Below are positions 1 through 64,000 of a DNA stretch of 64,000 nt, piece after piece. Each line of letters opens with the position of its first letter. Position 1 is the first letter of the stretch. The notes beneath the pieces were generated by a model. The model searched no databases. It had not been told where the DNA came from and saw nothing but the letters and a program-made list of their open reading frames with translations. The DNA is from Pyrinomonadaceae bacterium (GTDB lineage Bacteria > Acidobacteriota > Blastocatellia > Pyrinomonadales > Pyrinomonadaceae), in assembly GCA_030841105.1 (NCBI GenBank), contig JAVEDE010000022.1, forward strand, positions 1-64,000, given 5' to 3'. Both the position numbers and the translations under genes were made by a program.

Positions 1-1
1 G

Positions 2-838
2 GTCTTTTACAGCAAGGCGCGCGAGGACTACAAGACGCGCGTCGGGAGTCTGCCGGAGAAGCGCGCGGCGACTTTCGATCTCGACTTGATGAGTCAACTT
101 TTATTCGCGCGCGCGGGCGGCCTCAACATCGCCGCCAACCCGAACAGCATCGTCCCCGGACATCTCGTCGTGTGGCCGGAAGAGAAGCGCGCGGAGTTGA
201 CGCTCGGAGACCTCTCGGATGTGTCGCGGCTCGCGCGCGCGGCAAGTGCGTGGACGTTCATTCACAACATGGAGCGCGCCGCCGCCTCCATCGTTGACTG
301 GGCGCATTTTCAAGCCTACCCGTGGGAGTTTCCGTTGGCGCGCGTGGAGGCGTGCGAGACGATCCACCGCGCGGCGGGTCTCCGTGTGTCGCGCCTCGCG
401 GAGACGTACCCGGCCTACGTGATGCTGGTTGAGGCGGAGAGCGCGGAGCGATTGGCCGCGTGGCTGTTCGAGATGCTGCGTGCGTTCGCGGCGGGCGACG
501 ACGAGGAGACGGGGCGACAGAGCGTGCCCTGCAACATCGTGTGGCGCGGCGCGCGCGCGTGGCTCATCCCGCGTTCGCTCGCGCAGACGACGCTCGCGGC
601 CACCTACGTCGGCGCGTTGGAGATGGGCGGGCTGTTCTGTCTGCCGAACGCCGACAGCCTGCGGCAGTATTTGCCGGACGCGCTCCGTGCGGAGGTGCGC
701 GGCGCGTCCATCGTTGACGAACCGGAAACGCGCGCGTGGTGCGAACGCGTCGCGCGCGAGACGGCGGGCGCGCTCAATTCAACTGACGCGCCCGCTTCGA
801 CAACCGCGCGGCCAACTGACGGCGGGGCGACCGGATGA
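2..838 (+). CDS. HIT-like nucleotidyltransferase/phosphorylase (DUF4922-like), 5' truncated
   Basis: The reading frame is open from the first bases of the window, so the N-terminus is missing and about 278 residues are visible. The motif NSIVPGHLVVWP followed by WAHFQAYP (His102 of the visible part) and later NIVWRGARAWLIPR resembles the HIT-like fold of ATP adenylyltransferases and GDP-hexose phosphorylases, where the H-x-Q/H motif makes the nucleotidyl intermediate. The canonical HxHxH is reduced to HFQ, as in GalT-like and GDP-L-galactose phosphorylase-like members. It overlaps the HAD phosphatase gene by ATGA (835-838), so the two are probably co-translated and act on related sugar phosphates or nucleotide sugars. 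The substrate cannot be told from sequence. The family call is by motif reading only. Confidence 0.55.
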   Translation, partial: VFYSKAREDYKTRVGSLPEKRAATFDLDLMSQLLFARAGGLNIAANPNSIVPGHLVVWPEEKRAELTLGDLSDVSRLARAASAWTFIHNMERAAASIVDWAHFQAYPWEFPLARVEACETIHRAAGLRVSRLAETYPAYVMLVEAESAERLAAWLFEMLRAFAAGDDEETGRQSVPCNIVWRGARAWLIPRSLAQTTLAATYVGALEMGGLFCLPNADSLRQYLPDALRAEVRGASIVDEPETRAWCERVARETAGALNSTDAPASTTARPTDGGATG

Positions 839-1920
839 GCGTAGGGCATGGCGACGACATAAGCGGCGCAGGACAGGGCGGCGACATGAGCGCGAGAGGC
901 GATGTCGGACTCGGCGGACTGTTGGACGCCGCGCGCGTCGAACGACTCAGACGCGCGGGCGCGCTCGTGCTCGACGTGGACGACACGCTACTGGCACGCG
1001 AGCGTGCGGGCGCGGGCGGCGTTGCGAGTCGCGGCGAAGAGAGTTTCGCGGAGAGCGCGGCGGCCGGGCTTTTGCCGGAACTCTTGCGGCGCGGCTTCCG
1101 CATCGGCCTCGTCACGGGGCACGGCTGGCGGCAACTCGAACGGCGTCTCGTCATGCCCCTCATCGAAAGATTGAAGGAGTCGGGCGACGCGTCGGCCATC
1201 GCGCGGCTCGGCATCTACGCCAACCGCGGCGCGACGAAGATCGTGTGGGACGGCGAGCGGCACGCGGTCGAAGAAGTGTACGGCGGGCGGCATCAACTGC
1301 GCGCGTCGGATGTCGCAGAGTTGCGCGCCCTGCTCGAAACAATCGGCGCGGAGTTCGACGCGAAAGTTAGAGAGAGCGCGGAGTGGTACGCGTCGGCGTT
1401 CCCGCGTTTCGATTTCGCGTTGCTCCCGGCGCGCGTGGACGAGCGCGAGGGCGCGGTGCTGGTCTTGCGTCCCATCCCGGCGCAGAGGCACGCGGCCGAA
1501 GGGCGTCTGAACCCGCGCGCCGAAAGTTACAAACGCGGCCTTGAGTTACTGCGCCGCGCGAAGTTGGACGCCGACTACGAACTTGCCGAGAGCGGGCGCA
1601 GCAGCATCGAGATTACGCGTCGCGGCGTCTCGAAAGATGCTGCGCTCGGCGACCTTCTGACGGAAGTGTCGAAGGCGACGGGCGAGAGTGTGGCGGGCGT
1701 GGAAGAGGCGCTCGTCTACGTCGGCGACGAGTTCGACGCGGGCGGCAACGACGCCGTGATCCCGCGTGTGTTCCCGCGCGCACTCTGCCTGTCGGTCGCG
1801 CCCGCCGGAGGCGAACTTGAGACCGGGGCGGGCGTCGTGTCGCTCTCGCGCGCGGCGCAGACGGAGGGGACGGCGGCGACGCACGCGCTCCTCGCGCACC
1901 TTCTCAACTTGTCGGCGTGA
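835..1920 (+). CDS. HAD superfamily (IIB-like) sugar-phosphatase-type hydrolase
   Basis: The 361-residue protein carries the HAD motifs in order: motif I DVDDT (Asp47 nucleophile, Asp49 acid/base), motif II in LVTGHG, a lysine in the region of residue 230 (ESYKRGLELL), and motif IV GDEFDAGGND near residue 305. The spacing fits Cof/SPP/phosphomannomutase-like HADs with a C2 cap, enzymes that act on hexose phosphates. The start ATG at 835 overlaps the preceding stop; a second in-frame ATG at 886 gives a shorter N-terminus closer to motif I and is also possible, since residues 1-17 are Gly-rich and look non-conserved. Coupling to a HIT-like nucleotidyltransferase suggests a sugar-phosphate step feeding the polysaccharide genes downstream; the actual substrate is unknown. 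Confidence 0.75.
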   Translation: MSVGHGDDISGAGQGGDMSARGDVGLGGLLDAARVERLRRAGALVLDVDDTLLARERAGAGGVASRGEESFAESAAAGLLPELLRRGFRIGLVTGHGWRQLERRLVMPLIERLKESGDASAIARLGIYANRGATKIVWDGERHAVEEVYGGRHQLRASDVAELRALLETIGAEFDAKVRESAEWYASAFPRFDFALLPARVDEREGAVLVLRPIPAQRHAAEGRLNPRAESYKRGLELLRRAKLDADYELAESGRSSIEITRRGVSKDAALGDLLTEVSKATGESVAGVEEALVYVGDEFDAGGNDAVIPRVFPRALCLSVAPAGGELETGAGVVSLSRAAQTEGTAATHALLAHLLNLSA

Positions 1921-1974
1921 GTTTGATTGTGCATTATTAGCGGTCTCCCGGAAAGATGATTTTCCTTTTTTAAG

Positions 1975-4212
1975 ATGAAAGAATTGCTTCAATCGGCCAG
2001 CGGGTTCAACGTCGTCATTTTGTGCGGCGGGCGCGGCAGCGGCCCGCTCGCCAATCAATTACTCGATCAGGGCGCGCGCGTCACCTGTCTCGTCAACGCA
2101 TATGACGACGGGCTGAGCACCGGGCGACTGCGCTACGTCTTCGACGAACTAGGCCCTTCCGACCTGCGCAAGAATTTGCTCTCGTTGATGAACCTCGACG
2201 CCGCGGGCTACTGGTCGCGCTACGAAGTCTTCGCCTACCGCTACCCGGCCGAACCGGAGCGCGCGGCGGATTTCCGGCGCGAGATCGAAGACCTCTGCGC
2301 GACGGGCGGCACTGCTCTCGCGCGCGGCGAGCGACGCGAACTGTTGAAGATGGCGGCGCGCATGCCCGCCGACGCGCGCGAACGTTTCGTCGGCTATTTG
2401 AGGCTCTTCCTCGCCGAACTCGTCAGGCGCGAACGCGACGCGGGCGCGGAGTTCTCCTTCGCCGACTGCGCGCTCGGCAACTGCATCCTGCTCGGTGCGT
2501 ACTACGAACACGGCCGGAGTTGGACGCTTGCGCTGCGCGCGCTCGAAGAAGTTTTACAGGTGCGTGGGCGCGTCGAGATCGCTTCGGAAGAGAACCGTCA
2601 CCTCTTCGCCTTGTGCGCGGACGGGCGCGTGCTGGCGAGCGAGGCCGCCGTCATCACCGACGCCGACGGCGACATCCTCGAACTCTTCCTCGCCAAAGAA
2701 CCCGTCGCGCCGCTCGCGCTGGACAGGTGGGCGGCCGAGTCGGGAGTTGAGGCGGCGCGCGAGCGCATCCGCCGCGAGGTGCACGCGCCGACGGCGGCCA
2801 GCGCGAGCGCGATTGACGTGTTGGAGCGCGCCGACGTGATCATCTACGGGCCGGGCACGTTCCACTCGTCGCTCCTGCCGACGCTGATGATCGAAGGCGT
2901 GAGCGACGCCATCCGCCGCAGCCGCGCGACGAAGATCATGGTCGTCAACATCGTCGAAGAGGCCGACACGCGCGGCGCGACGGGCGCAGAGCTTGCGTCG
3001 AAGATCACGGAGCAGGTGGGCGAGGGCGCATACGATTACTTGATCGCGAACGTGCCGCACCATCAGGGCGGCGAAGGCTATTTCACCTTCGACGAGGAGA
3101 TGCTGGCGGGCACGCACGTCAAACTCGCCACGCGCGATCTGGAAGACCGCACGCGCCCGGGTCGCCACCGCGCGCCCGTCCTCGTCCAAACCATCCTCGG
3201 CATCGTCAAACCGGAAGCCGCCGCGCTCGCGCGCAGCACTGAGGAGCAGCCCTTGGTGAGCATCGTGATGCTCGCATGGAATCGCAAAGACGAAGTTGAG
3301 ATCGGTCTGCATGAGTTGCGGAAACTGACCTACCCGAACATCGAGTTGATCGTCGTGGACAACGGCTCGAAGGACGGGACGGCGCAGATGGTCTACGAGA
3401 AGTTTCCCGAAGTGACGGTGGTGCGCCTGCACGACAACACGGGCATGACGGGTTACAACGTCGGCTTTGCCACGGCGCGCGGCAAGTACGTCGCCATGCT
3501 CGACGACGACTCGCACCTCGCGCCGGAGTCCATCGAGACGATGGTCAAGTTATGGGAGGACGACGCGAACAAGGACGTGGCGGTGATGGCGTTCCGCGTG
3601 ATGAACCCGCACCTCGGCAGTCTCGTCACGCACTTGTGGGAGGAACGTCTCATCCCGACCGAGCCGGGGCGCGAGCGCGAGATCACTTCGTTCGCGGCGT
3701 GCGGCGCGGCCATCCGGCGCGACGTGCTCGACGAGTGCGGCTACTTCGACGACGACTTCTTCATCTACGCCACCGAAGACGACCTCGCCATCCGCCTCTG
3801 GGACGCGGGCTACAAAATTATCTATGAGCCGCGCTGTTTGTCGTACCACCGCGAGAGCCGCCAGCAGCGTTCTTGGAAACGCTACGGGCGCGGCTTCCGC
3901 AACGCCGCGTGGTTCAACTTGAAACATCTGCCGTGGCGATTTTTGCCCGTGGTCTTCGTGCGCAATCTGTTCTGGCTGACCGTGCGCGGCGTCCGCTTCC
4001 GTTCGTTCGCCTACTTCTTCTACGGGCTGGTCGGTTACTTCCAAGGCTATTTACAATGTCGCACCGCGCTCAAAAAGCGTCGTCGCGTGAAGGCTGAGGT
4101 GGCGCGTTTCTGTCTGGAAGACGACTGGATCAGTCGCCCCATCATCAGCACCGTCAGGCGCATCTTCGCCGACAAGCGTTACATTCTGGACAAGAGGGGA
4201 GTCGCCCCATGA
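1975..4212 (+). CDS. Fusion protein: CofD/YvcK-like (UPF0052) domain plus family 2 glycosyltransferase
   Basis: Residues about 10-410 look like the CofD/YvcK fold: an N-terminal VVILCGGRGSG loop, then DDGLSTGRLR, the GPSDLRKNLLSL segment and a C-terminal YGPGTFHSSLLPTL motif, each with a clear counterpart in UPF0052 proteins. Residues about 427-680 form a GT-A glycosyltransferase of family 2: VSIVMLAWNRKDEVE, VVDNGSKDGTAQ, the metal-binding DDD near residue 508 and the later EDDLAIRLWDAG. A hydrophobic C-terminal patch (about 650-705) suggests membrane association. Normal YvcK is about 320 residues and normal GT2 about 300, so the 745-residue length fits a full fusion with no frameshift. YvcK of Bacillus binds UDP-sugars, so the first domain may sense or deliver nucleotide sugar; that is inference. 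It overlaps the next gene by ATGA at 4209-4212. Confidence 0.8.
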   Translation: MKELLQSASGFNVVILCGGRGSGPLANQLLDQGARVTCLVNAYDDGLSTGRLRYVFDELGPSDLRKNLLSLMNLDAAGYWSRYEVFAYRYPAEPERAADFRREIEDLCATGGTALARGERRELLKMAARMPADARERFVGYLRLFLAELVRRERDAGAEFSFADCALGNCILLGAYYEHGRSWTLALRALEEVLQVRGRVEIASEENRHLFALCADGRVLASEAAVITDADGDILELFLAKEPVAPLALDRWAAESGVEAARERIRREVHAPTAASASAIDVLERADVIIYGPGTFHSSLLPTLMIEGVSDAIRRSRATKIMVVNIVEEADTRGATGAELASKITEQVGEGAYDYLIANVPHHQGGEGYFTFDEEMLAGTHVKLATRDLEDRTRPGRHRAPVLVQTILGIVKPEAAALARSTEEQPLVSIVMLAWNRKDEVEIGLHELRKLTYPNIELIVVDNGSKDGTAQMVYEKFPEVTVVRLHDNTGMTGYNVGFATARGKYVAMLDDDSHLAPESIETMVKLWEDDANKDVAVMAFRVMNPHLGSLVTHLWEERLIPTEPGREREITSFAACGAAIRRDVLDECGYFDDDFFIYATEDDLAIRLWDAGYKIIYEPRCLSYHRESRQQRSWKRYGRGFRNAAWFNLKHLPWRFLPVVFVRNLFWLTVRGVRFRSFAYFFYGLVGYFQGYLQCRTALKKRRRVKAEVARFCLEDDWISRPIISTVRRIFADKRYILDKRGVAP

Positions 4213-5225
4213 GCGCGTCGAAGAGAACTTTACAGGACGACACGACGGCGACGACGGCGACAACGACCACGACGTCCGGCGGCGACGCGAAGGCCGCGTC
4301 GCAGAACGAGACCGCCGCTACTGCCGCTTTCGAGTTTCGCCCGGCCGTGTGCGGCGCGTGCGGCGGCGACGAGCCGAAGTTCTTCGGCTGGCGCGGCGGC
4401 GCGGCGCACCACGGCGGCGCGGGCGTGCGCACGAGTCTCGTCCGTTGCGGCGTCTGCACGCACATCTACCCGAACCCGATGCCGTACCCCGCGCGCGGCC
4501 TCGACGAACTCTACGCGGACACCCCCGACGACTACTTTCAAGGCCACGACGTTGAGGCCAAGAAGGCGAACGCGCTGGAAAATATACGCTCCATCGAGCG
4601 GCAGTTGGGGCGTCGCGGTCGTTACCTCGACGTGGGTTGCGGCCTCGGCGAGAACCTCTGGGCGGCGCGCGAGTCGGGCTGGGAGTACGAGGGCGTGGAC
4701 GTGTCGGCCGCCTACCTCAAGTGGGCTGCGGAGCACCTCGGCGTGCGCGGGCGGCAGGGCACGCTCGAAGAGGCGAACTATCCCGACAACCACTTCGACG
4801 CCGTCACGATGAGCGCCATCCTCGAACACCTTTATGATCCATACGCGACGCTCAAGGAAGTCTTTCGCGTGCTCAAGCCGGGCGGCCTCTTCTGGTTCGA
4901 CGCGCCGAACGAGGACGGCCTCTACATGCGGATGGGCAACCTGTACATGAAGGCGCAGGGGCGCGACTGGGTGGTCACGCTCGCCCCGACCTTTTCGCCC
5001 TACCACGTGCAGGGCTTCAACCCGCGCTCGCTGCGCCGTCTCATCGCGCGCGTCGGCTTCGAGATCGAGAGCTTCAAGATGCACGGCACGGTCTGGCGTC
5101 CCACGGGCGAACAGACCATGCGCAAGCGTGTCGAGTATCGCGGCGCGCAACTCGTCAACTGGGTCGGGCGGCGCGTGGGCGCGGGCATCTACCTCTACGT
5201 GTCCGCGCGCAAGCCTGCGAGTTAG
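4209..5225 (+). CDS. SAM-dependent methyltransferase with N-terminal zinc ribbon (first of tandem pair)
   Basis: The 338-residue protein begins with a low-complexity Thr/Asp tail (residues 8-30), then a treble-clef type zinc ribbon with Cys48, Cys51, Cys80 and Cys83 followed by an NPMPYP motif. The class I methyltransferase core has motif I LDVGCGLGEN at about residue 140, an acidic strand end in YEGVDVS, and the DAVTMSAILEHL and LKPGGLFWFD segments. The layout is that of sugar C-methyltransferases and related polysaccharide-modifying enzymes that read a nucleotide-sugar or glycan through the zinc ribbon. The start overlaps the CofD-GT2 stop by four bases. The gene at 5404-6324 is a close paralogue. 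Substrate unknown. Confidence 0.8.
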   Translation: MSASKRTLQDDTTATTATTTTTSGGDAKAASQNETAATAAFEFRPAVCGACGGDEPKFFGWRGGAAHHGGAGVRTSLVRCGVCTHIYPNPMPYPARGLDELYADTPDDYFQGHDVEAKKANALENIRSIERQLGRRGRYLDVGCGLGENLWAARESGWEYEGVDVSAAYLKWAAEHLGVRGRQGTLEEANYPDNHFDAVTMSAILEHLYDPYATLKEVFRVLKPGGLFWFDAPNEDGLYMRMGNLYMKAQGRDWVVTLAPTFSPYHVQGFNPRSLRRLIARVGFEIESFKMHGTVWRPTGEQTMRKRVEYRGAQLVNWVGRRVGAGIYLYVSARKPAS

Positions 5226-5403
5226 TGCGGGCGACGAACTGACAACCCATGAGGCAATGAATTAACTGACGGACGACGAATTAACGGGCGGACTAACAAC
5301 CGGCTGAAGACGGACTAAACAAGGTGGGTCTCCCTCTAGCCAACGCCGAACCCGGCGGCTAACCTTCCTCTCTCCCCACGACGCGGCCGCATTGAAACGC
5401 AGA

Positions 5404-6324
5404 ATGACTACTAACGTCGAACAGCTTTGGGAATTTCGCGACGAGCCGTGCAAGGTGTGCGGCGGGCGCAACTTTCGCGTGCTCGGCGCGCGCGGCGGCG
5501 ACGCGCACCGCGAGGGCGCGGGGACGAAGACGCGCATCGTCAAGTGTCGCACCTGCGGATTGATCTTCCCCAACCCGATGCCTTACCCGGCGGGCGAAGA
5601 CACGCGCTACGCGAACGTCACCGATTACTTCGAGGACGTGATGGCCGTCGAGGGCGAGGCGCAGCGGCGACACGGCGACGTGCTGGCGCACGAGGCCGAG
5701 CGTCGTCTGGGCAGGCGCGGTCGTTTTCTGGACGTGGGCTGCGGGCGCGGCGAGGTGGTGCGCGCGGCCGGGGAGCGCGGCTGGCAGGCCGAAGGCTGCG
5801 ACGTGTCGGCGGAGTTCGTGCGCTACGCGCGCGAGGTAAATCGTGTCAACGCCCACGCCGCCACGCTCGAACAGATGCGTTACCCGGACGACTCGTTCGA
5901 CGCCGTGACGCTCGTCGAAGTCATCGAGCACCTGTACGAACCGGCGGAGACGGTGCGCGAGTTGAGCCGCGTGGTGCGCGCGGGCGGGCTGGTCTACCTG
6001 AGCACGCCGAACGAGGAGAGCGTCTATCAGAGTCTCGGCAACCTCTACTACAAGGCGCGCGGGCGCGACTGGGTGGTGAACCTCTGCCCGACTTGGAATC
6101 TCTATCACGTGCAGGGCTTCAGCCCGCGCTCGCTGCGCTACCTGCTCGAACATAACGGCTTCGAGGTGGAGGAGATGGTGGTCTACCCCGGCACGTTCGC
6201 CGTGCCGCAGGGCGTGGGGCTGTGGGGGCAGGTCGAACGCGTCGGCGCGCGCGCCATCGAACAACTCGCCAACGCCCTCGGCCGCAGCCCGTACATGTAC
6301 GCGTGGGCGCGGAAACGCGGCTAG
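5404..6324 (+). CDS. SAM-dependent methyltransferase with N-terminal zinc ribbon (second of tandem pair)
   Basis: About 306 residues, colinear with the product of 4209-5225: zinc ribbon Cys16/Cys19 and Cys48/Cys51, the NPMPYP motif, motif I LDVGCGRGEV, and DAVTLVEVIEHLYEP. Shared stretches such as KARGRDWVV and YHVQGF(S/N)PRSLR show a tandem duplication followed by divergence. I chose ATG 5404; a TTG at 5392 would add four residues with no better ribosome site. It lacks the Thr-rich tail of its sister. The 178-base gap before it holds no gene. It probably methylates a sugar in the same glycan as its paralogue, at a different position or acceptor; that is inference. Confidence 0.78.
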   Translation: MTTNVEQLWEFRDEPCKVCGGRNFRVLGARGGDAHREGAGTKTRIVKCRTCGLIFPNPMPYPAGEDTRYANVTDYFEDVMAVEGEAQRRHGDVLAHEAERRLGRRGRFLDVGCGRGEVVRAAGERGWQAEGCDVSAEFVRYAREVNRVNAHAATLEQMRYPDDSFDAVTLVEVIEHLYEPAETVRELSRVVRAGGLVYLSTPNEESVYQSLGNLYYKARGRDWVVNLCPTWNLYHVQGFSPRSLRYLLEHNGFEVEEMVVYPGTFAVPQGVGLWGQVERVGARAIEQLANALGRSPYMYAWARKRG

Positions 6325-6558
6325 GCGGCGGGCGGGAGAAAGGCCGTACTTTTACTTTTGGGCGGAATTCTGGTAGGTTCAACGGCTAAAAGAAGTCTGG
6401 ACTTCAACGCGCCAATCATCAATTTTTCGGTTCCTAGTTCGTAGATTGATAACTATAGTCCTGCTTTAAGTCGTCGTCCGATTTTGATCAAGCCGAAGGT
6501 AATCGGCGCGAGGGGCGTCTATGCGCGCCGCCGGTATGTTGAGCCGCTTTTTTTTGCT

Positions 6559-7758
6559 ATGTACACACGCCTGTTGAATTTCCTGTGTTGCCCGCATTGC
6601 CGGGAGAGTCTGGAAGTCTTCCCCCTTAAGACCGCCGCCGCCGTCGCCGACTCCGAACAAGAGATCACAGAAGGGCTACTGCGTTGCGCTCGCTCGCACT
6701 GGTTTCCGGTGGTCGGCGGCGTCCCGCGCATGCTGCCCGACGCGCTCGCCGAACACTGGGAGACGATCCGGCCGCTCTTGCCCACGCCGCTCCCCGCCGA
6801 GTTGCAGCCGGTCGTTGATACGGCGCGCTCGTTCAACGCCGGGCGCGTCAACTACGACAAACAGACGCGCGAAAATTTCAGCCACGAGTGGGACAATCAC
6901 GACCTCGGCGGGACGACGTGGGGCATGAAGCTCTCCGACCGCGTGGAGTGGTTTTTCCTGAACCCCTTGCGCATCCCCGCCGAAGAACTCAAGGGCAAAG
7001 TGATGCTCGACGCCGGTTGCGGCAACGGCAGCCAGTCGGTCGCCTACACCGCGCACGGGCTGGAAGTGATCGCCGTCGATCTCAGTTCCGGCCTCTTGCA
7101 CGGGCAGGCTTACCGACACCGCCACGCGGGCGCAAACCCCGCGCGCGTCCATTTCGTGCAGGCCAACTTGCAGCAACCGCCCATCAAACACGCGACGCTC
7201 GACATCATCCACTCGGCGGGCGTCTTGCACCACACGCCCGACACCTTGCAGACCTTCCGCGCGCTGCGGCCTCTGCTCAAAGCGGGCGGCACGTTCTACG
7301 TCTGGCTCTACAAGTATGAGAAGTTGGTAACGCCGGTCGTGGACACCCTGCGCGTTGTGACGACGCGCGTCCCGCCGCGCCAGTTCGCGCGGATCGCCGA
7401 CGCGATGGCCGTACCCTTCATCGGCTTCTGCAAGGCGGTCAACGGCCTCGGCGTCCGCAAGTATCCGGTGATGAGCCGGCGCGAGGCCGCGCTCGCCCTG
7501 ATGGACATCTTCGGCGCGCCTTATGCCTACTACCACACTTACGAAGAGGTCGCCGGGTGGTACAAGGCCGCGGGGTTCACGGAGATGTGGCCTTGCAACG
7601 ACGACCGGCGCGGCTTCGGCGTCTGCGGGCGGCTGCCGTCAGCCGCCGGGGAAGAAGTGAGTAACGTAGAGAGCGCGCCGGAGCGTGCGGCTGATTCGTC
7701 GCCGGATTCTCAGGCGACGCTACAAGCGGCGGCGAGCAGGCAGGGAGGCCAGTTCTAA
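6559..7758 (+). CDS. Class I methyltransferase with Trm112-like N-terminal motif
   Basis: From ATG 6559 the protein is 399 residues. The N-terminus LLNFLCCPHC (Cys11/Cys14) followed by LLRCARSHWFPVVGGVPRML is the Trm112/UPF0434-like zinc knuckle, here with a C-x3-H second half in place of two cysteines. A methyltransferase domain follows with VMLDAGCGNGSQ, VIAVDLS and DIIHSAGVLHHTPD. In-frame codons continue upstream to 6484, but those residues have no family resemblance and the Trm112-like part normally starts the protein, so 6559 is preferred. The Ala/Glu-rich tail (about 365-399) is low complexity. The stop is directly followed by the carbamoyltransferase ATG with no gap, implying translational coupling and action on the same product. 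The 234 bases before it are AT-richer than the genes. Confidence 0.75.
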   Translation: MYTRLLNFLCCPHCRESLEVFPLKTAAAVADSEQEITEGLLRCARSHWFPVVGGVPRMLPDALAEHWETIRPLLPTPLPAELQPVVDTARSFNAGRVNYDKQTRENFSHEWDNHDLGGTTWGMKLSDRVEWFFLNPLRIPAEELKGKVMLDAGCGNGSQSVAYTAHGLEVIAVDLSSGLLHGQAYRHRHAGANPARVHFVQANLQQPPIKHATLDIIHSAGVLHHTPDTLQTFRALRPLLKAGGTFYVWLYKYEKLVTPVVDTLRVVTTRVPPRQFARIADAMAVPFIGFCKAVNGLGVRKYPVMSRREAALALMDIFGAPYAYYHTYEEVAGWYKAAGFTEMWPCNDDRRGFGVCGRLPSAAGEEVSNVESAPERAADSSPDSQATLQAAASRQGGQF

Positions 7759-9465
7759 ATGTACATCCTCGGTTTAACGACGCTCGGCGACAGCGCCGCA
7801 TCCTTGCTGCACGACGGCGAACTCGTCGCGGCGGCCGAGGAGGAGCGTTTCACGCGCAAGAAGCACTACAGCGGCTTCCCCTACAACGCCGTCCAGTATT
7901 GCCTCGACCACGCGAACATCAAAATCTCTGATGTCGAACACATCGGTCATTACTGGAAGCCGTGGGTGCTGCGCCACAAGGCGATGCAGGCTTTGAAGAC
8001 CTCTCTCATCTCGCGCGACATGTTCAAGGCGCGCGTTGACCGCGGCGTCGCGCAGGTGGGCGACAGTTACCTCGGCATGTTCAAGCACCCGCGCCGCATC
8101 CGCGAGCATTTCGGCGCGTCGAAGTTTCGCTTCCACTTCCTCGAACATCACCAGTGCCACGCGGCCAGCACCTTCTACCCTTCGGGCTTCGACCGCGCCG
8201 CGATCCTGACTTGGGACGGCACGGGCGAAGACACGACGACGCTTTTCTCGCAGGGCGACGGCAACAAGTTGCGCGTCCTCAAGCGCATCAAGCTGCCGCA
8301 CTCGCTCGGCCAGTTCTACTCGGCCGTGACGAACTTCATCGGCTTCGACATGTTCGGCGGCGACGAGTGGAAGGTGATGGGCTTGGCCGCCTACGGCAAG
8401 CCGGAGTATTACGACTTCTTCGCCGAGCGCGTCCTGTCCACCAACGGCAACAACGATTTTCATCTCAACATCCGCGTGCTCGATCACCACCTCGCCAAGC
8501 ACTACCAGTTCGGCGAAGAGATCACGAAGGCTCTGGGGCCGCCGCGCCAGCCCGACGAGGACTTGACCGAGCGTCACTGGAACATCGCCGCCAGCGCGCA
8601 GAAGGTCTTGGAAGACACCGCGCTCCACCTCATCAAAGGCTTGCACGAGATGACGGGCGAAGAGAACTTGTGCATGGCCGGGGGCGTCGCCTTCAACTCC
8701 GTCATGAACGGGCGCATCATGACCGAGTCGCCGTTCAAGAAGTATTACGTCCAACCTGCGGCGGGCGACGCCGGGTGCTCTTTGGGCGCGGCCTTGATGG
8801 TGCATCACACGCTGCTCAAACAGCCGCGCAAGTTTCGCATGGAGCACGCCTACTACGGCCCCGGCTTCACCTCAGAAGAGTGCGCGCAGGCGCTCACGGA
8901 AGCGGGCTTGCGCTTCGAGACGCTGCCCGACGAAGAGATGCTCCCGCGCGTGGCGCAGATGCTCGCCGACGGAGCCATACTCGGTTGGTTTCAGGGGCGC
9001 ATGGAGTTCGGGCCGCGCGCACTCGGCAACCGCTCGTTCATCGCCGACCCGCGCCGCAACGACATGCGCGATTTGCTCAATCACAAAGTTAAACTGCGCG
9101 AGTGGTTTCGCCCGCTCGCCCCTTCGATGAAGGAGGAAGCGAGCGAGGAGATCTTCGGCCGCCCGCACTACGACCCGTTCATGGTCACGGTCTTGCACGT
9201 CGCGGAAGAGAAGCGGGCTGCGATCCCGGCCGTCGTCCACGTGGACGGCACGGCGCGGCCGCAGACGGTCAGCCGCCGGACGAACCCGCGCTACTGGCGC
9301 TTGATTGACGAGTTCGCGCGCCTGACCGGCGTCCCGATGGTGCTCAACACGTCGTTCAACATTCAAGAGCCGATCGTCTGCACGCCGCAGAACGCCATCA
9401 ACACGTTTCAGGGCGCAAACTTCGACGGGCTGGTGCTGGAAAATCACCTCGTCCTGCGTCGCTAA
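7759..9465 (+). CDS. NodU/CmcH-family O-carbamoyltransferase
   Basis: The 568-residue length and both domains match the NodU/CmcH/TobZ family, which transfers carbamoyl from carbamoyl phosphate through a carbamoyl-adenylate to a hydroxyl of a sugar or antibiotic. The N-terminal part starts YILGLTTLGDSAASLL and has EEERFTRKKH, the metal-binding HHQCHAAS (His130 and His134), TWDGTGEDTT and GDEWKVMGLAAYG. The C-terminal part has GWFQGRMEFGPRALGNRS, the nucleotide-binding segment typical of the YrdC-like half, then FNIQEPIVCTP. All expected elements are present, so it should be active. Start ATG abuts the stop of the methyltransferase. It probably adds carbamoyl groups to the exported polysaccharide. 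Confidence 0.9.
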   Translation: MYILGLTTLGDSAASLLHDGELVAAAEEERFTRKKHYSGFPYNAVQYCLDHANIKISDVEHIGHYWKPWVLRHKAMQALKTSLISRDMFKARVDRGVAQVGDSYLGMFKHPRRIREHFGASKFRFHFLEHHQCHAASTFYPSGFDRAAILTWDGTGEDTTTLFSQGDGNKLRVLKRIKLPHSLGQFYSAVTNFIGFDMFGGDEWKVMGLAAYGKPEYYDFFAERVLSTNGNNDFHLNIRVLDHHLAKHYQFGEEITKALGPPRQPDEDLTERHWNIAASAQKVLEDTALHLIKGLHEMTGEENLCMAGGVAFNSVMNGRIMTESPFKKYYVQPAAGDAGCSLGAALMVHHTLLKQPRKFRMEHAYYGPGFTSEECAQALTEAGLRFETLPDEEMLPRVAQMLADGAILGWFQGRMEFGPRALGNRSFIADPRRNDMRDLLNHKVKLREWFRPLAPSMKEEASEEIFGRPHYDPFMVTVLHVAEEKRAAIPAVVHVDGTARPQTVSRRTNPRYWRLIDEFARLTGVPMVLNTSFNIQEPIVCTPQNAINTFQGANFDGLVLENHLVLRR

Positions 9466-9574
9466 CGACAGCGACGGCGACGACGGCGCACGGCGCACGC
9501 GCCGGACGCCTATCGCACTTGGGGAAGACTTCGGAGACTACGGAGCCGTGGGAGCACACGTTTAACCTAAACGC

Positions 9575-10981
9575 ATGAACGCCGCTCTTGCCATCTTATT
9601 CCTGTTCATGGGCGCGGCCGTCTCGCTCTTCATCCCGCGCTACGGCGGCGCGGCGCTCCTCTTCTGCCTCGTCGTGTCGCTCGGCTTCGGCTACTTGATC
9701 GGGAAGGTCGAGAGCGACCGGCGTTACCTGCTGCAACTGTTCGTCGCGGGGCTGCTCGTCAGGATGGTCGTCGGGTCGGTCATCTTCTCCTTCGAGTTGC
9801 AGAGTTTCTTCGGCGGCGACGCGCTCACCTACGACATCCTCGGCTGGGACGTGTTGCTCTACTGGCGCGGGCAGGCCGACCTCGTGGTGACTGACGACAC
9901 GGTCGTCTGGGGCATGCCGTATCTGGTGGCGGCCATCTACGCCGTCGTCGGGCGCAACGTGCTGGCCGTGCAGTTCTTCAACGCCATCTGCGGCGCGGCG
10001 GCGGCGGTCGTCGTCTACATCTGCGCGCAGCACATTTTTCAGAACGTGCGGGTGGCGCGCGTGGCCGCGCTCTTGGTGGCCTTCTACCCGTCGCTCATCC
10101 TCTGGTCGTCGCAGGCGCTCAAGGACGCACCCATCGTCTTGCTGCTCGCCGTCGCCATCATGGCGACGCTCAAGTTGGGCGAGCAGTTGAGCATCAAGTA
10201 CGGGGTGTTGCTGGCGGGCGCGCTGCTCGGCCTGTTGAGTTTGCGCTTCTACATCTTCTACATGGTGGCGGCGGCCATCACCGGGGCGTTCGTCATCGGG
10301 ATGAAGCGCGTGACGACGCAGACGTTCGGACGGCAGTTCGTGGTGATGGCCGCGCTCGGCCTGACGCTGACCTACGTGGGCGTGCTGCGCACGGCCAGCG
10401 CGCAACTCGGCGCGTACGGCAATCTGGAAACCATGCAGCGCAGCCGACAGGATTTGGCGACGGCGCAATCCGCCTTCGGTCAAGACGTGGACGTTTCGAC
10501 AACGTCAGGCGCGTTGAGCGTCATTCCGCTCGGCATGATTTATTTGCTGTTCGCACCGTTTCCGTGGCAGATGGCGAACCTGCGTCAAAGTATCACCCTG
10601 CCGGAGATGATGCTGTGGTGGGGCAGTTTCCCGCTGCTCGTGCTCGGCGGGTGGTTCACCTTGAAGTACCGTTTGCGACAGGCGTTGCCCATCATTTTGT
10701 TCACGACGATGTTGACTTTGGCGTACTCGATCTTTCAGGGGAACGTGGGGACGGCGTACCGGCAGCGGTCGCAACTCCTGATCTTCTACTTCATCTTCGT
10801 CGCCGTCGGCTACGTGCTGTTGCGCGAGCGCAAGGAAGAGAGAGAGAGGCAGGCCATCGCGTCGCGGCGTGCGGCGCAGCAGTTGGCCGAGGGCAACCGC
10901 CGTTACAAGAAATGGAAGCACGCCAAGGAGAAGGAACTGGAAGACATCGCCAGCAGCCTATCGGAGAAGATTGGCTTTTAA
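9575..10981 (+). CDS. Polytopic membrane protein, GT39/ArnT-like (first paralogue)
   Basis: The 468-residue protein has about ten hydrophobic segments and an early loop with FFGGDALTYD, resembling the acidic catalytic loop of lipid-dependent GT-C glycosyltransferases (ArnT/PMT, GT39). YPSLILWSSQALKDAP in the middle is a second conserved patch. The C-terminus from about residue 415 is charged and probably cytoplasmic. It would use a polyprenyl-phosphate sugar to glycosylate a periplasmic or lipid acceptor. The gene at 11174 is a paralogue; two tracts of the DNA are nearly identical (see 10484-10822). A polymerase role in glycan assembly cannot be excluded, as GT-C and Wzy topologies are similar. 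Confidence 0.6.
   Translation: MNAALAILFLFMGAAVSLFIPRYGGAALLFCLVVSLGFGYLIGKVESDRRYLLQLFVAGLLVRMVVGSVIFSFELQSFFGGDALTYDILGWDVLLYWRGQADLVVTDDTVVWGMPYLVAAIYAVVGRNVLAVQFFNAICGAAAAVVVYICAQHIFQNVRVARVAALLVAFYPSLILWSSQALKDAPIVLLLAVAIMATLKLGEQLSIKYGVLLAGALLGLLSLRFYIFYMVAAAITGAFVIGMKRVTTQTFGRQFVVMAALGLTLTYVGVLRTASAQLGAYGNLETMQRSRQDLATAQSAFGQDVDVSTTSGALSVIPLGMIYLLFAPFPWQMANLRQSITLPEMMLWWGSFPLLVLGGWFTLKYRLRQALPIILFTTMLTLAYSIFQGNVGTAYRQRSQLLIFYFIFVAVGYVLLRERKEERERQAIASRRAAQQLAEGNRRYKKWKHAKEKELEDIASSLSEKIGF
10484..10822. repeat. Conversion tract shared with 12095-12433
   Basis: These 339 bases match 12095-12433 with about 18 differences by hand count, all silent, so the 113 encoded residues are identical in the two neighbouring membrane proteins. 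The flanking parts of the two genes are far more diverged at protein level. A shorter near-identical patch lies at about 10041-10127 against 11651-11737. This patchwork is what gene conversion between tandem paralogues gives. Confidence 0.8.
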
Positions 10982-11173
10982 ATTTACCCGCCGCCCCCGG
11001 ACGCCGGGCGCGGGTCGCGCTATTGACATGCAACGCCAAGAGGATGACCGCGAGGCTTTAGACCCGCACAACGACCAGTCTACCGGGAAGCACGCCGCGA
11101 CGAGACGACAGCGCGCCCTTCCGGTCAAGCTGGACACCGAACCTACGAACGCCCCCGTCAGTCTGTTTTAAAC

Positions 11174-12631
11174 ATGAACGGCCTTCTTGCCACTTTATCG
11201 TTCCTCTATTTCGTCAGCCTGCCCTTCATGATCCCCGTGCATGGCGGGTCGGCCGTGCTCTTGGGCGGGGCGTGCGCGCTCGTCGCCTGCTACGTCATCA
11301 AGCAGACCGATCTGGACGAGGAATTTTTGCTGCAAGTGTTCGTCAGCGCGTTGCTCGTGAGGGTCGCGCTGGCGACCGCGATCTACTACCTGCGCCTGCA
11401 AAGTTTCTTCGGCGGCGACGCCATGACCTACGACCAGCAGGCGAACCTCCTCACACTCGTCTGGCAAGGCCAACTGACCTTTCAGGAGTTTTCGCGCGGC
11501 AACCAGAACGACTTCCTCGGCATGCCGTATCTGGTGGCGGTTATCTACACGCTCGTCGGGCGCAACTCGCTGGCCGTCCAACTCTTCAACGCCGTGCTCG
11601 GCGCGGCCACCGCCCCGGTCATCTACGTCTGCGCGCAGCGCATCTTCCAGAACGTGCGAGTGGCGCGCATGGCCGCGCTCTTGGTGGCCTTCTACCCGTC
11701 GCTCATCCTCTGGTCGTCGCAGGCGCTCAAGGACGCGCCGATCATGCTGCTGCTGACGCTGACCACGCTCGCCACGCTCAAACTCGGCGAGCGGTTCAGC
11801 CTCAAGTATCTGGTCGTGCTGTTGTTCTCTCTCTTCGGCCTGCTCAGCCTGCGTTTCTATATCTTCTACATCATGATCGTGGCGGTGGGCGCGGGCTTCC
11901 TGATCGGCATGCGGCAGTTCACCGCGCAGACGTTCGTCCGGCAGATGATGATCGTCGCCTGCGTCGGGCTGGCGTTGACTTACTTCGGCGTGTTGCGGAC
12001 GGCGAGCGTGCAGTTTGAAGACTACGGCAACCTCGAACGCGTGCAGCGCAGCCGTCAAGATTTAGCCGCCACGGCGCAGTCCGGCTTCGCACAGGACGTG
12101 GACGTTTCGACAACGTCAGGCGCGCTGAGCGTCATTCCGCTCGGCATGATCTATCTATTGTTCGCACCATTCCCGTGGCAGATGGCGAACTTGCGTCAAA
12201 GTATCACGCTGCCGGAGATGATGCTGTGGTGGGGCAGTTTCCCGCTCCTTGTCCTCGGCGGGTGGTTCACCTTGAAGTACCGTTTGCGACAAGCGTTGCC
12301 GATCATTTTGTTCACGACGATGTTGACTTTGGCGTACTCGATCTTTCAGGGGAACGTGGGGACGGCGTACCGGCAGCGGTCGCAGTTGTTGATCTTCTAC
12401 TTCATCTTCGTCGCCGTCGGCTACGTGCTGTTGAAAGAACGCCGCGAGGAGCGGCAGCGGGAAGCCATGGCCGCCCGCAACGAGATCAGGATCAGGAATC
12501 GGCGGCAGCCTCAGTCGCCGCCGCAACAGTCGCCGCCGCAGCAGTCGCCGCCGCTCCCGCCGCATGAGCAGCCGAAGGCTGTGACGGGCGTCGGCGAGGA
12601 GCAAGAGACGGGCGTGGGGGAGAGGGGTTAG
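11174..12631 (+). CDS. Polytopic membrane protein, GT39/ArnT-like (second paralogue)
   Basis: The 485-residue protein is a tandem paralogue of 9575-10981 with the same FFGGDAMTYD loop, the YPSLILWSSQALKDAP patch and about ten membrane segments. The N-terminal 90 residues differ clearly, while a 113-residue block near the C-terminus is identical. The tail (about 430-485) is a charged region with three QSPPQ-type repeats encoded by a 15-base tandem repeat near 12511-12555, absent from the sister. The 192-base gap before it contains no supported gene. Together the pair may glycosylate two related acceptors or form a heteromer; neither can be decided here. Confidence 0.6.
   Translation: MNGLLATLSFLYFVSLPFMIPVHGGSAVLLGGACALVACYVIKQTDLDEEFLLQVFVSALLVRVALATAIYYLRLQSFFGGDAMTYDQQANLLTLVWQGQLTFQEFSRGNQNDFLGMPYLVAVIYTLVGRNSLAVQLFNAVLGAATAPVIYVCAQRIFQNVRVARMAALLVAFYPSLILWSSQALKDAPIMLLLTLTTLATLKLGERFSLKYLVVLLFSLFGLLSLRFYIFYIMIVAVGAGFLIGMRQFTAQTFVRQMMIVACVGLALTYFGVLRTASVQFEDYGNLERVQRSRQDLAATAQSGFAQDVDVSTTSGALSVIPLGMIYLLFAPFPWQMANLRQSITLPEMMLWWGSFPLLVLGGWFTLKYRLRQALPIILFTTMLTLAYSIFQGNVGTAYRQRSQLLIFYFIFVAVGYVLLKERREERQREAMAARNEIRIRNRRQPQSPPQQSPPQQSPPLPPHEQPKAVTGVGEEQETGVGERG
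12095..12433. repeat. Conversion tract shared with 10484-10822
   Basis: Partner of the tract in the upstream paralogue: same length, about 95 percent identical by eye, identical when translated (residues from DVDVSTTSGALS to FVAVGYVLL). Identity falls off sharply on both sides. Confidence 0.8.
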
Positions 12632-12634
12632 CTT

Positions 12635-14518
12635 ATGTGCGGGATTGTGGGAATTGTGGATCGCCGTCGGCGCGCGTTGGACGAGACCGTGCTCGCGCGG
12701 ATGTGTGAGGCCATCCGTCATCGCGGCCCGGACGAGGACGGCTTTTATCACGGCGCGGGCGTCGGCCTCGCCATGCGCCGCCTCGCCATCATTGATCTCA
12801 AGAGCGGCCAGCAGCCGATGTACAACGCCGACCGCACCGCCGCCATCGTCTTCAACGGCGAAATCTACAACTACAAGGAAGTCCGCGCACGGCTCGAACA
12901 ACTCGGCCACCAGTTTCACACCGACTGCGACACCGAAGTCGTCATCCACGCCTACGACGAGTACGGCGCGGACTGCCCCACGCACCTGCGCGGCATGTTC
13001 GCCTTCGCCGTCTGGGACACGCGCACCGAGGAACTTTTTCTCGCGCGCGACCGCGTGGGCAAAAAGCCTCTGCTCTACGCGCGCGTGGGCGACGAGTTCG
13101 TCTTCGGGTCGGAGTTCAGCGCGCTGCTCGAACACCCGGCGGTCGGGCGCGAGGTCAACCGCGAGGCCATCCATCACTACCTCACGTTCATGTGCGTGCC
13201 CGCGCCGCTCACGGCCTACCGCGACATACACAAACTCGAACCCGGCCACACGCTGCGCTACACGCACGACGGCGAGATCAAAACCGCGCGCTACTGGCAG
13301 CCCGACTTTTCGCGTAAGACGCGGATGAGCGAAGAGGAAGCGGGCGAGCAGGCCGTCGCAATCTTACGCGAGGCCGTGCGCGTGCGTTTGATGTCGGAAG
13401 TGCCGCTCGGCGCGTTCCTCTCCGGCGGCGTGGATTCGTCGGCGGTCGTCGCGTTGATGAGCGAAGTTTCTTCAACGCCGGTCAAGACTTTCTCCATCGG
13501 CTTCGAGGAGCAGGACTTCAGCGAACTACATCACGCGCGCCGCGTCGCCGAGCATGTCGGCGCGGAGCACCACGAGTTCATCGTGCGCCCCGACGCGATG
13601 GAAGTCTTGCCCACTCTCGTCGAGCACTACGGCGAGCCTTACGCGGACTCTTCCGCCATCCCGACTTACTACGTCGCGCGCGAGACGCGCCGCCACGTCA
13701 CCGTCGCTTTGAACGGCGACGGCGGCGACGAGTGCTTCGCCGGTTACGAACGCTACGCCGCGATGAAACTCGCGGGCAAGTATCGCAGCGTCCCCGGCCT
13801 CCTGCGCGAAGGCTTGATCAAGAATGCCGTCGCGCTCTATCCCACGTCCGAGACGCGCCGCAGCCGCGCCCGCGACCTCAAACGCTTCCTCGACGCCGCC
13901 TCGCTCCCCACCGTCGAACGCTACATGCGCTGGGTCAGCGTGCTCGACACGCAGGCCAAGCACGATCTCTACACGGACGATTTTGAACGCGAGATGAGCG
14001 CGCACCACGCCTCGGATTTCGTCGCGCCGTGGTTTGCCAACGCCAACGGCGCGGGGCTGGTGGACGCGTCGCTTCTGGCCGACACGATGACCTACCTGCC
14101 GAACGACTTGCTCGTCAAGGTTGACATAGCCTCGATGGCCGTCTCGCTCGAAGCGCGCTCTCCGTTTCTGGATCATCACGTGATAGAGTTTGCCGCGAGC
14201 CTGCCGGAGAACCTCAAGCTGCGCGGCCTGACGACGAAGTATCTCCTCAAGCGCGTGCTCGCGAAACTGCTCCCCGCCGAGAATCTGTCGCGCCGCAAGA
14301 TGGGCTTCGGCGTCCCCATCGGCCACTGGTTGCGCGGCGAGATGCAGAAGTTTCTGCGCGACACTTTGCTCTCGGAAAAGGCGCTGGGGCGCGGCTTCTT
14401 CAAACCCGCCGCCGTCAAACGCATGGTCGAACTCCACACGCGCGGCGAGCGCGACTACGCACACCAACTGTGGACGCTGTTGATGCTTGAGTTATGGTTT
14501 GAAAGATTTATTGATTGA
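12635..14518 (+). CDS. asnB: Asparagine synthetase-like glutamine amidotransferase (first of three)
   Basis: The 627-residue protein starts MCGIVGIVD, so Cys2 becomes the N-terminal nucleophile of the class II glutaminase domain (residues 1-210, with RHRGPDEDG and FNGEIYNYKEVR). The synthetase domain has the ATP-pyrophosphatase loop SGGVDSS at 263-269 and ALNGDGGDECFAGYERY further on. Such enzymes in exosortase and capsule loci (TIGR03108-like) are thought to amidate a sugar carboxylate or peptide rather than free aspartate. It begins three bases after the stop of the second GT39-like gene. Two paralogues lie at 36252 and 43424. Both active sites look intact. Free asparagine synthesis is the alternative role. 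Confidence 0.88.
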   Translation: MCGIVGIVDRRRRALDETVLARMCEAIRHRGPDEDGFYHGAGVGLAMRRLAIIDLKSGQQPMYNADRTAAIVFNGEIYNYKEVRARLEQLGHQFHTDCDTEVVIHAYDEYGADCPTHLRGMFAFAVWDTRTEELFLARDRVGKKPLLYARVGDEFVFGSEFSALLEHPAVGREVNREAIHHYLTFMCVPAPLTAYRDIHKLEPGHTLRYTHDGEIKTARYWQPDFSRKTRMSEEEAGEQAVAILREAVRVRLMSEVPLGAFLSGGVDSSAVVALMSEVSSTPVKTFSIGFEEQDFSELHHARRVAEHVGAEHHEFIVRPDAMEVLPTLVEHYGEPYADSSAIPTYYVARETRRHVTVALNGDGGDECFAGYERYAAMKLAGKYRSVPGLLREGLIKNAVALYPTSETRRSRARDLKRFLDAASLPTVERYMRWVSVLDTQAKHDLYTDDFEREMSAHHASDFVAPWFANANGAGLVDASLLADTMTYLPNDLLVKVDIASMAVSLEARSPFLDHHVIEFAASLPENLKLRGLTTKYLLKRVLAKLLPAENLSRRKMGFGVPIGHWLRGEMQKFLRDTLLSEKALGRGFFKPAAVKRMVELHTRGERDYAHQLWTLLMLELWFERFID

Positions 14519-14543
14519 TAAAAACATTCGGAGGAGAGTTGTT

Positions 14544-15296
14544 GTGAAAGGAATTGTACTGGCCGGGGGGCTGGGATCGCGTCTGATGCCGCTGACGGCG
14601 GTGACGAACAAGCACTTGCTGCCGGTCTACAACCAGCCGATGGTCTATTACCCGATTCAGACGTTGGTCAACGCCGGGATCAAGGACATCATGATCGTGA
14701 CGGGTGGGAACTCGGCCGGGGATTTTCTCAAGCTGTTGAAGAACGGCAAGGCGTTCGGGTTGAAACACCTCAACTACACTTATCAGGAGGGCGAGGGCGG
14801 CATCGCGGCCGCGCTCTCTTTGTGCGAAGACTTTGCCGACGGCGCGCCCGTCTGCATCGTGCTCGGCGACAACATCATCGAGGGCAACATCTGTCAGGCC
14901 GCGCGCGCCTACCGGCATCAGGGCGGCGGCGCGAAGATCCTCCTCAAGCAAGTCTCCGACCCGCAGCGTTTCGGCGTGCCCGAACTCGAAGGCGACCGCG
15001 TGGTGCGGATCGAGGAGAAGCCGCGCGCGCCGAAGTCGGACTACGCCGTCATCGGCGTCTACATGTACGACGCGGAGGTGTTCGAGATCATCAAGACGCT
15101 CAAGCCTTCGGAGCGCGGCGAACTGGAGATCACCGACGTGAACAACGCCTACATCGAGCGCGGCGAGATGACCTGGAACGAACTCGCCGGGTGGTGGACT
15201 GACGCGGGCACGTTCGAGAGCCTGCTCAACGCCTCGCGCCTCGTCGCCGAGACGGGCGCGAACAAGATGGAGGCCGTCAATGCAAACCATGCCTGA
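14544..15296 (+). CDS. rmlA: Glucose-1-phosphate thymidylyltransferase (RmlA-like)
   Basis: From GTG 14544 the protein is 250 residues. The choice rests on a strong ribosome site, GGAGGAGAG at 14530-14538, and on the family start KGIVLAGGLGSRLMPLT, the nucleotide-binding G-x-G-x-R loop. IVLGDNIIEGN gives the metal-binding Asp, and VRIEEKPRAPKSDYAVIGVYMYD is the sugar-phosphate binding part. The length equals the short RmlA type, which lacks the C-terminal allosteric extension of the 290-residue enzymes. The reaction is dTTP plus glucose-1-phosphate to dTDP-glucose. The next gene is RmlC-like and overlaps it, but no RmlB or RmlD homologue lies in the window, so the final dTDP-sugar is uncertain. 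Confidence 0.88.
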   Translation: MKGIVLAGGLGSRLMPLTAVTNKHLLPVYNQPMVYYPIQTLVNAGIKDIMIVTGGNSAGDFLKLLKNGKAFGLKHLNYTYQEGEGGIAAALSLCEDFADGAPVCIVLGDNIIEGNICQAARAYRHQGGGAKILLKQVSDPQRFGVPELEGDRVVRIEEKPRAPKSDYAVIGVYMYDAEVFEIIKTLKPSERGELEITDVNNAYIERGEMTWNELAGWWTDAGTFESLLNASRLVAETGANKMEAVNANHA

Positions 15297-15795
15297 GCGC
15301 GAGCCGCAGCCGGCGACGCAGTTTAAGCGCGGCCAGATTCGCGATGTCGTGGTGCGCGACGTGCGCAAGTTCGTGGACGAGCGCGGCTGGCTCGCGGAGT
15401 TGTTCCGCCACGACGAGTTGGAGGCCGAGTATCACCCGACGATGTGCTACATCTCCTCGACCGAGCCGAACGTCGTGCGCGGGCCGCACGAGCACGTCGC
15501 GCAGGCCGATTTTTTCGTCTTCCTCGGCCCGTCGAATTTCAAGCTGCGTTTGTGGGACAACCGGCAGGACTCGGAAACTTACAACCACGTGATGACGCTC
15601 TACGTCGGCGCGGACAACCCGAAGGCCGTGCTCGTGCCGAAAGGCGTCGTCCACGCTTATCGCAACGTCGGCAGCGTCGCAGGGATCGTGCTCAACTGCC
15701 CCAACCGCCTCTACATGGGCGAGGGCAAGCGCGAAGAGATTGACGAGATCAGGCACGAAGACGACCCGGCGACCGTGTACCGGATAGAAGATTAG
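15280..15795 (+). CDS. dTDP-4-dehydrorhamnose 3,5-epimerase-related cupin (RmlC-like)
   Basis: The 171-residue protein matches the RmlC cupin layout: RGWLAELFRHDELE, VRGPHEHVAQADFF in place of the RGLHYQ histidine motif, DNRQDSETYN, VPKGVVHAYRNV and the tyrosine-containing NRLYMGEG. The catalytic His pattern is altered (RGPHEH), so it may act on another dTDP-keto-sugar or as a 3- or 5-epimerase only. The ATG at 15280 overlaps rmlA by 17 bases; an ATG at 15289 would overlap by eight. Co-translation with rmlA supports a shared dTDP-sugar pathway. A perfect 20-base inverted repeat follows the stop. Confidence 0.75.
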   Translation: MQTMPEREPQPATQFKRGQIRDVVVRDVRKFVDERGWLAELFRHDELEAEYHPTMCYISSTEPNVVRGPHEHVAQADFFVFLGPSNFKLRLWDNRQDSETYNHVMTLYVGADNPKAVLVPKGVVHAYRNVGSVAGIVLNCPNRLYMGEGKREEIDEIRHEDDPATVYRIED

Positions 15796-15809
15796 TTGGA
15801 AAACAGAAG

Positions 15810-15868
15810 ACAGAATTCAGGAGTCAGAATGAAAGCGGCCTGATTTTCTTCTGACTCCTGAATTCTGT
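15810..15868. repeat. Intergenic hairpin A, perfect 20-base arms
   Basis: Left arm 15810-15829 and right arm 15849-15868 are exact reverse complements with a 19-base loop. The left arm starts ACAGAATTCAGG. It fills the gap between the RmlC-like gene and the GT4 gene. The run around the left arm divides into 7-base words (AGACAGA, ATTCAGG, AGTCAGA), as in the other hairpins of this window. No U-run follows, so it is not a classic terminator. Confidence 0.85.
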
Positions 15869-15885
15869 ATGCTGTCTCCCGCTTT

Positions 15886-17259
15886 ATGAAAGTTGTTCGC
15901 ATCATCGCGCGTTTGAACGTGGGCGGCCCGGCCAAGCATGTGGCGTGGCTGACGGCCGCGACGCGGCGTTACGGCATCGAGTCGGAGTTGATTGCGGGGA
16001 CTGTGCCGCCGGGCGAAGACGACATGAGTTATTTCGCGTCGGGCTTGGGCGTCGAGCCGATCACGCTGGACGAGATGAGCCGCGAGGTGTCGCCGCGCGA
16101 CGCGGTGGCGGTCTGGAAACTGTATCGCCTGTTTCGCCGACTGCGCCCCGACATCGTTCACACGCACACGGCGAAGGCCGGGACGGTCGGGCGCGTCGCC
16201 GGGTTGCTCTACCGCTGGCTGACGCCGCCCGCGCTCGTCGGCCGCCCGCGCGCGTGCCGCTTCGTGCACACGTACCACGGCCACATCTTTCACAGCTACT
16301 ACGGGCGTTGGAAGACGCTGTTCTTTTTGACCATTGAACGCGTCCTCGCGCGCACGGCGACTGATAGGATCGTGGCGATCAGCCAACAGCAGTTGCGCGA
16401 AATTCAAGGGCAGTTCGGCGTGGGGCACGCGTCGCAGTTCAAAGTGATCCCGCTCGGTCTGGACTTGGAAGTCTTTGCCGGTTGGCGCGAGCGGCGCGCG
16501 GCGGCGCGCGAGGCGTTGGGGGCGGGCGAAGACGAGTTGCTCGTCGGCATCGTTGGGCGTCTGACGGAGATCAAGAACCACAAGTTGTTCCTCGACGCGG
16601 CCGCGCGCTATTTGAAATCACGCGCGGACGGCGCGAAGGGCATGACGGGCGGCGCGACGGGCAGCGCGGCGCGCGAAACAGACGGAGTAGCGCGGCGCGT
16701 GCGCTTCGTCGTCATCGGCGACGGGAATCTGCGTAGTGAACTCGAAGCGCAGGCGGGCGCGCTCGGCATCGCGGAGCGCGTGACGTTCACGGGCACACGC
16801 TCCGACCCGGAAAATTTTTACGCCGCGCTCGACCTTGTGGCTCTGACCTCTCTGAACGAGGGCACGCCGCTGACGCTCATCGAGGCGATGGCGAACGCGC
16901 GCCCCGTCGTGGCGACGGCCGTCGGCGGCGTGGTTGATCTCGTCGGCCAGCCGGTTAAGGGCGAGGCGGGCGACCATGCGGCGTACACCGTCTGCGAGCG
17001 CGGCGTGCGCGTGCCGACGGGCGACACAGAGGCTTTTGCGGATGCCCTGCAACTGCTCGTCTCGGACGAAGCGTTGCGGCGCGCTCTTGGCGAGCGCGGG
17101 CACGCGTTCGTTGCGGAGCATTATTCCAAGGAGCGTCTGGTGCGGGACGTGTTGAATCTTTACAGCGAACTGTTGCCGTCGCCGCGCGTGGCGGCGGTGG
17201 CGGTGTCGAAACAGGGGGGCGTGCGGGCGGTCGAGCCTGCGCGCGGAAAAGGAGACTGA
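15886..17259 (+). CDS. Family 4 glycosyltransferase
   Basis: The 457-residue protein has the two-Rossmann GT-B layout. The N-terminal half starts VVRIIARLNVGGPAKHV, the glycine-rich acceptor loop, with DIVHTHTAKAG near residue 90. The C-terminal half has VIPLGLDLEVF, GIVGRLTEIKNHKLFLDA, VVIGDGNLRSEL and the donor-binding EGTPLTLIEAMANARPVVA (glutamates of the E-x7-E motif). An Ala/Gly-rich insert (about 245-270) and a basic tail are low complexity and not family-conserved. It probably adds a hexose or deoxyhexose to the lipid-linked repeat unit at the inner membrane. The next gene starts three bases on. Confidence 0.85.
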   Translation: MKVVRIIARLNVGGPAKHVAWLTAATRRYGIESELIAGTVPPGEDDMSYFASGLGVEPITLDEMSREVSPRDAVAVWKLYRLFRRLRPDIVHTHTAKAGTVGRVAGLLYRWLTPPALVGRPRACRFVHTYHGHIFHSYYGRWKTLFFLTIERVLARTATDRIVAISQQQLREIQGQFGVGHASQFKVIPLGLDLEVFAGWRERRAAAREALGAGEDELLVGIVGRLTEIKNHKLFLDAAARYLKSRADGAKGMTGGATGSAARETDGVARRVRFVVIGDGNLRSELEAQAGALGIAERVTFTGTRSDPENFYAALDLVALTSLNEGTPLTLIEAMANARPVVATAVGGVVDLVGQPVKGEAGDHAAYTVCERGVRVPTGDTEAFADALQLLVSDEALRRALGERGHAFVAEHYSKERLVRDVLNLYSELLPSPRVAAVAVSKQGGVRAVEPARGKGD

Positions 17260-17262
17260 CAT

Positions 17263-18225
17263 TTGCGAGTTTTAATTACGGGCGGGGCGGGCTTCATCGG
17301 GTCGCACCTTTCGGACGCTTATCTGGAACGCGGCGACGAAGTTTACGTCATTGACGATCTCTCGACGGGCAGCTTCGAGAACATCGCGCACTTGAAGACG
17401 CACCCGCGCTTTCATTACACGATTGACAGCGTGCACAACGTGCCCGTCTGCGCCGAACTGGTTGACCAGTGCGACGTGATCTTTCATCTGGCGGCGGCCG
17501 TCGGCGTGAAACTGATCGTTGAAAGCCCGGTCAGAACCATCGAGACGAATGTGCGCGGGACGGAAGTGATCCTGAGTCTGGCGAACAAGAAGAAGAAGAA
17601 GGTGCTCGTCGCCTCGACCTCTGAAGTTTACGGCCTCTCGACGGAAGTCCCGTTTCGAGAGGACGGCAACCTCGTGATGGGCGCGACGACGAAGGGGCGT
17701 TGGTCTTACGCCTGCTCGAAGGCGATTGACGAGTTTCTCGCGCTCGCCTACTGGCGCGAGAAGAAACTGCCGACGGTCGTCGTGCGTCTCTTCAACACCG
17801 TCGGGCCGCGGCAGACCGGGCAGTACGGCATGGTCATCCCGACCTTCGTGCGCCAAGCGCTCGCCGGGCGGCCGATCACCGTCTACGGCACGGGCGCGCA
17901 GACGCGCTGCTTCGGCTACGTCGGCGACGTGGTGGGCGCGCTGATGAAGTTGATGGACGCGCCGGAGGCCGTCGGTCAGGTCTTCAACATCGGCTCGAAC
18001 GAAGAGGTCTCCATCCTCGAAGTGGCCGGGCGCGTCAAGGAGTTAACGCAGTCAACTTCCGAGATCGTCTTCATGGCCTACGACGAAGCCTACGAGGAGG
18101 GCTTCGAGGACATGCCGCGCCGCGTGCCCGACATCTCGAAGGTGAGCGCGCTCGTCGGCTTCCAGCCCACCGAGAAACTCGACGGCATCCTCCAGAAAGT
18201 GATCGCGCACCACAGCGGGCAGTAA
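17263..18225 (+). CDS. NAD-dependent nucleotide-sugar epimerase/dehydratase (extended SDR)
   Basis: The protein of 320 residues starts at TTG 17263, set by AAAAGGAGA at 17247-17255 and by the Rossmann start MRVLITGGAGFIGSHL. Catalytic residues are Ser/Thr in VASTSEVYG and the YACSK pair (Tyr and Lys). VRLFNTVGPRQTG and RCFGYVGDVVGAL are typical of the UDP-glucuronate decarboxylase, UDP-glucose epimerase and GDP-mannose dehydratase branches. KGRWSYACSK is most like UDP-xylose synthase/ArnA-type members, but the product cannot be fixed by reading. It is coupled to the GT4 gene upstream and likely supplies a nucleotide sugar for it. A large hairpin (18235-18312) follows at once. Confidence 0.82.
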   Translation: MRVLITGGAGFIGSHLSDAYLERGDEVYVIDDLSTGSFENIAHLKTHPRFHYTIDSVHNVPVCAELVDQCDVIFHLAAAVGVKLIVESPVRTIETNVRGTEVILSLANKKKKKVLVASTSEVYGLSTEVPFREDGNLVMGATTKGRWSYACSKAIDEFLALAYWREKKLPTVVVRLFNTVGPRQTGQYGMVIPTFVRQALAGRPITVYGTGAQTRCFGYVGDVVGALMKLMDAPEAVGQVFNIGSNEEVSILEVAGRVKELTQSTSEIVFMAYDEAYEEGFEDMPRRVPDISKVSALVGFQPTEKLDGILQKVIAHHSGQ

Positions 18226-18234
18226 AGCCGTAAA

Positions 18235-18312
18235 TCGTGAATCGTCAATCGTGAATAGACAAGAGACAGGAGCGATTCCCTGTCTTCTCTATTCACGATT
18301 GACGATTCACGA
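18235..18312. repeat. Intergenic hairpin B with 7-base periodic arms
   Basis: Left arm 18235-18258 and right arm 18289-18312 are perfect 24-base reverse complements. Each arm is a run of 7-base words (TCGTGAA, TCGTCAA, TCGTGAA). A second stem, AGACAGG with CCTGTCT, nests in the loop. It begins ten bases after the SDR stop and leaves 69 bases before the next gene. Confidence 0.9.
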
Positions 18313-18381
18313 CTTGATTTCTCCCGCCACATCGAATAGCTTTTCAGGCGACTTCAAACAGCATCAACCGACAGTTAGCTC

Positions 18382-20184
18382 ATGTACTTCGGCAGTTTAA
18401 ATATCCTTCCGATCATCGTGTCGTTTGCGCTCGCGCTAGTGTTGACGCCGGTGGTGCGGCGGCTGGCGCGGCACTGGGGCATGGTGGCGCAGCCGAAGGC
18501 GGATCGCTGGCACAACAAGCCGACGGCGATGATGGGCGGCCTCGCCGTGTTCCTGACGGTCGTCATCACCTATTTGATCTTCGTCGGGCAGATGCCGCAC
18601 CGGCCTTACGGGTGGGTCGTGATGCTGGCGAGCGCGTTCCTGTTCGTCGTCGGGCTGATTGACGACATCGTTCATGTCAAGCCCTACCAGAAATTGATCG
18701 GGCAGGTGATGGGCGCGAGCCTCGTCGTCTATTACGGGCTGAGTCTGCCGTGGAGCGCGTCGCCGTCGCTCAACATGGCGATCACGATCTTCTGGCTCGT
18801 CGGCATCACAAACGCGCTGAACCTGCTCGACAACATGGACGGGCTGGCCGCAGGGATCGCCGCCATCGCCGCCGCTTTCTTGGCCGCGAGTTTCGTCGTC
18901 AACGGGCGACCGGCCGAAGCTCTGATGCTCGGCGTGTTCGCCGCCTCGCTCGTCGGCTTCCTCGCCTACAACTCCAACCCCGCGACGATCTTCATGGGCG
19001 ACTGCGGCTCGATGTTCATCGGCTTCTTCCTTGCGAGCGCGGCGTTGATGAGCGCGGCCGGGGCGCGTTCGCGCTCGTTCATGATCGTGCTCGCCGTGCC
19101 GGTGCTGATCCTGCTGATCCCCATTTTCGACACGACGTTCGTCACCATCCTACGCAAACTGTCGGGGCGTTCGGCCTCGCAGGGCGGGCGCGACCACACG
19201 TCGCACCGTCTCGTCGCGCTCGGCATGACGGAGCGGCGCGCCGTCTGGATGCTCTACGGCTTCGCGGGACTGTCGGGCGTGCTCGCGCTCTTAGTCAGCC
19301 GGACGAAACTCGACGTGAGCGTCGCGGCCATCGTCGCCTTCACCATCGTGCTCGCGCTCTTGGGCGTGTATCTGGCGGGCGTCAAAGTTTACGAGGAGGA
19401 GGAGGTGTTGAAGGCGCGCGAGAAGCCGCTCGTCGCCTTCTTCGTAGACCTCTCCTACAAGCGGCGCATCTTCGAGGTGCTGCTCGACATGGTGCTCGTC
19501 ATCCTGTCTTACTACAGCGCGTACACGCTTTTGTTCGGGCCGATTGACGAGACGGGCGCGTGGAATCTGTTCCTGCGTACCGTGCCGGTGCTCGTCTGCG
19601 TGAAGATGTTCGCGTTCCTCGCCGCGGGCGTCTACCGCGGCCTGTGGCGTTACATCAGCGTGGACGGCATCGTGGTGTTTGCGAAAGCCGTCTTGCTCGG
19701 TTCGGTCGGGAGCGTGCTCGCGCTTCTCGTGGCGTTCCGCTTCGAGGGGTTGTCGCGCGCCGTCTTCGTGCTCGACACGATGATCCTCTTTATGATGCTC
19801 GCGGGCAGCCGCTTCGCCTTCCGCCTGTTCCGCCACGCGCTGCCCGTCCACGAAGCGCGCGGCGCGCGGCGCGTACTGATCTACGGCGCGGGCGACGGCG
19901 GCGAACTCTTGCTGCGCGAGGTGCTCAACAACCGCGACCTGCAACTGACGCCCGTCGGCTTCGTGGACGACGACCCGCACAAGAAGGGGAAGGTCATTCA
20001 CGGCCTGCGCGTCTTCGGCGGCAACGGCTCGCTCAAGAGCATCTGCGAGGAGCAGCGCGTCGCGGAAGTCTTGATCTCCAGCACGCAAATTTCCGAAGAG
20101 CGGCTCGCCGCCATCCTGCAAGATTGCGAGTCGGCGCAGGTCACGCTCAAACGCATGCGCATCCAGATCGATCAACTGAACTGA
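18382..20184 (+). CDS. Fusion: WecA/MraY-like polyprenyl-phosphate sugar-1-phosphate transferase plus FlaA1/CapD-type nucleotide-binding domain
   Basis: Residues 1-350 form a polytopic WecA-like transferase: LIDDIVHVKPYQK, LLDNMDGLAAG (Asp150 and Asp153), FMGDCGSM (Asp207, metal or catalytic) and the loop GGRDHTSHRL. It would start glycan synthesis by moving sugar-1-phosphate to undecaprenyl phosphate. Residues about 360-485 add four membrane spans, and 490-600 form a Rossmann-like CoA_binding_3 domain (RRVLIYGAGDGGELLL, VGFVDDDPHKKGK) as found at the N-terminus of FlaA1/CapD-type dehydratases. The catalytic SDR part with its Y-x3-K is missing; the protein simply stops. The length of 600 fits a designed fusion, with no frameshift seen. 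The extra domain may bind UDP-sugar as donor or regulator. Confidence 0.85.
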   Translation: MYFGSLNILPIIVSFALALVLTPVVRRLARHWGMVAQPKADRWHNKPTAMMGGLAVFLTVVITYLIFVGQMPHRPYGWVVMLASAFLFVVGLIDDIVHVKPYQKLIGQVMGASLVVYYGLSLPWSASPSLNMAITIFWLVGITNALNLLDNMDGLAAGIAAIAAAFLAASFVVNGRPAEALMLGVFAASLVGFLAYNSNPATIFMGDCGSMFIGFFLASAALMSAAGARSRSFMIVLAVPVLILLIPIFDTTFVTILRKLSGRSASQGGRDHTSHRLVALGMTERRAVWMLYGFAGLSGVLALLVSRTKLDVSVAAIVAFTIVLALLGVYLAGVKVYEEEEVLKAREKPLVAFFVDLSYKRRIFEVLLDMVLVILSYYSAYTLLFGPIDETGAWNLFLRTVPVLVCVKMFAFLAAGVYRGLWRYISVDGIVVFAKAVLLGSVGSVLALLVAFRFEGLSRAVFVLDTMILFMMLAGSRFAFRLFRHALPVHEARGARRVLIYGAGDGGELLLREVLNNRDLQLTPVGFVDDDPHKKGKVIHGLRVFGGNGSLKSICEEQRVAEVLISSTQISEERLAAILQDCESAQVTLKRMRIQIDQLN

Positions 20185-20189
20185 AGAAC

Positions 20190-20342
20190 TGTCAGTTGTT
20201 CTTTGTCAGTTGTCCGTTGTTCGCGGGTCACTAGCGGCGGGCTAAAGATAAGCTCTCGGCTTGCGTAAGAGATAAAACAACTGACCACGGACAAAGAACA
20301 ACTGACCACGCACGATTGACCACGCACGACTGACCACGGACT
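20190..20342. repeat. Intergenic hairpin C with 7-base words
   Basis: Left arm 20192-20216 (25 bases) pairs with right arm 20288-20305 (18 bases); the only difference is one extra 7-base word in the left arm. The right side continues as a run of nine 7-base words from about 20279 to 20341, each ending in AC (AACTGAC, CACGGAC, CACGCAC and so on), right up to the start of the TPR gene. The 70-base loop holds no recognised signal. Confidence 0.85.
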
Positions 20343-20344
20343 AA

Positions 20345-21682
20345 ATGAAAGAGCAGATCAAGACCATCGAGTTGCGCGCGGCGTGGGGGCGTGTGTTGTT
20401 GCTCTTGCCGGTGGCGCTCGTCGCGGTCGGCGTGTGGTACGGGACGCGCTGGTGCGTGGGAAACACGATGGCGGAGTGGTTGCCGGACGGCGGCGCGGCC
20501 TACGCGGCGGCGCGGCTCGCACCCGAAGACCCGCAGGCGCATTTCACCATCGCGCGTCTGCGCGAGCGTAGTTTTCAACCGGAGGATTTGCCGGAGGCGG
20601 CGCGGCAGTATGAAGAGGCGGCGCGTTTGTCGCCGCACGACTTCCGCCTGTTCATGGAGTTGGGACGCGTGCGCGGTTTGATCGGCGACACGCGCGGCGG
20701 CGAAGCGGCTCTGCGCCGCGCCGTGGAACTCGCGCCCACCTACCCAGACCCGCGCTGGTATCTCGGCAACTTGTTGCTCAGGCAGGGGCGCACCGAAGAG
20801 GCGTTCGCGGAGTTGCGCCGCGCGGGCGAGGCGAGCGCGGAGAAGTTTCTGCCGCAGGTGATCGAACTGTCCTGGCGTTTTTATAACGCCGACGTGCCGT
20901 CGGTGCTGGCGGCCGTGGGCAACTCGGCGCGTGCGCGCGGGCAGTTGATGGACTACCTGATCAACTTGAAACGTCTGGACGACGCGCGGCAGTTATGGGA
21001 GGGCTTCGACGCGGGGCAGCGCAAAACCTTGCGCGCGACCGGGGAGAAGTTGCTGCTGCGTTTCCTCGAAGCGAAACGCTTTCACGACGTGCTCAAGATG
21101 CACGCGGAACTCGCGGCCGTGGACGGCACGCCGACCGAGGCCGCGCCGGAGCGACTCACGAACGGCGGGTTTGAGTCGGCGGTGGGCGCGCCGGGTGGCA
21201 GCCCTTTCGAGTGGCAGGTCGTGCCGCTCGCGGGCGCGCAAATGGGACTCGACCCGAACGTCAGGCAAGAGGGCGCGCGCAGTCTCCGCATCGCCTTCAA
21301 CGCGGCCGACACGCTCAGCTTCAGAAACATCTCGCAACTCGTGACGGTAGAACCGGCGACGCGCTACCGCCTCGAATATCAGGTGCGTAGGGAAGACTTG
21401 AAAGGCTCGGCCACGATCACGACGGAGATCGTGGACGCGGCGCAGCCCGACCGCGTGCTCACGGCCTCGACGCCGCTTGCCACAGGGACGGGCGACTGGC
21501 AGTCGGTCGCGCTCGATTTCACGACCGCAGCGGGCGCGCAGGCCGTGACCGTGCGCGTCGTCAGCGCGCCGTGCCCGACCGCCACCTGCCCCATTTTCGG
21601 AAAAGTCTGGTATGACAACTTCAACCTCCAACGCCTCGGCGGCGGAGCAAACACACACGGTCGAGACGCCGGGCGCAACTGA
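20345..21682 (+). CDS. Membrane-anchored TPR protein with C-terminal carbohydrate-binding-like domain
   Basis: The 445-residue protein has one N-terminal membrane span (about 12-33), then tetratricopeptide repeats (about 50-190: AARLAPEDPQAHF, AARLSPHDFRLFMELG, ELAPTYPDPRWYLG), a helical part, and from about residue 275 a beta-rich domain starting LTNGGFESAVG and ending VWYDNFNLQRL, the pattern of CBM4/9-like jelly rolls. It probably faces the periplasm and holds the growing glycan or assembly proteins. It overlaps the O-antigen ligase gene by 71 bases. TPR proteins with Wzy partners are common in exopolysaccharide loci, so a co-polymerase-like helper role is a reasonable inference. Confidence 0.75.
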   Translation: MKEQIKTIELRAAWGRVLLLLPVALVAVGVWYGTRWCVGNTMAEWLPDGGAAYAAARLAPEDPQAHFTIARLRERSFQPEDLPEAARQYEEAARLSPHDFRLFMELGRVRGLIGDTRGGEAALRRAVELAPTYPDPRWYLGNLLLRQGRTEEAFAELRRAGEASAEKFLPQVIELSWRFYNADVPSVLAAVGNSARARGQLMDYLINLKRLDDARQLWEGFDAGQRKTLRATGEKLLLRFLEAKRFHDVLKMHAELAAVDGTPTEAAPERLTNGGFESAVGAPGGSPFEWQVVPLAGAQMGLDPNVRQEGARSLRIAFNAADTLSFRNISQLVTVEPATRYRLEYQVRREDLKGSATITTEIVDAAQPDRVLTASTPLATGTGDWQSVALDFTTAAGAQAVTVRVVSAPCPTATCPIFGKVWYDNFNLQRLGGGANTHGRDAGRN

Positions 21683-23213
21683 CCCGGCGGGCGCGGGCGC
21701 AACCGGCGCGACGGGCGCGGGCACGCCTCCGACTCAACCGCCGGAGCGACCGGCGCGCCGACGCGTCGCGCCGACGGGAGAGCCGCATCGAACGCTCGCC
21801 AGCCGCTTCATCATCCTCTTGCTGTGTCTGGCGGTGGTGCTCTCGACGCTCGCCTTCGGCACGGTGCAGTCGTGGGCGCTCGGCTTCTTTCAGGCGGGCG
21901 CGGGGCTGGTCGCGCTCCTGTGGGCGGTTGACGCGTGGCGCACGCAACGCCTGCGCGTGAGTCGCAACTTGTTGCAGTTGCCGCTAATCGGGCTGTTCGT
22001 CGTCGGGCTGGTGCAAGTGCTCCCGCTCGGCGGCGCGGCGGGCGAGGCGGCGGGCGGGCTGTTGAACGCGCCCGCGGGCACGCTCTCGCTCGACCCCTAC
22101 GCGACGCGCTTCGTCCTGCTCCAACTCGCCTCGCTCATCATCTATTTCTCGGCCGCGCTCGTCTACATAGACAGCCCTTCGCGCCTGCGCCTCGTCGTGC
22201 GTGTCGTGACGATCTTCGGCTTCCTGCTCGCGCTCTTCGGCATGTTCCAGTACTTCACCAACCCCGCGCAGATTTACTGGTTTCGCCAGCCGAAGTTCGC
22301 GCAGCCCTTCGGCCCCTTCGTCAACCGCCACCACTTCGCGGCCTACATGGAACTGACGCTCGCGCTGCCGCTCGGCCTGCTCGCCTCCGGCGCGATTGCC
22401 GTCGAGAGACGACTGCTCTATCTCTTCGCCGTCATGATCATGAGCGCGGCGCTCGTCCTGACCACTTCGCGCGGCGGCATCCTGAGCCTCGGCGCGGAGG
22501 TGTTGTTCGTCGCGGCCATCGCGGGGCTGGTGCGCCGCAAGCAGGAGAAGGACGAGGCGGAGGAGGGCGACGGGGCGGCCGAGTCGCGCGTGCGCGGCGC
22601 GCTGGTGCGCGTCGGGATCGGCTTCGCACTCGTTGTCGCGCTGCTCGCGGGCGCGGTGTGGCTCGGCGGCGAAGAGTCGCTCGCGCGCCTGTTCGGCACG
22701 GTCAGCGCGGACGATCCAACTTCGGGGCGCGTGCAGTTCTGGCAGGGGACGTGGGGCGTGATCAAAGAGTACCCTCTGCTCGGCGCGGGACTCGGCGCGT
22801 TCAGCGTCGCCTACACGCGGCACGACGTTCTCAACGGCGCGACCCGGCTCGAACAGGCGCACAACGACTACTTGCAGATACTCTCTGACGCAGGGATCGT
22901 CGGCGGCGCGCTCGGCCTGTTCTTCATCTTCATGCTCTTTCGCTACGGCTTCGCGCGCTTCGACTCGAAGGACAAGTTCCGGCGCGGCGTGGCGGCCGCC
23001 GCGCTCGCCGGTTGTTTCGCCGTGCTCGTCCACAGCTTCTTCGAGTTCTCGCTGCACATGACTTCAAACGCGCTCCTCTTCCTCCTGCTCGCCGCGCTCG
23101 CCACGCTGAACGGCCGCGTCGAAGACCCTGACACCAAACGACGCTCTCGCCGCAAACGCCGCAGCAGCAGCGCGAACGCCGCGACGCGCGAGGGAGAGGT
23201 GCGCGCGGCCTGA
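21612..23213 (+). CDS. O-antigen ligase/polymerase family membrane protein (Wzy/WaaL-like)
   Basis: The 533-residue protein has a Thr/Ala/Pro-rich cytoplasmic N-terminus (1-60), about eleven membrane spans and the large periplasmic loop of the Wzy_C family (about 330-430) with GRVQFWQGTWGVIKEYPLLGAG and EQAHNDYLQILSDAGI, which contains the conserved Arg and His. Members polymerise or ligate lipid-linked repeat units outside the inner membrane. No later in-frame start precedes the first span, so the 71-base overlap with the TPR gene seems real and implies tight coupling. A second family member is at 27871; one may polymerise and the other ligate or act on another glycan. Confidence 0.85.
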   Translation: MTTSTSNASAAEQTHTVETPGATDPAGAGATGATGAGTPPTQPPERPARRRVAPTGEPHRTLASRFIILLLCLAVVLSTLAFGTVQSWALGFFQAGAGLVALLWAVDAWRTQRLRVSRNLLQLPLIGLFVVGLVQVLPLGGAAGEAAGGLLNAPAGTLSLDPYATRFVLLQLASLIIYFSAALVYIDSPSRLRLVVRVVTIFGFLLALFGMFQYFTNPAQIYWFRQPKFAQPFGPFVNRHHFAAYMELTLALPLGLLASGAIAVERRLLYLFAVMIMSAALVLTTSRGGILSLGAEVLFVAAIAGLVRRKQEKDEAEEGDGAAESRVRGALVRVGIGFALVVALLAGAVWLGGEESLARLFGTVSADDPTSGRVQFWQGTWGVIKEYPLLGAGLGAFSVAYTRHDVLNGATRLEQAHNDYLQILSDAGIVGGALGLFFIFMLFRYGFARFDSKDKFRRGVAAAALAGCFAVLVHSFFEFSLHMTSNALLFLLLAALATLNGRVEDPDTKRRSRRKRRSSSANAATREGEVRAA

Positions 23214-23229
23214 CGGCTTCGCTTAACTT

Positions 23230-25122
23230 ATGACCGGAACATCTCACACGTCTGACGCCGCGCCGAACGGGACGGCGACGCTGCCGGGAATGTGTCTCGA
23301 CGCTTTGCGGCGGCACGCGAAGCCGGACGCGTTGAATCAAAAGCGCGGGGGCGAGTGGGCGCACATCGCGGGCGCGGAGGTCGCGGCGCGCGTGCGCGCG
23401 GTCGCGTTGGGGCTGGCGTCAATCGGCGTGCGCGCGGGCGACCGCGTGGCCTTGCTGTCGGAGAACCGTCCCGAATGGTCAATCGCAGACCTCGCCATCG
23501 TCAGCCTCGGCGCGGTCAACGTGCCCATCTACACGACGCAGGCCGTCGAGCAGGTGCGCTATATCCTGTCGGACTCGCAGGCGCGCGTGCTGTTCGTTTC
23601 GGGGAAGAAAGTTTACCGTCACGCGCGCGCAGGGATAGAAGGCTACGGCGAAATCGAGCGGACGATCTTCTTCGACGCGGAAGACGCGGCCGGGACGGCG
23701 GACGCGCTCACGCTCGACGAGTTGGAGCGCGCGGGCGCGGAGCGCGACCTCGCAGACCCCTCGGAGTTTGCGCGCACGCTCGGCGCGATCCGCGCGGACG
23801 ACCTCGCCACGATCATTTACACTTCGGGCACGACGGGCGAGCCAAAAGGCGTCATGCTCACGCACGCGGCCTTCGTCTCGAACGTCCTCGCCATCACGAG
23901 CGCGCTCCCCATCCGCGACGACGACGTGTCGCTCTCCGTCCTCCCGCTCTCGCACATCTTCGAGCGCACGGTCTTCTACGTCTTCTGCTGGAACGGCGTC
24001 GCCGTCTACTACGCGCCCTCCGTGGATCAACTCGCAGAGTACCTGCGCGAGGTGCGCCCGACGATCATGACGGCCGTGCCGCGCCTGTTCGAGAAGGTCT
24101 ATCACCGCATCATGAAGCGCGGCATGTCGGCCGAAGGATGGCGACGCAAACTTTTCGTCTGGGCGTTGGAGACGGGGCGGCGTTACGCCGAGTTAATTGA
24201 CCGGCGCGAGCGCGTGCCGCCGCTCCTTGAGTTGCAACAGTCAATCGCGAGCCGCTTCGTCTTCTCGAAGTGGCGCGAGGGCGTGGGCGGCCGCCTGCGC
24301 TTCTTCGTGTCGGGCGGCGCGCCGCTGTCGCCCGCGCTCTCCTACGCGTTCCTCGCCGCGGGCATCCCCATCCTGCAAGGCTACGGCATGACCGAGACGT
24401 GCATCACTTCGGCCAACCGTCCCGAAGACAACAAGGTCGGCTCGATCGGCCTGCCGTTCCCCGGCGTTGAAATGAAGTTGGACGAGTCGGGCGAGATACT
24501 CGTGCGCGGCACGTGTGTCATGCGCGGCTACTACGAGCACCCGCGCGAGACCGCCGAGGTCTTGGACGTCGAGGGCTGGTTCAAGACCGGCGACGTGGGC
24601 TACCGCGACGAGCACGGCCACTTCTTCATCACCGACCGGAAGAAGGAACTGTTCAAGTTGTCGAACGGCAAATACATCGCGCCGCAGCAACTCGAAAGTC
24701 TGATCAAGCAGAGCGCGTTCGTCAATCAGGTGATCGTTGTCGGCGCGGGGCGCAAGACGCCCGCCGCCCTCATCGTGCCCGACTGGGAAACACTGCGCGC
24801 GGCGCTCGCCGAAAGTGGAAACACGAAGGAGGCAGCGAAGGAAGCGGCGGCGGAGGGGAAAAAGTTTGGCCGGAGCGATCACGCCGCGCTCAGCCGCGAC
24901 CCGGCGGCCGTCCGTCTGGTGCAGCGCGAGGTGGCGGCCTTGACCGCGACGCTGCACGACTACGAACGCGTGCGCCGCGTCGCGCTCCTGCCCGAAGAGT
25001 TCTCCATTGACGGCGGCGAGATGACGCCCACGCTCAAAGTTAAGCGGCGCGTGATTGACGAAAAGTTCGGCGCGTTGATTGACGAAATTTACGACGGCGG
25101 CGCGGCGGCGAAAGACGAGTAG
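23230..25122 (+). CDS. fadD: AMP-forming long-chain acyl-CoA ligase
   Basis: The 630-residue protein carries the adenylate-forming signature TIIYTSGTTGEPKGVML (about 195-210), LPLSHIFERTVFYVFCW, the GYGMTE motif, WFKTGDVGYRDEHGHFFITDRKKELFKLSNGKYIAPQQ with the conserved Asp and the hinge Lys region, and a C-terminal domain. Length and motifs fit FadD15/long-chain ligases. It activates a fatty acid with ATP and CoA. An insert rich in Glu/Ala/Lys (about 540-555) is variable in the family. It sits 16 bases after the O-antigen ligase stop, so it may provide acyl groups for glycan acylation; a housekeeping lipid role is equally possible. Confidence 0.88.
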   Translation: MTGTSHTSDAAPNGTATLPGMCLDALRRHAKPDALNQKRGGEWAHIAGAEVAARVRAVALGLASIGVRAGDRVALLSENRPEWSIADLAIVSLGAVNVPIYTTQAVEQVRYILSDSQARVLFVSGKKVYRHARAGIEGYGEIERTIFFDAEDAAGTADALTLDELERAGAERDLADPSEFARTLGAIRADDLATIIYTSGTTGEPKGVMLTHAAFVSNVLAITSALPIRDDDVSLSVLPLSHIFERTVFYVFCWNGVAVYYAPSVDQLAEYLREVRPTIMTAVPRLFEKVYHRIMKRGMSAEGWRRKLFVWALETGRRYAELIDRRERVPPLLELQQSIASRFVFSKWREGVGGRLRFFVSGGAPLSPALSYAFLAAGIPILQGYGMTETCITSANRPEDNKVGSIGLPFPGVEMKLDESGEILVRGTCVMRGYYEHPRETAEVLDVEGWFKTGDVGYRDEHGHFFITDRKKELFKLSNGKYIAPQQLESLIKQSAFVNQVIVVGAGRKTPAALIVPDWETLRAALAESGNTKEAAKEAAAEGKKFGRSDHAALSRDPAAVRLVQREVAALTATLHDYERVRRVALLPEEFSIDGGEMTPTLKVKRRVIDEKFGALIDEIYDGGAAAKDE

Positions 25123-25244
25123 AGCTTGCGCGGGTGTGATGTTGAAGCGAACCGGAGAGACGTGCGGGAAGTCGAGACGCAGAAAACCGGGCGAGGCGGG
25201 AAGTTAGAATAAGGGTTAAGTTAGCGTCCGGGCATCAAGGCTTT

Positions 25245-25568
25245 TTAGGCGTCGGTTAGAGAGAGCCGCTCCCGTTCGTAGAGAATCTCCACGGCGCGCC
25301 CGGCGGCGTTCGTCGAAACGGAGAACAAATCTTTGGCGAGGCGATAGAGCGCGAAAGGAATCTTGACCGTCGGGCACGAGGCCGCCCCGGCGGGCGGGAA
25401 CCTGGAGAGCAGGTAGAGTTCGGCGTCGCAGAAGTCGCAGGCGTCGAGGTGAGCCGACAACTGTTGCCGCAGTTCGCTCGCGAGCGTCGAGCGCGTGTAG
25501 CCGAGAAGCATCTCGGCCGAGGGGCAGGTTTTGTGTTTGCAGAATTTGGCTGTGCTGACAGCACCCAT
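25245..25568 (-). CDS. Small zinc-binding protein, ZAS/anti-sigma-like
   Basis: The 107-residue protein on the minus strand has a very good ribosome site (AAGGAGAAG eight bases before the ATG at 25568). It shows CKHKTCPS near residue 10 and then HLDACDFCDAEL, the H-x3-C-x2-C signature of ZAS domains that bind zinc in anti-sigma factors (zf-HC2 type). There is no membrane span, so it would be a soluble anti-sigma or redox-sensing type. It is divergent from the sigma-like gene at 26460 across 0.9 kb. It is one of only two minus-strand genes in the window. Sigma partner and signal are not known; a simple zinc-finger protein without sigma binding is the alternative. Confidence 0.65.
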   Translation of the reverse strand: MGAVSTAKFCKHKTCPSAEMLLGYTRSTLASELRQQLSAHLDACDFCDAELYLLSRFPPAGAASCPTVKIPFALYRLAKDLFSVSTNAAGRAVEILYERERLSLTDA

Positions 25569-26459
25569 GATTCTTCTCCTTCTTCGTCGCCGACCGAGCC
25601 TGACGGCCGGACTCTGTTAAGTCCGACGACTTGCCGCAGACTCTTAGGTCGAAGCGCGCCGCACGTTAAAAAGGCATAACTCGGACAGGCCGAGGGCGAC
25701 TCGCGAGGTGAGGGGCGCAGCCGTTCGAAACCCTTGTCAATAGGCGCTTCGCTTGGTCACTAAAGAGAAATCGTCAATAGCCGCAAACTTCCACAACTGG
25801 CGGGTGGCCGAAAGCCGATTTCCTCCTTTTTTTCAACGCCTTGGGGCGTTTGTAAAAAGATGTTGCTCATTCGACGGCTAACTGCTAGTATTATTTTGTC
25901 GTCGGGAGACGCGTCAGTTTCCTGATTCCCCTTCGTGGCTGCCCGCGCCTATTCCCCTTTGCGGTCATCTGGCACGGTCTATCCAATCAGCACTACCCAC
26001 AGAGCATGCGGTTTGTTACACTCTCGGCCTCTCCCCGACAACCAGGCTGCGCGCCTACCGGATGCGCAGGCATAACCCGGCGCATGAGCTGCTTACACCG
26101 GAGCATCGAATAGTCGCGATCCATATAGATTATCTGGCCTGAGACGAGAAAGTTGCTTATTGCGTTTCACGTCCCTCCCATAGATAATGAGCGACAATTC
26201 GATTAAGGGTGAACAGAGAATGGAGCAGTGGGACTTTGACAGTTAGGATTTTTGCCCGCCCGGCAGGCCGCGCGCCCGCCCGTGGCGAGGCGACTTGGGC
26301 GGGTAGACACGCGGCGCGGGTCGAACGCGACTGCCGCACACGCGGGTTCACACGGAGAGGAGCGACGAGCCACATCCAGCCTCTTGCGGAAGACTTGCCA
26401 GAAGTAACCGCCTCACAGTGCCCCCCCGAATCTTAGCCTGATAGACACTACTTAACAAC
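25569..26459. other. Gene-free divergent intergenic region
   Basis: These 891 bases between the divergent ZAS-like and sigma-like genes hold only short shadow frames. The stretch 25780-26230 is clearly AT-richer than the genes. I see a small hairpin, ACGCC-TTGG-GGCGT near 25839, and a promoter-like pair at 26160-26188. No riboswitch or tRNA pattern was recognised. It should contain promoters for both genes. Confidence 0.6.
26160..26188 (+). promoter_or_regulatory. Possible sigma-70-like promoter of the sigma-like gene
   Basis: TTGCGT (26160-26165) and GATAAT (26183-26188) are separated by 17 bases. The -10 box is five of six to consensus, the -35 only three of six. It would leave a leader of about 265 bases before the ATG at 26460. 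Weak evidence. Confidence 0.3.
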
Positions 26460-27689
26460 ATGGCTGCAACATCTGCCGATCATAATCACCCATTCGATAA
26501 TCACATGACCAGTGCCACCGAAGAAGAGTTGCACGCGCCGGGACGACCCGCCTCGCCCGCCGTCGCCGAACGCCCCGCCCGCGGCACGAACGCGCACTGG
26601 GTTGACTCCCTGCGCCGCTCCGACGTGACCCGCCTCTGGACTGAACTCCACCGCATCGTCTGTAGCCACCCGCTCGTCCGCGCTTCGCACAGCGCCGGTC
26701 TCCTCGTCGAAGGCGGCGAGCGCGGCAACGCTTACGTTGACCTGACGCAGGAACTCTTCGTCACGCTCCTCAGCAAAGCGCGCTTCCAGCACTACCTTGA
26801 GACGGCGATGACCGACGCCGAGATCGAATGTGAGATCAGCCAGATCGAACTGACCAATTTGCTGACGGCCGAACTGCGCAAGCGTCACCCGGAGTCGTAC
26901 CGCCTCGCGCGCCGCATCTCCACCATCATCCAGTCGAGCGCAAACTTCCGCCGCTTCGACGCCGGTTCGGGCAGCGTCGAGGACGAACCGCACCGCCGCC
27001 TCGCCGACCGCGTCTACGGCCTGAGTGAATGGCCGGCCGCGAAAGCCCGCCGCAACTCGCAGGACTTGGAGCAGCGCATCCAGATGATCCCCGTCCACCA
27101 GCGCGACACGCGCATGGTCGGCTGCACGGGCGACTCGCAGATCATCATCAGCAACTCCGACCTCGAAGACCTGATCATCTCGATCCTCGAAGCGGCCGAC
27201 GCGCCCGTGGACGTGCGCTCGCTTCGCAGCCTCGTCATGTCGCGCCTGCCCGTGATGGACATCTACCTCGTCCCGCTCGGCGGCTCGGACGACGAAGAGA
27301 ACGGCCGCATTTTCGAGCCGGTGGACGGCCGCGAGAATCCCGAACAAGGGTTGTTGCGCCGCGAGTCGGAGCAGGAAGCGGTCGGCTACGTTGATTTGTT
27401 CCTGCGCGCCCTGCACACGTCGGTGCGCGGCAAGACCAAGCAGTACGACCGCATGCTCGGCGTCCTCTGGCATTGTTACCTCAGCCCCGATCACGTGACG
27501 CAACTCGAAGCCGCCGCGCGCCTCGGCGTCTCCGACTCGCTCGTCTCTGATTACCGGCGGCGCATCGAGCAGGAGTTGCGCGCGCTGGCCTTCGGCGAGA
27601 TCGAGCAGGCGCGTCGCTTCGAGACTTCTTTGCGCGAACGCGTGCGCGCGCTGGTCTTGGACAGCGAGGAAGAGAGCGTGGCGGTTTAG
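26460..27689 (+). CDS. Sigma-factor-like HTH regulator, family uncertain
   Basis: The 409-residue protein is soluble. Residues about 85-130 (DLTQELFVTLLSKARFQ, then an acidic helix) resemble the core-binding region 2 of sigma-70 family proteins, and the C-terminal part (about 345-385: AARLGVSDSLVSDYRRRIEQELR) reads as a helix-turn-helix like region 4. The long middle part (170-310) with LEDLIISILEAADAPVDVRSL could be a winged-helix-like domain. It does not fit a standard ECF factor of about 190 residues. The divergent ZAS-like gene suggests a sigma/anti-sigma pair controlling this surface locus. A good terminator follows at 27744. I do not recognise a named family with certainty. Confidence 0.5.
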   Translation: MAATSADHNHPFDNHMTSATEEELHAPGRPASPAVAERPARGTNAHWVDSLRRSDVTRLWTELHRIVCSHPLVRASHSAGLLVEGGERGNAYVDLTQELFVTLLSKARFQHYLETAMTDAEIECEISQIELTNLLTAELRKRHPESYRLARRISTIIQSSANFRRFDAGSGSVEDEPHRRLADRVYGLSEWPAAKARRNSQDLEQRIQMIPVHQRDTRMVGCTGDSQIIISNSDLEDLIISILEAADAPVDVRSLRSLVMSRLPVMDIYLVPLGGSDDEENGRIFEPVDGRENPEQGLLRRESEQEAVGYVDLFLRALHTSVRGKTKQYDRMLGVLWHCYLSPDHVTQLEAAARLGVSDSLVSDYRRRIEQELRALAFGEIEQARRFETSLRERVRALVLDSEEESVAV

Positions 27690-27743
27690 ACAAGGGCGAG
27701 ACGGGGTTGAGTCGGCCTGTAAAATCTCACCCGGCGAAAAGAA

Positions 27744-27782
27744 AAGCGGTGTCACGTGTCCTATCGTGCGCCGCTTCGTTTT
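27744..27782 (+). terminator. Rho-independent terminator after the sigma-like gene
   Basis: The stem starts AAGCGGTGTCACG and pairs, with two small irregularities, with CGTGCGCCGCTT; the loop is about eight bases and CGTTTT follows. It ends the 26460 transcript and isolates it from the O-antigen ligase gene at 27871. Confidence 0.7.
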
Positions 27783-27870
27783 CATAGGAGCAGAAAGTTT
27801 TCATAGCCCCGCCGCGCACACGGAGAGGCGGCAAGCTGACGACGAATCAGGCGGGCGTTAAACTGTACAG

Positions 27871-29472
27871 ATGCCGACGAAGCATCCCTTCACCGACGAC
27901 TACGAACCCATCACGCCGCCCGCCCGCACGGCGCGCGCCGCGACGACGCGTGCCACGGCCGCAGAAGCCGGGGGCGAAGCGTGGGCGTTGAATGAAGCAC
28001 GCGCGACGAAGCCCTCCGAAGATTTTGCAAACGTGGGCGAAAGCGTGAGAAACAAGAGCGGCGGCGAACTTGATAACGACGCGCCATCTACGTTATCCGG
28101 TGCGCCTGCCGCGTCGTCGCCCGCCACGCGGTTCAAGCGCGGTCACTTATTCTCCTACGTCGGCCTCTTCCTCTTCACAACGGTGCTTTACTTCCGCCCT
28201 TACGAACTCCACCCGGCGCTCGCCGGGCTGACCTCTCTGGCCTACTGGCTCGCCGTCTTGACGCTCGCCGTCTTTCTCCCGTCGCAACTCATCCTCGAAG
28301 GCAATCTCACGGCGCGACCGCGCGAAGTGAACCTCGTCCTGCTGCTGTGCCTGTGCGCGCTCATCTCGATCCCGCTCGCCATTGACCCCGGCGAGGCGTG
28401 GACGGCCTTCAACTACCCGTTCATCCGCGCCGTCGCCATGTTCATCGTCATTGTGAACGTGGTGCGCACGCCGCTCAGACTCAAGGGACTCATGTTTCTC
28501 GCCCTCGCCATCGGCCTCGTGTTGAGCGCGGGCGCGATCAACGACTTCCGTCTGGGGCGCGTGGCCGTCGCCGAGGGCGAACGCGTGGCGGGCGTGGTCG
28601 GCGGGATGTTCGGCAACCCGAACGACCTCGCGATGCACCTCGTCGTGATGATCCCGCTCGCCATCGGGCTGCTCCTGAGCACGCGCAACCCGCTCGCCAA
28701 ACCGCTCTACGCCGCGGCCGCCTGCTTGATGGTCGGCGGCATCATCGCCTCTTTCTCGCGCGGCGCGTTCTTAGGTTTGCTCGGGGCATGCGCCGTGCTC
28801 GGCTGGAAACTGGGGCGGCGCAACCGGCTTCTGATCTTCGTGCTGATCGCGGTCTTCGTCGTCGCGCTCGTCGCGCTCGCGCCGGGCGCGTACACGGACA
28901 GACTGAGCACCATCGGCTCGGTCAACCGCGACGCGTCGAGTTCGTCGCGGCGCGATCTGCTGGTGCGCTCGATCATCGTCGCCATCCACAACCCCGTGTT
29001 CGGCGTCGGCATCGGCAACTTCCACATCGTCTCGATCCGCGAACTCGTCAGCCACAACTCGTACACGCAGGTGGCCGCCGAGATGGGGCTGGCGGCGATG
29101 GTTATTTACATCGCGTTCATCGTCGTGCCCATCCGCCGCCTCCGCCTGATCGAACACGCGACCTATGACACGCGGCGCGGCTCGCGCATCTACTATCTCT
29201 CCGTCGGTTTGCAGGCGAGTTTGATCGGCTTCATGATCAGCAGTTTCTTCGGCTCGGTGGCCTACCAGTTTTCGGTCTATTACCTCGTCGGCTACGCCGT
29301 CGCTCTGCGCCGCATCTACGAGGCGCAGACGGGCACGGAGTTGATTCCGCCGACGCGAAAAGAGAGACGCGCCGCACGCGCCGATTCAGTTGGCACACAT
29401 AACGACGCGGCGGGAGACTCCGCGGACTTTCCCGCGCCCGGCCGCTCCGCCCCGGCCATGACGAGGACTTGA
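27871..29472 (+). CDS. O-antigen ligase/polymerase family membrane protein (second)
   Basis: The 533-residue protein has a polar N-terminus (1-88), about ten membrane spans and the Wzy_C-like loop around residues 335-400 with SSRRDLLVRSIIVAIHNPVFGVG and ELVSHNSYTQVAAEMGL, where the conserved His sits. VGGMFGNPNDLAMHL in the middle is typical of the family branch found with exosortase loci. The C-terminus is charged and probably cytoplasmic. It differs clearly from the family member at 21612, so the two likely have separate jobs, one polymerising and one ligating or ending chains. It starts a new run of genes after the terminator at 27744. Confidence 0.8.
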   Translation: MPTKHPFTDDYEPITPPARTARAATTRATAAEAGGEAWALNEARATKPSEDFANVGESVRNKSGGELDNDAPSTLSGAPAASSPATRFKRGHLFSYVGLFLFTTVLYFRPYELHPALAGLTSLAYWLAVLTLAVFLPSQLILEGNLTARPREVNLVLLLCLCALISIPLAIDPGEAWTAFNYPFIRAVAMFIVIVNVVRTPLRLKGLMFLALAIGLVLSAGAINDFRLGRVAVAEGERVAGVVGGMFGNPNDLAMHLVVMIPLAIGLLLSTRNPLAKPLYAAAACLMVGGIIASFSRGAFLGLLGACAVLGWKLGRRNRLLIFVLIAVFVVALVALAPGAYTDRLSTIGSVNRDASSSSRRDLLVRSIIVAIHNPVFGVGIGNFHIVSIRELVSHNSYTQVAAEMGLAAMVIYIAFIVVPIRRLRLIEHATYDTRRGSRIYYLSVGLQASLIGFMISSFFGSVAYQFSVYYLVGYAVALRRIYEAQTGTELIPPTRKERRAARADSVGTHNDAAGDSADFPAPGRSAPAMTRT

Positions 29473-29541
29473 AGGCGAGAGCAGATCGGCCGCGCCCATA
29501 GTTCGGCCGCGCTCCACAGCCCGCTCCCTTAACGCAAACTC

Positions 29542-30696
29542 ATGCTCGACGATCAACCGAAGACACATCCGAACGGCGCGCGACCCAACGCCGCGACCAA
29601 CGCGGCGCGCGCAACCGGCGGCGGCGCGGAACTCGCGTCGTCGGCGCGACAGCATCATCATCATGCGCCCGGCGGCGAGTCGCCCTTCGTCTCGGTCGTC
29701 ATCCCCTGCTTCAACGAGGAACGCTACATCTACAAAGTCCTCGAAAACCTAGCCGGTCAATACCAGTCCGGGCGTTCCGAGATCATCGTCGTGGACGGGC
29801 GTTCGACCGACGGGACGCGCGAGCGCGTGGCCGACTTCAAACGCGCCTATCCGAGCCTGCACGTGCGGCTCGTGGACAACCCCGCGCGCAACATTCCGGC
29901 GGGCGTCAACCTCGGCATCAACGATGCGCGCGGCGACGTGATCGTGCGGATGGACGCGCACTCGATCCCTTCGGCCAACTACGTGCGCCGCTGCGTCGAG
30001 CAACTCGAAGGGGCGGAAGAGGTGTCGGTCGTCGGGATGCCGTGGCGCATCCGGCCGGGCGCGGAGACGCGCGAGGCGCGGGCTATCGCTTTGGCCGTCG
30101 CGCACCCGTTCGGCATCGGCGACGCGAAATACCGCATGCCCGAACGAGCCGCGACGGAGTTTGTTGACACCGTGCCGTTCGGAGTTTTTCGCAAGAGCCT
30201 CTGGCAAGAGGTGGGCGGCTTCAACGAGGCGTTGCTGGCGAACGAGGACTACGATTTTCACTACCGCGTCCGCGCGCGCGGCGGGCGCATCCTCTTGGAC
30301 ACTTCCGGCCACTCGCTCTATTTCGCGCGCCCCACGATCCGTGAACTCGCGCGGCAGTATTTTCGCTATGGCACTTGGAAGGCGCAGATGGTGAAACTTC
30401 ACCCGCGCTCTCTGCGCTGGCGGCATCTGGTCGCGCCCGCTTTCGTCGCGGGCGTCGCATCAACCGCGCTCGCAGGTTTCTGGTGGCGTCCCGCTTGGTG
30501 GTTACTGTTACTCGCGGTCGTCCCTTACGCCGCGCTCTCCGTCCTGTGCGCTTTCCAACTTGCGCGACGCGCGCGCGAGTTGCGTTTGTTGCCGATAGTC
30601 GCCGTCATCTTCCCGGTGCTTCACGTCGCGTGGGGCGTCAGTTTTTGGTTAGGCTTACTGCGCGCGCCGCGCGTGCAGGCAGAGACTCACGGATGA
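29542..30696 (+). CDS. Family 2 glycosyltransferase, ExoA-like
   Basis: The 384-residue protein starts with a low-complexity stretch containing HHHH (residues 39-42), then a GT-A domain: VSVVIPCFNEERYI, IIVVDGRSTDGTRE, the metal-binding VRMDAHS in place of DXD, and NEDYDFHYRVRARGG. Two or three membrane spans end the protein (about 300-375). The mix AHPFGIGDAKYR and DTVPFGVFRKSLW is typical of succinoglycan ExoA-type transferases that add a beta-linked glucose to a lipid-linked chain. It overlaps the next gene by ATGA (30693-30696). Confidence 0.85.
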   Translation: MLDDQPKTHPNGARPNAATNAARATGGGAELASSARQHHHHAPGGESPFVSVVIPCFNEERYIYKVLENLAGQYQSGRSEIIVVDGRSTDGTRERVADFKRAYPSLHVRLVDNPARNIPAGVNLGINDARGDVIVRMDAHSIPSANYVRRCVEQLEGAEEVSVVGMPWRIRPGAETREARAIALAVAHPFGIGDAKYRMPERAATEFVDTVPFGVFRKSLWQEVGGFNEALLANEDYDFHYRVRARGGRILLDTSGHSLYFARPTIRELARQYFRYGTWKAQMVKLHPRSLRWRHLVAPAFVAGVASTALAGFWWRPAWWLLLLAVVPYAALSVLCAFQLARRARELRLLPIVAVIFPVLHVAWGVSFWLGLLRAPRVQAETHG

Positions 30697-31685
30697 ACTG
30701 GCAACGCAAAGCACGCATCCAGAATTTGATTGCCGCCCTGCCGCTCTCCAACTCGCTCTACTACGCGGTGCAGCGCAGCGTCGGAAGCTTGCGCACAGGA
30801 CGCACGAACCCTCTGGAATATTTCGACGCGGCGCGGCGCACCGTCGAGTGGATTCGCGCGACGGGTCGCGCGGTCGAAGGCATGCGCTTTCTCGAAGTCG
30901 GCACGGGGCGCAACGTGAACTTGCCGACCGCCCTCTGGCTCTGCGGCGCGGCCGAAGTGACGACCGTTGACTTGAACGCCTACCTGTCGGCCGCGCTCGT
31001 CTTCGAGTCGAACGAGTACGTGCGGCAACACGAAGGGGAGGTCTTGAAGGTGTTCGGCGCGGAGTCCGAGCGCACGCAGTTTCACGCACGACTCGCCGCG
31101 CTCTTGAATTTCAAAGGCGACCTCGACGCGCTCCTGCGGATGATGAACGTCCGGTATCTTCCGCGCGCCGACGCGGCGCAGTTGCCGCTCGCGGACGCGA
31201 GCGTTGACGCGCACGTCTCGTTCGCCGTCTTCGAGCACATCCCCGCCGATGTCCTCGCGCGCATACTCGCGGAGGCGCGGCGCATCCTCGCGGACGACGG
31301 CCTGCTCCTTCACATCATTGACCCTTCGGATCATTTCTCGCACGACGACGATTCGATCACGGCGATCAACTTCTTGCAGTTCGGCGACGACGAGTGGGCG
31401 AAGTGGGCGGGCAACCGGTTCATGTATCACAACCGCCTGCGCGCCTTCGAGTATCTCGAATTGTTCGAGCGCGCCGGGGTGCGCGTCATCGAGCAGAAGC
31501 AGACGATTGACGAGCCGTCCCTCGGCGCGCTCCGCAACGGCTTTCCGCTGCACCGGCAATTCGCGCACCTCGCGGCCGAGCAGTTGGCCGTCAGAAGCCT
31601 CAACGTGCTGGGGACATTCTCGACGGCCGCACCCGCGCCGGAAGTCGGCAAGGGGAGGGAAGTGTCGGAGTTGAAAGTGAGTTGA
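30693..31685 (+). CDS. Class I SAM-dependent methyltransferase
   Basis: The true start is ATG 30693 inside the four-base overlap with the ExoA-like gene, giving 330 residues; the frame is open further upstream but that part only shadows the glycosyltransferase. MRFLEVGTGRNVNLP at about residue 67 is motif I, VTTVDLNAYLS ends strand 2, and LPLADASVDAHVSFAVFEHIP followed by DDGLLLHIIDPSDHFSHDD completes the fold. It is likely to methylate a sugar of the glycan built by its neighbours. No zinc ribbon is present, unlike the pair at 4209 and 5404. Confidence 0.75.
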   Translation: MNWQRKARIQNLIAALPLSNSLYYAVQRSVGSLRTGRTNPLEYFDAARRTVEWIRATGRAVEGMRFLEVGTGRNVNLPTALWLCGAAEVTTVDLNAYLSAALVFESNEYVRQHEGEVLKVFGAESERTQFHARLAALLNFKGDLDALLRMMNVRYLPRADAAQLPLADASVDAHVSFAVFEHIPADVLARILAEARRILADDGLLLHIIDPSDHFSHDDDSITAINFLQFGDDEWAKWAGNRFMYHNRLRAFEYLELFERAGVRVIEQKQTIDEPSLGALRNGFPLHRQFAHLAAEQLAVRSLNVLGTFSTAAPAPEVGKGREVSELKVS

Positions 31686-31781
31686 AACTACGCGCCGCGC
31701 GCGTCGGCGAAGGGCGAGGCGCAACACGCGCAAGGCCGTAAGGCTGTTATCATATAAGCGGGAAGGGAAGCAGTAAAAACG

Positions 31782-33332
31782 TTGGTTGAAGCGGGACACC
31801 GGAAAGAGAGTTCGTTGACGGCGCGTGCGGCGTGGATCATGTCGGCGCGCACGGTGGCGTTCGTCCTGAGCTTCGCGCTGCCGCTCTTGCTCGTGCGTCG
31901 TCTCGACCAAACCTCTTTCGGCCTCTACAAGCAAGTGTTCCTCGTCGTCGGGACGGCCGTGAACGTGCTGCCGCTCGGCTTCCACATGAGCGCGTTCTAC
32001 TTCCTCCCGCGCGAACCCGAACGGCGCGGCGAAGTGGTCTTCAACATCCTGCTCTTTCACCTCGTCGTGGCCGCGCTCGCGTGCCTCGCCTTCGTCCTGC
32101 GCCCCGGCCTGCTCGCCGCCCTGTTCCCCGGCTCGCTCGAACTCGTCACTTACGCGCCCGCGCTCGGCGTCGTGCTGTTGCTGTGGGTCGTCTCCTCGTT
32201 TCTCGAAGCCATCGCGATGGCGAATCAGGAGACGAAGACGGCGACGCTTTTCATCATCTCGATGCAACTGGCGCGCACGCTCCTCCTGCTCGCGGCGGCC
32301 GTCATGTTCGCCTCCGTCGAGTCGCTCATCTACGCGGCGATCATTCAGGGCGCACTGCAAACCGTCGTGCTCGTCGCGTATCTCTTCGTGCGCTTCGAGG
32401 GCTTCGGGCGTCGCTTCGATCCGAAGCTCCTGCGCACGCAACTCAGTTACGCGCTGCCGCTCGGCGTCGCCGGATTTCTGTACTCAATGCAGATGGACTT
32501 GCACAACTATTTCGTGTCCAACCGCTTCGACGCAGCGACGTTTGCCGTCTACGCCGTCGGCTGTTTCAACCTGCCACTCATACACATCCTCAGCGATTCG
32601 GTCGGCTCGGTGATGATCCCGCGCGTGGCCGAACTGGAGAAGCGCGGCGAGCGGCGCGAGATCGTCGTCCTTATCTCGCGGATGATGCGCAAACTCGCCG
32701 CCGCCTATTTCGCGCTCTACGCCTTTCTGATCGTGATGGGGCGCGAGTTCATCGTCGTCCTGTTTCGCGAACAGTACCTTGCGAGTTGGCCGATCTTCGC
32801 GATCAACCTGGCGATGATCCCGCTCGGCATCATCACGTCGGCCTACGACCCGGTGATGCGCGCCTACCCGGAGCACCGTTTCTTTCTGTTGCGCGCGCGC
32901 GCCGTCTTGCTCGCGGGGTTGTTCGTCGCGCTCTGGTTCGGCACGCGGCGTGTGGGCTTGGTGGGCGTCATCTCGCTCGTCGTGTTGACGAACCTTTTGG
33001 AGCGCGTGGTGGTGGCGATGCGCTGCGGGAAGGCTCTGGGGATGACGTGGGGGCAGTTCGCGCTGTTCAAGGACGTGGGCAAGCTGGCCTGCGCCGCGGC
33101 CGTCGCCGCCGTCGCAACTGCGCTCGTGCGCGCGCTCGTCGTGGGCACGCTGCCGCCGTTCTTCGTGCTCGCTGTGTGCGGCGTGGTCTTCGTCGCCGCC
33201 TACCTCGCGTGCGTGTGGCTGTTCAAAGTTTTGTCGCCGGACGAACGCGACGGCGCGTTGCGCGCGTTGCGCACGGTGCAACGCCGCACGACCCACTGGC
33301 GGCGCGCAGCCGCCAACGACGTGGCCGGATAA
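31782..33332 (+). CDS. wzx: Wzx-type polysaccharide flippase (MOP superfamily)
   Basis: The 516-residue protein has twelve to fourteen hydrophobic segments spread evenly and no large soluble domain. The start region ARAAWIMSARTVAFVLSFALP and LDQTSFGLYKQVFLVVG match the first two helices of RfbX/Wzx-like MATE-fold flippases. The start codon is TTG at 31782 with GGGAAGGGAAG upstream. It would move the lipid-linked repeat unit from the cytoplasmic to the periplasmic face before polymerisation by the Wzy-like proteins. It is the only flippase in the window. The 96 bases before it contain ATCATATAAG, which could be part of a promoter, but no good -35 box is evident. Confidence 0.82.
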   Translation: MVEAGHRKESSLTARAAWIMSARTVAFVLSFALPLLLVRRLDQTSFGLYKQVFLVVGTAVNVLPLGFHMSAFYFLPREPERRGEVVFNILLFHLVVAALACLAFVLRPGLLAALFPGSLELVTYAPALGVVLLLWVVSSFLEAIAMANQETKTATLFIISMQLARTLLLLAAAVMFASVESLIYAAIIQGALQTVVLVAYLFVRFEGFGRRFDPKLLRTQLSYALPLGVAGFLYSMQMDLHNYFVSNRFDAATFAVYAVGCFNLPLIHILSDSVGSVMIPRVAELEKRGERREIVVLISRMMRKLAAAYFALYAFLIVMGREFIVVLFREQYLASWPIFAINLAMIPLGIITSAYDPVMRAYPEHRFFLLRARAVLLAGLFVALWFGTRRVGLVGVISLVVLTNLLERVVVAMRCGKALGMTWGQFALFKDVGKLACAAAVAAVATALVRALVVGTLPPFFVLAVCGVVFVAAYLACVWLFKVLSPDERDGALRALRTVQRRTTHWRRAAANDVAG

Positions 33333-33352
33333 GATTGAGGAGATTGGGGAAC

Positions 33353-34744
33353 TTGGCCGGACTGACCATCCACGGACTGCTCTCAAGCAAGGTGCTGCTG
33401 CCGCTCACGCGGGCGCAACGTCTGGCGCGCGCCTCGCGCCGCCCGGCGATGCGCGCCTTCTACGAAGGCATGCGCTTCCGACGCGAGTCCGAGGCATGGG
33501 ACGCGGAACGACGGCGCGAGTGGATGTTAAATCAACTGCGCCGCGTCGCGCGTCGCGCCGCCGCCGGGACAACGTTCTACCGCGAACTCTTCGCGCGTGA
33601 GAAGTTTGACCCGCAGGCTGATTTCAGTTTCGCAGACTTCGCGCGCCTCCCCGTGCTCGAACGCGAAGACGTGAGAGAGGCTGGCCGCGCGCTCGTCTCG
33701 AACGAAGTCCCCGCCGATAAACTGCGAGAGGATGCGACGGGCGGTTCGACCGGCGAGCCGACGCGCGTGTGGCTGGGGCCGGAAGAGTTGGGCTGGCGCG
33801 AGAGCGCGCTCGAATATCCGATGCAGCGTATCGGCGCGCCGACGGGCACGCCGACCGCTTACTTCTGGGGGCATCATCTCGACCCCGTGGCGCGCGTGTC
33901 GTGGCGCGAACGCTATCACGATTTCGAGTCGAACGTCCGCTGGTTCGATTGCTTCCGCCTCTCGCCGGACGTGCTCGCGCAGTATCACGCGGAGTTCACG
34001 CGCTGGCGACCGCGTTGCATCATCGCCTACGCGAGCGCGCTCGCCGCGCTGGCCGAGTTCGTGCTCGCGGAAAATTTACAGACCAACTACCCGACGCATT
34101 GTTTCGTCACGGGCGCGGAGAAACTTTATCCCGCGCAGCGCGAGACGGTAGAGCGCGCCTTCCCCACGCGCCGCGTCCACGAACGCTACGGCAGCCGCGA
34201 CGTCGGCATCATGGGCTTCCAACTTGAGCCGGAGCGCACGCACGATTTTGCGGTTGACTGGCAGAACGTTCTCGTCGAACCGGAGACGGACGCTGCGGAG
34301 TCGCCGATCTTGATCACGAAGCTGCACGCCGACGGCATGCCGATGCTGCGTTACCGCGTGGGCGACGTCGGAAGTTTTCCGCGCGGAAGTCAACCGGGGC
34401 ATCCGGCGTTTGTGCTGCACGAAATTCTGGGGCGCGAACTCGACCGCATCTGGCTGCCCGACGGCCGCTGGATCGCGGGCATGCAGATGCCGCACATGTT
34501 GAAGGACTACCCCGTGCGCGAGTTCATGTTTTTGCAACGCCCCGACTACTCGGTGGAACTACAAGTCATCCCGCAAAACAACTTCGGTGAAGACTCGCGG
34601 CGGAGTATCTTAGAGACGGTCGAGGCGAACCTGCCGGGGCTTGAGGTCAGCGTCGCGCTCGTCCAGAGCATCCCACGCACGAAGGCCAACAAGTTGCGCC
34701 CCGTCGTGAGCGAGGTGAAGCGGGCGGAAGGGAACGGGCAATGA
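33353..34744 (+). CDS. Phenylacetate-CoA ligase/CapK-type adenylate-forming enzyme
   Basis: The frame is open for 970 codons from 31832, but the upstream part is an antisense-free shadow of the flippase. I place the start at TTG 33353, ten bases after GAGGAG (33337-33342), giving 463 residues. The ATP loop TGGSTGEPT at 129-137, then ITKLHADGMPMLRYRVGD and LGRELDRIWLPDGRWI are those of the PaaK/CapK branch. In capsule and exosortase loci such proteins activate an acyl or amino acyl group for sugar modification. It lies 20 bases after the flippase stop and overlaps the DUF362 gene by ATGA. All nucleotide-binding parts seem intact. Confidence 0.8.
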   Translation: MAGLTIHGLLSSKVLLPLTRAQRLARASRRPAMRAFYEGMRFRRESEAWDAERRREWMLNQLRRVARRAAAGTTFYRELFAREKFDPQADFSFADFARLPVLEREDVREAGRALVSNEVPADKLREDATGGSTGEPTRVWLGPEELGWRESALEYPMQRIGAPTGTPTAYFWGHHLDPVARVSWRERYHDFESNVRWFDCFRLSPDVLAQYHAEFTRWRPRCIIAYASALAALAEFVLAENLQTNYPTHCFVTGAEKLYPAQRETVERAFPTRRVHERYGSRDVGIMGFQLEPERTHDFAVDWQNVLVEPETDAAESPILITKLHADGMPMLRYRVGDVGSFPRGSQPGHPAFVLHEILGRELDRIWLPDGRWIAGMQMPHMLKDYPVREFMFLQRPDYSVELQVIPQNNFGEDSRRSILETVEANLPGLEVSVALVQSIPRTKANKLRPVVSEVKRAEGNGQ

Positions 34745-36201
34745 AGGACTTACGCAACAACTCTTGCGACGACGCGCGCGTGGCCGTGGCGAAGACGCCC
34801 GCGGCGCGTTACCCATCAGACGACAGCAGCAGCACAGCAGTTTCCGACGCGGACGACATCGCGCTCGCACTCCTGCGGCTCGCGCGCGAACTCGGTTGGG
34901 GCGACGAGGCAAGTGGCGCGTTCGGCCATGTCATCCCGAAGGGCGCGCGCGTGCTCATCAAACCGAACTTCGTCATGCACGTGAATCAGGGCGCGGGCGG
35001 CATCGAGCCTCTCGTGACGCACCAGTCGCTTGTGCGCGCGGCGGTCGAGGCGGCGTTGCAGACGGGCGCGGCGGAAGTGTCCGTCGGCGACGCGCCCGTG
35101 CAGGGCTGCGATTTCCCGGCGTTGCTCCGCGCGACGGGACTCGACGTGTGGTCGGCCGACTTGATGCGGCGCGACAAACGCTTTCGCGGCATACGCGATT
35201 TCCGACGCACGATTGCCGTCTTCACGGACGGCGTGCGCGCGGCGTCGGAGAACATGCGCGACGAGTCGGAGTTCACCCTCTTCGATCTGGGACGCGAGAG
35301 TCTGCTCGAACCGATCACGGACGAGTCGGGCGCGTTCCGCGTCACCTGCTACGACCCGCGCTTGATGCGACGCACGCACGCGCCCGGTCGTCATCAATAC
35401 CTCATCGCGCGCGCCGTGCTCGACGCCGATGTCGTCATCAACCTGCCGAAGTTGAAGACGCACAAGAAGGCGGGCATCACCTGCGCGCTCAAGAACCTGA
35501 TCGGCATCAACGGCAACAAGGAGTTTCTGCCGCACCATCGCCTCGGCGGCGCGCAGAGCGGCGGCGACTGCTATCCCGGCGCGAGCCCCTTGAAGCGTTC
35601 GCTCGAATACGTGCTCGACCGCGAGAACTCGACGGCGCGTCCCGCGCTCGGCAAGGTCTGGCACGGACTCGGCGTGCAACTCGAACGCGCGGCGCGCATC
35701 GCGGGCGACGGGCTGGGCGTCGAAGGCTCTTGGTCGGGCAACGATACGGTGTGGCGCACCGCGCTCGACCTCAACCGCGTGCTTCTGTACGGACGCCCGG
35801 ACGCGACCTTCTCGGATCATCCGGCGCGTCTTGTCGTCCACGTGGCCGACGCGGTGGTGGCCGGGCAGGGCGACGGGCCGCTCGCGCCCGAAGCGTTGCC
35901 GATGGGGTTACTCGTCGGCGCGTGGAACGCGGCGGCGTTGGACTGGGCGGGCGCGCACCTGCTCGGCTACGACCCGGCGCGCGTCTCGATTGCGCGCGAG
36001 GCGTTCGGTCAGTTTCGCTGGCCGCTCGCCACCTTCGCGCACGAAGCGGTGCAACTGTGCGGCGACCTCGGCGAAGGCGCGGCGGATGAAATGTTCGGCC
36101 GCGCGAGCGCGCCGCTCTTTCAAGTCAACCACCCGGAAGGCTGGCGCGACGCCGCCGCTGTTGTGGCGGAGAACAACGGCGCGCGTTCACGCTCGAAATG
36201 A
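34741..36201 (+). CDS. DUF362 domain protein
   Basis: The 486-residue protein matches the DUF362 pattern: VLIKPNFVMHVNQG, HQSLVRAAVEAALQTGAAEVSVGD, DADVVINLPKLKTHKKAGITCALKNLIG, and a C-terminal VHVADAVVAGQGDGPLAPE. The family often carries ferredoxin modules, but no CxxCxxC cluster is present here. Its chemistry is not established. Located four bases into the end of the CapK-type ligase gene, it may act with it in modifying a glycan substituent. The first 40 residues are low complexity and not conserved. Strong family call, unknown function. Confidence 0.8.
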   Translation: MKDLRNNSCDDARVAVAKTPAARYPSDDSSSTAVSDADDIALALLRLARELGWGDEASGAFGHVIPKGARVLIKPNFVMHVNQGAGGIEPLVTHQSLVRAAVEAALQTGAAEVSVGDAPVQGCDFPALLRATGLDVWSADLMRRDKRFRGIRDFRRTIAVFTDGVRAASENMRDESEFTLFDLGRESLLEPITDESGAFRVTCYDPRLMRRTHAPGRHQYLIARAVLDADVVINLPKLKTHKKAGITCALKNLIGINGNKEFLPHHRLGGAQSGGDCYPGASPLKRSLEYVLDRENSTARPALGKVWHGLGVQLERAARIAGDGLGVEGSWSGNDTVWRTALDLNRVLLYGRPDATFSDHPARLVVHVADAVVAGQGDGPLAPEALPMGLLVGAWNAAALDWAGAHLLGYDPARVSIAREAFGQFRWPLATFAHEAVQLCGDLGEGAADEMFGRASAPLFQVNHPEGWRDAAAVVAENNGARSRSK

Positions 36202-36251
36202 ACCTGTTAAGTTAAACGGTCAAGGAAACTCATCTCAACTTTTACAAACGT

Positions 36252-38267
36252 ATGTGCGGAATTGCCGGATTAGTGGTAGCTCGAAACAGTCGCGCGGAGT
36301 CGGACGAGGCGGTCGCGCGGATGATTCGCGCGCTCGCGCGGCGCGGGCCTGACGGCGCGGGGTTGGAGAGTTGGCCGCACGGCACTGCGCTCGGCCACAG
36401 GCGTCTCGCCATCTTCGATCTGAGCGAGGCGGGGCGGCAGCCGATGCTCTCCGAAGACGGTTCGGTCGGCATCGTCTTCAACGGCGCGATCTACAACTTC
36501 CGCGAACTGCGCGCCGAACTCGAAACGCGCGGCCGTCGCTTTCACAGCCAGACGGACACGGAGGTGCTCGTCGAAGGCTACCGCGAGTGGGGCATGGACG
36601 CGCTCGTCAGTCGGCTGCACGGCATGTTCGCCTTCGGCCTGTGGGACGAACGCGCGCAGAAACTTTTCCTCGTGCGCGACCGCCTCGGCGTCAAGCCGCT
36701 CGTCTACGCCAAGGCGGCGGACGGCCGCCTCGCCTTCGCCTCGAACGTGCGCGCGCTGCGTGCCGCAGGCGTGCTCGGCGAGATTGACGCGGCGTCAATC
36801 GTCGAATATCTCGAATTCGGTTTCGTCACGGACGCGCGCGCGATCTACGAGGGCGCGACGAAAGTTCCGGCGGCGACCATCGTCGAATGGTCGGCGCAGG
36901 GCGGCGCGACCAACTCGCGCACTTACTGGTCGCCGCCCGTCGCGCTCGAAGCGGGCGACGCGCACACGCCGAAGTTTGCAGAGGCGGTCGAGGAAGTCGA
37001 GCGGCTGTTCGTGAACGCGGTCGAGATGCGTCTGTTCGCGGACGTGCCGGTCGGCGCGCTCTTGTCGGGCGGCGTTGATTCGAGCCTCGTCTGCTGGGCG
37101 GTCGCCAAACTCGGCGGCGACGTGACGGCCTACACCGTCGGCACGCCGGGCGATGCGCTCGACGAGACGGCCGACGCGCGCCTGACCGCCGCGACGCTCG
37201 GCATCTCTCACCGCGTCCTCGATCTTTCGGCGAGCGACGCGCCCGACGTGTCGGAGTTGGCCGTGGCCTATGCCGAACCGTTCGCGTGTTCGTCGGCACT
37301 CGGCATGTTGCGCGTCTCGCGCGCCGTCGCGCCATCTGCCACTGTTCTGTTGACGGGCGACGGCGGCGACGACGTGTTCCTCGGCTACCCCGAACACCGT
37401 TACCTGTGGCTCGCCTCGCGCCTCGCGCGCCGCACGCCCGCGGCCGCCGCCGATTTGTGGTTGCACACTTTGCGCGCGCGTTTTCCCCGTCGCGGTCTCG
37501 CGCGCCGCGCCGCCTCGTTTCTCGACTACGCGACCGGCGGCCTCGGCGCGGTCACGAACGCGCGCGACGGTTTGCCAATTTACGAACAGAGCGCGATTCT
37601 CGGAGAGCGACTTGCGGGCTTGAACGTCGCGCAGCGCGGCATCGCGCGTTCGCGCGAGTCGGCGCAAAACGTGCTCGCGGAGTTTTTGGAGTACGACCGG
37701 CGCACGCGCTTCACCGGCGAATACCTGCCGAAGGTTGACGGCGCGACGATGCACTACGCGCTCGAAGCGCGCTCGCCGTTTCTCGATCAGCGGTTGTGGG
37801 AGTACGCGGCCGCGCTGCCGCTCGACTTGCGTCTCAGGCGCGGCGGGTTGAAAGCGATCCTGCGCGAGTTGGCGCGTCGGCGCGTCGGCGAGCGCGTGGC
37901 GCGCGGGCGCAAGCGCGGCTTCGGCATCCCGGCGGGACGTTGGATGGCGGGGCGTTGGCGCGGGCGCGTGGAAGAGACGCTGCGCGAGTCCGTCCTCGGC
38001 CAAGAGGGTTGGATTGACGCGCAGGCCGCGCTCAAGAAGTTTGCGCGCGAAGTTGAACAAGGCGAGGCTTCGTTGCAGACGTGGTATCTCTACGTGTTGG
38101 AGACGTGGATGCGCCACGAGCGCGCGGCGAACGTCTTCGAGCCGCCCGCAGGCGATGTCGAGCGGCTGACGATGGCGACGCTCAGGGCGCGCGAGACGAC
38201 GGAGGCAGGAGCGCGAGTCGTCGCCGTCAAAACTGAAACTCAAACCGAAGACAGCCACGCGGCTTGA
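36252..38267 (+). CDS. asnB: Asparagine synthetase-like glutamine amidotransferase (second of three)
   Basis: The 671-residue protein begins MCGIAGLVV, so Cys2 is the glutaminase nucleophile; RRGPDGAGLE and FNGAIYNFRELR follow. The synthetase half has SGGVDSS at 272-278 and LTGDGGDDVFLGYPEHRY, and ALEARSPFLDQRLWEYAA near the C-terminus. The synthetase part is more diverged than in the copies at 12635 and 43424, for example GGDDVF in place of GGDECF, so its acceptor may differ. The C-terminal 60 residues are Thr/Glu-rich. It starts a run with two glycosyltransferases and the heparinase-like gene. Probable role is amidation of a sugar acid or peptide unit. Confidence 0.86.
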   Translation: MCGIAGLVVARNSRAESDEAVARMIRALARRGPDGAGLESWPHGTALGHRRLAIFDLSEAGRQPMLSEDGSVGIVFNGAIYNFRELRAELETRGRRFHSQTDTEVLVEGYREWGMDALVSRLHGMFAFGLWDERAQKLFLVRDRLGVKPLVYAKAADGRLAFASNVRALRAAGVLGEIDAASIVEYLEFGFVTDARAIYEGATKVPAATIVEWSAQGGATNSRTYWSPPVALEAGDAHTPKFAEAVEEVERLFVNAVEMRLFADVPVGALLSGGVDSSLVCWAVAKLGGDVTAYTVGTPGDALDETADARLTAATLGISHRVLDLSASDAPDVSELAVAYAEPFACSSALGMLRVSRAVAPSATVLLTGDGGDDVFLGYPEHRYLWLASRLARRTPAAAADLWLHTLRARFPRRGLARRAASFLDYATGGLGAVTNARDGLPIYEQSAILGERLAGLNVAQRGIARSRESAQNVLAEFLEYDRRTRFTGEYLPKVDGATMHYALEARSPFLDQRLWEYAAALPLDLRLRRGGLKAILRELARRRVGERVARGRKRGFGIPAGRWMAGRWRGRVEETLRESVLGQEGWIDAQAALKKFAREVEQGEASLQTWYLYVLETWMRHERAANVFEPPAGDVERLTMATLRARETTEAGARVVAVKTETQTEDSHAA

Positions 38268-38310
38268 TAGTTAACTAAAGCTAGTCCGAAGTTAATCCAA
38301 AGTTAATTCG

Positions 38311-39513
38311 ATGAAACCGAACGTCCTCCTCTTCATAGACAGCTTCGCGCAGGGCGGAACCGAGCGGCAGGTGGTGCAACTCGCGCGCCTGCTGTCGGAG
38401 AGCGGGCGTTATCGCATTCACCTCGCGTGCCTGAGCGGCGAGGGCGTGCTGCGCGCGGAGGCGGAGCGTTACGGCTTCACGGACATTCCCGAATTTCCGC
38501 TCACCTCTTTTTACGACCGCAACATGCTCGCGCAACTGCGCCGCTGCGCCGCGCTCATACGCGAGCGCGAGATTGACATCGTGGAGACGCACGACTTCTA
38601 CACCAACATCTTCGGCATGACGGCCGCCGCGCTCGCGCGTCGCCGTGGGAGCGCGCGCATCGCCTCGCGGCGCGAAACCGACGGCACGAAGACGCGCAAG
38701 CAGAAGTGGGTGCAGCAACGCGCGTTCGCGCTCGCCGACGCTATCGTTGCCAACGCCGAAGCGGTGAGGCGCGAGTTGATCCGTGACGGCGTGCCCGCCG
38801 CGAAAATTCAGACGATCTATAACGGCATGGACACGTCGAGGGTCGCGCCGCGCCCCGACCTTCGCCGCGCGGACGCGCTCAAACTTTTAGGTCTGCCATC
38901 GGACGGCGCGCAACGTTTCGTCAGCATCGTCGCCAACATGCGCCACGCCAACAAGGATCAAGCGACTTTCCTACGCGCCGCGCGCCGCGTCGCCGACGAC
39001 GTGCCGGAGGCGGCGTTCGTGCTCGCGGGCGAGGGCGAACTGCGCGAGTCGCTCGTCGCGCTCGCGGCCGAACTCGGTCTGGCGGAGCGCGCCTTCTTCA
39101 CGGGGCGTTGCGCCGACGTGCCGGAACTGCTCGCCGTCTCAGAGGTGTGCGTGCTCAGTTCAAACGGGACGGAAGGTTTTTCCAACTCGATCATCGAGTA
39201 CATGGCCGCCGCGCGCCCGGTCGTGGCGACGGACATCGGCGGCGCGCGCGAGGCCGTCGTCGAAGGCGAGACCGGCTACGTCGTCCAACCGGGCGACGAC
39301 GCCGCGCTTGCCGAACGCATCGTCTCCCTGCTCAGAGACCCGGAGCGGGCGCGACGGATGGGCGCGCGCGGATTGGAGGTCGTCAAGGAAAAGTTTTCCT
39401 GCGCGGCGCAGGTTGAGAGCGTCGAGAGTTTGTATGAGCGTCTGCTGTCGGAGAAACGCGCCGCGGCAGAGACGGGCATTGAGGCGAGCGCACGACAAGA
39501 GGGCGCGCGCTGA
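38311..39513 (+). CDS. Family 4 glycosyltransferase
   Basis: The 400-residue GT-B protein starts NVLLFIDSFAQGGTERQVVQLARLL, the glycine-rich acceptor loop. The C-terminal half has IYNGMDTSR, SIVANMRHANKDQATFL, LAGEGELRESL and the donor-binding EGFSNSIIEYMAAARPVVA with its two glutamates, then a closing helix with KEKFS. It is of normal length and looks intact. It is followed after about 20 bases by another GT4 gene, and the two probably add successive sugars. Donor sugar unknown. Confidence 0.85.
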   Translation: MKPNVLLFIDSFAQGGTERQVVQLARLLSESGRYRIHLACLSGEGVLRAEAERYGFTDIPEFPLTSFYDRNMLAQLRRCAALIREREIDIVETHDFYTNIFGMTAAALARRRGSARIASRRETDGTKTRKQKWVQQRAFALADAIVANAEAVRRELIRDGVPAAKIQTIYNGMDTSRVAPRPDLRRADALKLLGLPSDGAQRFVSIVANMRHANKDQATFLRAARRVADDVPEAAFVLAGEGELRESLVALAAELGLAERAFFTGRCADVPELLAVSEVCVLSSNGTEGFSNSIIEYMAAARPVVATDIGGAREAVVEGETGYVVQPGDDAALAERIVSLLRDPERARRMGARGLEVVKEKFSCAAQVESVESLYERLLSEKRAAAETGIEASARQEGAR

Positions 39514-39533
39514 CGTTGACGGGCGAAACGCGT

Positions 39534-40712
39534 ATGACCAAACGAGCCAACGAGAACATTGATGCGACGGGCGTGACGCCGAAGAGTAGGCGCGTGCGTG
39601 TTCTGATCGTCGCGCCGTCGCTCGGCATCCTCGGCGGTCAGGCGGTGCAGGCGGCGCGTCTGCTCGCGCGCTTCGAGGCCGAGCCGTCGCTCGAAGTTTC
39701 GTTCCTGCCGGTCAACCCGCGCCTGCCCGGTCTGCTCGGCCGCTTGCAGGGCGTCAAGTACGCCCGCACCGTTCTGACTTCCATCGCCTACATCGCGTCG
39801 CTCCTCGCGCGCGTGCGCGCGTTCGACGTGATCCACGTCTTCTCGGCTTCCTACACGTCCTTCGTGATCGCGCCGACGCCCGCCATCCTCATCGCCAAAC
39901 TCTACGGCAAAAAGATCGTCCTCAATTACCGGAGCGGCGAGGCCGAAGATCATCTCACGCGCTGGCGGCGCACCGCGCTCCCGACCATACGCTTGGTTGA
40001 CGAGGTGGCCGTGCCCTCCGGCTATCTCGTGGACGTGTTCGCGCGCTTCGGCCTCGGTGCACGCTCGATCTACAACTTCGTCGAGACGGAACGTTTTCGT
40101 TTCCGCGCGCGCCGCCCGCTGCGCCCGGTCTTTCTCTCGAACCGCAATCTCGAACCGCTCTACAACGTCGGCTGCATCCTGCGCGCCTTCGCCGTAATCC
40201 AAAAGCGTTTCCCCGAAGCGACGCTGACCGTCGCGGGCGACGGCAGCCAGCGCGCCGAACTCGAACAACTCGCGCGCGAACTCGATCTGCGAAACACGGA
40301 GTTTGTCGGCAGCGTCGCGCAGTCGCGGATGCCCGAACTGTGCGAGCGCGCGGACATCTATCTGAACAGTTCCAACATAGACAACATGCCCGGCTCGATT
40401 ATCGAGGCGTATGCCGCCGGCTTGCCCGTCGTGACGACGGACGCGGGCGGCATCCCTTACATCCTCGCCGACGGGCAGACGGGCTTGATGGTGCGTCGCG
40501 GCGACCACGAGGCGTTGGCCGCCGCAGCGATCAGCCTGTTGGAGGACGAAGCGTTGGCCGAACAATTGGCCGCGAACGCGCTCGCCGCGTGCCGCCAGTA
40601 CAGTTGGGCGGCGGTGCGCGACGAATGGCTCAAACTCTATTTCGAGTTGGCGGATGAGAGCGCCGCTATCAGGCCGTCCGTCGTCAGGCCGTCGCGAGTC
40701 GGAATCGAATGA
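39534..40712 (+). CDS. Family 4 glycosyltransferase
   Basis: From ATG 39534 the protein is 392 residues (a TTG at 39516 would add six). RVLIVAPSLGILGGQAVQAARLL is shortened here to its core loop SLGILGGQAV; IHVFSASYTSFV, NYRSGEAEDHL, SNRNLEPLYNV, VAGDGSQRAELE and the DNMPGSIIEAYAAGLPVV donor segment give a full GT-B fold. NMPGS in place of EGxP is typical of a branch of GT4. It overlaps the heparinase-like gene by ATGA at 40709, so glycan extension and later trimming are linked in translation. Confidence 0.83.
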   Translation: MTKRANENIDATGVTPKSRRVRVLIVAPSLGILGGQAVQAARLLARFEAEPSLEVSFLPVNPRLPGLLGRLQGVKYARTVLTSIAYIASLLARVRAFDVIHVFSASYTSFVIAPTPAILIAKLYGKKIVLNYRSGEAEDHLTRWRRTALPTIRLVDEVAVPSGYLVDVFARFGLGARSIYNFVETERFRFRARRPLRPVFLSNRNLEPLYNVGCILRAFAVIQKRFPEATLTVAGDGSQRAELEQLARELDLRNTEFVGSVAQSRMPELCERADIYLNSSNIDNMPGSIIEAYAAGLPVVTTDAGGIPYILADGQTGLMVRRGDHEALAAAAISLLEDEALAEQLAANALAACRQYSWAAVRDEWLKLYFELADESAAIRPSVVRPSRVGIE

Positions 40713-43339
40713 TCAAAGTTCTGCGAAAATTGAAGGGACGGAGTTTGACGGAACTGCGCGTGCGCGGCGGGCAGGCGGCCGCATGTCTGGCCGAACGCGC
40801 CGGGCTGTCGGCCGACGCGCGCGTGCCCGGCGACGACGCGCTCTACCGATGGCTCGACAAGTCGCGGTTTCAAAGCGACCACGGCGAGCCGCTCACGCCG
40901 GACACGCTGTCCGCACATTTTCGCTCAACCGAGTCTCACCCGTTCTTCGCCGCCTTCAACGATTCGCATGAGACGCGCGCCGCGCTCGGCAGTCGCTTCG
41001 GCGGGCGCGCGCGCGAGTTGTTAGTCGAACGCGCGGAGCGCATCGTCGCGGGCAAGTTCGATCTGCTCGGCCTCCGCGGCCTCGACTTCGGCGACCCGGT
41101 TGACTGGCATCTCGAACCCGTCGCCGCGAAGCGCACGCCCCTCGCGCATTGGAGTCGCATTGATTACTTAAACGCGTCGGTGGCGGGCGACAAAAAGATC
41201 ACGTGGGAGTTGAACCGCCAGCAGTATTTCGCGGTGCTCGGCCGCGCCTACTGGCACACGAACGATGAACGCTACGCCGAAACTTTCGCGCGCCACCTTG
41301 CGGCGTGGATGCAGGCCAACCCGCCGAAGCGCGGCATCAACTGGGCGAGCAGTCTCGAAGTCGCCTTTCGCGCGATCTCTTGGCTGTGGTCGCTCCAGTT
41401 CTTCAAACATTCGCCGCACCTGACGCCCGCGCTCTACGCGCGCTCTCTCAAGTTCCTGCACCTCCACGCGCGCCACCTCGAAACGAACCTCTCGACTTAC
41501 TTCAGCCCGAACACGCACCTGACGGGCGAAGCGCTCGGCCTCTTTTACCTCGGCACGCTGCTGCCGGAGTTTCGCGCGGCCGCGCGCTGGCGTGCGACGG
41601 GCGCGCGCATACTTTTTGATCAACTCGAAAAACAGGTGCGCCCCGACGGCGTCTACTTCGAGCAGTCGAGCTATTACCAACGCTACACGACAGACTTCTA
41701 CACGCACTTCCTCTCGCTCCTCCGCGCCGGGGGCGGCGACGCAGCGCGCGGAGAGTCGCATGAAGAATTGCGCGGAGAGTTGCCGCAAGTAAAGTTGTCG
41801 GAAGTGAAGTTGCTCGAAGTGAAGTTGCAGGCGTTGCTCGATCACTTAATGCACCTGACGCTGCCCGACGGCACGACGCCGCTCTTCGGCGACGAGGACG
41901 GCGGCCGCTTCGTCTGGTTCGACGAACGCGCCTCGAACGACTTTCGCCAGACGCTCGCCAACGGCGCATCGCTCTTCCGGCGCGGCGACTACAAGCACGT
42001 CGCGCGCGAGGCGACGGAAGAGACGCTCTGGCTGCTCGGCGCGCGCGGCCTCTCAAACTTCGACGCGCTCGAAGCGCACGCGCCCGCCGGAGACTCGCGC
42101 GCCTTCCACGACGGCGGCTACTACGTGATGCGCGATGGCTGGGCTGCCGACAGCAACTACCTCTTGCTCGACTGCGGGCCGCACGGCTCTCTGCACGGCG
42201 CGCACGCGCACGCCGACGCGCTCGCCGTCTTAGGGCTGGCCGCGCGCGGCCGCCACCTGCTCGTTGATTCCGGCACTTACACCTACACGGGATCGAGCGC
42301 GCTGCGCGAACACTTCCGCGGCACGGCGGCGCACAACACGCTCGTCGTAGATAACCAATCATCGTCCGTCCCTGAGAGTGCGTTCCGCTGGCGGCAACAG
42401 GCGCGCGCGTCGTGCCGCCAGTGGCTCAGCCGCGCGCGCTTCGATCTCTTCGAGGGCGCGCACGACGGCTACGAGCGGCTCGACGCGCCCGTCACACACG
42501 TTCGCAGCGTGCTCTTCGTCAAGGGCGATTACTGGATCGTGCGCGACCGCGTGGAGACCTCCGGCGCGCACGACTACGCGCTGAACTTTCACTTCGACGC
42601 GCGCACCGAGCTATCAACCGCGACGCAGGACGGCGCGGCCGTCGCACGCACACGCGCAGGTAACGACGGCGGCGACGATAACAGTGTCGGTAACGGTGAC
42701 GGCAACAGTAACAGCGTCGGCGTTGACGACGGCAACGGTAACGGCGGCAACGGTAACGCGGCGGGTCTCGACCTGTTCGCCTTCGCGCGCGGCGGCGTGT
42801 GGCGCAAGCACGAGGCTCTGCGTTCGGCGTGTTACGGCGAGGCTGCGCCCGTCCCCGTCTGCACGCTCGCCTTCGCGGGCGGCGCGCAGGAAGTCTTCAC
42901 GCTCATCGTCCCGCGCGGCGGCGCACAGGATAAGGAGATCGCACTGGAAACCTCCGCGCGCGAGATTGAAGCCGTCGGCGGGCGCGCGTTTGAATTGAGA
43001 ATCGCGGGAGGGGCGACGCGCGATCTCCTGCTGGTGCGGGCGGAGGGCGCGACTTCCGTCGAAACCGCGCGGCTCGCTTCAAATTTCGCGTGGACGTGGC
43101 TGCGCTTCGATGGCGACGAGACCGAGCCGCGAGAGTTGATCGCCGTCGGCGGCAGCGGCTCTCTCAGTCTCGACGGGCGGGAAATCTTACGCGCACGCAG
43201 ACCGGGCGCGCGCCTCAACTACGTCACCGCGCGCCGCGCGGGCGACGAATTCACAGCCGACACCGACGCGGGCGAAGACCTCTTCCTCGCACTCTCCGGC
43301 GCGCGGCACGACGAAGAACTGATAAGAAGTGACAAGTGA
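40709..43339 (+). CDS. Heparinase II/III family polysaccharide lyase
   Basis: The 876-residue protein has the N-terminal alpha/alpha toroid (about 50-390: WELNRQQYFAVLGRAYWHT, NWASSLEVAFRAISW, FSPNTHLTGEALGLF, EQSSYYQRYTTDFYTHFL) and a C-terminal beta-sandwich starting FHDGGYYVMRDGW and GSLHGAHAHADALAV. Conserved Asn, His and Tyr candidates for beta-elimination are present. It lacks an obvious signal peptide, as is common for the exosortase-locus branch. A Gly/Asn-rich insert (about 651-686) breaks the sandwich domain. The last three codons and stop are formed by hairpin D. It would trim or release uronic-acid-containing polysaccharide, which agrees with the AlgD-like dehydrogenase downstream. 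Confidence 0.85.
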   Translation: MIKVLRKLKGRSLTELRVRGGQAAACLAERAGLSADARVPGDDALYRWLDKSRFQSDHGEPLTPDTLSAHFRSTESHPFFAAFNDSHETRAALGSRFGGRARELLVERAERIVAGKFDLLGLRGLDFGDPVDWHLEPVAAKRTPLAHWSRIDYLNASVAGDKKITWELNRQQYFAVLGRAYWHTNDERYAETFARHLAAWMQANPPKRGINWASSLEVAFRAISWLWSLQFFKHSPHLTPALYARSLKFLHLHARHLETNLSTYFSPNTHLTGEALGLFYLGTLLPEFRAAARWRATGARILFDQLEKQVRPDGVYFEQSSYYQRYTTDFYTHFLSLLRAGGGDAARGESHEELRGELPQVKLSEVKLLEVKLQALLDHLMHLTLPDGTTPLFGDEDGGRFVWFDERASNDFRQTLANGASLFRRGDYKHVAREATEETLWLLGARGLSNFDALEAHAPAGDSRAFHDGGYYVMRDGWAADSNYLLLDCGPHGSLHGAHAHADALAVLGLAARGRHLLVDSGTYTYTGSSALREHFRGTAAHNTLVVDNQSSSVPESAFRWRQQARASCRQWLSRARFDLFEGAHDGYERLDAPVTHVRSVLFVKGDYWIVRDRVETSGAHDYALNFHFDARTELSTATQDGAAVARTRAGNDGGDDNSVGNGDGNSNSVGVDDGNGNGGNGNAAGLDLFAFARGGVWRKHEALRSACYGEAAPVPVCTLAFAGGAQEVFTLIVPRGGAQDKEIALETSAREIEAVGGRAFELRIAGGATRDLLLVRAEGATSVETARLASNFAWTWLRFDGDETEPRELIAVGGSGSLSLDGREILRARRPGARLNYVTARRAGDEFTADTDAGEDLFLALSGARHDEELIRSDK
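42658..42768. repeat. Low-complexity Gly/Asn/Asp repeat inside the heparinase-like gene
   Basis: Repeated GGTAAC and GGCAAC-like 6-base words encode a Gly-Asn-Asp-rich run of about 36 residues. The composition is unlike the rest of the gene and suggests slippage growth of a surface loop. Confidence 0.75.
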
Positions 43340-43416
43340 CAAGTGACGAGTGACAAGTTGTAATTACCAACTTGTCTTTGCTTTAACTTGTCACTTGTCA
43401 CCTGTCACTTGTCACT
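43328..43416. repeat. Intergenic hairpin D with 7-base periodic arms, overlapping a stop codon
   Basis: Left arm 43328-43359 and right arm 43385-43416 pair over 32 bases with two mismatches. Both are runs of the 7-base word AAGTGAC or its complement GTCACTT. A second nested stem, GACAAGTTG with CAACTTGTC, closes a 7-base loop. The left arm supplies the last codons (Ser-Asp-Lys) and stop of the heparinase-like gene, and the right arm ends seven bases before the next start codon. Confidence 0.9.
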
Positions 43417-43423
43417 AAAAAAT

Positions 43424-45412
43424 ATGTGCGGGATTAACGGAATTGCATATTCGGGGCGGGCGCGCGAGGGGCGCGTGGAGGCGGCAGACCTCGTGCGGAT
43501 GCGCGACGTGATGACGCATCGCGGGCCGGACGACAGCGGGCTGCTGGTGGACGGCGCGGTCGGACTCGGTCATCGTCGCCTGTCCATCGTGGACGTGTCG
43601 GCGGGTCATCAGCCGATGACGAACGAGGACGATTCGCTCCACATCGTCTTCAACGGCGAAATCTACAACCACGCCGGGCATCGCCCCGCGCTCGAAGCGT
43701 GCGGCCACCGCTATCGCACACACTGCGACACGGAGACGATCCTCCATCTCTACGAGGAGCACGGCGCGCGGTGCGTCGAACACCTGCGCGGCATGTTCGC
43801 CTTCGCCATCTGGGATCAGCGGCGGCGCGAGTTGTTCATCGCGCGCGACCGCCTCGGCGTCAAACCGCTCTACTACGTCCACCGCGCCGACGGCTCGCTC
43901 TTCTTTGCCTCCGAGATCAAATCGCTGCTCGCGGCGCGCGGCGTCCCTCGCCCGGAGATCAACTACGCGGCGCTCCCGGACTATCTCGCTAACCACGGCA
44001 CGTCGGCCGAAGAGACGCTCTTCGCGGGGGTCAAGCGACTGCTCCCCGGCCACACGCTGCTGTGGCGCGCGGACGGCGAAATCAAGATCGAGAAATACTG
44101 GGACATCAATTTCGCGGATGATGAAGACGGCGGCGAGTCGTTGTCGTCGCCGCGACGAAGCGACGCGGACTACATCGCCGAGTGGTCGGAGTTGTTTCGC
44201 AAGTCGGTCGAGCTACGTCTGATGGCCGACGTGCCGCTCGGCATGTTCCTCTCCGGCGGCATTGATTCATCCGCCATCGCCGCCGTGATGAGCGGCATGG
44301 TGACTGATCCGATCAAGACCTTCTCCGTCGCCTTCGCCGAACGCGAGGCCAACGAACTCCACTACGCGCGGCTCGTCGCCGAGCGATTCAAGACGGATCA
44401 CCACGAGACGATTGTGAGTCCCGAAGATTTCTTCGCCGCGCTGCCGCGTCTCGTCTGGCACGAGGACGAACCGCTCGCGCATCCTTCGAGTGTCGCGCTC
44501 TACTTCGTCTCGCGCCTCGCCGCACGGCACGTCAAGGTGGTCTTGACGGGCGAGGGCAGCGACGAGATGCTCGGCGGCTACGAGCGTTACTACAAGACCA
44601 TTTACAACCTCGCGCTCGCGCCCGCTTATCAAAAACTGACGACCGCGGGCGTGCGCGGCGCACTCGCGCGTCGCGTCGAAAGTTTGCCGCTCGACTCGCG
44701 TGTGCGGCACAAGCTGCGGCGCACCTTCCTCTGCCTGCCGCCCGACATCGAGAGCCTCTACTTCGACAACTTCGCCGTCTTCACGCGCGCGATGCAAGGA
44801 GAGATGTTGACGCCGGAGGCGCGCGAACGCGCCGGGGGCGTCGAGCCTTATCGAGACATGCGCCGCTACTTCGAGGCGGGCGGCGCGCATCGTTCGCTCC
44901 TCAACCGCATGCTCTACGCCGACACCAAAACTTACCTGCACGAACTGCTGATGAAGCAGGATCAGATGAGCATGGCCGCCTCCATCGAGAGCCGCGTGCC
45001 GTTCCTCGATCACCGGCTCGTGGAGTTCACGGCGCGCCTGCCGCAACACCTGAAACTGCGGCGCGGCTGGACGACGAAGTACATCCTGCGCGAGAGCATG
45101 AAGAATGTGCTGCCCGCGCCCATTCTCTCGCGCAAGAAGATGGGCTTCCCCGTCCCCGTCGGCGCGTGGTTTCGCGGGGCGTATCGCGGAGTGGTGGACG
45201 AGTACGTGCTGTCGGAACGCGCCGCCGCGCGCGGCCTGTTCGATCAAACTTACGTCCGCGAACTCGCGGCGCGGCATCAGGCGGGCGAGAACCACACGGA
45301 ACGCCTGTGGTCGCTCGTCAACGTGGAAATCTGGCTTCGGCAGTTCATGGACGGCGAGGCCGCCATCGCACCCGTCGAGACGAAGGGCGAGATCGCGTCT
45401 GCCGTCGCCTGA
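43424..45412 (+). CDS. asnB: Asparagine synthetase-like glutamine amidotransferase (third of three)
   Basis: The start is ATG 43424, because MCGINGIAY puts the catalytic Cys at position 2; in-frame codons upstream to 43388 come from hairpin D. The 662-residue protein has MTHRGPDDSG, FNGEIYNHAG, SGGIDSS at 277-283, LTGEGSDEMLGGYERYYK and SIESRVPFLDHRLVEF. GEGSDE in place of GDGGDE is typical of the exosortase-associated branch of the family. Both catalytic centres look complete. It is followed by a GT4 gene, so the likely role is amidation of a glycan or its precursor. Free asparagine synthesis is possible but three copies in one locus argue against it. Confidence 0.88.
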   Translation: MCGINGIAYSGRAREGRVEAADLVRMRDVMTHRGPDDSGLLVDGAVGLGHRRLSIVDVSAGHQPMTNEDDSLHIVFNGEIYNHAGHRPALEACGHRYRTHCDTETILHLYEEHGARCVEHLRGMFAFAIWDQRRRELFIARDRLGVKPLYYVHRADGSLFFASEIKSLLAARGVPRPEINYAALPDYLANHGTSAEETLFAGVKRLLPGHTLLWRADGEIKIEKYWDINFADDEDGGESLSSPRRSDADYIAEWSELFRKSVELRLMADVPLGMFLSGGIDSSAIAAVMSGMVTDPIKTFSVAFAEREANELHYARLVAERFKTDHHETIVSPEDFFAALPRLVWHEDEPLAHPSSVALYFVSRLAARHVKVVLTGEGSDEMLGGYERYYKTIYNLALAPAYQKLTTAGVRGALARRVESLPLDSRVRHKLRRTFLCLPPDIESLYFDNFAVFTRAMQGEMLTPEARERAGGVEPYRDMRRYFEAGGAHRSLLNRMLYADTKTYLHELLMKQDQMSMAASIESRVPFLDHRLVEFTARLPQHLKLRRGWTTKYILRESMKNVLPAPILSRKKMGFPVPVGAWFRGAYRGVVDEYVLSERAAARGLFDQTYVRELAARHQAGENHTERLWSLVNVEIWLRQFMDGEAAIAPVETKGEIASAVA

Positions 45413-45450
45413 CACTTCAGCACATCACACACCGAAAGTTGAAATCACAC

Positions 45451-46731
45451 TTGCGTATCCTCTGGCTCAAAACCGAACTGCTGCATCCCGTTGACAAGGG
45501 CGGGAAGATTCGCACGTTTCACATGCTCCGCGAGTTGAAACGCGAACACCACGTCACCTATCTCACGCTCGACGACGGGAGCGCCGCGCCGGACGCCGCA
45601 GAGCGCGCACAGGAGTACTGCCACGAACTCGTGCGCGTCGAGCACCGGACGCGCGCGAAATTCTCCGCCGCCTTTTACGGCGAACTCGCCGCGAATCTCA
45701 TCTCGCCGCTGCCGTATTTCATGAAGAAGTACAAGTCACAGGGGATGCGCCGCGAGATCGAGCGGCTCGTCGCCGCCGACAACTTCGACGTGCTCGTCTG
45801 CGACTTTTTGCAGCCGAGCGTGAACGTGCCGCCGCGTCTTCCGCTCGCAACCGTGCTCTTCCAACACAACGTCGAGGCGATGATCTGGAAGCGGCACTAT
45901 GAAGTGCAGTCGAACCCGCTCAAGCGAAGTTACCTCTACGGCCAGTGGCGCAAGTCGCACGCTTACGAGCGCGCCGCCTGTCGTCGCTTCGACCACGTGG
46001 TCGCCGTCTCCGAAGAAGACCGCGAGACGATGGAGCGCGCCTACGGCCTCAAGTCCGTGAGCGACGTGCCGACGGGAGTGGACACGGAATTTTTTCGCCC
46101 GCGCGGCGCGGAACGACGCGAGCCGCACAACCTCGTCTTCACCGGCTCGATGGACTGGCTGCCGAACGAGGATGCGATCCAGTTTTTCACGAAAGAGATC
46201 ATGCCGCGCATCAAGCAACAGATTCCCGACGCGACGCTGACGGTCGTCGGCCGCAACCCTTACGCGAGTCTGGTCGAACTCGGCAAACGCGATCCTTCGA
46301 TCATCGTGACGGGGCGCGTCGAAGACGTGCGGCCGTACATGGAGCGGGCGGCCGTATACGTCGTGCCGCTGCGCGTGGGCGGCGGCACGCGCCTGAAAAT
46401 CTACGAGGCGATGGCGATGGAGAAGCCCATCGTCTCGACCACCATCGGCGCGGAGGGATTGCCCGTCTCAAACGGGCGCGAGTTGCTCCTCGCCGACACG
46501 GCCGAAGCATTTGCCGCGGCGGTCATCGGCGTGTTGACGGATGAAGCGTCGGCGCGCGAGATGGGCGAGCGCGCGGCCACGGCGGTGCGCGAGCGATTCA
46601 GTTGGGACAAGGTGAGCGAGGCGTTCGCTGAATCGTGCGCGCGTGCGGTGGCGTCGCGCAAGGCGACGCGCGCGGTGGCCGGCGACGACGGCAGCGGCGC
46701 GTTGGAAAATTTGTTGGGGGGGCGCGGGTGA
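45451..46731 (+). CDS. Family 4 glycosyltransferase (exosortase-locus type)
   Basis: The frame is open from 45166, but the part before 45412 shadows the amidotransferase. I choose TTG 45451, which gives RILWLKTELLHPVDKGGKIRT shortened here to its start RILWLKTELLHP, the usual beginning of this GT4 branch (426 residues). FQHNVEAMIWKRHYE, VAVSEEDRETMER, VPTGVDTEFF, VFTGSMDWLPNEDAI and VVPLRVGGGTRLKIYEAMA are strongly typical of TIGR03087-like sugar transferases of PEP-CTERM loci. The ribosome site is weak. The stop overlaps the next start (TGATG at 46729-46733). Confidence 0.83.
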   Translation: MRILWLKTELLHPVDKGGKIRTFHMLRELKREHHVTYLTLDDGSAAPDAAERAQEYCHELVRVEHRTRAKFSAAFYGELAANLISPLPYFMKKYKSQGMRREIERLVAADNFDVLVCDFLQPSVNVPPRLPLATVLFQHNVEAMIWKRHYEVQSNPLKRSYLYGQWRKSHAYERAACRRFDHVVAVSEEDRETMERAYGLKSVSDVPTGVDTEFFRPRGAERREPHNLVFTGSMDWLPNEDAIQFFTKEIMPRIKQQIPDATLTVVGRNPYASLVELGKRDPSIIVTGRVEDVRPYMERAAVYVVPLRVGGGTRLKIYEAMAMEKPIVSTTIGAEGLPVSNGRELLLADTAEAFAAAVIGVLTDEASAREMGERAATAVRERFSWDKVSEAFAESCARAVASRKATRAVAGDDGSGALENLLGGRG

Positions 46732-48272
46732 TGGCGTTGGCGGGCGAGAGATTTTCGTTGAACGGACGGCAACGTCTCGTGTTGCTCGTCGTCGTCGCGG
46801 GCGCGTCGCTCGCGCTGGCCTTCGGGAGCGCGTTGACGAAAAGCCCTTGGAGCGACGAGGCGTGGTTCGCGCAAGCCGGGTTGAACCTCGCCACGCGCGG
46901 CGAGATGACGACGCCCGTGCTGGAAACGACCGGCACTAACTTCAAGGGGCTGGATCGGCATACCTACTGGGTGATGCCGCTGCATCTGGTGACGCAGGCG
47001 GGCTGGTACAAAATTTTCGGTTTCAGTTTGTTCTCGATGCGCGCGCTGTCGGCCGTGTTCGGCGTGCTGGCGTTGTTCGCGTGGTACGTCGTCGTCAAGC
47101 GTCTGTCGGGTAACAAGTGGGTCGCGCTCCTGACGTTCCTGCTGCTCGCCTTCGACTACATTTTCGTGATGGGGGCCTCGTTCGGGCGGGGCGACATGAT
47201 GAGCATGTCGCTCGGCGCGTCGGGCTTGGCCGCTTATCTCCACTTGCGCGAGCGCAACTTCGCGCGCGCCGTCCTCGTCAGTCAAACGCTGATCGCCGCT
47301 TGCGGGCTGACGCACCCGAACGGCGGCGTGGCGTTCTTCTCCGGCCTCCTGTTCCTCACGCTCTACTTCGACCGCGCGCGTCTCAACTGGCGGCATCTGG
47401 CGTTGGCCGCGATCCCTTACGCCGTCGGCGCAATCGGTTGGGGCGCGTACATTCTGCAAGCGCCTGCGGATTTCGTGGCGCAGTTCACGGCGAACGCTTC
47501 GACGGGCGGGCGCATGAGTGGTCTGACTTCGCCGCTCGCCGCGATCAAGAACGAGATCACGCTCAGGTATCTGACGGCCTACGGTCTGGGCGGGCACTCG
47601 CCGGGCACGACAGGCCCCGTCTGGATCAAGAGCTTCGTCCTGCTGGCTTACGTCGTCGCGCTGGCGGGCTGTTTGAGCGTCCGCGCGATCCGCACTCACA
47701 AAGGTTATCGCGCGTTGTTGATTCTAACGGGAATATTTTTTCTCGTGCTCACGTTCTTCGACGGGCAGAAGCTCTCTTTTTATTTAGTCCACATCGTCCC
47801 GCTCTACACCGCGCTCGTCGCCGCCTTCGTCTACTGGTGTTACTCGACGCGCTTCGTGCCTGCGTGGGCGCTCGCGCTCTGTCTCTGCGGCCTGCTCGCG
47901 ATTCAGACGGGCGGCATTCTGTACCGCATGAAACTGAATCCTTACGGGCGCAGTTTCATCCCGGCGGTCAACTTTCTGAAAGCGCAGTCGAAACCGAACT
48001 CCGTGGTGATGGGGAGCGCGGTGTTAGGCTTCGGGATGGGTTACGAGCGCGTGTTGGACGACGTGCGGTTCGGCTTCAACACCGGCAAGCGGGCTGACTT
48101 CCTCGTCGTCAACGACGTGTACGAAGACTCGATCAAGCATTACCGCGCGGGCGGCGAAGGCGCGGAACTCGCGCGCCACATGAACAATTTGCTGGATAGT
48201 GAATACAGGTTGGTTTACGACGAGCACCTCTATCGGATTTACGCGCGGCGGGATTTGCAGTTCGTTAAGTAG
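46731..48272 (+). CDS. GT39/ArnT-like membrane glycosyltransferase
   Basis: The frame extends upstream, but ATG 46731 in the TGATG overlap with the GT4 gene gives a sensible 513-residue protein starting before the first span. SPWSDEAWFAQAG near residue 40 carries the acidic pair of the GT-C first periplasmic loop, and MGASFGRGDMMSMSLG in the next part is also typical of PMT/ArnT-like proteins. About eleven spans are seen, and a C-terminal soluble part of about 100 residues is probably periplasmic. It would use a polyprenyl-linked sugar, which the GT2 gene downstream may make. Confidence 0.75.
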   Translation: MALAGERFSLNGRQRLVLLVVVAGASLALAFGSALTKSPWSDEAWFAQAGLNLATRGEMTTPVLETTGTNFKGLDRHTYWVMPLHLVTQAGWYKIFGFSLFSMRALSAVFGVLALFAWYVVVKRLSGNKWVALLTFLLLAFDYIFVMGASFGRGDMMSMSLGASGLAAYLHLRERNFARAVLVSQTLIAACGLTHPNGGVAFFSGLLFLTLYFDRARLNWRHLALAAIPYAVGAIGWGAYILQAPADFVAQFTANASTGGRMSGLTSPLAAIKNEITLRYLTAYGLGGHSPGTTGPVWIKSFVLLAYVVALAGCLSVRAIRTHKGYRALLILTGIFFLVLTFFDGQKLSFYLVHIVPLYTALVAAFVYWCYSTRFVPAWALALCLCGLLAIQTGGILYRMKLNPYGRSFIPAVNFLKAQSKPNSVVMGSAVLGFGMGYERVLDDVRFGFNTGKRADFLVVNDVYEDSIKHYRAGGEGAELARHMNNLLDSEYRLVYDEHLYRIYARRDLQFVK

Positions 48273-48350
48273 CGAGAGCGAGTTGAAAGTATTCTCCCAC
48301 GCGTTGCGAGATGTGAAGTTCGGCGGCGGCGCGAAAGAAAGGTCTAAAGG

Positions 48351-49388
48351 ATGCGAGACACGGCGGCGTTGAAAGATTATGCGGTGGCGGCGGCGACGGC
48401 TTCGCACGGGCGCGGGGCGCTGGAGGAAGAGCAGCCGGTGATTGCCGTGCTCATTCCCTGCTACAACGAGGAGTTGACGGTGGGGGAAGTGGTCGCAGAT
48501 TTTCGCGCGCAGTTGCCGGAGGCGGACATCTACGTCTTCGACAACAACTCGACGGATCGCACGGTGGAACGTGCGCGCGAGGCGGGCGCGAAAGTTTATT
48601 TCGAGCGGCGGCAGGGCAAGGGCTACGTCGTGCAGTCTATGTTCCGGCAGGTGGACGCGGACATCTACATCATGGTTGACGGCGACGGCACGTACCCGCC
48701 CGCAGAGGTTCACGCGCTCGTCGAGCCGGTGCTCAGGGACGAGGCCGACATGGTGGTCGGGTCGCGTCTGCACGACGAGTCTTCGAGCCAGTTCAAGTCT
48801 CTGAACCGCGCGGGCAACAAGTTGTTCCTCTCGGTCTTGAACTCGGTCTTCAAGGTGAAGATCACGGACATGCTATCGGGCTATCGCGTCTTCAGCCGCC
48901 GCTTCGTCAAAGGCGTGCCGCTTTTTGGCGGCGGCTTCGAGACGGAGACCGAACTGACGATCAAGGCGTTGGAGCGCGGCTACCGCGTGGTGGAAGTGCC
49001 GGTTGATTTGACGACGCGCCCGGAGGGCAGCTTCTCGAAGATACGCATCGTCCACGACGGGCTGCGGATCATGAACACCATCCTCGCGCTCTTTCGCGAC
49101 TACAAGCCGCTGACGTTCTTCGGCGCAATCGGGTTGTTCCTCGTCGCGCTCGGACTCGTCCCCGGCCTCGTCGTGGTGGTCGAATTTTTCGAGACGGGGC
49201 TGGTGCTGCGTCTGCCTTCGGCGGTGCTGGCCGTGGGGCTGACGCTCGCGGGAATGTTGTCCGTCACCATCGGCTTAGTGCTGCACACCATCGTGCGGCG
49301 GTCGCAGGAGTTCGATCACCAGTTGCGCACGATGCTCGACGAGTTGCGCACGCAGTTGCGGAAGGACAGGGGCGAGGGGGGACAGTGA
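48351..49388 (+). CDS. Polyprenyl-phosphate glycosyltransferase, GT2 (DPM1/GtrB-like)
   Basis: The 345-residue protein has a short tail, then IAVLIPCYNEELTVGEVV, YVFDNNSTDRTVE, the MVDGDGTYP DXD-type motif and GYRVFSRRFVKG with GFETETELTIKAL, the hallmark of dolichol-phosphate or undecaprenyl-phosphate sugar synthases. Two C-terminal membrane spans (about 248-310) and a charged end follow. It makes polyprenyl-phosphate hexose on the cytoplasmic side for GT-C enzymes such as those at 46731 and 50171. The GTG of the next gene overlaps the stop (GTGA). Confidence 0.88.
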   Translation: MRDTAALKDYAVAAATASHGRGALEEEQPVIAVLIPCYNEELTVGEVVADFRAQLPEADIYVFDNNSTDRTVERAREAGAKVYFERRQGKGYVVQSMFRQVDADIYIMVDGDGTYPPAEVHALVEPVLRDEADMVVGSRLHDESSSQFKSLNRAGNKLFLSVLNSVFKVKITDMLSGYRVFSRRFVKGVPLFGGGFETETELTIKALERGYRVVEVPVDLTTRPEGSFSKIRIVHDGLRIMNTILALFRDYKPLTFFGAIGLFLVALGLVPGLVVVVEFFETGLVLRLPSAVLAVGLTLAGMLSVTIGLVLHTIVRRSQEFDHQLRTMLDELRTQLRKDRGEGGQ

Positions 49389-50131
49389 ACACGATGAACA
49401 ACGGACAAACTCTCGGCAGCGACGGCGTGATGGTGGCCGACCTCGAAGTGATGGCCGAGGCGAACAACTATCGTAACTGGATGTACAAACGCATGGAGCC
49501 GTACATCGGCCAGCGCATACTTGAAGTCGGCGCGGGGATCGGCAACTTCACGGAGTTGCTGTTGGATCGCGAACTAGTGGTCGCGTCGGACAAGTACCAG
49601 ATGTGCGTTGACTATTTGCAGCAACGTCTGGGGGCGCAACTCAAGGGCGCGCCCGTGCAGATGGACTTGGCCGCGCCGCCGGAGAGCGCGCTGCACGCGT
49701 ACAAGTTCGACACGGTGATCTGCATCAACGTGCTCGAACACGTCGAGGACGATGCAAAGGCTCTCGCCTTTATGCACTCGGTCTTAGTGCCGGGCGGGCG
49801 CGTGATCCTGCTCGTCCCGGCGTTCCAGTTTCTCTACGGCACGATTGACCGCGCCATCGAACACTACCGCCGCTACACGCGCAAAGATTTGCTGCCGCGG
49901 ATGCACGAGGCCGGGTTCGAGGTGGAGAGCGCGTTCTACATGAACGTGATCGGGATGGCGGGCTGGTTCTGGAACAACCGCGTGCGGAAGATCAAGGAAG
50001 AGAACCCCGGCCAGATCAAGATTTTCGACAAGCTCATCGCGCCGTGGGCGGAGCGCGTCGAGCGCACGCTCCCGCCGCCCTTCGGCCTCTCGCTCATCGC
50101 CATCGGGCGCAAGCAGCAGCAGCAGCAGTAA
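49385..50131 (+). CDS. Class I SAM-dependent methyltransferase
   Basis: The start is GTG 49385 in a GTGA overlap, or ATG 49394 three residues later; 248 residues at most. ILEVGAGIGNFTELL is motif I, VVASDKYQM ends strand 2, and DTVICINVLEHVEDD with VPGGRVILLVPAFQFLYG completes the fold. It resembles the methyltransferases often found beside polyprenyl-phosphate mannosyltransferases. The C-terminus ends in five glutamines encoded by pure CAG repeats (50113-50127), a slippage-prone tail. Target probably a sugar or lipid carrier-linked glycan. Confidence 0.8.
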   Translation: MNTMNNGQTLGSDGVMVADLEVMAEANNYRNWMYKRMEPYIGQRILEVGAGIGNFTELLLDRELVVASDKYQMCVDYLQQRLGAQLKGAPVQMDLAAPPESALHAYKFDTVICINVLEHVEDDAKALAFMHSVLVPGGRVILLVPAFQFLYGTIDRAIEHYRRYTRKDLLPRMHEAGFEVESAFYMNVIGMAGWFWNNRVRKIKEENPGQIKIFDKLIAPWAERVERTLPPPFGLSLIAIGRKQQQQQ

Positions 50132-50170
50132 AGACTCCACGCATCGAAGACGAAACGAAGGCGAAGAATT

Positions 50171-51970
50171 TTGACTCGAACGTCAGACATCCATGTACGC
50201 ACGCACGGTCGCGTGGACGCCGCGGGCGAACCGGCGGGCGTGAAGTGGTCTTGGCGGCACGTCGTCGTGCCGGTTGCGCTCTACGTGTTGGTGACGTGGC
50301 TGACGGATGCCTTCTACATGGGCGACACGTCGTTCTACGGCGCGATGGTGGCGAACGTGGCGGGCGGGCGCGTCTATCAACTGTGGGAGGCGACGGGGAA
50401 CTATTCGCTGTGGGAGTTCGGGCATTTGCTGTGGCGGCCTCTGGGCGTCGCGGCCTTTCCCGTGCTTCGTCCGCTCGCGGGCATGTCGGTCGGCTCAGAC
50501 CTCAGCCCCGCCGCGCTCTACGCGATGGTCGTGCTCAACTGGCTCGCCGGGCTGGCGTGCGTCGTGCTGATGCACGCGCTCCTGCGCCGCGTCTGCGAAC
50601 GCGAGTGGATCGTCCACGTCACCACCGCCGCCTTCATCTTCACGCAGGCGTTTTTGAATTACACGCAGACGGGTTGCTCCTACGTGCCGGGGCTGGCCTT
50701 CCTGTTGCTCGGCCTCTACTTACTTCTACGCGATGGCGGCGACGGCAGACGCGTCGAACGTGCGTGGCCGACGGCGACTCTGGCTGGCCTCGCCTTCGCA
50801 CTCGCGGTCGGCCTGTGGGTTCCGTACCTGTGGGCTGTGCCGGCGGCGGTCTGCGCGCCGCTCGTGCTCTACGGCTGGCGGCGACCGGAACTGTGGCGGC
50901 TCTCGATCTACGCCGCGCTCGCGTTCGGGTTGTTGACGGGCGCGCTGTTCATCGCCGTGGCCTTAGGGATCGGGATTCGTTCGGTGGGCGGGTTCAGGGA
51001 ATGGGTCGTGGCGTCGTCGCATCACCTCGTCCAGAACCGCGGGCTGCCGCAGGTGGTCTTCGGTCTCGCGCGCTCGTTCATCAGCATGGGCGGCGATAAC
51101 GTCGTCTTCAAACGTTACCTGTTGCACGACCCGTACAGCCCCGTGTCGCTCGTTGATCTCTTCCGCCTCAGTTTGTGGAAGCTCGCGCTCTTCTACCTGT
51201 TCCTCGCGGCGGTGCTCGTCAACCTGTCGCGCTCGCCTTTTGGGCGCAGGCTGCTCGGCCTGCTCGCGCTCGCGGGGTTGCCCGTGCTCGGCTTCGCGCT
51301 GGCGTGGCAGGGCACGGTGATGGAACGTTACCTGCCGTGGTTTCCGTTCCTCTTCCTCGCGCTCGCCTATTCGCTCGGCGACCGTCGCGCGTTCCGCTTG
51401 GGCAAGGCGATCACTTTGATTTTTATGCTGGCGATGGCCGTCACGAATTTCGCGGCGATGCACCGGAGCGTACTCTACCGACGCGAGGCTGCGGCTACGG
51501 CGCGCGCGAGCGAGTTGCAGACGCTCGTCCGGCCGCAGGACATCGTGCTCGTCGGCAAGGACGAGTTGGAAAACTTCGTCCGCGATTTTCCGTTCAACCC
51601 GGTCAACCATCACAACGGCCTGCGCGTCCACTCGTTCCTGCCGCTCGGCATGCCGCAGTTGACCGAATGGCGCGCGGACGTGGCGCGGAAGTCGTTCGCG
51701 GCGTGGGGAGCGGGCGGCGACGTGTACGTGGCGCGGCGCGTGTTCGCCGCAAGACCGCGCGCCGAGTGGGAGTGGGTCGAGGGCGCAGACCCGCGCGTGC
51801 GTTGGGCTGAGGTCGCGGAGTTTTTCGCCGGACTCGAAACGGGGCGCACGCTCGGCGGCGAGGACGGCTTCGTGCTCGTGCCGCAGACGCCCGCGAACGA
51901 AAAGTTTTTAAGTCAATACAACGCGCCGGGCGTGACCGCCGCGCATGACAGCGCGCCGGTTGTCAGATAA
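50171..51970 (+). CDS. Polytopic membrane protein, probable GT-C glycosyltransferase
   Basis: The 599-residue protein has about eleven membrane spans, and an early loop with FYMGDTSFYGAMV that could play the part of the acidic GT-C loop. The C-terminal 150 residues are soluble and end GVTAAHDSAPVVR. The start is TTG 50171 preceded by GAAGGCGAAG; no better ATG is found before the first span. Its position after a polyprenyl-phosphate sugar synthase and a methyltransferase supports a role as the transferase that uses that donor. No specific family was recognised with confidence. Confidence 0.6.
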   Translation: MTRTSDIHVRTHGRVDAAGEPAGVKWSWRHVVVPVALYVLVTWLTDAFYMGDTSFYGAMVANVAGGRVYQLWEATGNYSLWEFGHLLWRPLGVAAFPVLRPLAGMSVGSDLSPAALYAMVVLNWLAGLACVVLMHALLRRVCEREWIVHVTTAAFIFTQAFLNYTQTGCSYVPGLAFLLLGLYLLLRDGGDGRRVERAWPTATLAGLAFALAVGLWVPYLWAVPAAVCAPLVLYGWRRPELWRLSIYAALAFGLLTGALFIAVALGIGIRSVGGFREWVVASSHHLVQNRGLPQVVFGLARSFISMGGDNVVFKRYLLHDPYSPVSLVDLFRLSLWKLALFYLFLAAVLVNLSRSPFGRRLLGLLALAGLPVLGFALAWQGTVMERYLPWFPFLFLALAYSLGDRRAFRLGKAITLIFMLAMAVTNFAAMHRSVLYRREAAATARASELQTLVRPQDIVLVGKDELENFVRDFPFNPVNHHNGLRVHSFLPLGMPQLTEWRADVARKSFAAWGAGGDVYVARRVFAARPRAEWEWVEGADPRVRWAEVAEFFAGLETGRTLGGEDGFVLVPQTPANEKFLSQYNAPGVTAAHDSAPVVR

Positions 51971-52014
51971 GGTTGAAGAGACGCACGGCCAACCGCGCGT
52001 CCGCAAGTTTTAAA

Positions 52015-52064
52015 GACTACGAATCAAGCGGCGGAGATAGACTACCAATCAAGCGGCGGGAATA
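52015..52064. repeat. Tandem 25-base repeat before the AlgD-like gene
   Basis: Two copies (52015-52039 and 52040-52064) differ at three positions. Each starts GACTAC and includes AATCAAGCGGCGG. The purine-rich end of the second copy lies at the ribosome-site position of the gene at 52068, so the repeat doubles a possible ribosome site. Confidence 0.85.
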
Positions 52065-52067
52065 AAT

Positions 52068-53381
52068 ATGAAACTGAGCGTGTTCGGACTGGGCTATGTG
52101 GGTTGCGTGTCGGCGGCGTGCTTCGCGCGCGAGGGGCACGAGGTGGTGGGCGTTGACGTGAACGCGACGAAGGTGGAGATCATCAACGGCGGGCGCAGCC
52201 CGATTGTCGAGGCGGGCGTCGGCGAGTTGATCGGCGAGATGGTCGCGGCGGGGCGTCTGCGCGCGACGACCGACACGGCCGAGGCGATTCGCAACTCCGA
52301 GGTGTCGCTCGTCTGCGTCGGCACGCCGAGCAACGCGAACGGCAGTCTCGATCTGAAATACGTGCGGCGCGTGTGCGAAGAGATCGGGCGGGAGTTGCGA
52401 ACGAAAGACGCGCGGCACACCGTCGTCATTCGCTCGACGATGCTGCCGGGGACAATCGAGTCAATCGTCGTGCCGACGCTCGAAGAGCATTCGGGCAAGC
52501 GTGCGGGCGCGGATTTCGGCGTCTGCATCAACCCGGAGTTTTTGCGCGAGGGCACGTCGCTCAAAGATTTTTACGCGCCGCCGTTCACGCTCGTCGGCGC
52601 AGACGAGGAGGAAGTGGCAGCGGTCGTGCGCGAACTTTACGCGCGGCTCGACGCGCCGCTCCACGTCATCGGTGTACGCGCCGCCGAGATGGTCAAGTAC
52701 ACCTGCAACTGTTTCCACGCGCTCAAGGTGAGCTTCGCCAACGAGGTCGGGAACATCTGCAAGGAACTCGACATTGACAGCCACGAGGTGATGCGCGTCT
52801 TCTGCGAAGACACGAAGTTGAATTTGTCGCCCTACTACCTGAAACCCGGCTTCGCCTTCGGCGGTTCGTGCCTGCCGAAAGACCTGCGCGCGATCACTTA
52901 CAAGGCGAAAGAGTTGGACGTGGACGTGCCCGTGTTGGCGTCTGTGCTTCAAAGCAACCGGCGACAGATCGAGCACGCGTTGGAGATGGTTTTGGCGACG
53001 GGCAAAAAGCGCATCGGCGTGCTCGGCTTCTCGTTCAAGGCGGGGACGGACGATTTGCGCGAGTCGCCGATGGTGACGCTCATCGAGTCGCTCATCGGGA
53101 AGGGAATGCAACTCGCCATCTACGACCGCGACGTGTCGCTCGCGCGCCTCTTCGGCGCGAACAAGGAATACATCGAGCGCGAGATACCGCACATCTCGCA
53201 ACTCATGCGCGACGAGATCGGCGAAGTGCTGGAAGCCTCCGACGTGCTCATCATCGGCAACAAGGCGGAAGAGTTTCGCGAGATCGAAACGCGTTTGCGC
53301 GAGGGGCAGACGGTGATCGATCTCGTCCGCCTGTTTGAACACCGCGTCAGCGAAGGCTCGTATCAGGGCATCTGCTGGTAG
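52068..53381 (+). CDS. algD: GDP-mannose/UDP-glucose 6-dehydrogenase, AlgD-like
   Basis: The 437-residue protein starts KLSVFGLGYVGCVSAACFA, the NAD-binding Rossmann motif. The catalytic cysteine is Cys268 in FGGSCLPKDL, at the same position as in AlgD of Pseudomonas (436 residues), which favours GDP-mannose as substrate over UDP-glucose. FLREGTSLKDF and VKYTCNCFHALKVSFANE are typical of the family. The product would be a GDP-mannuronate or UDP-glucuronate donor, giving acidic polysaccharide that suits the heparinase-like lyase at 40709. A large hairpin follows 14 bases after the stop. Confidence 0.85.
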   Translation: MKLSVFGLGYVGCVSAACFAREGHEVVGVDVNATKVEIINGGRSPIVEAGVGELIGEMVAAGRLRATTDTAEAIRNSEVSLVCVGTPSNANGSLDLKYVRRVCEEIGRELRTKDARHTVVIRSTMLPGTIESIVVPTLEEHSGKRAGADFGVCINPEFLREGTSLKDFYAPPFTLVGADEEEVAAVVRELYARLDAPLHVIGVRAAEMVKYTCNCFHALKVSFANEVGNICKELDIDSHEVMRVFCEDTKLNLSPYYLKPGFAFGGSCLPKDLRAITYKAKELDVDVPVLASVLQSNRRQIEHALEMVLATGKKRIGVLGFSFKAGTDDLRESPMVTLIESLIGKGMQLAIYDRDVSLARLFGANKEYIEREIPHISQLMRDEIGEVLEASDVLIIGNKAEEFREIETRLREGQTVIDLVRLFEHRVSEGSYQGICW

Positions 53382-53394
53382 CCGTAGAAGACAA

Positions 53395-53470
53395 GTGAAT
53401 CGTGGATCGTAAATCGTGAATAGTAGAAAACCCGCTTTCCTCCATTCACGATTTACGATCCACGATTCAC
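53395..53470. repeat. Intergenic hairpin E with 7-base periodic arms
   Basis: Left arm 53395-53421 and right arm 53444-53470 are perfect 27-base reverse complements around a 22-base loop. The arms consist of 7-base words such as TCGTGAA, TCGTGGA and TCGTAAA, close to those of hairpin B. GGCCTTTTCTT follows, so some terminator activity is conceivable. Confidence 0.9.
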
Positions 53471-53497
53471 GGCCTTTTCTTCGTCGTTTCTAAGAGC

Positions 53498-54175
53498 ATG
53501 AATCAAATTGCGACCGGCTCTACTCCCGCGCAACCTAAACCGGGGAAGAGTCGTGCGCGGCGTGTGGCGCGTGTGGTGGTTGCGCTCGCCGTCGCGTGGC
53601 CTGCGGTCGCATGGGTTGCGGCGCGCGCGCTCGTCGTGCGGGACGAGTCGCCGCGCGCCGACGTGATCTTCGTGTTGAGCGGCGCGAGCGAGTACGTCGA
53701 GCGCACGCGTTACGCGGCCGAATTGTTGGCGCGGGGCGTCGCGCCGAAGATCGTGTTGACGAACGACAATTTGCGCGGCGGGTGGAACAGCGAACAGCAG
53801 CGCAACCCTTATTTCGTCGAGCGCGCAGCGGAAGAGTTGCGACGCGCGGGCGTGCCCGGCGCGCAGATCGAAGCGTTGCCTGAGCCGGTGGCGAGCACTT
53901 ATGATGAGGCCGTCAGGCTGCGCGCTTACGCGTCGGAGCGCGGCATCAAGTCGGTCGTCGTCGTCACCTCGGCTTATCATTCGCGCCGCGCGGCGTGGAC
54001 GATGCGACGCGTGCTCGGCGGGAGCGGCGTGCGCGTCCAGAGCGCACCGGTCGCGGCGGCTGGCGCGCACCGGCAGACGCCCGGCGCGTTCAGTTGGTGG
54101 CTCTCCGCGCGCGGGTGGCGGAGCGTCGCGCCGGAGTATCCCAAACTCGTCTATTACTGGCTTCGCTACGGTTGA
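53498..54175 (+). CDS. DUF218 (YdcF/SanA-like) membrane-anchored protein
   Basis: The 225-residue protein has one N-terminal span (about 24-45) after a basic stretch, then the DUF218 core: ADVIFVLSGASEYVERTRYAAEL, IVLTNDN, STYDEAVRLRAYA and VVVTSAYHSRRA. The family is linked to envelope integrity and to ElyC/SanA-type roles in peptidoglycan or polysaccharide metabolism, without a firm reaction. It sits between the AlgD-like gene and the secreted propeller-like protein, separated from the former by hairpin E. Periplasmic location inferred from the span. Confidence 0.8.
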   Translation: MNQIATGSTPAQPKPGKSRARRVARVVVALAVAWPAVAWVAARALVVRDESPRADVIFVLSGASEYVERTRYAAELLARGVAPKIVLTNDNLRGGWNSEQQRNPYFVERAAEELRRAGVPGAQIEALPEPVASTYDEAVRLRAYASERGIKSVVVVTSAYHSRRAAWTMRRVLGGSGVRVQSAPVAAAGAHRQTPGAFSWWLSARGWRSVAPEYPKLVYYWLRYG

Positions 54176-54194
54176 GCGCGAGAGGGCGGGCGAC

Positions 54195-55571
54195 ATGGAG
54201 ACGCGGAAGATAATTCGAGACATGCGGAGCACGGCGCTCTCGAAGTGCGTCCTCGTCCTGTTCGGCGCGCTGTCGCTGCACGCGCTGGCAGGGCGCGCGG
54301 GGACGACACAGGTGCGTCCACCGGGGGGCGCGTCAATCAAAACGGATCGCGCGCGCCACCCGCCGCTCGGCGTGCCCAAGCTGCCGCGCGCCGGGGGCAA
54401 GTTCAACGACCCGGTTTTCGGGACGGAGATCATGCGCGTGACCGACGCGTTGACCGTCCCGAAGGGCGCGGGCACGAACTACAGCTACTGGGCGAGTTTC
54501 AATTCCGACAACACGTTGTTGCTCGTCATGGAGACGGGCGTGCAGCAGGGCGCGAGCATCTACCGATTCGACCCCGCCACCTTCACGCTCGGCGCGCGTC
54601 TGCCGCCCGTGCCCTACTCGCCGCCCGGCAACGTCCCTATCCGCCTCGACGACGCCTGCTGGTCGTCTGTCGATCCAGACATCCTCTACGTGCATCAAGA
54701 CCTCGGCACGAAGATTTACAAGTACAAAGTCTCGCGGCAGAGTTTCGCGCTCGTCGGCGACGTGGCGCGCGTGCTGCCGCGCGGGCAGAACATCCAGCAG
54801 ATGGGGATGGCGACCGACAACGACACCTTCTCTTTCACCAAACGCGGCGGCGCGCCCGCGTACAAGCAACTCGGCTACGCCGTCTACCGCGCGTCCACGA
54901 ACACCGTCCGCTTCCAGCACTCCGAAGTGATCAACGAGGTGCGCATAGACAAGTCCGGGCGTTACCTCTACGTGAACACCAACGAGACGGGGCCGGGCAA
55001 GTTCGAGGGGCGCGTCGTTGACACGGAGACGGGGGCGTTGACGAATTTGACGGACGACGCGCCCGACCACGCGCCCTCGCATTACGACGTAGGGACGGGC
55101 ACGGTGGTCGGCAACGGCAACTATCTCGTCGGCATCTCCGCGCGCAGCCTCTCGACGCCGCACAAGTTCGCGAAAATTTTCGACCTCTCGCCGGAGAAGA
55201 ACTACGGCGGCTTCCATCTCTCGATGCTGGCCGACAACGAGGGGTGGGTGCTCGTCAGTTTCTACACCGAGCACCCGAACGGCGTGATGCAGGGCGAGGT
55301 GGTACAGGTGGCGACGGACGGGACGGGGCGCGTGCGTCGCCTCTTTCATCATCAGGCCACGGGGACGGGTTACTACGACAGCCCACGCGCGAACATCTCG
55401 CGCGACGGCCGGTTCGTCGCGTTCAGTTCCAACTGGGGCGTGCAGAGCGACCGCCACGACATGTTCGTCGCGCGCATCGAATCCGCCCCGGCCGCCAACA
55501 CGAAGCCCACCGTCCCCACGCCGTCGCCCGCGTCGAGGCCGAGACGGGCGACGGCGCGCGGTGGCGAATAG
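54195..55571 (+). CDS. Secreted beta-propeller-like protein (first paralogue)
   Basis: From ATG 54195 the protein is 458 residues; ATG 54222 is an alternative nearer the signal peptide core (CVLVLFGALSLHALAGRAG). The mature part has repeated strands like the TolB/WD40 propeller family: FGTEIMRVTDAL, NSDNTLLLVME, DPDILYVHQD, RIDKSGRYLYVN, DDAPDHAPSHYDVGTG and ISRDGRFVAFSSNWG. The C-terminus is a Pro/Thr/Arg-rich tail with no sorting signal. The protein at 57341 shares the same domain throughout but adds more. A strong terminator at 55614 ends the transcript. Probably a surface or periplasmic protein; ligand unknown. Confidence 0.75.
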   Translation: METRKIIRDMRSTALSKCVLVLFGALSLHALAGRAGTTQVRPPGGASIKTDRARHPPLGVPKLPRAGGKFNDPVFGTEIMRVTDALTVPKGAGTNYSYWASFNSDNTLLLVMETGVQQGASIYRFDPATFTLGARLPPVPYSPPGNVPIRLDDACWSSVDPDILYVHQDLGTKIYKYKVSRQSFALVGDVARVLPRGQNIQQMGMATDNDTFSFTKRGGAPAYKQLGYAVYRASTNTVRFQHSEVINEVRIDKSGRYLYVNTNETGPGKFEGRVVDTETGALTNLTDDAPDHAPSHYDVGTGTVVGNGNYLVGISARSLSTPHKFAKIFDLSPEKNYGGFHLSMLADNEGWVLVSFYTEHPNGVMQGEVVQVATDGTGRVRRLFHHQATGTGYYDSPRANISRDGRFVAFSSNWGVQSDRHDMFVARIESAPAANTKPTVPTPSPASRPRRATARGGE

Positions 55572-55613
55572 GACATCGGGTTAAGCGGCGATTAGGTTGA
55601 TCAGGTGAAAAGT

Positions 55614-55652
55614 AAAACGCTCGCGGGCAGCGATGCTCCGCGAGCGTTTTTT
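55614..55652. terminator. Bidirectional rho-independent terminator between convergent genes
   Basis: AAAACGCTCGCGG (55614-55626) pairs perfectly with CCGCGAGCGTTTT (55638-55650) around an 11-base loop; TT follows on + and a T-rich run follows on the minus strand. It separates the propeller-like gene (+) from the PEP-CTERM gene (minus). Confidence 0.9.
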
Positions 55653-55664
55653 GATCCACGCGAA

Positions 55665-55731
55665 AATTTGAGAAGGGATAATTTGAGAAAGGAAGAGGCG
55701 CGCCGCCTTAAAGGAAGAGGCGTGCCGCCTT
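55665..55731. repeat. Two adjacent tandem duplications
   Basis: A 15-base unit starting AATTTGAGAA is repeated at 55665-55679 and 55680-55694, and overlapping its end a 22-base unit AAAGGAAGAGGCG... is repeated at 55688-55709 and 55710-55731 with one difference. Both lie just past the stop codon of the PEP-CTERM gene. Confidence 0.85.
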
Positions 55732-55736
55732 AGTCG

Positions 55737-56447
55737 TCAGGCCGCGCCGGTGTTCGCGTCGCGCCGGGAGTCTCTGCGCCGACGCCGCATGCGCTCGGCC
55801 ACGCCCGCCAGTCCCGTGCCGAGCAGCAGGAGCGTGGCCGGTTCGGGCACGGTGGCGGCGGAGGGTTGGAAGTTGTAGCTGATGTTGGTGAGGCCGTAAC
55901 CGATGTTCCCGTTGAGATTCATGAGCGCGAACGTGAGCGTCGCGATCCCTTGCCCGCTCAGAGTCATGCTGAATACGGGCGCGGCAAACGGGGGGACGGA
56001 GCCTTGTAGGATGCCGCTGAAGGTGAAGGCGGAAGTCAGGGTTAACGTGTCGGGGGCGCCGAAAGGGATGACGACGGGTTCGACTACAAAGTCGAAACTG
56101 CTGCCGTTGTACCAGACGTTCGTGTAAGTCGTGCCGTTGTACGTCGCGGTGTTGGTGAAGACGGTCGTGAAGCGCGTGATGTGGGAACTCGTCCCGAACG
56201 TTTGACCGGGCGCGCACGGCAGGCAACTCATGGCAGACCCGCTGTTCCCTAATTTCTCATCAGACCCGCCAGCGGAAATACCCGCCCCGGAGAAATTGAA
56301 GCTGTAACCCGGAAAAGCGTTGAGGACGGGGTTTCGATGAGACAGAGTGCCGCTCGTGATAACGACGTGCTCGGCGCGCGCTTCGGAAGCGAGGAAAAGA
56401 GCGGTGAACAGCAGTAGGAGGGGCAGCGCGCGGGCTGGATTTCGCAT
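55737..56447 (-). CDS. PEP-CTERM sorting domain protein
   Basis: The start is the ATG at 56447 (minus strand), seven bases after GGAAG; in-frame codons further upstream are not supported. The 236-residue protein has a signal peptide (RNPARALPLLLLFTALFLAS), a beta-rich middle with several Asn-Gly-Thr stretches and two Cys in CLPCAPG, and a C-terminal sorting signal: VPEP at 200-203, a hydrophobic span (TLLLLGTGLAGVA) and an Arg cluster. A tail of 11 residues follows the Arg cluster, longer than usual. It is the likely substrate of the exosortase at 60062. It is cut after the PEP motif in the known system. Function of the mature protein unknown. Confidence 0.88.
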   Translation of the reverse strand: MRNPARALPLLLLFTALFLASEARAEHVVITSGTLSHRNPVLNAFPGYSFNFSGAGISAGGSDEKLGNSGSAMSCLPCAPGQTFGTSSHITRFTTVFTNTATYNGTTYTNVWYNGSSFDFVVEPVVIPFGAPDTLTLTSAFTFSGILQGSVPPFAAPVFSMTLSGQGIATLTFALMNLNGNIGYGLTNISYNFQPSAATVPEPATLLLLGTGLAGVAERMRRRRRDSRRDANTGAA

Positions 56448-56660
56448 GATGTGGTCTTCCTTGTAGTTTGGCGGAGCGGGTGGCCGCAGTCTTTCGACCG
56501 CGAACTGGCTGGCGTTGATCAGCTTGTCCCAAACCAGCCGGCACGTCAAGTTTAAAGTTCTAATCGGCACAATTTTCCTCTGAAAGTGCGCCGCTTAGTT
56601 CAATCCTCTCTAGAATTTCGTGGCTCGCGAGGGGGGCGTGGGCGGCGGCGATAAAAGTCG

Positions 56661-56689
56661 TTGACAAGCATTGATAAATTCTGTTTAAT
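56661..56689 (+). promoter_or_regulatory. Sigma-70-like promoter of the riboswitch leader
   Basis: A perfect TTGACA at 56661-56666 is followed after 17 bases by TTTAAT at 56684-56689 (five of six to consensus), in an AT-rich island. Transcription would start near 56696 and run into the two c-di-GMP aptamers and the gene at 57341. Confidence 0.7.
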
Positions 56690-56756
56690 GAATTGTCTGT
56701 TGTGCGCGTCCGTCAGCGACGAGTGCGACATTGTTCTTTCAGGTAGAGATTGCACA

Positions 56757-56876
56757 CGATAATGGCAAACTTGTCGCGAGGCGAGGGCGCAAAGCCGTGA
56801 GTCTCTCCGGCGCGAAGCAGGGCGTTGAATTTCGACGCGGGCGCGCAGTTGAGATTGTCTGGTTGCCGAAGGCGAT
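56757..56876 (+). promoter_or_regulatory. c-di-GMP-I (GEMM-I) riboswitch aptamer 1
   Basis: Conserved parts occur in order: GGCAAAC (56764-56770), a six-base stem capped by the GNRA tetraloop GCGA, GCAAAGCC (56789-56796), a longer variable arm closed by GTCTC/GAGAT with an inner hairpin GCGTTGA-TCGACGC, and the 3' motif GGTTGCCGAAG (56861-56871). This is the layout of GEMM-I, which binds cyclic di-GMP. It lies about 60 bases into the transcript from the promoter at 56661. No terminator with U-run was seen right after it. Confidence 0.88.
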
Positions 56877-57233
56877 CCGAAGAAAGCCGTGACTTCGTGT
56901 TTCTTTGTGAACCAGACCGCCCCGGCGGTTCACACGCTTCGGCGGAACTTGTTTCTTCACAGCTCTCCGCCGCCGGAGGCTCAAGTTCTCCCGCCAAAGG
57001 TTCGAGGTCGCGGCGGAATTATCCGCGTGCAGTTCTTGTCGTTTTATAATTCCTTTTCTTCCGTCCGCTAATTCTTCAGCTTCAGACGTTCGCGTCAAAT
57101 CACGCTTTTATCTTCCGAGTTCGAGCAGGCGAGTTTGAGTCGCTTCAGACTTGAACGGCTGCGACTGCCTCCGGCTAGTCGTGTCGCCGCCGTCATCGCA
57201 GTCGCCTGCCTCCTCTCCCGTCAAGCACAGCAA

Positions 57234-57334
57234 TCACCGAATTAAAGGCACCCCCGTAGTGATGCGGGTTCGCAAAGCCAGGAGTCTCGTCAAGGTCTGC
57301 AAGGCCGCGAGATTGTCCGGTTGCCGAAGTGAGG
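57234..57334 (+). promoter_or_regulatory. c-di-GMP-I (GEMM-I) riboswitch aptamer 2, next to the ribosome site
   Basis: GGCA (57247-57250), a stem CCCGTA/TGCGGG with GNRA loop GTGA, CGCAAAGCC (57271-57279), an arm closed by GTCTCG/CGAGAT, and GGTTGCCGAAG (57319-57329) follow the GEMM-I order. The usual GGCAAAC is GGCACCC here, so the first joining part is less conserved than in aptamer 1. TCAC (57234-57237) could pair with GTGA (57329-57332), and that strand runs into GAGG (57331-57334), the ribosome site of the gene at 57341. Translation control is therefore likely. Confidence 0.75.
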
Positions 57335-57340
57335 CTCAAG

Positions 57341-59836
57341 ATGAATAACCCCCGGGTGTTCACGCAACAATCCGTCCGCCTACTTTTACCTCAACTCAAA
57401 TTCGCACTCGTCCTCGCGCTCGCGCTCTTCGCGTCGGGCAGCGCGGCGGCGACGCACGCGCAGACGCCCGGCGAAATCAAGACCGACCTCGGCCTGTACA
57501 CCCCGTCGGCCGTGCCGTCGTTGCCTGCGGCGGGCGGCAAGTTGAGCGACCCGATCTTCGGGACGGAGATCATGCGCGTGACGGACGGACGCGACGGCAC
57601 GGGCGCGGGCACGTCCTACTCTTACTGGCCGACCTTCAACGCCGACAACACGCGCGTGCTCGTGATGGGCGCGGGCGGCGAGGCCGGAATCGCCATCTAC
57701 GACTTCGACCCGGCGAGCTTCCGCCTCGGCGCGAAGCACCAACTCCCGCTGCTCAACGGCGGCTACCCGTTCACCTACGATCTGACGTGGAGCCACAACG
57801 AGCCGGACATCCTCTACGGCCACATGGGAGCGGCGCTCTGGCGTTACAACGCGCGCAAGGGCGAGTACGCGCTTGCCTTCGACCTCGCCTCGCGCCTGCC
57901 CGCCGGATACTATTTTGCGCAGGGGAGTTTGAGCGCGGACGACGACGTGTTCGCCTGCACCTTGATGCAGTCGGGCACGTGGACTGTGGTCGGCTACATG
58001 GCCTACCGCCGTTCGACCGACACGATCCTCTACCGCTCAAGCGACGACCACAACGAAGTCAGAATTGACAAGTCGGGTCGCTACCTCTTCGTCAACACGA
58101 ACGATCAGGGCGTCGGGAAGATCGAAGTTCGCATCGTTGATCTGGCGACGGGACAATCCACGGGGTTAACGGACGACGCGCCGGATCACGCGCCGTCGCA
58201 CTACGACGTGGGTACGGGCACGGCCGTCGGCAACGGCAACTATCTCGTCGGCATCTCGTCGCGCAACCTCTCGACGCCGCGCAGCTACACGAAAATTCTA
58301 GACCTCTCCGCGCAGGGCAACTACGGCGGCTTTCACCTCTCCATGTTGGCCGACAACGAGGAGTGGTCGCTCGTCAGTTTCTACACGCCGCATTTGAACG
58401 GCGTGATGCAAGGTGAAGTCGTGCAGGTCTCGACGGACGGGACGGGGCGCGTGCGTCGCCTGTTTCATCATCAGGCGATAGTGGCGAGCTACTACGACAG
58501 CCCGCGCGCGAACATCTCGCGCGACGGCCGGTTCGTCGCCTTCACGTCGAACTGGGGCGTGGCGGGCGGTCGTCACGACATGTTCATCGCGCGCATCAAC
58601 CCCGCGCCGTCTTCGTCCGCGACTCCCACGCCGACGCCCACGCCGACCGCAACTCCGACTCCTAATCCGACTGCGACTCCGACGCCGACGCCCACGCCGA
58701 CGCCGCTCAACGCGCCCGCGCTCGTCGCGGCAGCGCGCGCCTCGGCCGCCACGCTCGCCGGTGCGCCGACAGTCTCGGACGCAGAGATCAACGTCTTGGA
58801 GAGCAAGATCGAGGCGGCTTACGCGGCCTACGCCAGAGAGTCAGGCCAGTTCTCAGCGTCCGCGCAGATTGACGGCGGCCTGCGCATCTCGCTCTATTTT
58901 TCGCGCGCCTCGGAAGCGTTGGCGGCGGCGGGCGCGCTGCCCTCCGGCGTGCAGAACCGCTTGCAGATCACGGCCTCGCGTCTGGCGCAGGTGAGCAACT
59001 TGATGCTCCCGTCCGCAGGCAGCGCGCCCGGCAGTTTCGCGCACGCGCCCTCGGCGGCAACCGACCTCGCCTTCATCGGCGCGGCCAACACCTTTTCGAG
59101 CGCGAGCATGTCGCCCGTGCTCGCGCCCCAGAGTCTCGGCACGATCACGGGCGACGCCGCGCAGAGTCCACTGGCGCGCACGAGCGTCGCCGCCGACAGA
59201 AGCGGCAACAACCCGCTGCCCTTTGAACTCGCGGGCGCAAGCGTCTCGGTGGGCGGGCGTGCCGCGCCGCTCATCTACGTGTCGCCCGCGCGCATCTCGT
59301 TCCTCGTCCCGCAGGGGTTGCCGCAGGGCGAACTGGAAGTGCTCGTCACTTCGCAGGACGGTTACGTCTCGCGCGGCACAATCGTCGTCAACGCCGTCGC
59401 GCCCGCCCTCTTCACCGCCGACGCGAGCGGCGCGGGGAACGCGCTCTCCATGAACGGCAGCGAACCGGGCGCGAACTCCTACGACGTGCAATCGCCGCAC
59501 GCGCTCAGCACGGACAAACGCACGCGCGTCTCGCTGTTCGCCACCGGCATGAGCGCGGGCGCGGCCAACATCTACCCGGCCAACGACGTGCGTGCGGACG
59601 ACGGCCGGATCATCATCAACGTCGCAGAGGCGTTGACGGTCGAAGCGCGCACGCGCGACGGGCGGCTCTATCACCTGCCCGTAGAGTACGCGGGCGCGAT
59701 GCTCGACGGGCGGCTGCCCGGCCTTGAGCAAGTCAACGTCCTGCTCCACCCCGAACTGCGCGGCGCAGGTTTAGTTGACCTGACCATCGTCGTCGGCGGC
59801 CAGCGCAGCAACACCGCCACGATCAATATCAAGTAA
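57341..59836 (+). CDS. Secreted propeller-like protein with Thr-Pro linker and TIGR03437-type C-terminal domain
   Basis: ATG 57341 is preferred over GTG 57329, because GAGG lies six bases before it and 57329 is inside the riboswitch. The 831-residue protein has a signal peptide (about 20-44, ending ATHAQ), a propeller-like domain (45-420) paralogous to the protein at 54195, a Thr-Pro repeat linker (about 427-460), a helical part (465-570), and a C-terminal module with PLPFELAGASVSVGGRAAPL, YVSPARISFLVPQGLPQGE and VVNAVAPALFTAD. The last is the TIGR03437 pattern of acidobacterial exported proteins. Expression is probably under c-di-GMP control through two leader aptamers. Likely a surface adhesion or matrix protein; that is inference. 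Confidence 0.82.
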   Translation: MNNPRVFTQQSVRLLLPQLKFALVLALALFASGSAAATHAQTPGEIKTDLGLYTPSAVPSLPAAGGKLSDPIFGTEIMRVTDGRDGTGAGTSYSYWPTFNADNTRVLVMGAGGEAGIAIYDFDPASFRLGAKHQLPLLNGGYPFTYDLTWSHNEPDILYGHMGAALWRYNARKGEYALAFDLASRLPAGYYFAQGSLSADDDVFACTLMQSGTWTVVGYMAYRRSTDTILYRSSDDHNEVRIDKSGRYLFVNTNDQGVGKIEVRIVDLATGQSTGLTDDAPDHAPSHYDVGTGTAVGNGNYLVGISSRNLSTPRSYTKILDLSAQGNYGGFHLSMLADNEEWSLVSFYTPHLNGVMQGEVVQVSTDGTGRVRRLFHHQAIVASYYDSPRANISRDGRFVAFTSNWGVAGGRHDMFIARINPAPSSSATPTPTPTPTATPTPNPTATPTPTPTPTPLNAPALVAAARASAATLAGAPTVSDAEINVLESKIEAAYAAYARESGQFSASAQIDGGLRISLYFSRASEALAAAGALPSGVQNRLQITASRLAQVSNLMLPSAGSAPGSFAHAPSAATDLAFIGAANTFSSASMSPVLAPQSLGTITGDAAQSPLARTSVAADRSGNNPLPFELAGASVSVGGRAAPLIYVSPARISFLVPQGLPQGELEVLVTSQDGYVSRGTIVVNAVAPALFTADASGAGNALSMNGSEPGANSYDVQSPHALSTDKRTRVSLFATGMSAGAANIYPANDVRADDGRIIINVAEALTVEARTRDGRLYHLPVEYAGAMLDGRLPGLEQVNVLLHPELRGAGLVDLTIVVGGQRSNTATINIK

Positions 59837-59929
59837 GACAGTGACAAGTGACGAGTGACGAGTGACGAGTTGAAAACCAAAGCGGTTTTAACTTATCACT
59901 CGTCACTCGTCACTTGTCACTGTCTTACT
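59832..59929. repeat. Intergenic hairpin F with 7-base periodic arms, overlapping a stop codon
   Basis: Left arm 59832-59878 pairs with right arm 59884-59929 over about 46 bases with two mismatches and one bulge; the loop is only about five bases. The arms are runs of 7-base words (AAGTGAC, GAGTGAC). The stop codon TAA of the secreted protein gene is inside the left arm. It lies between that gene and the exosortase gene. Confidence 0.9.
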
Positions 59930-60061
59930 GTCACTGCTTTTCCTGTTGCCCCTCCCGCTACGCTTTTGTTACTCTCTTAAACGGCGCGAGACGGTTGTCC
60001 CCGTTCTCGCGAGCCGGCCTGCCTTCTGTCAGCGCGAAAGTTTTCCTGAAGTTTAATATCA

Positions 60062-61129
60062 ATGACAGCCTTAACAGTCCCCCAACTCTGGAAGCCGGTG
60101 GCCGTCGCCGCCGCCGTCCTCTTCGTCTACGCGACGGTGCTGGTGAAACTCGGCGGGCAGTGGTGGACTGACGAAAACTACTCGCACGGGCTGCTCATCC
60201 CGTTCATCATCGGCTACATCCTGTGGAGCGAGCGCGCGAGATTAGAGGGCACGCCGCGGCGGCCTTCGCTCGCATGGGGCGGCGCGCTCGTAGTCGGCGC
60301 GCTCCTGATGTTGTGGGCGGGGACGGCGGGCGCGGAACTCTTCATGCAGCGCACGTCGCTCGTCGTGATGCTGGCGGGCATCGTCGTCTATTTCTGGGGC
60401 TGGCACATCCTGCGGCTCACGCTCGTCCCGCTGCTTTTGCTCGCGCTGGCGATCCCGATCCCGGCGATCATCTTCAACCAGATCGCATTCCCCTTACAGT
60501 TGTTCGCGTCGCGCTGCGCCGTGTGGGCGATGCGCGCCTTCGACATCCCGGTCTTGCGGCAGGGGAACGTCATCGAGTTGATGCCGCTCAATTCGGCCGT
60601 CACGAAGAAACTCGAAGTGGTCGAAGCCTGTAGCGGCATCCGTTCGCTGATGACGTTGATGACGCTCGCCGTCGTCTTCGCCTACTTCACGCACCCGCGC
60701 GGCAAGGGGCAGCAGGGCGGGGGCTTGCGTGCGAGTTTGAAGCGTTACGGCACGTGGCGTTCGGCCATCCTCGTGCTCTCGGCCGTGCCCATCGCGATCA
60801 TCACGAACGCGGGGCGCGTGAGCGGCACGGGCATCCTCGCGCGCTACTACGGGACGGAAGTAGCCGACGGTTTCTTCCACGAGTTCTCCGGCTGGGTCGT
60901 CTACATCGCCGCGTTCATGCTCCTCTTTGCGCTCGGCTGGGTGCTCGACAAGTTCGGCGGGCGCGGGAAGACACGGCCGCCCAAAACTCGGCAGGCGCAA
61001 GCGGCGACCACAGACCCGGCGCGCACCACACCGGACGAGACGGGCGATGCGCCGCTCGTCGGCGCGACAAACGCGACTGCCGCGACGGCAACCATGTCTC
61101 TGCGCGAACGCGGCGCGGACGGATCGTAA
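60062..61129 (+). CDS. xrt: Exosortase
   Basis: The 355-residue membrane protein has about eight spans and the exosortase catalytic set: Cys190 in VVEACSGIRSL, Arg252 in NAGRVSG and His273 in FFHEFSGWVVY. NYSHGLLIPFIIGYILW near residue 40 is another family hallmark. It is a membrane-bound transpeptidase-like enzyme that recognises PEP-CTERM tails and removes them at the periplasmic face. The probable substrate is at 55737. The C-terminal 70 residues are Ala/Thr-rich and cytoplasmic. The downstream gene at 61510 encodes EpsI as a separate protein. Hairpin F and a second short hairpin (59985-60011) lie upstream. Confidence 0.93.
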   Translation: MTALTVPQLWKPVAVAAAVLFVYATVLVKLGGQWWTDENYSHGLLIPFIIGYILWSERARLEGTPRRPSLAWGGALVVGALLMLWAGTAGAELFMQRTSLVVMLAGIVVYFWGWHILRLTLVPLLLLALAIPIPAIIFNQIAFPLQLFASRCAVWAMRAFDIPVLRQGNVIELMPLNSAVTKKLEVVEACSGIRSLMTLMTLAVVFAYFTHPRGKGQQGGGLRASLKRYGTWRSAILVLSAVPIAIITNAGRVSGTGILARYYGTEVADGFFHEFSGWVVYIAAFMLLFALGWVLDKFGGRGKTRPPKTRQAQAATTDPARTTPDETGDAPLVGATNATAATATMSLRERGADGS

Positions 61130-61169
61130 AGAGACTGTTAGCCAGCATGTTGAGGAAGGAAGCAAATCC

Positions 61170-61469
61170 ATGACCGGCGAAGAAATGGAACGCGCAATTG
61201 AATTTCTCTTACAGAGTCAGGCGAACTTTGAGGCGCGCATGGGCGCGTTTGCAGCGAGACAAGCGGCCTTTGAAGAACAGCAGAGGCGCACCGATGAACA
61301 GATCGCCGAGACGGGGCGACAGTTAGCGGCCTACGCGGAGACGCAGAGCGAGTTCATCCAGATCACGACTCGCAACGTTGACGCGCTGACAGCGGCGCAG
61401 GCGAAGACCGACGAACGACTGAATAAGTTGATCGGGTTATTCGAGCAACACATCGTCGCGGGGCATTAA
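61170..61469 (+). CDS. Small coiled-coil protein
   Basis: From ATG 61170, seven bases after GAGGAAGGAAGC, the protein is 99 residues and mostly one long amphipathic helix rich in Gln, Glu and Ala (FEARMGAFAARQAAFEEQQ, RRTDEQIAETGRQLAAYAE), ending NKLIGLFEQHIVAGH. It has no signal or membrane span. The frame is open upstream into the exosortase gene but that part is a shadow. Such small coiled-coil proteins are found in many acidobacterial and cyanobacterial genomes without known role. Its place between exosortase and EpsI genes is unusual. It could be a late insertion or a scaffold. Confidence 0.7.
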   Translation: MTGEEMERAIEFLLQSQANFEARMGAFAARQAAFEEQQRRTDEQIAETGRQLAAYAETQSEFIQITTRNVDALTAAQAKTDERLNKLIGLFEQHIVAGH

Positions 61470-61509
61470 AGGTGCTTGCCCGCCGCGCTCGGCTAGCAAT
61501 TGTGAAGAT

Positions 61510-62160
61510 ATGAGATCGAAGAAGTGGCATTTCTGGGCGTTGCTGTTGCTCCTGCTGGCGGGCGGGTCGGTGGTCAATTTGTGGGAGCACATCGGCGAGG
61601 CGAGCGTCGTCAGGCGCGAGTTGAAAGAGTTTCCGACGCAGGTCGGCCGTTGGCAACAGCGCGGCGCGGACACGCGTTTCGACGCGCAGACTGAAAGCGT
61701 CCTGCGCGCCGACGATTACCTCGCGCGCGATTACGCGTTGCCCGACGGCCGCTTCGCCAACTTCTACGTCGGCTACTACGCCACGCAGCGCAACGGCGCG
61801 ACCTATCACAGCCCGCTCAACTGCCTGCCCGGCGCGGGCTGGACGCTGAACGAACCGGCCGCCATCCAAATCACGCCCGCCGACGGCGGCCAGCCCTTCG
61901 AGGCCAACCGCTACATCATCCAGAACGGCGACGCGCGCCAGTTGCTCATCTACTGGTATCAGGGGCGCGGACGCGCCGTGGCGAGCGAGTACTGGGGGAA
62001 GATTTACACGGTCGTTGACAGCGTCAAGCGCAGGCGTTCGGACGGCGCGATGGTGCGCGTGATCGTGCCGATTCAGAAGTCGGAGGAGGACGCGCTCGCC
62101 CTCGCTTCGGAACTCGCGGCGCAGGCCGCGCCCTCGCTCCCGACGTTCGTCCCGAACTAA
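61510..62160 (+). CDS. epsI: EpsI-type exosortase-associated protein
   Basis: The 216-residue protein has one N-terminal span (about 7-23), then LKEFPTQVGRWQ, a segment typical of EpsI, the strongly conserved YHSPLNCLPGAGW (the Cys near residue 105) and IYWYQGRGRAVASEYWGKIY. EpsI occurs as a C-terminal fusion to some exosortases or as a separate gene, as here, and is needed for exopolysaccharide in Methylobacillus. It faces the periplasm. Its position 380 bases after exosortase, with the coiled-coil gene between, is consistent with one operon. Confidence 0.9.
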   Translation: MRSKKWHFWALLLLLLAGGSVVNLWEHIGEASVVRRELKEFPTQVGRWQQRGADTRFDAQTESVLRADDYLARDYALPDGRFANFYVGYYATQRNGATYHSPLNCLPGAGWTLNEPAAIQITPADGGQPFEANRYIIQNGDARQLLIYWYQGRGRAVASEYWGKIYTVVDSVKRRRSDGAMVRVIVPIQKSEEDALALASELAAQAAPSLPTFVPN

Positions 62161-62436
62161 AGAACGTGGGAAAGTTGGACGCAGAGCGCGTGGGAAGTGG
62201 TAACATAAAAGCGTGGCGGTTTTGGGGAAAGACGTGGCCGCCGTTTCAGGAAGAGAAACTCGATTGCCAGTTTTATCATTGTGAAGTTTCAAGCCGTTCG
62301 GGGTGTGCCTCACCCGCAAGCGGCCGGAACGAGACGATGTTTCAGATGGCTTGATTAACCAGCAGACGCGGCCGCCGCTCACAGACCGTTGCCCCGGTCA
62401 GAGCGCGTGGGACGCGAAGGAGTCCGAAAGACCGAG
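62161..62436. other. Structured leader before the TPR lipoprotein gene
   Basis: The 276 bases hold no convincing gene; a short frame at 62166-62354 has no ribosome site or family likeness. Two hairpins are visible: AGCCG...CGGGGTG with CACCCG...GCGGC near 62300-62330, and GACCG-TTGCC-CCGGTC near 62385-62400. No known riboswitch motif was seen. Confidence 0.45.
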
Positions 62437-64000
62437 ATGAATCACAAAGAGTGCCCGCGCTCCGGCAGTGGCCGGAGTTTGTCGTCTGTTTTGCTCGCCT
62501 TCATCGTCGCCGCCTTAGCGTTCGCGGCCGTCGCCTGTTCCAATCCCGAAAAAGCTAAAGCCGAACACGTCGCGCGCGGCGAAGCCTACCTGACCGACAA
62601 GAAGTTTCAGGAGGCGTCGCTCGAATTCCGCAACGCCGTCCAGATTGACGACAAGTTGGGGCAGGCGCACTGGGGGTTGGCGCGCGCCTACGAGGGCATG
62701 GAGCAGTACTCGCAAGCCTTCGAGGAGTTGCGCCGCGCCGTCGCGCTCGACGCCAACAACCTCGAAGCGCGCGTGCGTCTCGGCAACTACTACGTGCTGG
62801 CCTACCAGCAGACCAAAGACGAAAAGCTCCGCGACGAGGCGCAGCGGCTCGTCGAAGAGGTCTTGCAGAAAGACCCGAACAACATCGAGGGCTACATCCT
62901 GCGCGGCAGCGTCCTCTACGCCACCGGCAAGCGCGAAGAGGCGTTCGCCGCCATCAACCACGCCGTCGAACTCAACCCGCAACGCGTCGAGTCTCTGATG
63001 AGCCTCGCGCTCTTTCACCGGCAGGTGAATGAGACGGCGAAGGCCGAAGAAGTTTACAAGCGCGCGCTCTCCGTCAACGACCGCTCCGCGCTCGTCCACC
63101 TCGAATACGCCAAGTTCTTCGTCTCGCAGAACCGGCTCGACATGGCCGAGGTCGAGTTCCGCCGCGCCGTCGAAGTCGAACCGCAGAACCGCGACGCGCG
63201 CCGCACGCTCGCCAGCTTCTACCTCGTCAACAAACAACTCGACCGCGCCGAGGAAGCCTTCAAAGCCCTCGCCGAACTCGACCGCGACCGCCCCGAAGGG
63301 CGCGCCGTGCTCGCCGATTTCTACGCCTCCGTCGGCCGCTACGACGAGGCCGCCAATCTCTACCAGCAGATCGTCAACGCCTCGCCCGACTACGCGCGCG
63401 GCCGCCACCGCCTCGCCGAGTTGATGCTCCAACGCGGCGACCAGACGGGCGCGCTGGCGCAGGTCGAAGAGGCGCTCAAGAAGAACCCGAACGACCGCGA
63501 GGGCTTGATCCTGCGCGCGCGCCTGCGGCTCAATCAGGACAAGCCGAAAGACGCTATCGAAGACCTCAAACAGGTCTTGAAGATCGAGCCGCGCGATCAG
63601 GCCGGACTCTACTTCATGGCCGAGGCCAGCTTCCGCGCCGGGCAGATGGAGCAGTCGCGCATCTACGCGGGCGACCTCGAAAAGTTTTACCCAGACTACC
63701 TGCCCGGCAAGTTGATGCAGGTGCAGATCAACCTCGCGGCGGGCGACGCGGCCAACGCGCAGCGGCTCGCGAGCGACTTGATCGCGCGTCTCGATAAGTC
63801 CGCGCCCGACGCGCGCAACTCGCCGCAACTCCTCAACGAACTGCGCGCCAAAGCCTTGACCGCGCGCGCCACGACCTACTTGCAGGCGCAGCCGCAGAAC
63901 ACCTCGGCCGCCCGCGCCGACTTCACGCAGGCGCGCGACCTGATGCCGAACGCGCCCTCGTCGCACGTCAACCTCGCCGCCGTCTCGCTCGCCGAGCGCA
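62437..64000 (+). CDS. PrsT-like TPR lipoprotein of the PEP-CTERM system, 3' truncated
   Basis: The frame from ATG 62437 stays open to the end of the window, so 521 residues are visible and the C-terminus is missing. A signal peptide ends in a lipobox (FAAVAC, Cys at about residue 34). At least ten tetratricopeptide repeats follow: AEHVARGEAYLTDKKFQEA, GQAHWGLARAYEGMEQYSQA, VRLGNYYVLAYQQ, and so on, with A-F-P type positions typical of the long PrsT proteins (TIGR02917, about 900 residues) that accompany exosortases. It is anchored in a membrane lipid leaflet and probably scaffolds export of polysaccharide or sorted proteins. The plain TPR family is certain; the PrsT subfamily is by context. 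Confidence 0.82.
   Translation, partial: MNHKECPRSGSGRSLSSVLLAFIVAALAFAAVACSNPEKAKAEHVARGEAYLTDKKFQEASLEFRNAVQIDDKLGQAHWGLARAYEGMEQYSQAFEELRRAVALDANNLEARVRLGNYYVLAYQQTKDEKLRDEAQRLVEEVLQKDPNNIEGYILRGSVLYATGKREEAFAAINHAVELNPQRVESLMSLALFHRQVNETAKAEEVYKRALSVNDRSALVHLEYAKFFVSQNRLDMAEVEFRRAVEVEPQNRDARRTLASFYLVNKQLDRAEEAFKALAELDRDRPEGRAVLADFYASVGRYDEAANLYQQIVNASPDYARGRHRLAELMLQRGDQTGALAQVEEALKKNPNDREGLILRARLRLNQDKPKDAIEDLKQVLKIEPRDQAGLYFMAEASFRAGQMEQSRIYAGDLEKFYPDYLPGKLMQVQINLAAGDAANAQRLASDLIARLDKSAPDARNSPQLLNELRAKALTARATTYLQAQPQNTSAARADFTQARDLMPNAPSSHVNLAAVSLAER

Follow-up and report, generated by a model that had tools for sequence, protein, structure and literature searches.

Two c-di-GMP-I (GEMM-I) riboswitch aptamers lie in series ahead of a single gene for a large secreted protein in a soil acidobacterium of the family Pyrinomonadaceae, and this locus raises the question of what each of them does. 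The window scanned here is a 64 kb stretch (64,000 nt) of a 5.07 Mb genome assembly. The genes concerned are the following.

55737-56447, minus strand: divergent PEP-CTERM protein, an exosortase substrate (PF07589, 28.1 bits; TIGR02595)
57341-59836, plus strand: controlled gene, encoding a protein of 831 aa with a signal-peptide-like N-terminus and a Solibacter C-terminal domain (TIGR03437, 107 bits)
60062-61129, plus strand: exosortase (profile matches to PF09721 and TIGR02602)
61510-62160, plus strand: EpsI / DUF3485 exosortase-associated protein

An earlier note on this DNA had placed one secreted protein, within an exosortase locus, downstream of the aptamers. The Solibacter C-terminal domain agrees with the first of these assignments and the exosortase/EpsI pair adjoining the controlled gene with the second. 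A PEP-CTERM gene is found, divergent or close by, beside the same kind of leader in several genomes (55737-56447 in the window; loci L033, L036 and L041). The riboswitch-controlled protein has, for its propeller-like N-terminal part, a paralogue encoded directly upstream on the same strand (54213-55571); this paralogue has no Rfam-detectable riboswitch.

The region ahead of the controlled gene is best explained as an untranslated leader of ~650 nt that heads this secreted-protein/exosortase locus. Its elements, with the two aptamers called A1 and A2, are listed below.

56661-56689, plus strand: sigma-70-type promoter TTGACA-N17-TTTAAT (sequence; conserved in related leaders)
56698-56730, plus strand: hairpin directly before boxA, in a boxB-like position (predicted fold, z scores)
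56732-56739, plus strand: boxA-like element TGTTCTTT (GNTCTTT conserved before A1; same core in rRNA leaders)
56748-56753, plus strand: 5' strand of the A1 closing stem P1, GAUUGC (covariation over 25 sequences)
56754-56870, plus strand: A1, c-di-GMP-I aptamer of the promoter-proximal type (Rfam RF01051, 51.9 bits, E 2.9e-7)
56872-56877, plus strand: 3' strand of the A1 closing stem P1, GCGAUC (covariation; duplex stronger than shuffled in 29/29)
56871-57236, plus strand: non-coding linker with no intrinsic terminator and a mild excess of C over G
57234-57239, plus strand: 5' strand of the A2 closing stem P1, UCAC-CG (sequence; flank pairing)
57237-57328, plus strand: A2, c-di-GMP-I aptamer of the start-codon-proximal type (Rfam RF01051, 50.4 bits, E 7e-7)
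57329-57334, plus strand: GUGAGG, at once the 3' strand of A2 P1 and the Shine-Dalgarno (SD) site, 12 nt before the ATG

A1 and A2 are the only Rfam matches in the window, and the covariance check bears out both aptamers proposed earlier, with scores above the RF01051 gathering score of 35 bits. They are separated by 366 nt (483 nt from start to start), and not by the 460 first given. Both alignments retain the pocket residues, namely the G of GGCA, the A of GCAAAG and the C of CCGAA, which we take to be G20, A47 and C92 of the Vc2 structure. GG[CT]A/C and CCGAA are present in 83 of 85 relatives. The 3',3'-cGAMP (GEMM-Ib) riboswitch has the same fold, is found by the same covariance model and differs by an A at position 20; this specificity was ruled out by the G at that position in both aptamers (GGCA). 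The c-di-GMP-type pocket therefore supports c-di-GMP as the predicted ligand of A1 and A2. In another family of the class, a c-di-GMP-I match (L015, G040:C131:13875-14005) carries GAGCA at the specificity position, where A replaces G as in cGAMP-type aptamers. The whole genome contains one further c-di-GMP-I aptamer, ~340 nt before pilM (recognised from its sequence). This aptamer, ahead of a type IV pilus gene, is of a third kind (L002 1501-1596 and relatives); in many genomes of the family, aptamers of that kind have ahead of them a conserved TTTGAAACTC that resembles the tail of the rRNA boxA.

The comparison covered 119 Pyrinomonadaceae genomes, 79 of which have c-di-GMP-I aptamers. It yielded 30 A1-type leaders and 21 tandem pairs; the pairs are spread over ~19 genomes and 11 or more genera, always in the same order. 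All A1-type matches recognised in the collection scan belong, by organism name, to Pyrinomonadaceae or other Acidobacteria. The genes that follow the tandem leaders vary: some encode beta-helix-like proteins or large secreted proteins of other kinds, of which several resemble the window protein in their C-terminus, and three leaders precede genes for small CAP-type secreted proteins (fold names read from sequence, except for the window protein). The leader is thus a regulatory cassette and more than the 5' end of a single gene family. In 9 loci, the window among them, an exosortase gene follows in the same direction, usually with EpsI. The description of the aptamers as tandem copies holds for their arrangement in series; they are, however, two distinct types and not copies of one.

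The promoter is exactly as had been claimed, with TTGACA at 56661-56666, a 17 nt spacer and TTTAAT at 56684-56689, and TTGAC[AG]-N17/18-KTWAAT occupies the same place in ~23 of 28 related leaders. The combined pattern TTGACA-N18-TWAAT-N20-50-TCTTT has a single match in the 5.07 Mb genome, in this very leader, and 0 matches in the reversed control. The gap between the aptamers, said to hold no supported gene, indeed shows none: linkers range from 143 to 380 nt across the tandem leaders, and no ATG reading frame with an SD site was found in the 21 examined. Terminator-like sites numbered 5 in 30 leaders against 3.0 expected by shuffling, with none in the window. Action by intrinsic termination was rejected, there being no clear excess of hairpin plus U-run over shuffled sequence. 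Any Rho-utilisation bias of the linkers is mild: the excess of C is slightly larger there than in the coding sequence downstream (skew 0.16 against 0.11).

The two types also differ in what surrounds them. A2-type aptamers end in CCGAA, with GTGAGG directly next in nearly all and the start codon a few nt further on. GUGAGG pairs with the UCAC preceding A2, in the window as a short stem of 4 pairs plus a mismatch. The 5' and 3' flanks of A2-type aptamers pair better than shuffled sequences in 19 of 23 cases, yet not above cross-pairing between genomes, and covariation of the 5' strand of P1 is not beyond chance. No excess over cross-pairing is expected, because one strand of this stem is frozen as an SD site. 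The pairing of P1 that holds the SD is likely. Ligand binding stabilises P1 in the c-di-GMP-I class. Since the SD is the 3' strand of P1, c-di-GMP on A2 should close the ribosome site, and A2 is predicted to be an SD-masking aptamer that switches translation OFF.

The closing stem of the A1 type is GAUUGC-ACA-CG / CG-AAG-GCGAUC. Among 25 sequences 93.3% of its cells are paired and 4 pairs have changed on both sides, while slid controls reach at most 50%. Neither a start codon nor an SD site nor a terminator was found near A1. A1 also occurs without A2, in leaders where an ordinary start site follows some 150-450 nt further on. For these reasons its output must reach further, and we infer that it acts during elongation (on antitermination, Rho access or the stability of the RNA). 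The search for an alternative structure of A1 yielded none: a hairpin downstream of it (GAAGGC..GCC..CUUC), which could not form together with P1, seemed convincing on inspection of several sequences and was rejected on its mean z of -0.25 over 29 leaders.

The most constant companion of A1 is the motif GNTCTTT, found 18-27 nt upstream of it in 30/30 A1-type leaders, nine of which have no A2 over the search threshold. The same motif occurs in 2/22 A2-type leaders, 0/33 other c-di-GMP-I leaders and 1/19 TPP leaders of the same genomes, against a background in random windows of the same loci of 0.36% (16-nt windows) or 4% (115-nt windows). The positions around it are nearly random (0-0.55 bit each over 28 non-redundant leaders) while the motif is invariant, which argues that it is held by selection and not by mere recent common descent. 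In most leaders the motif follows a hairpin at a distance of 2-4 nt. These hairpins are unrelated in sequence (0-0.5 bit per position) and have a mean z of -2.1 over 29 leaders; they are weak in a few, and in a near-identical sister of the window leader the predicted energy is -15.3 kcal/mol.

The same order of elements is known from rRNA operons. No 16S rRNA was found in the source assembly, and other family members were used for the comparison. Their rRNA leaders carry a promoter, a hairpin and (T/C)GATCTTTGAAAACTAG, with the core GATCTTT; TGATCTTTGAAAACTAG and CGATCTTTGAAAACTAG have the boxA core common to A1-type leaders, and two rRNA leaders carry TGATGTTTGAAAAC instead. On these sequence grounds GNTCTTT before A1 is a boxA, and hence a putative NusB/S10 site. 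Sequestration of boxA by a downstream GAAAG after A1 was also considered and rejected, the partner sites varying without compensation as judged by eye. Among cobalamin riboswitch leaders from the same bacterial class (L190 G000:C114:11765-11989; L168-L197), 19/30 carry GNTCTTT no more than 100 nt before the match or at its start, against a background of 4%.

The reading that we favour, with moderate confidence, combines a boxA antitermination leader with an A1 acting on elongation and an A2 masking the SD. A leader of this length, untranslated and without evident intrinsic terminators, would be exposed to Rho; genes for NusB (PF01029) and Rho (PF07497) are both present in the genome, over cut-off. 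Transcription would start just after the promoter, and the nascent RNA would expose the hairpin and boxA and so recruit NusB/S10, which would make RNA polymerase resistant to Rho across the long non-coding leader. A1 would fold right behind boxA and act on elongation. At the far end, binding of c-di-GMP to A2 would hide the SD in P1 and turn translation OFF. A1 and A2 probably act at two different steps, because they are differently built, the one with boxA and the other with the SD in its stem; the earlier note had not seen this. A more specific version, in which c-di-GMP on A1 sets NusB/S10 loading and Rho resistance of the whole transcript and A2 separately sets translation of the first gene, appears unlikely to us; A1 folds within about a dozen nt of boxA.

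A triple arrangement was observed in another genome (G118:C198, L088 3000-5000, minus strand). A1 with boxA comes first, an SD-bearing aptamer then precedes a small ORF (~127 aa) and a third, also SD-bearing, precedes a beta-helix-like gene; a boxA-like TTCTTT stands before the second and third aptamers as well. One A1 heading the transcript and one SD-bearing aptamer per gene would suit a division of labour.

The pair might instead be a plain c-di-GMP-I doublet, acting serially for a steeper, more digital response, with GNTCTTT incidental. The 347 doublets and 12 triplets reported for this class have been read in this way (PMC9481103), and the presence of one transcript, one ligand and no gene between the aptamers agrees with it. 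The earlier suggestion that both aptamers serve the same gene stands to the extent that they share one transcript ahead of one gene; a simple sharpening of one response is not established, A1 and A2 being built differently. Each type has constant flanks and a position of its own, boxA never varies among the A1-type leaders amid randomised sequence, and A1 has neither a terminator nor a ribosome binding site as output, so that a plain doublet is possible but doubtful. A second alternative, that the first aptamer is a relic, rests on the non-coding linker and on the lack of an evident expression platform for A1: a single riboswitch would have been duplicated and the first gene lost, leaving only A2 functional. 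This is highly improbable given the preservation of A1, its P1, boxA and the promoter over at least 11 genera, and the existence of A1-type leaders without A2.

The sign of the boxA effect is a separate matter. In E. coli the boxA of the suhB leader promotes repression and not antitermination (PMC5725501), so the effect could be opposite here. A Nus complex at boxA would then lower expression, as leader boxA elements do for suhB and for a toxin gene of Citrobacter (PMC5725501), and c-di-GMP on A1 would relieve or reinforce this. In those cases, however, the search for boxA was made near the start of the gene, where it was also found (PMC5725501), whereas the present element precedes its gene by ~600 nt and, like boxA in rRNA leaders, stands near the promoter with a hairpin before it. 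We consider repression through boxA improbable and retain the antitermination leader, with its two differently built aptamers, as the preferred reading.

Comparison with known systems indicates known parts in a new combination. The tandem arrangement alone is not new, c-di-GMP-I aptamers being the most frequent riboswitch doublets (PMC9481103). The present pair resembles those doublets in passing the Rfam score, in its c-di-GMP pocket residues and in sharing one transcript; it differs in consisting of two dissimilar, position-specific types, one with boxA and one with the SD in P1, and in having no intrinsic terminators. With the rrn antitermination leader (boxB-boxA, bound by the NusB/S10/NusA/NusG/SuhB complex) it shares the order promoter, hairpin, boxA and the GATCTTT core. 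Here, however, these elements stand ahead of riboswitches and a secreted-protein gene, and the sequence after TCTTT is unlike the rRNA GAAAACTAG. A boxA or Nus antitermination complex outside rRNA operons has precedents in the mRNA leaders of suhB and a ParE-like toxin gene (PMC5725501) and in CRISPR arrays (mentioned in PMC12691694). No riboswitch is described in these cases; the paper on mRNA leaders (PMC5725501) does not mention riboswitches, and the suhB boxA represses translation. A search of open-access papers by title and abstract found no boxA-riboswitch leader. In the usual view a riboswitch exerts its control at a single place, either a terminator or a ribosome site. With a conserved boxA of the rRNA type directly before one c-di-GMP aptamer and another aptamer on the ribosome site, the leader would be a two-step switch. 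It would also connect the sensing of a second messenger with Nus-dependent antitermination, and the open-access literature searched gave no example of such a connection. The cobalamin leaders suggest that boxA guards long riboswitch leaders more generally in this little-studied group, and the control by c-di-GMP of exosortase and surface-protein loci in acidobacteria becomes directly testable.
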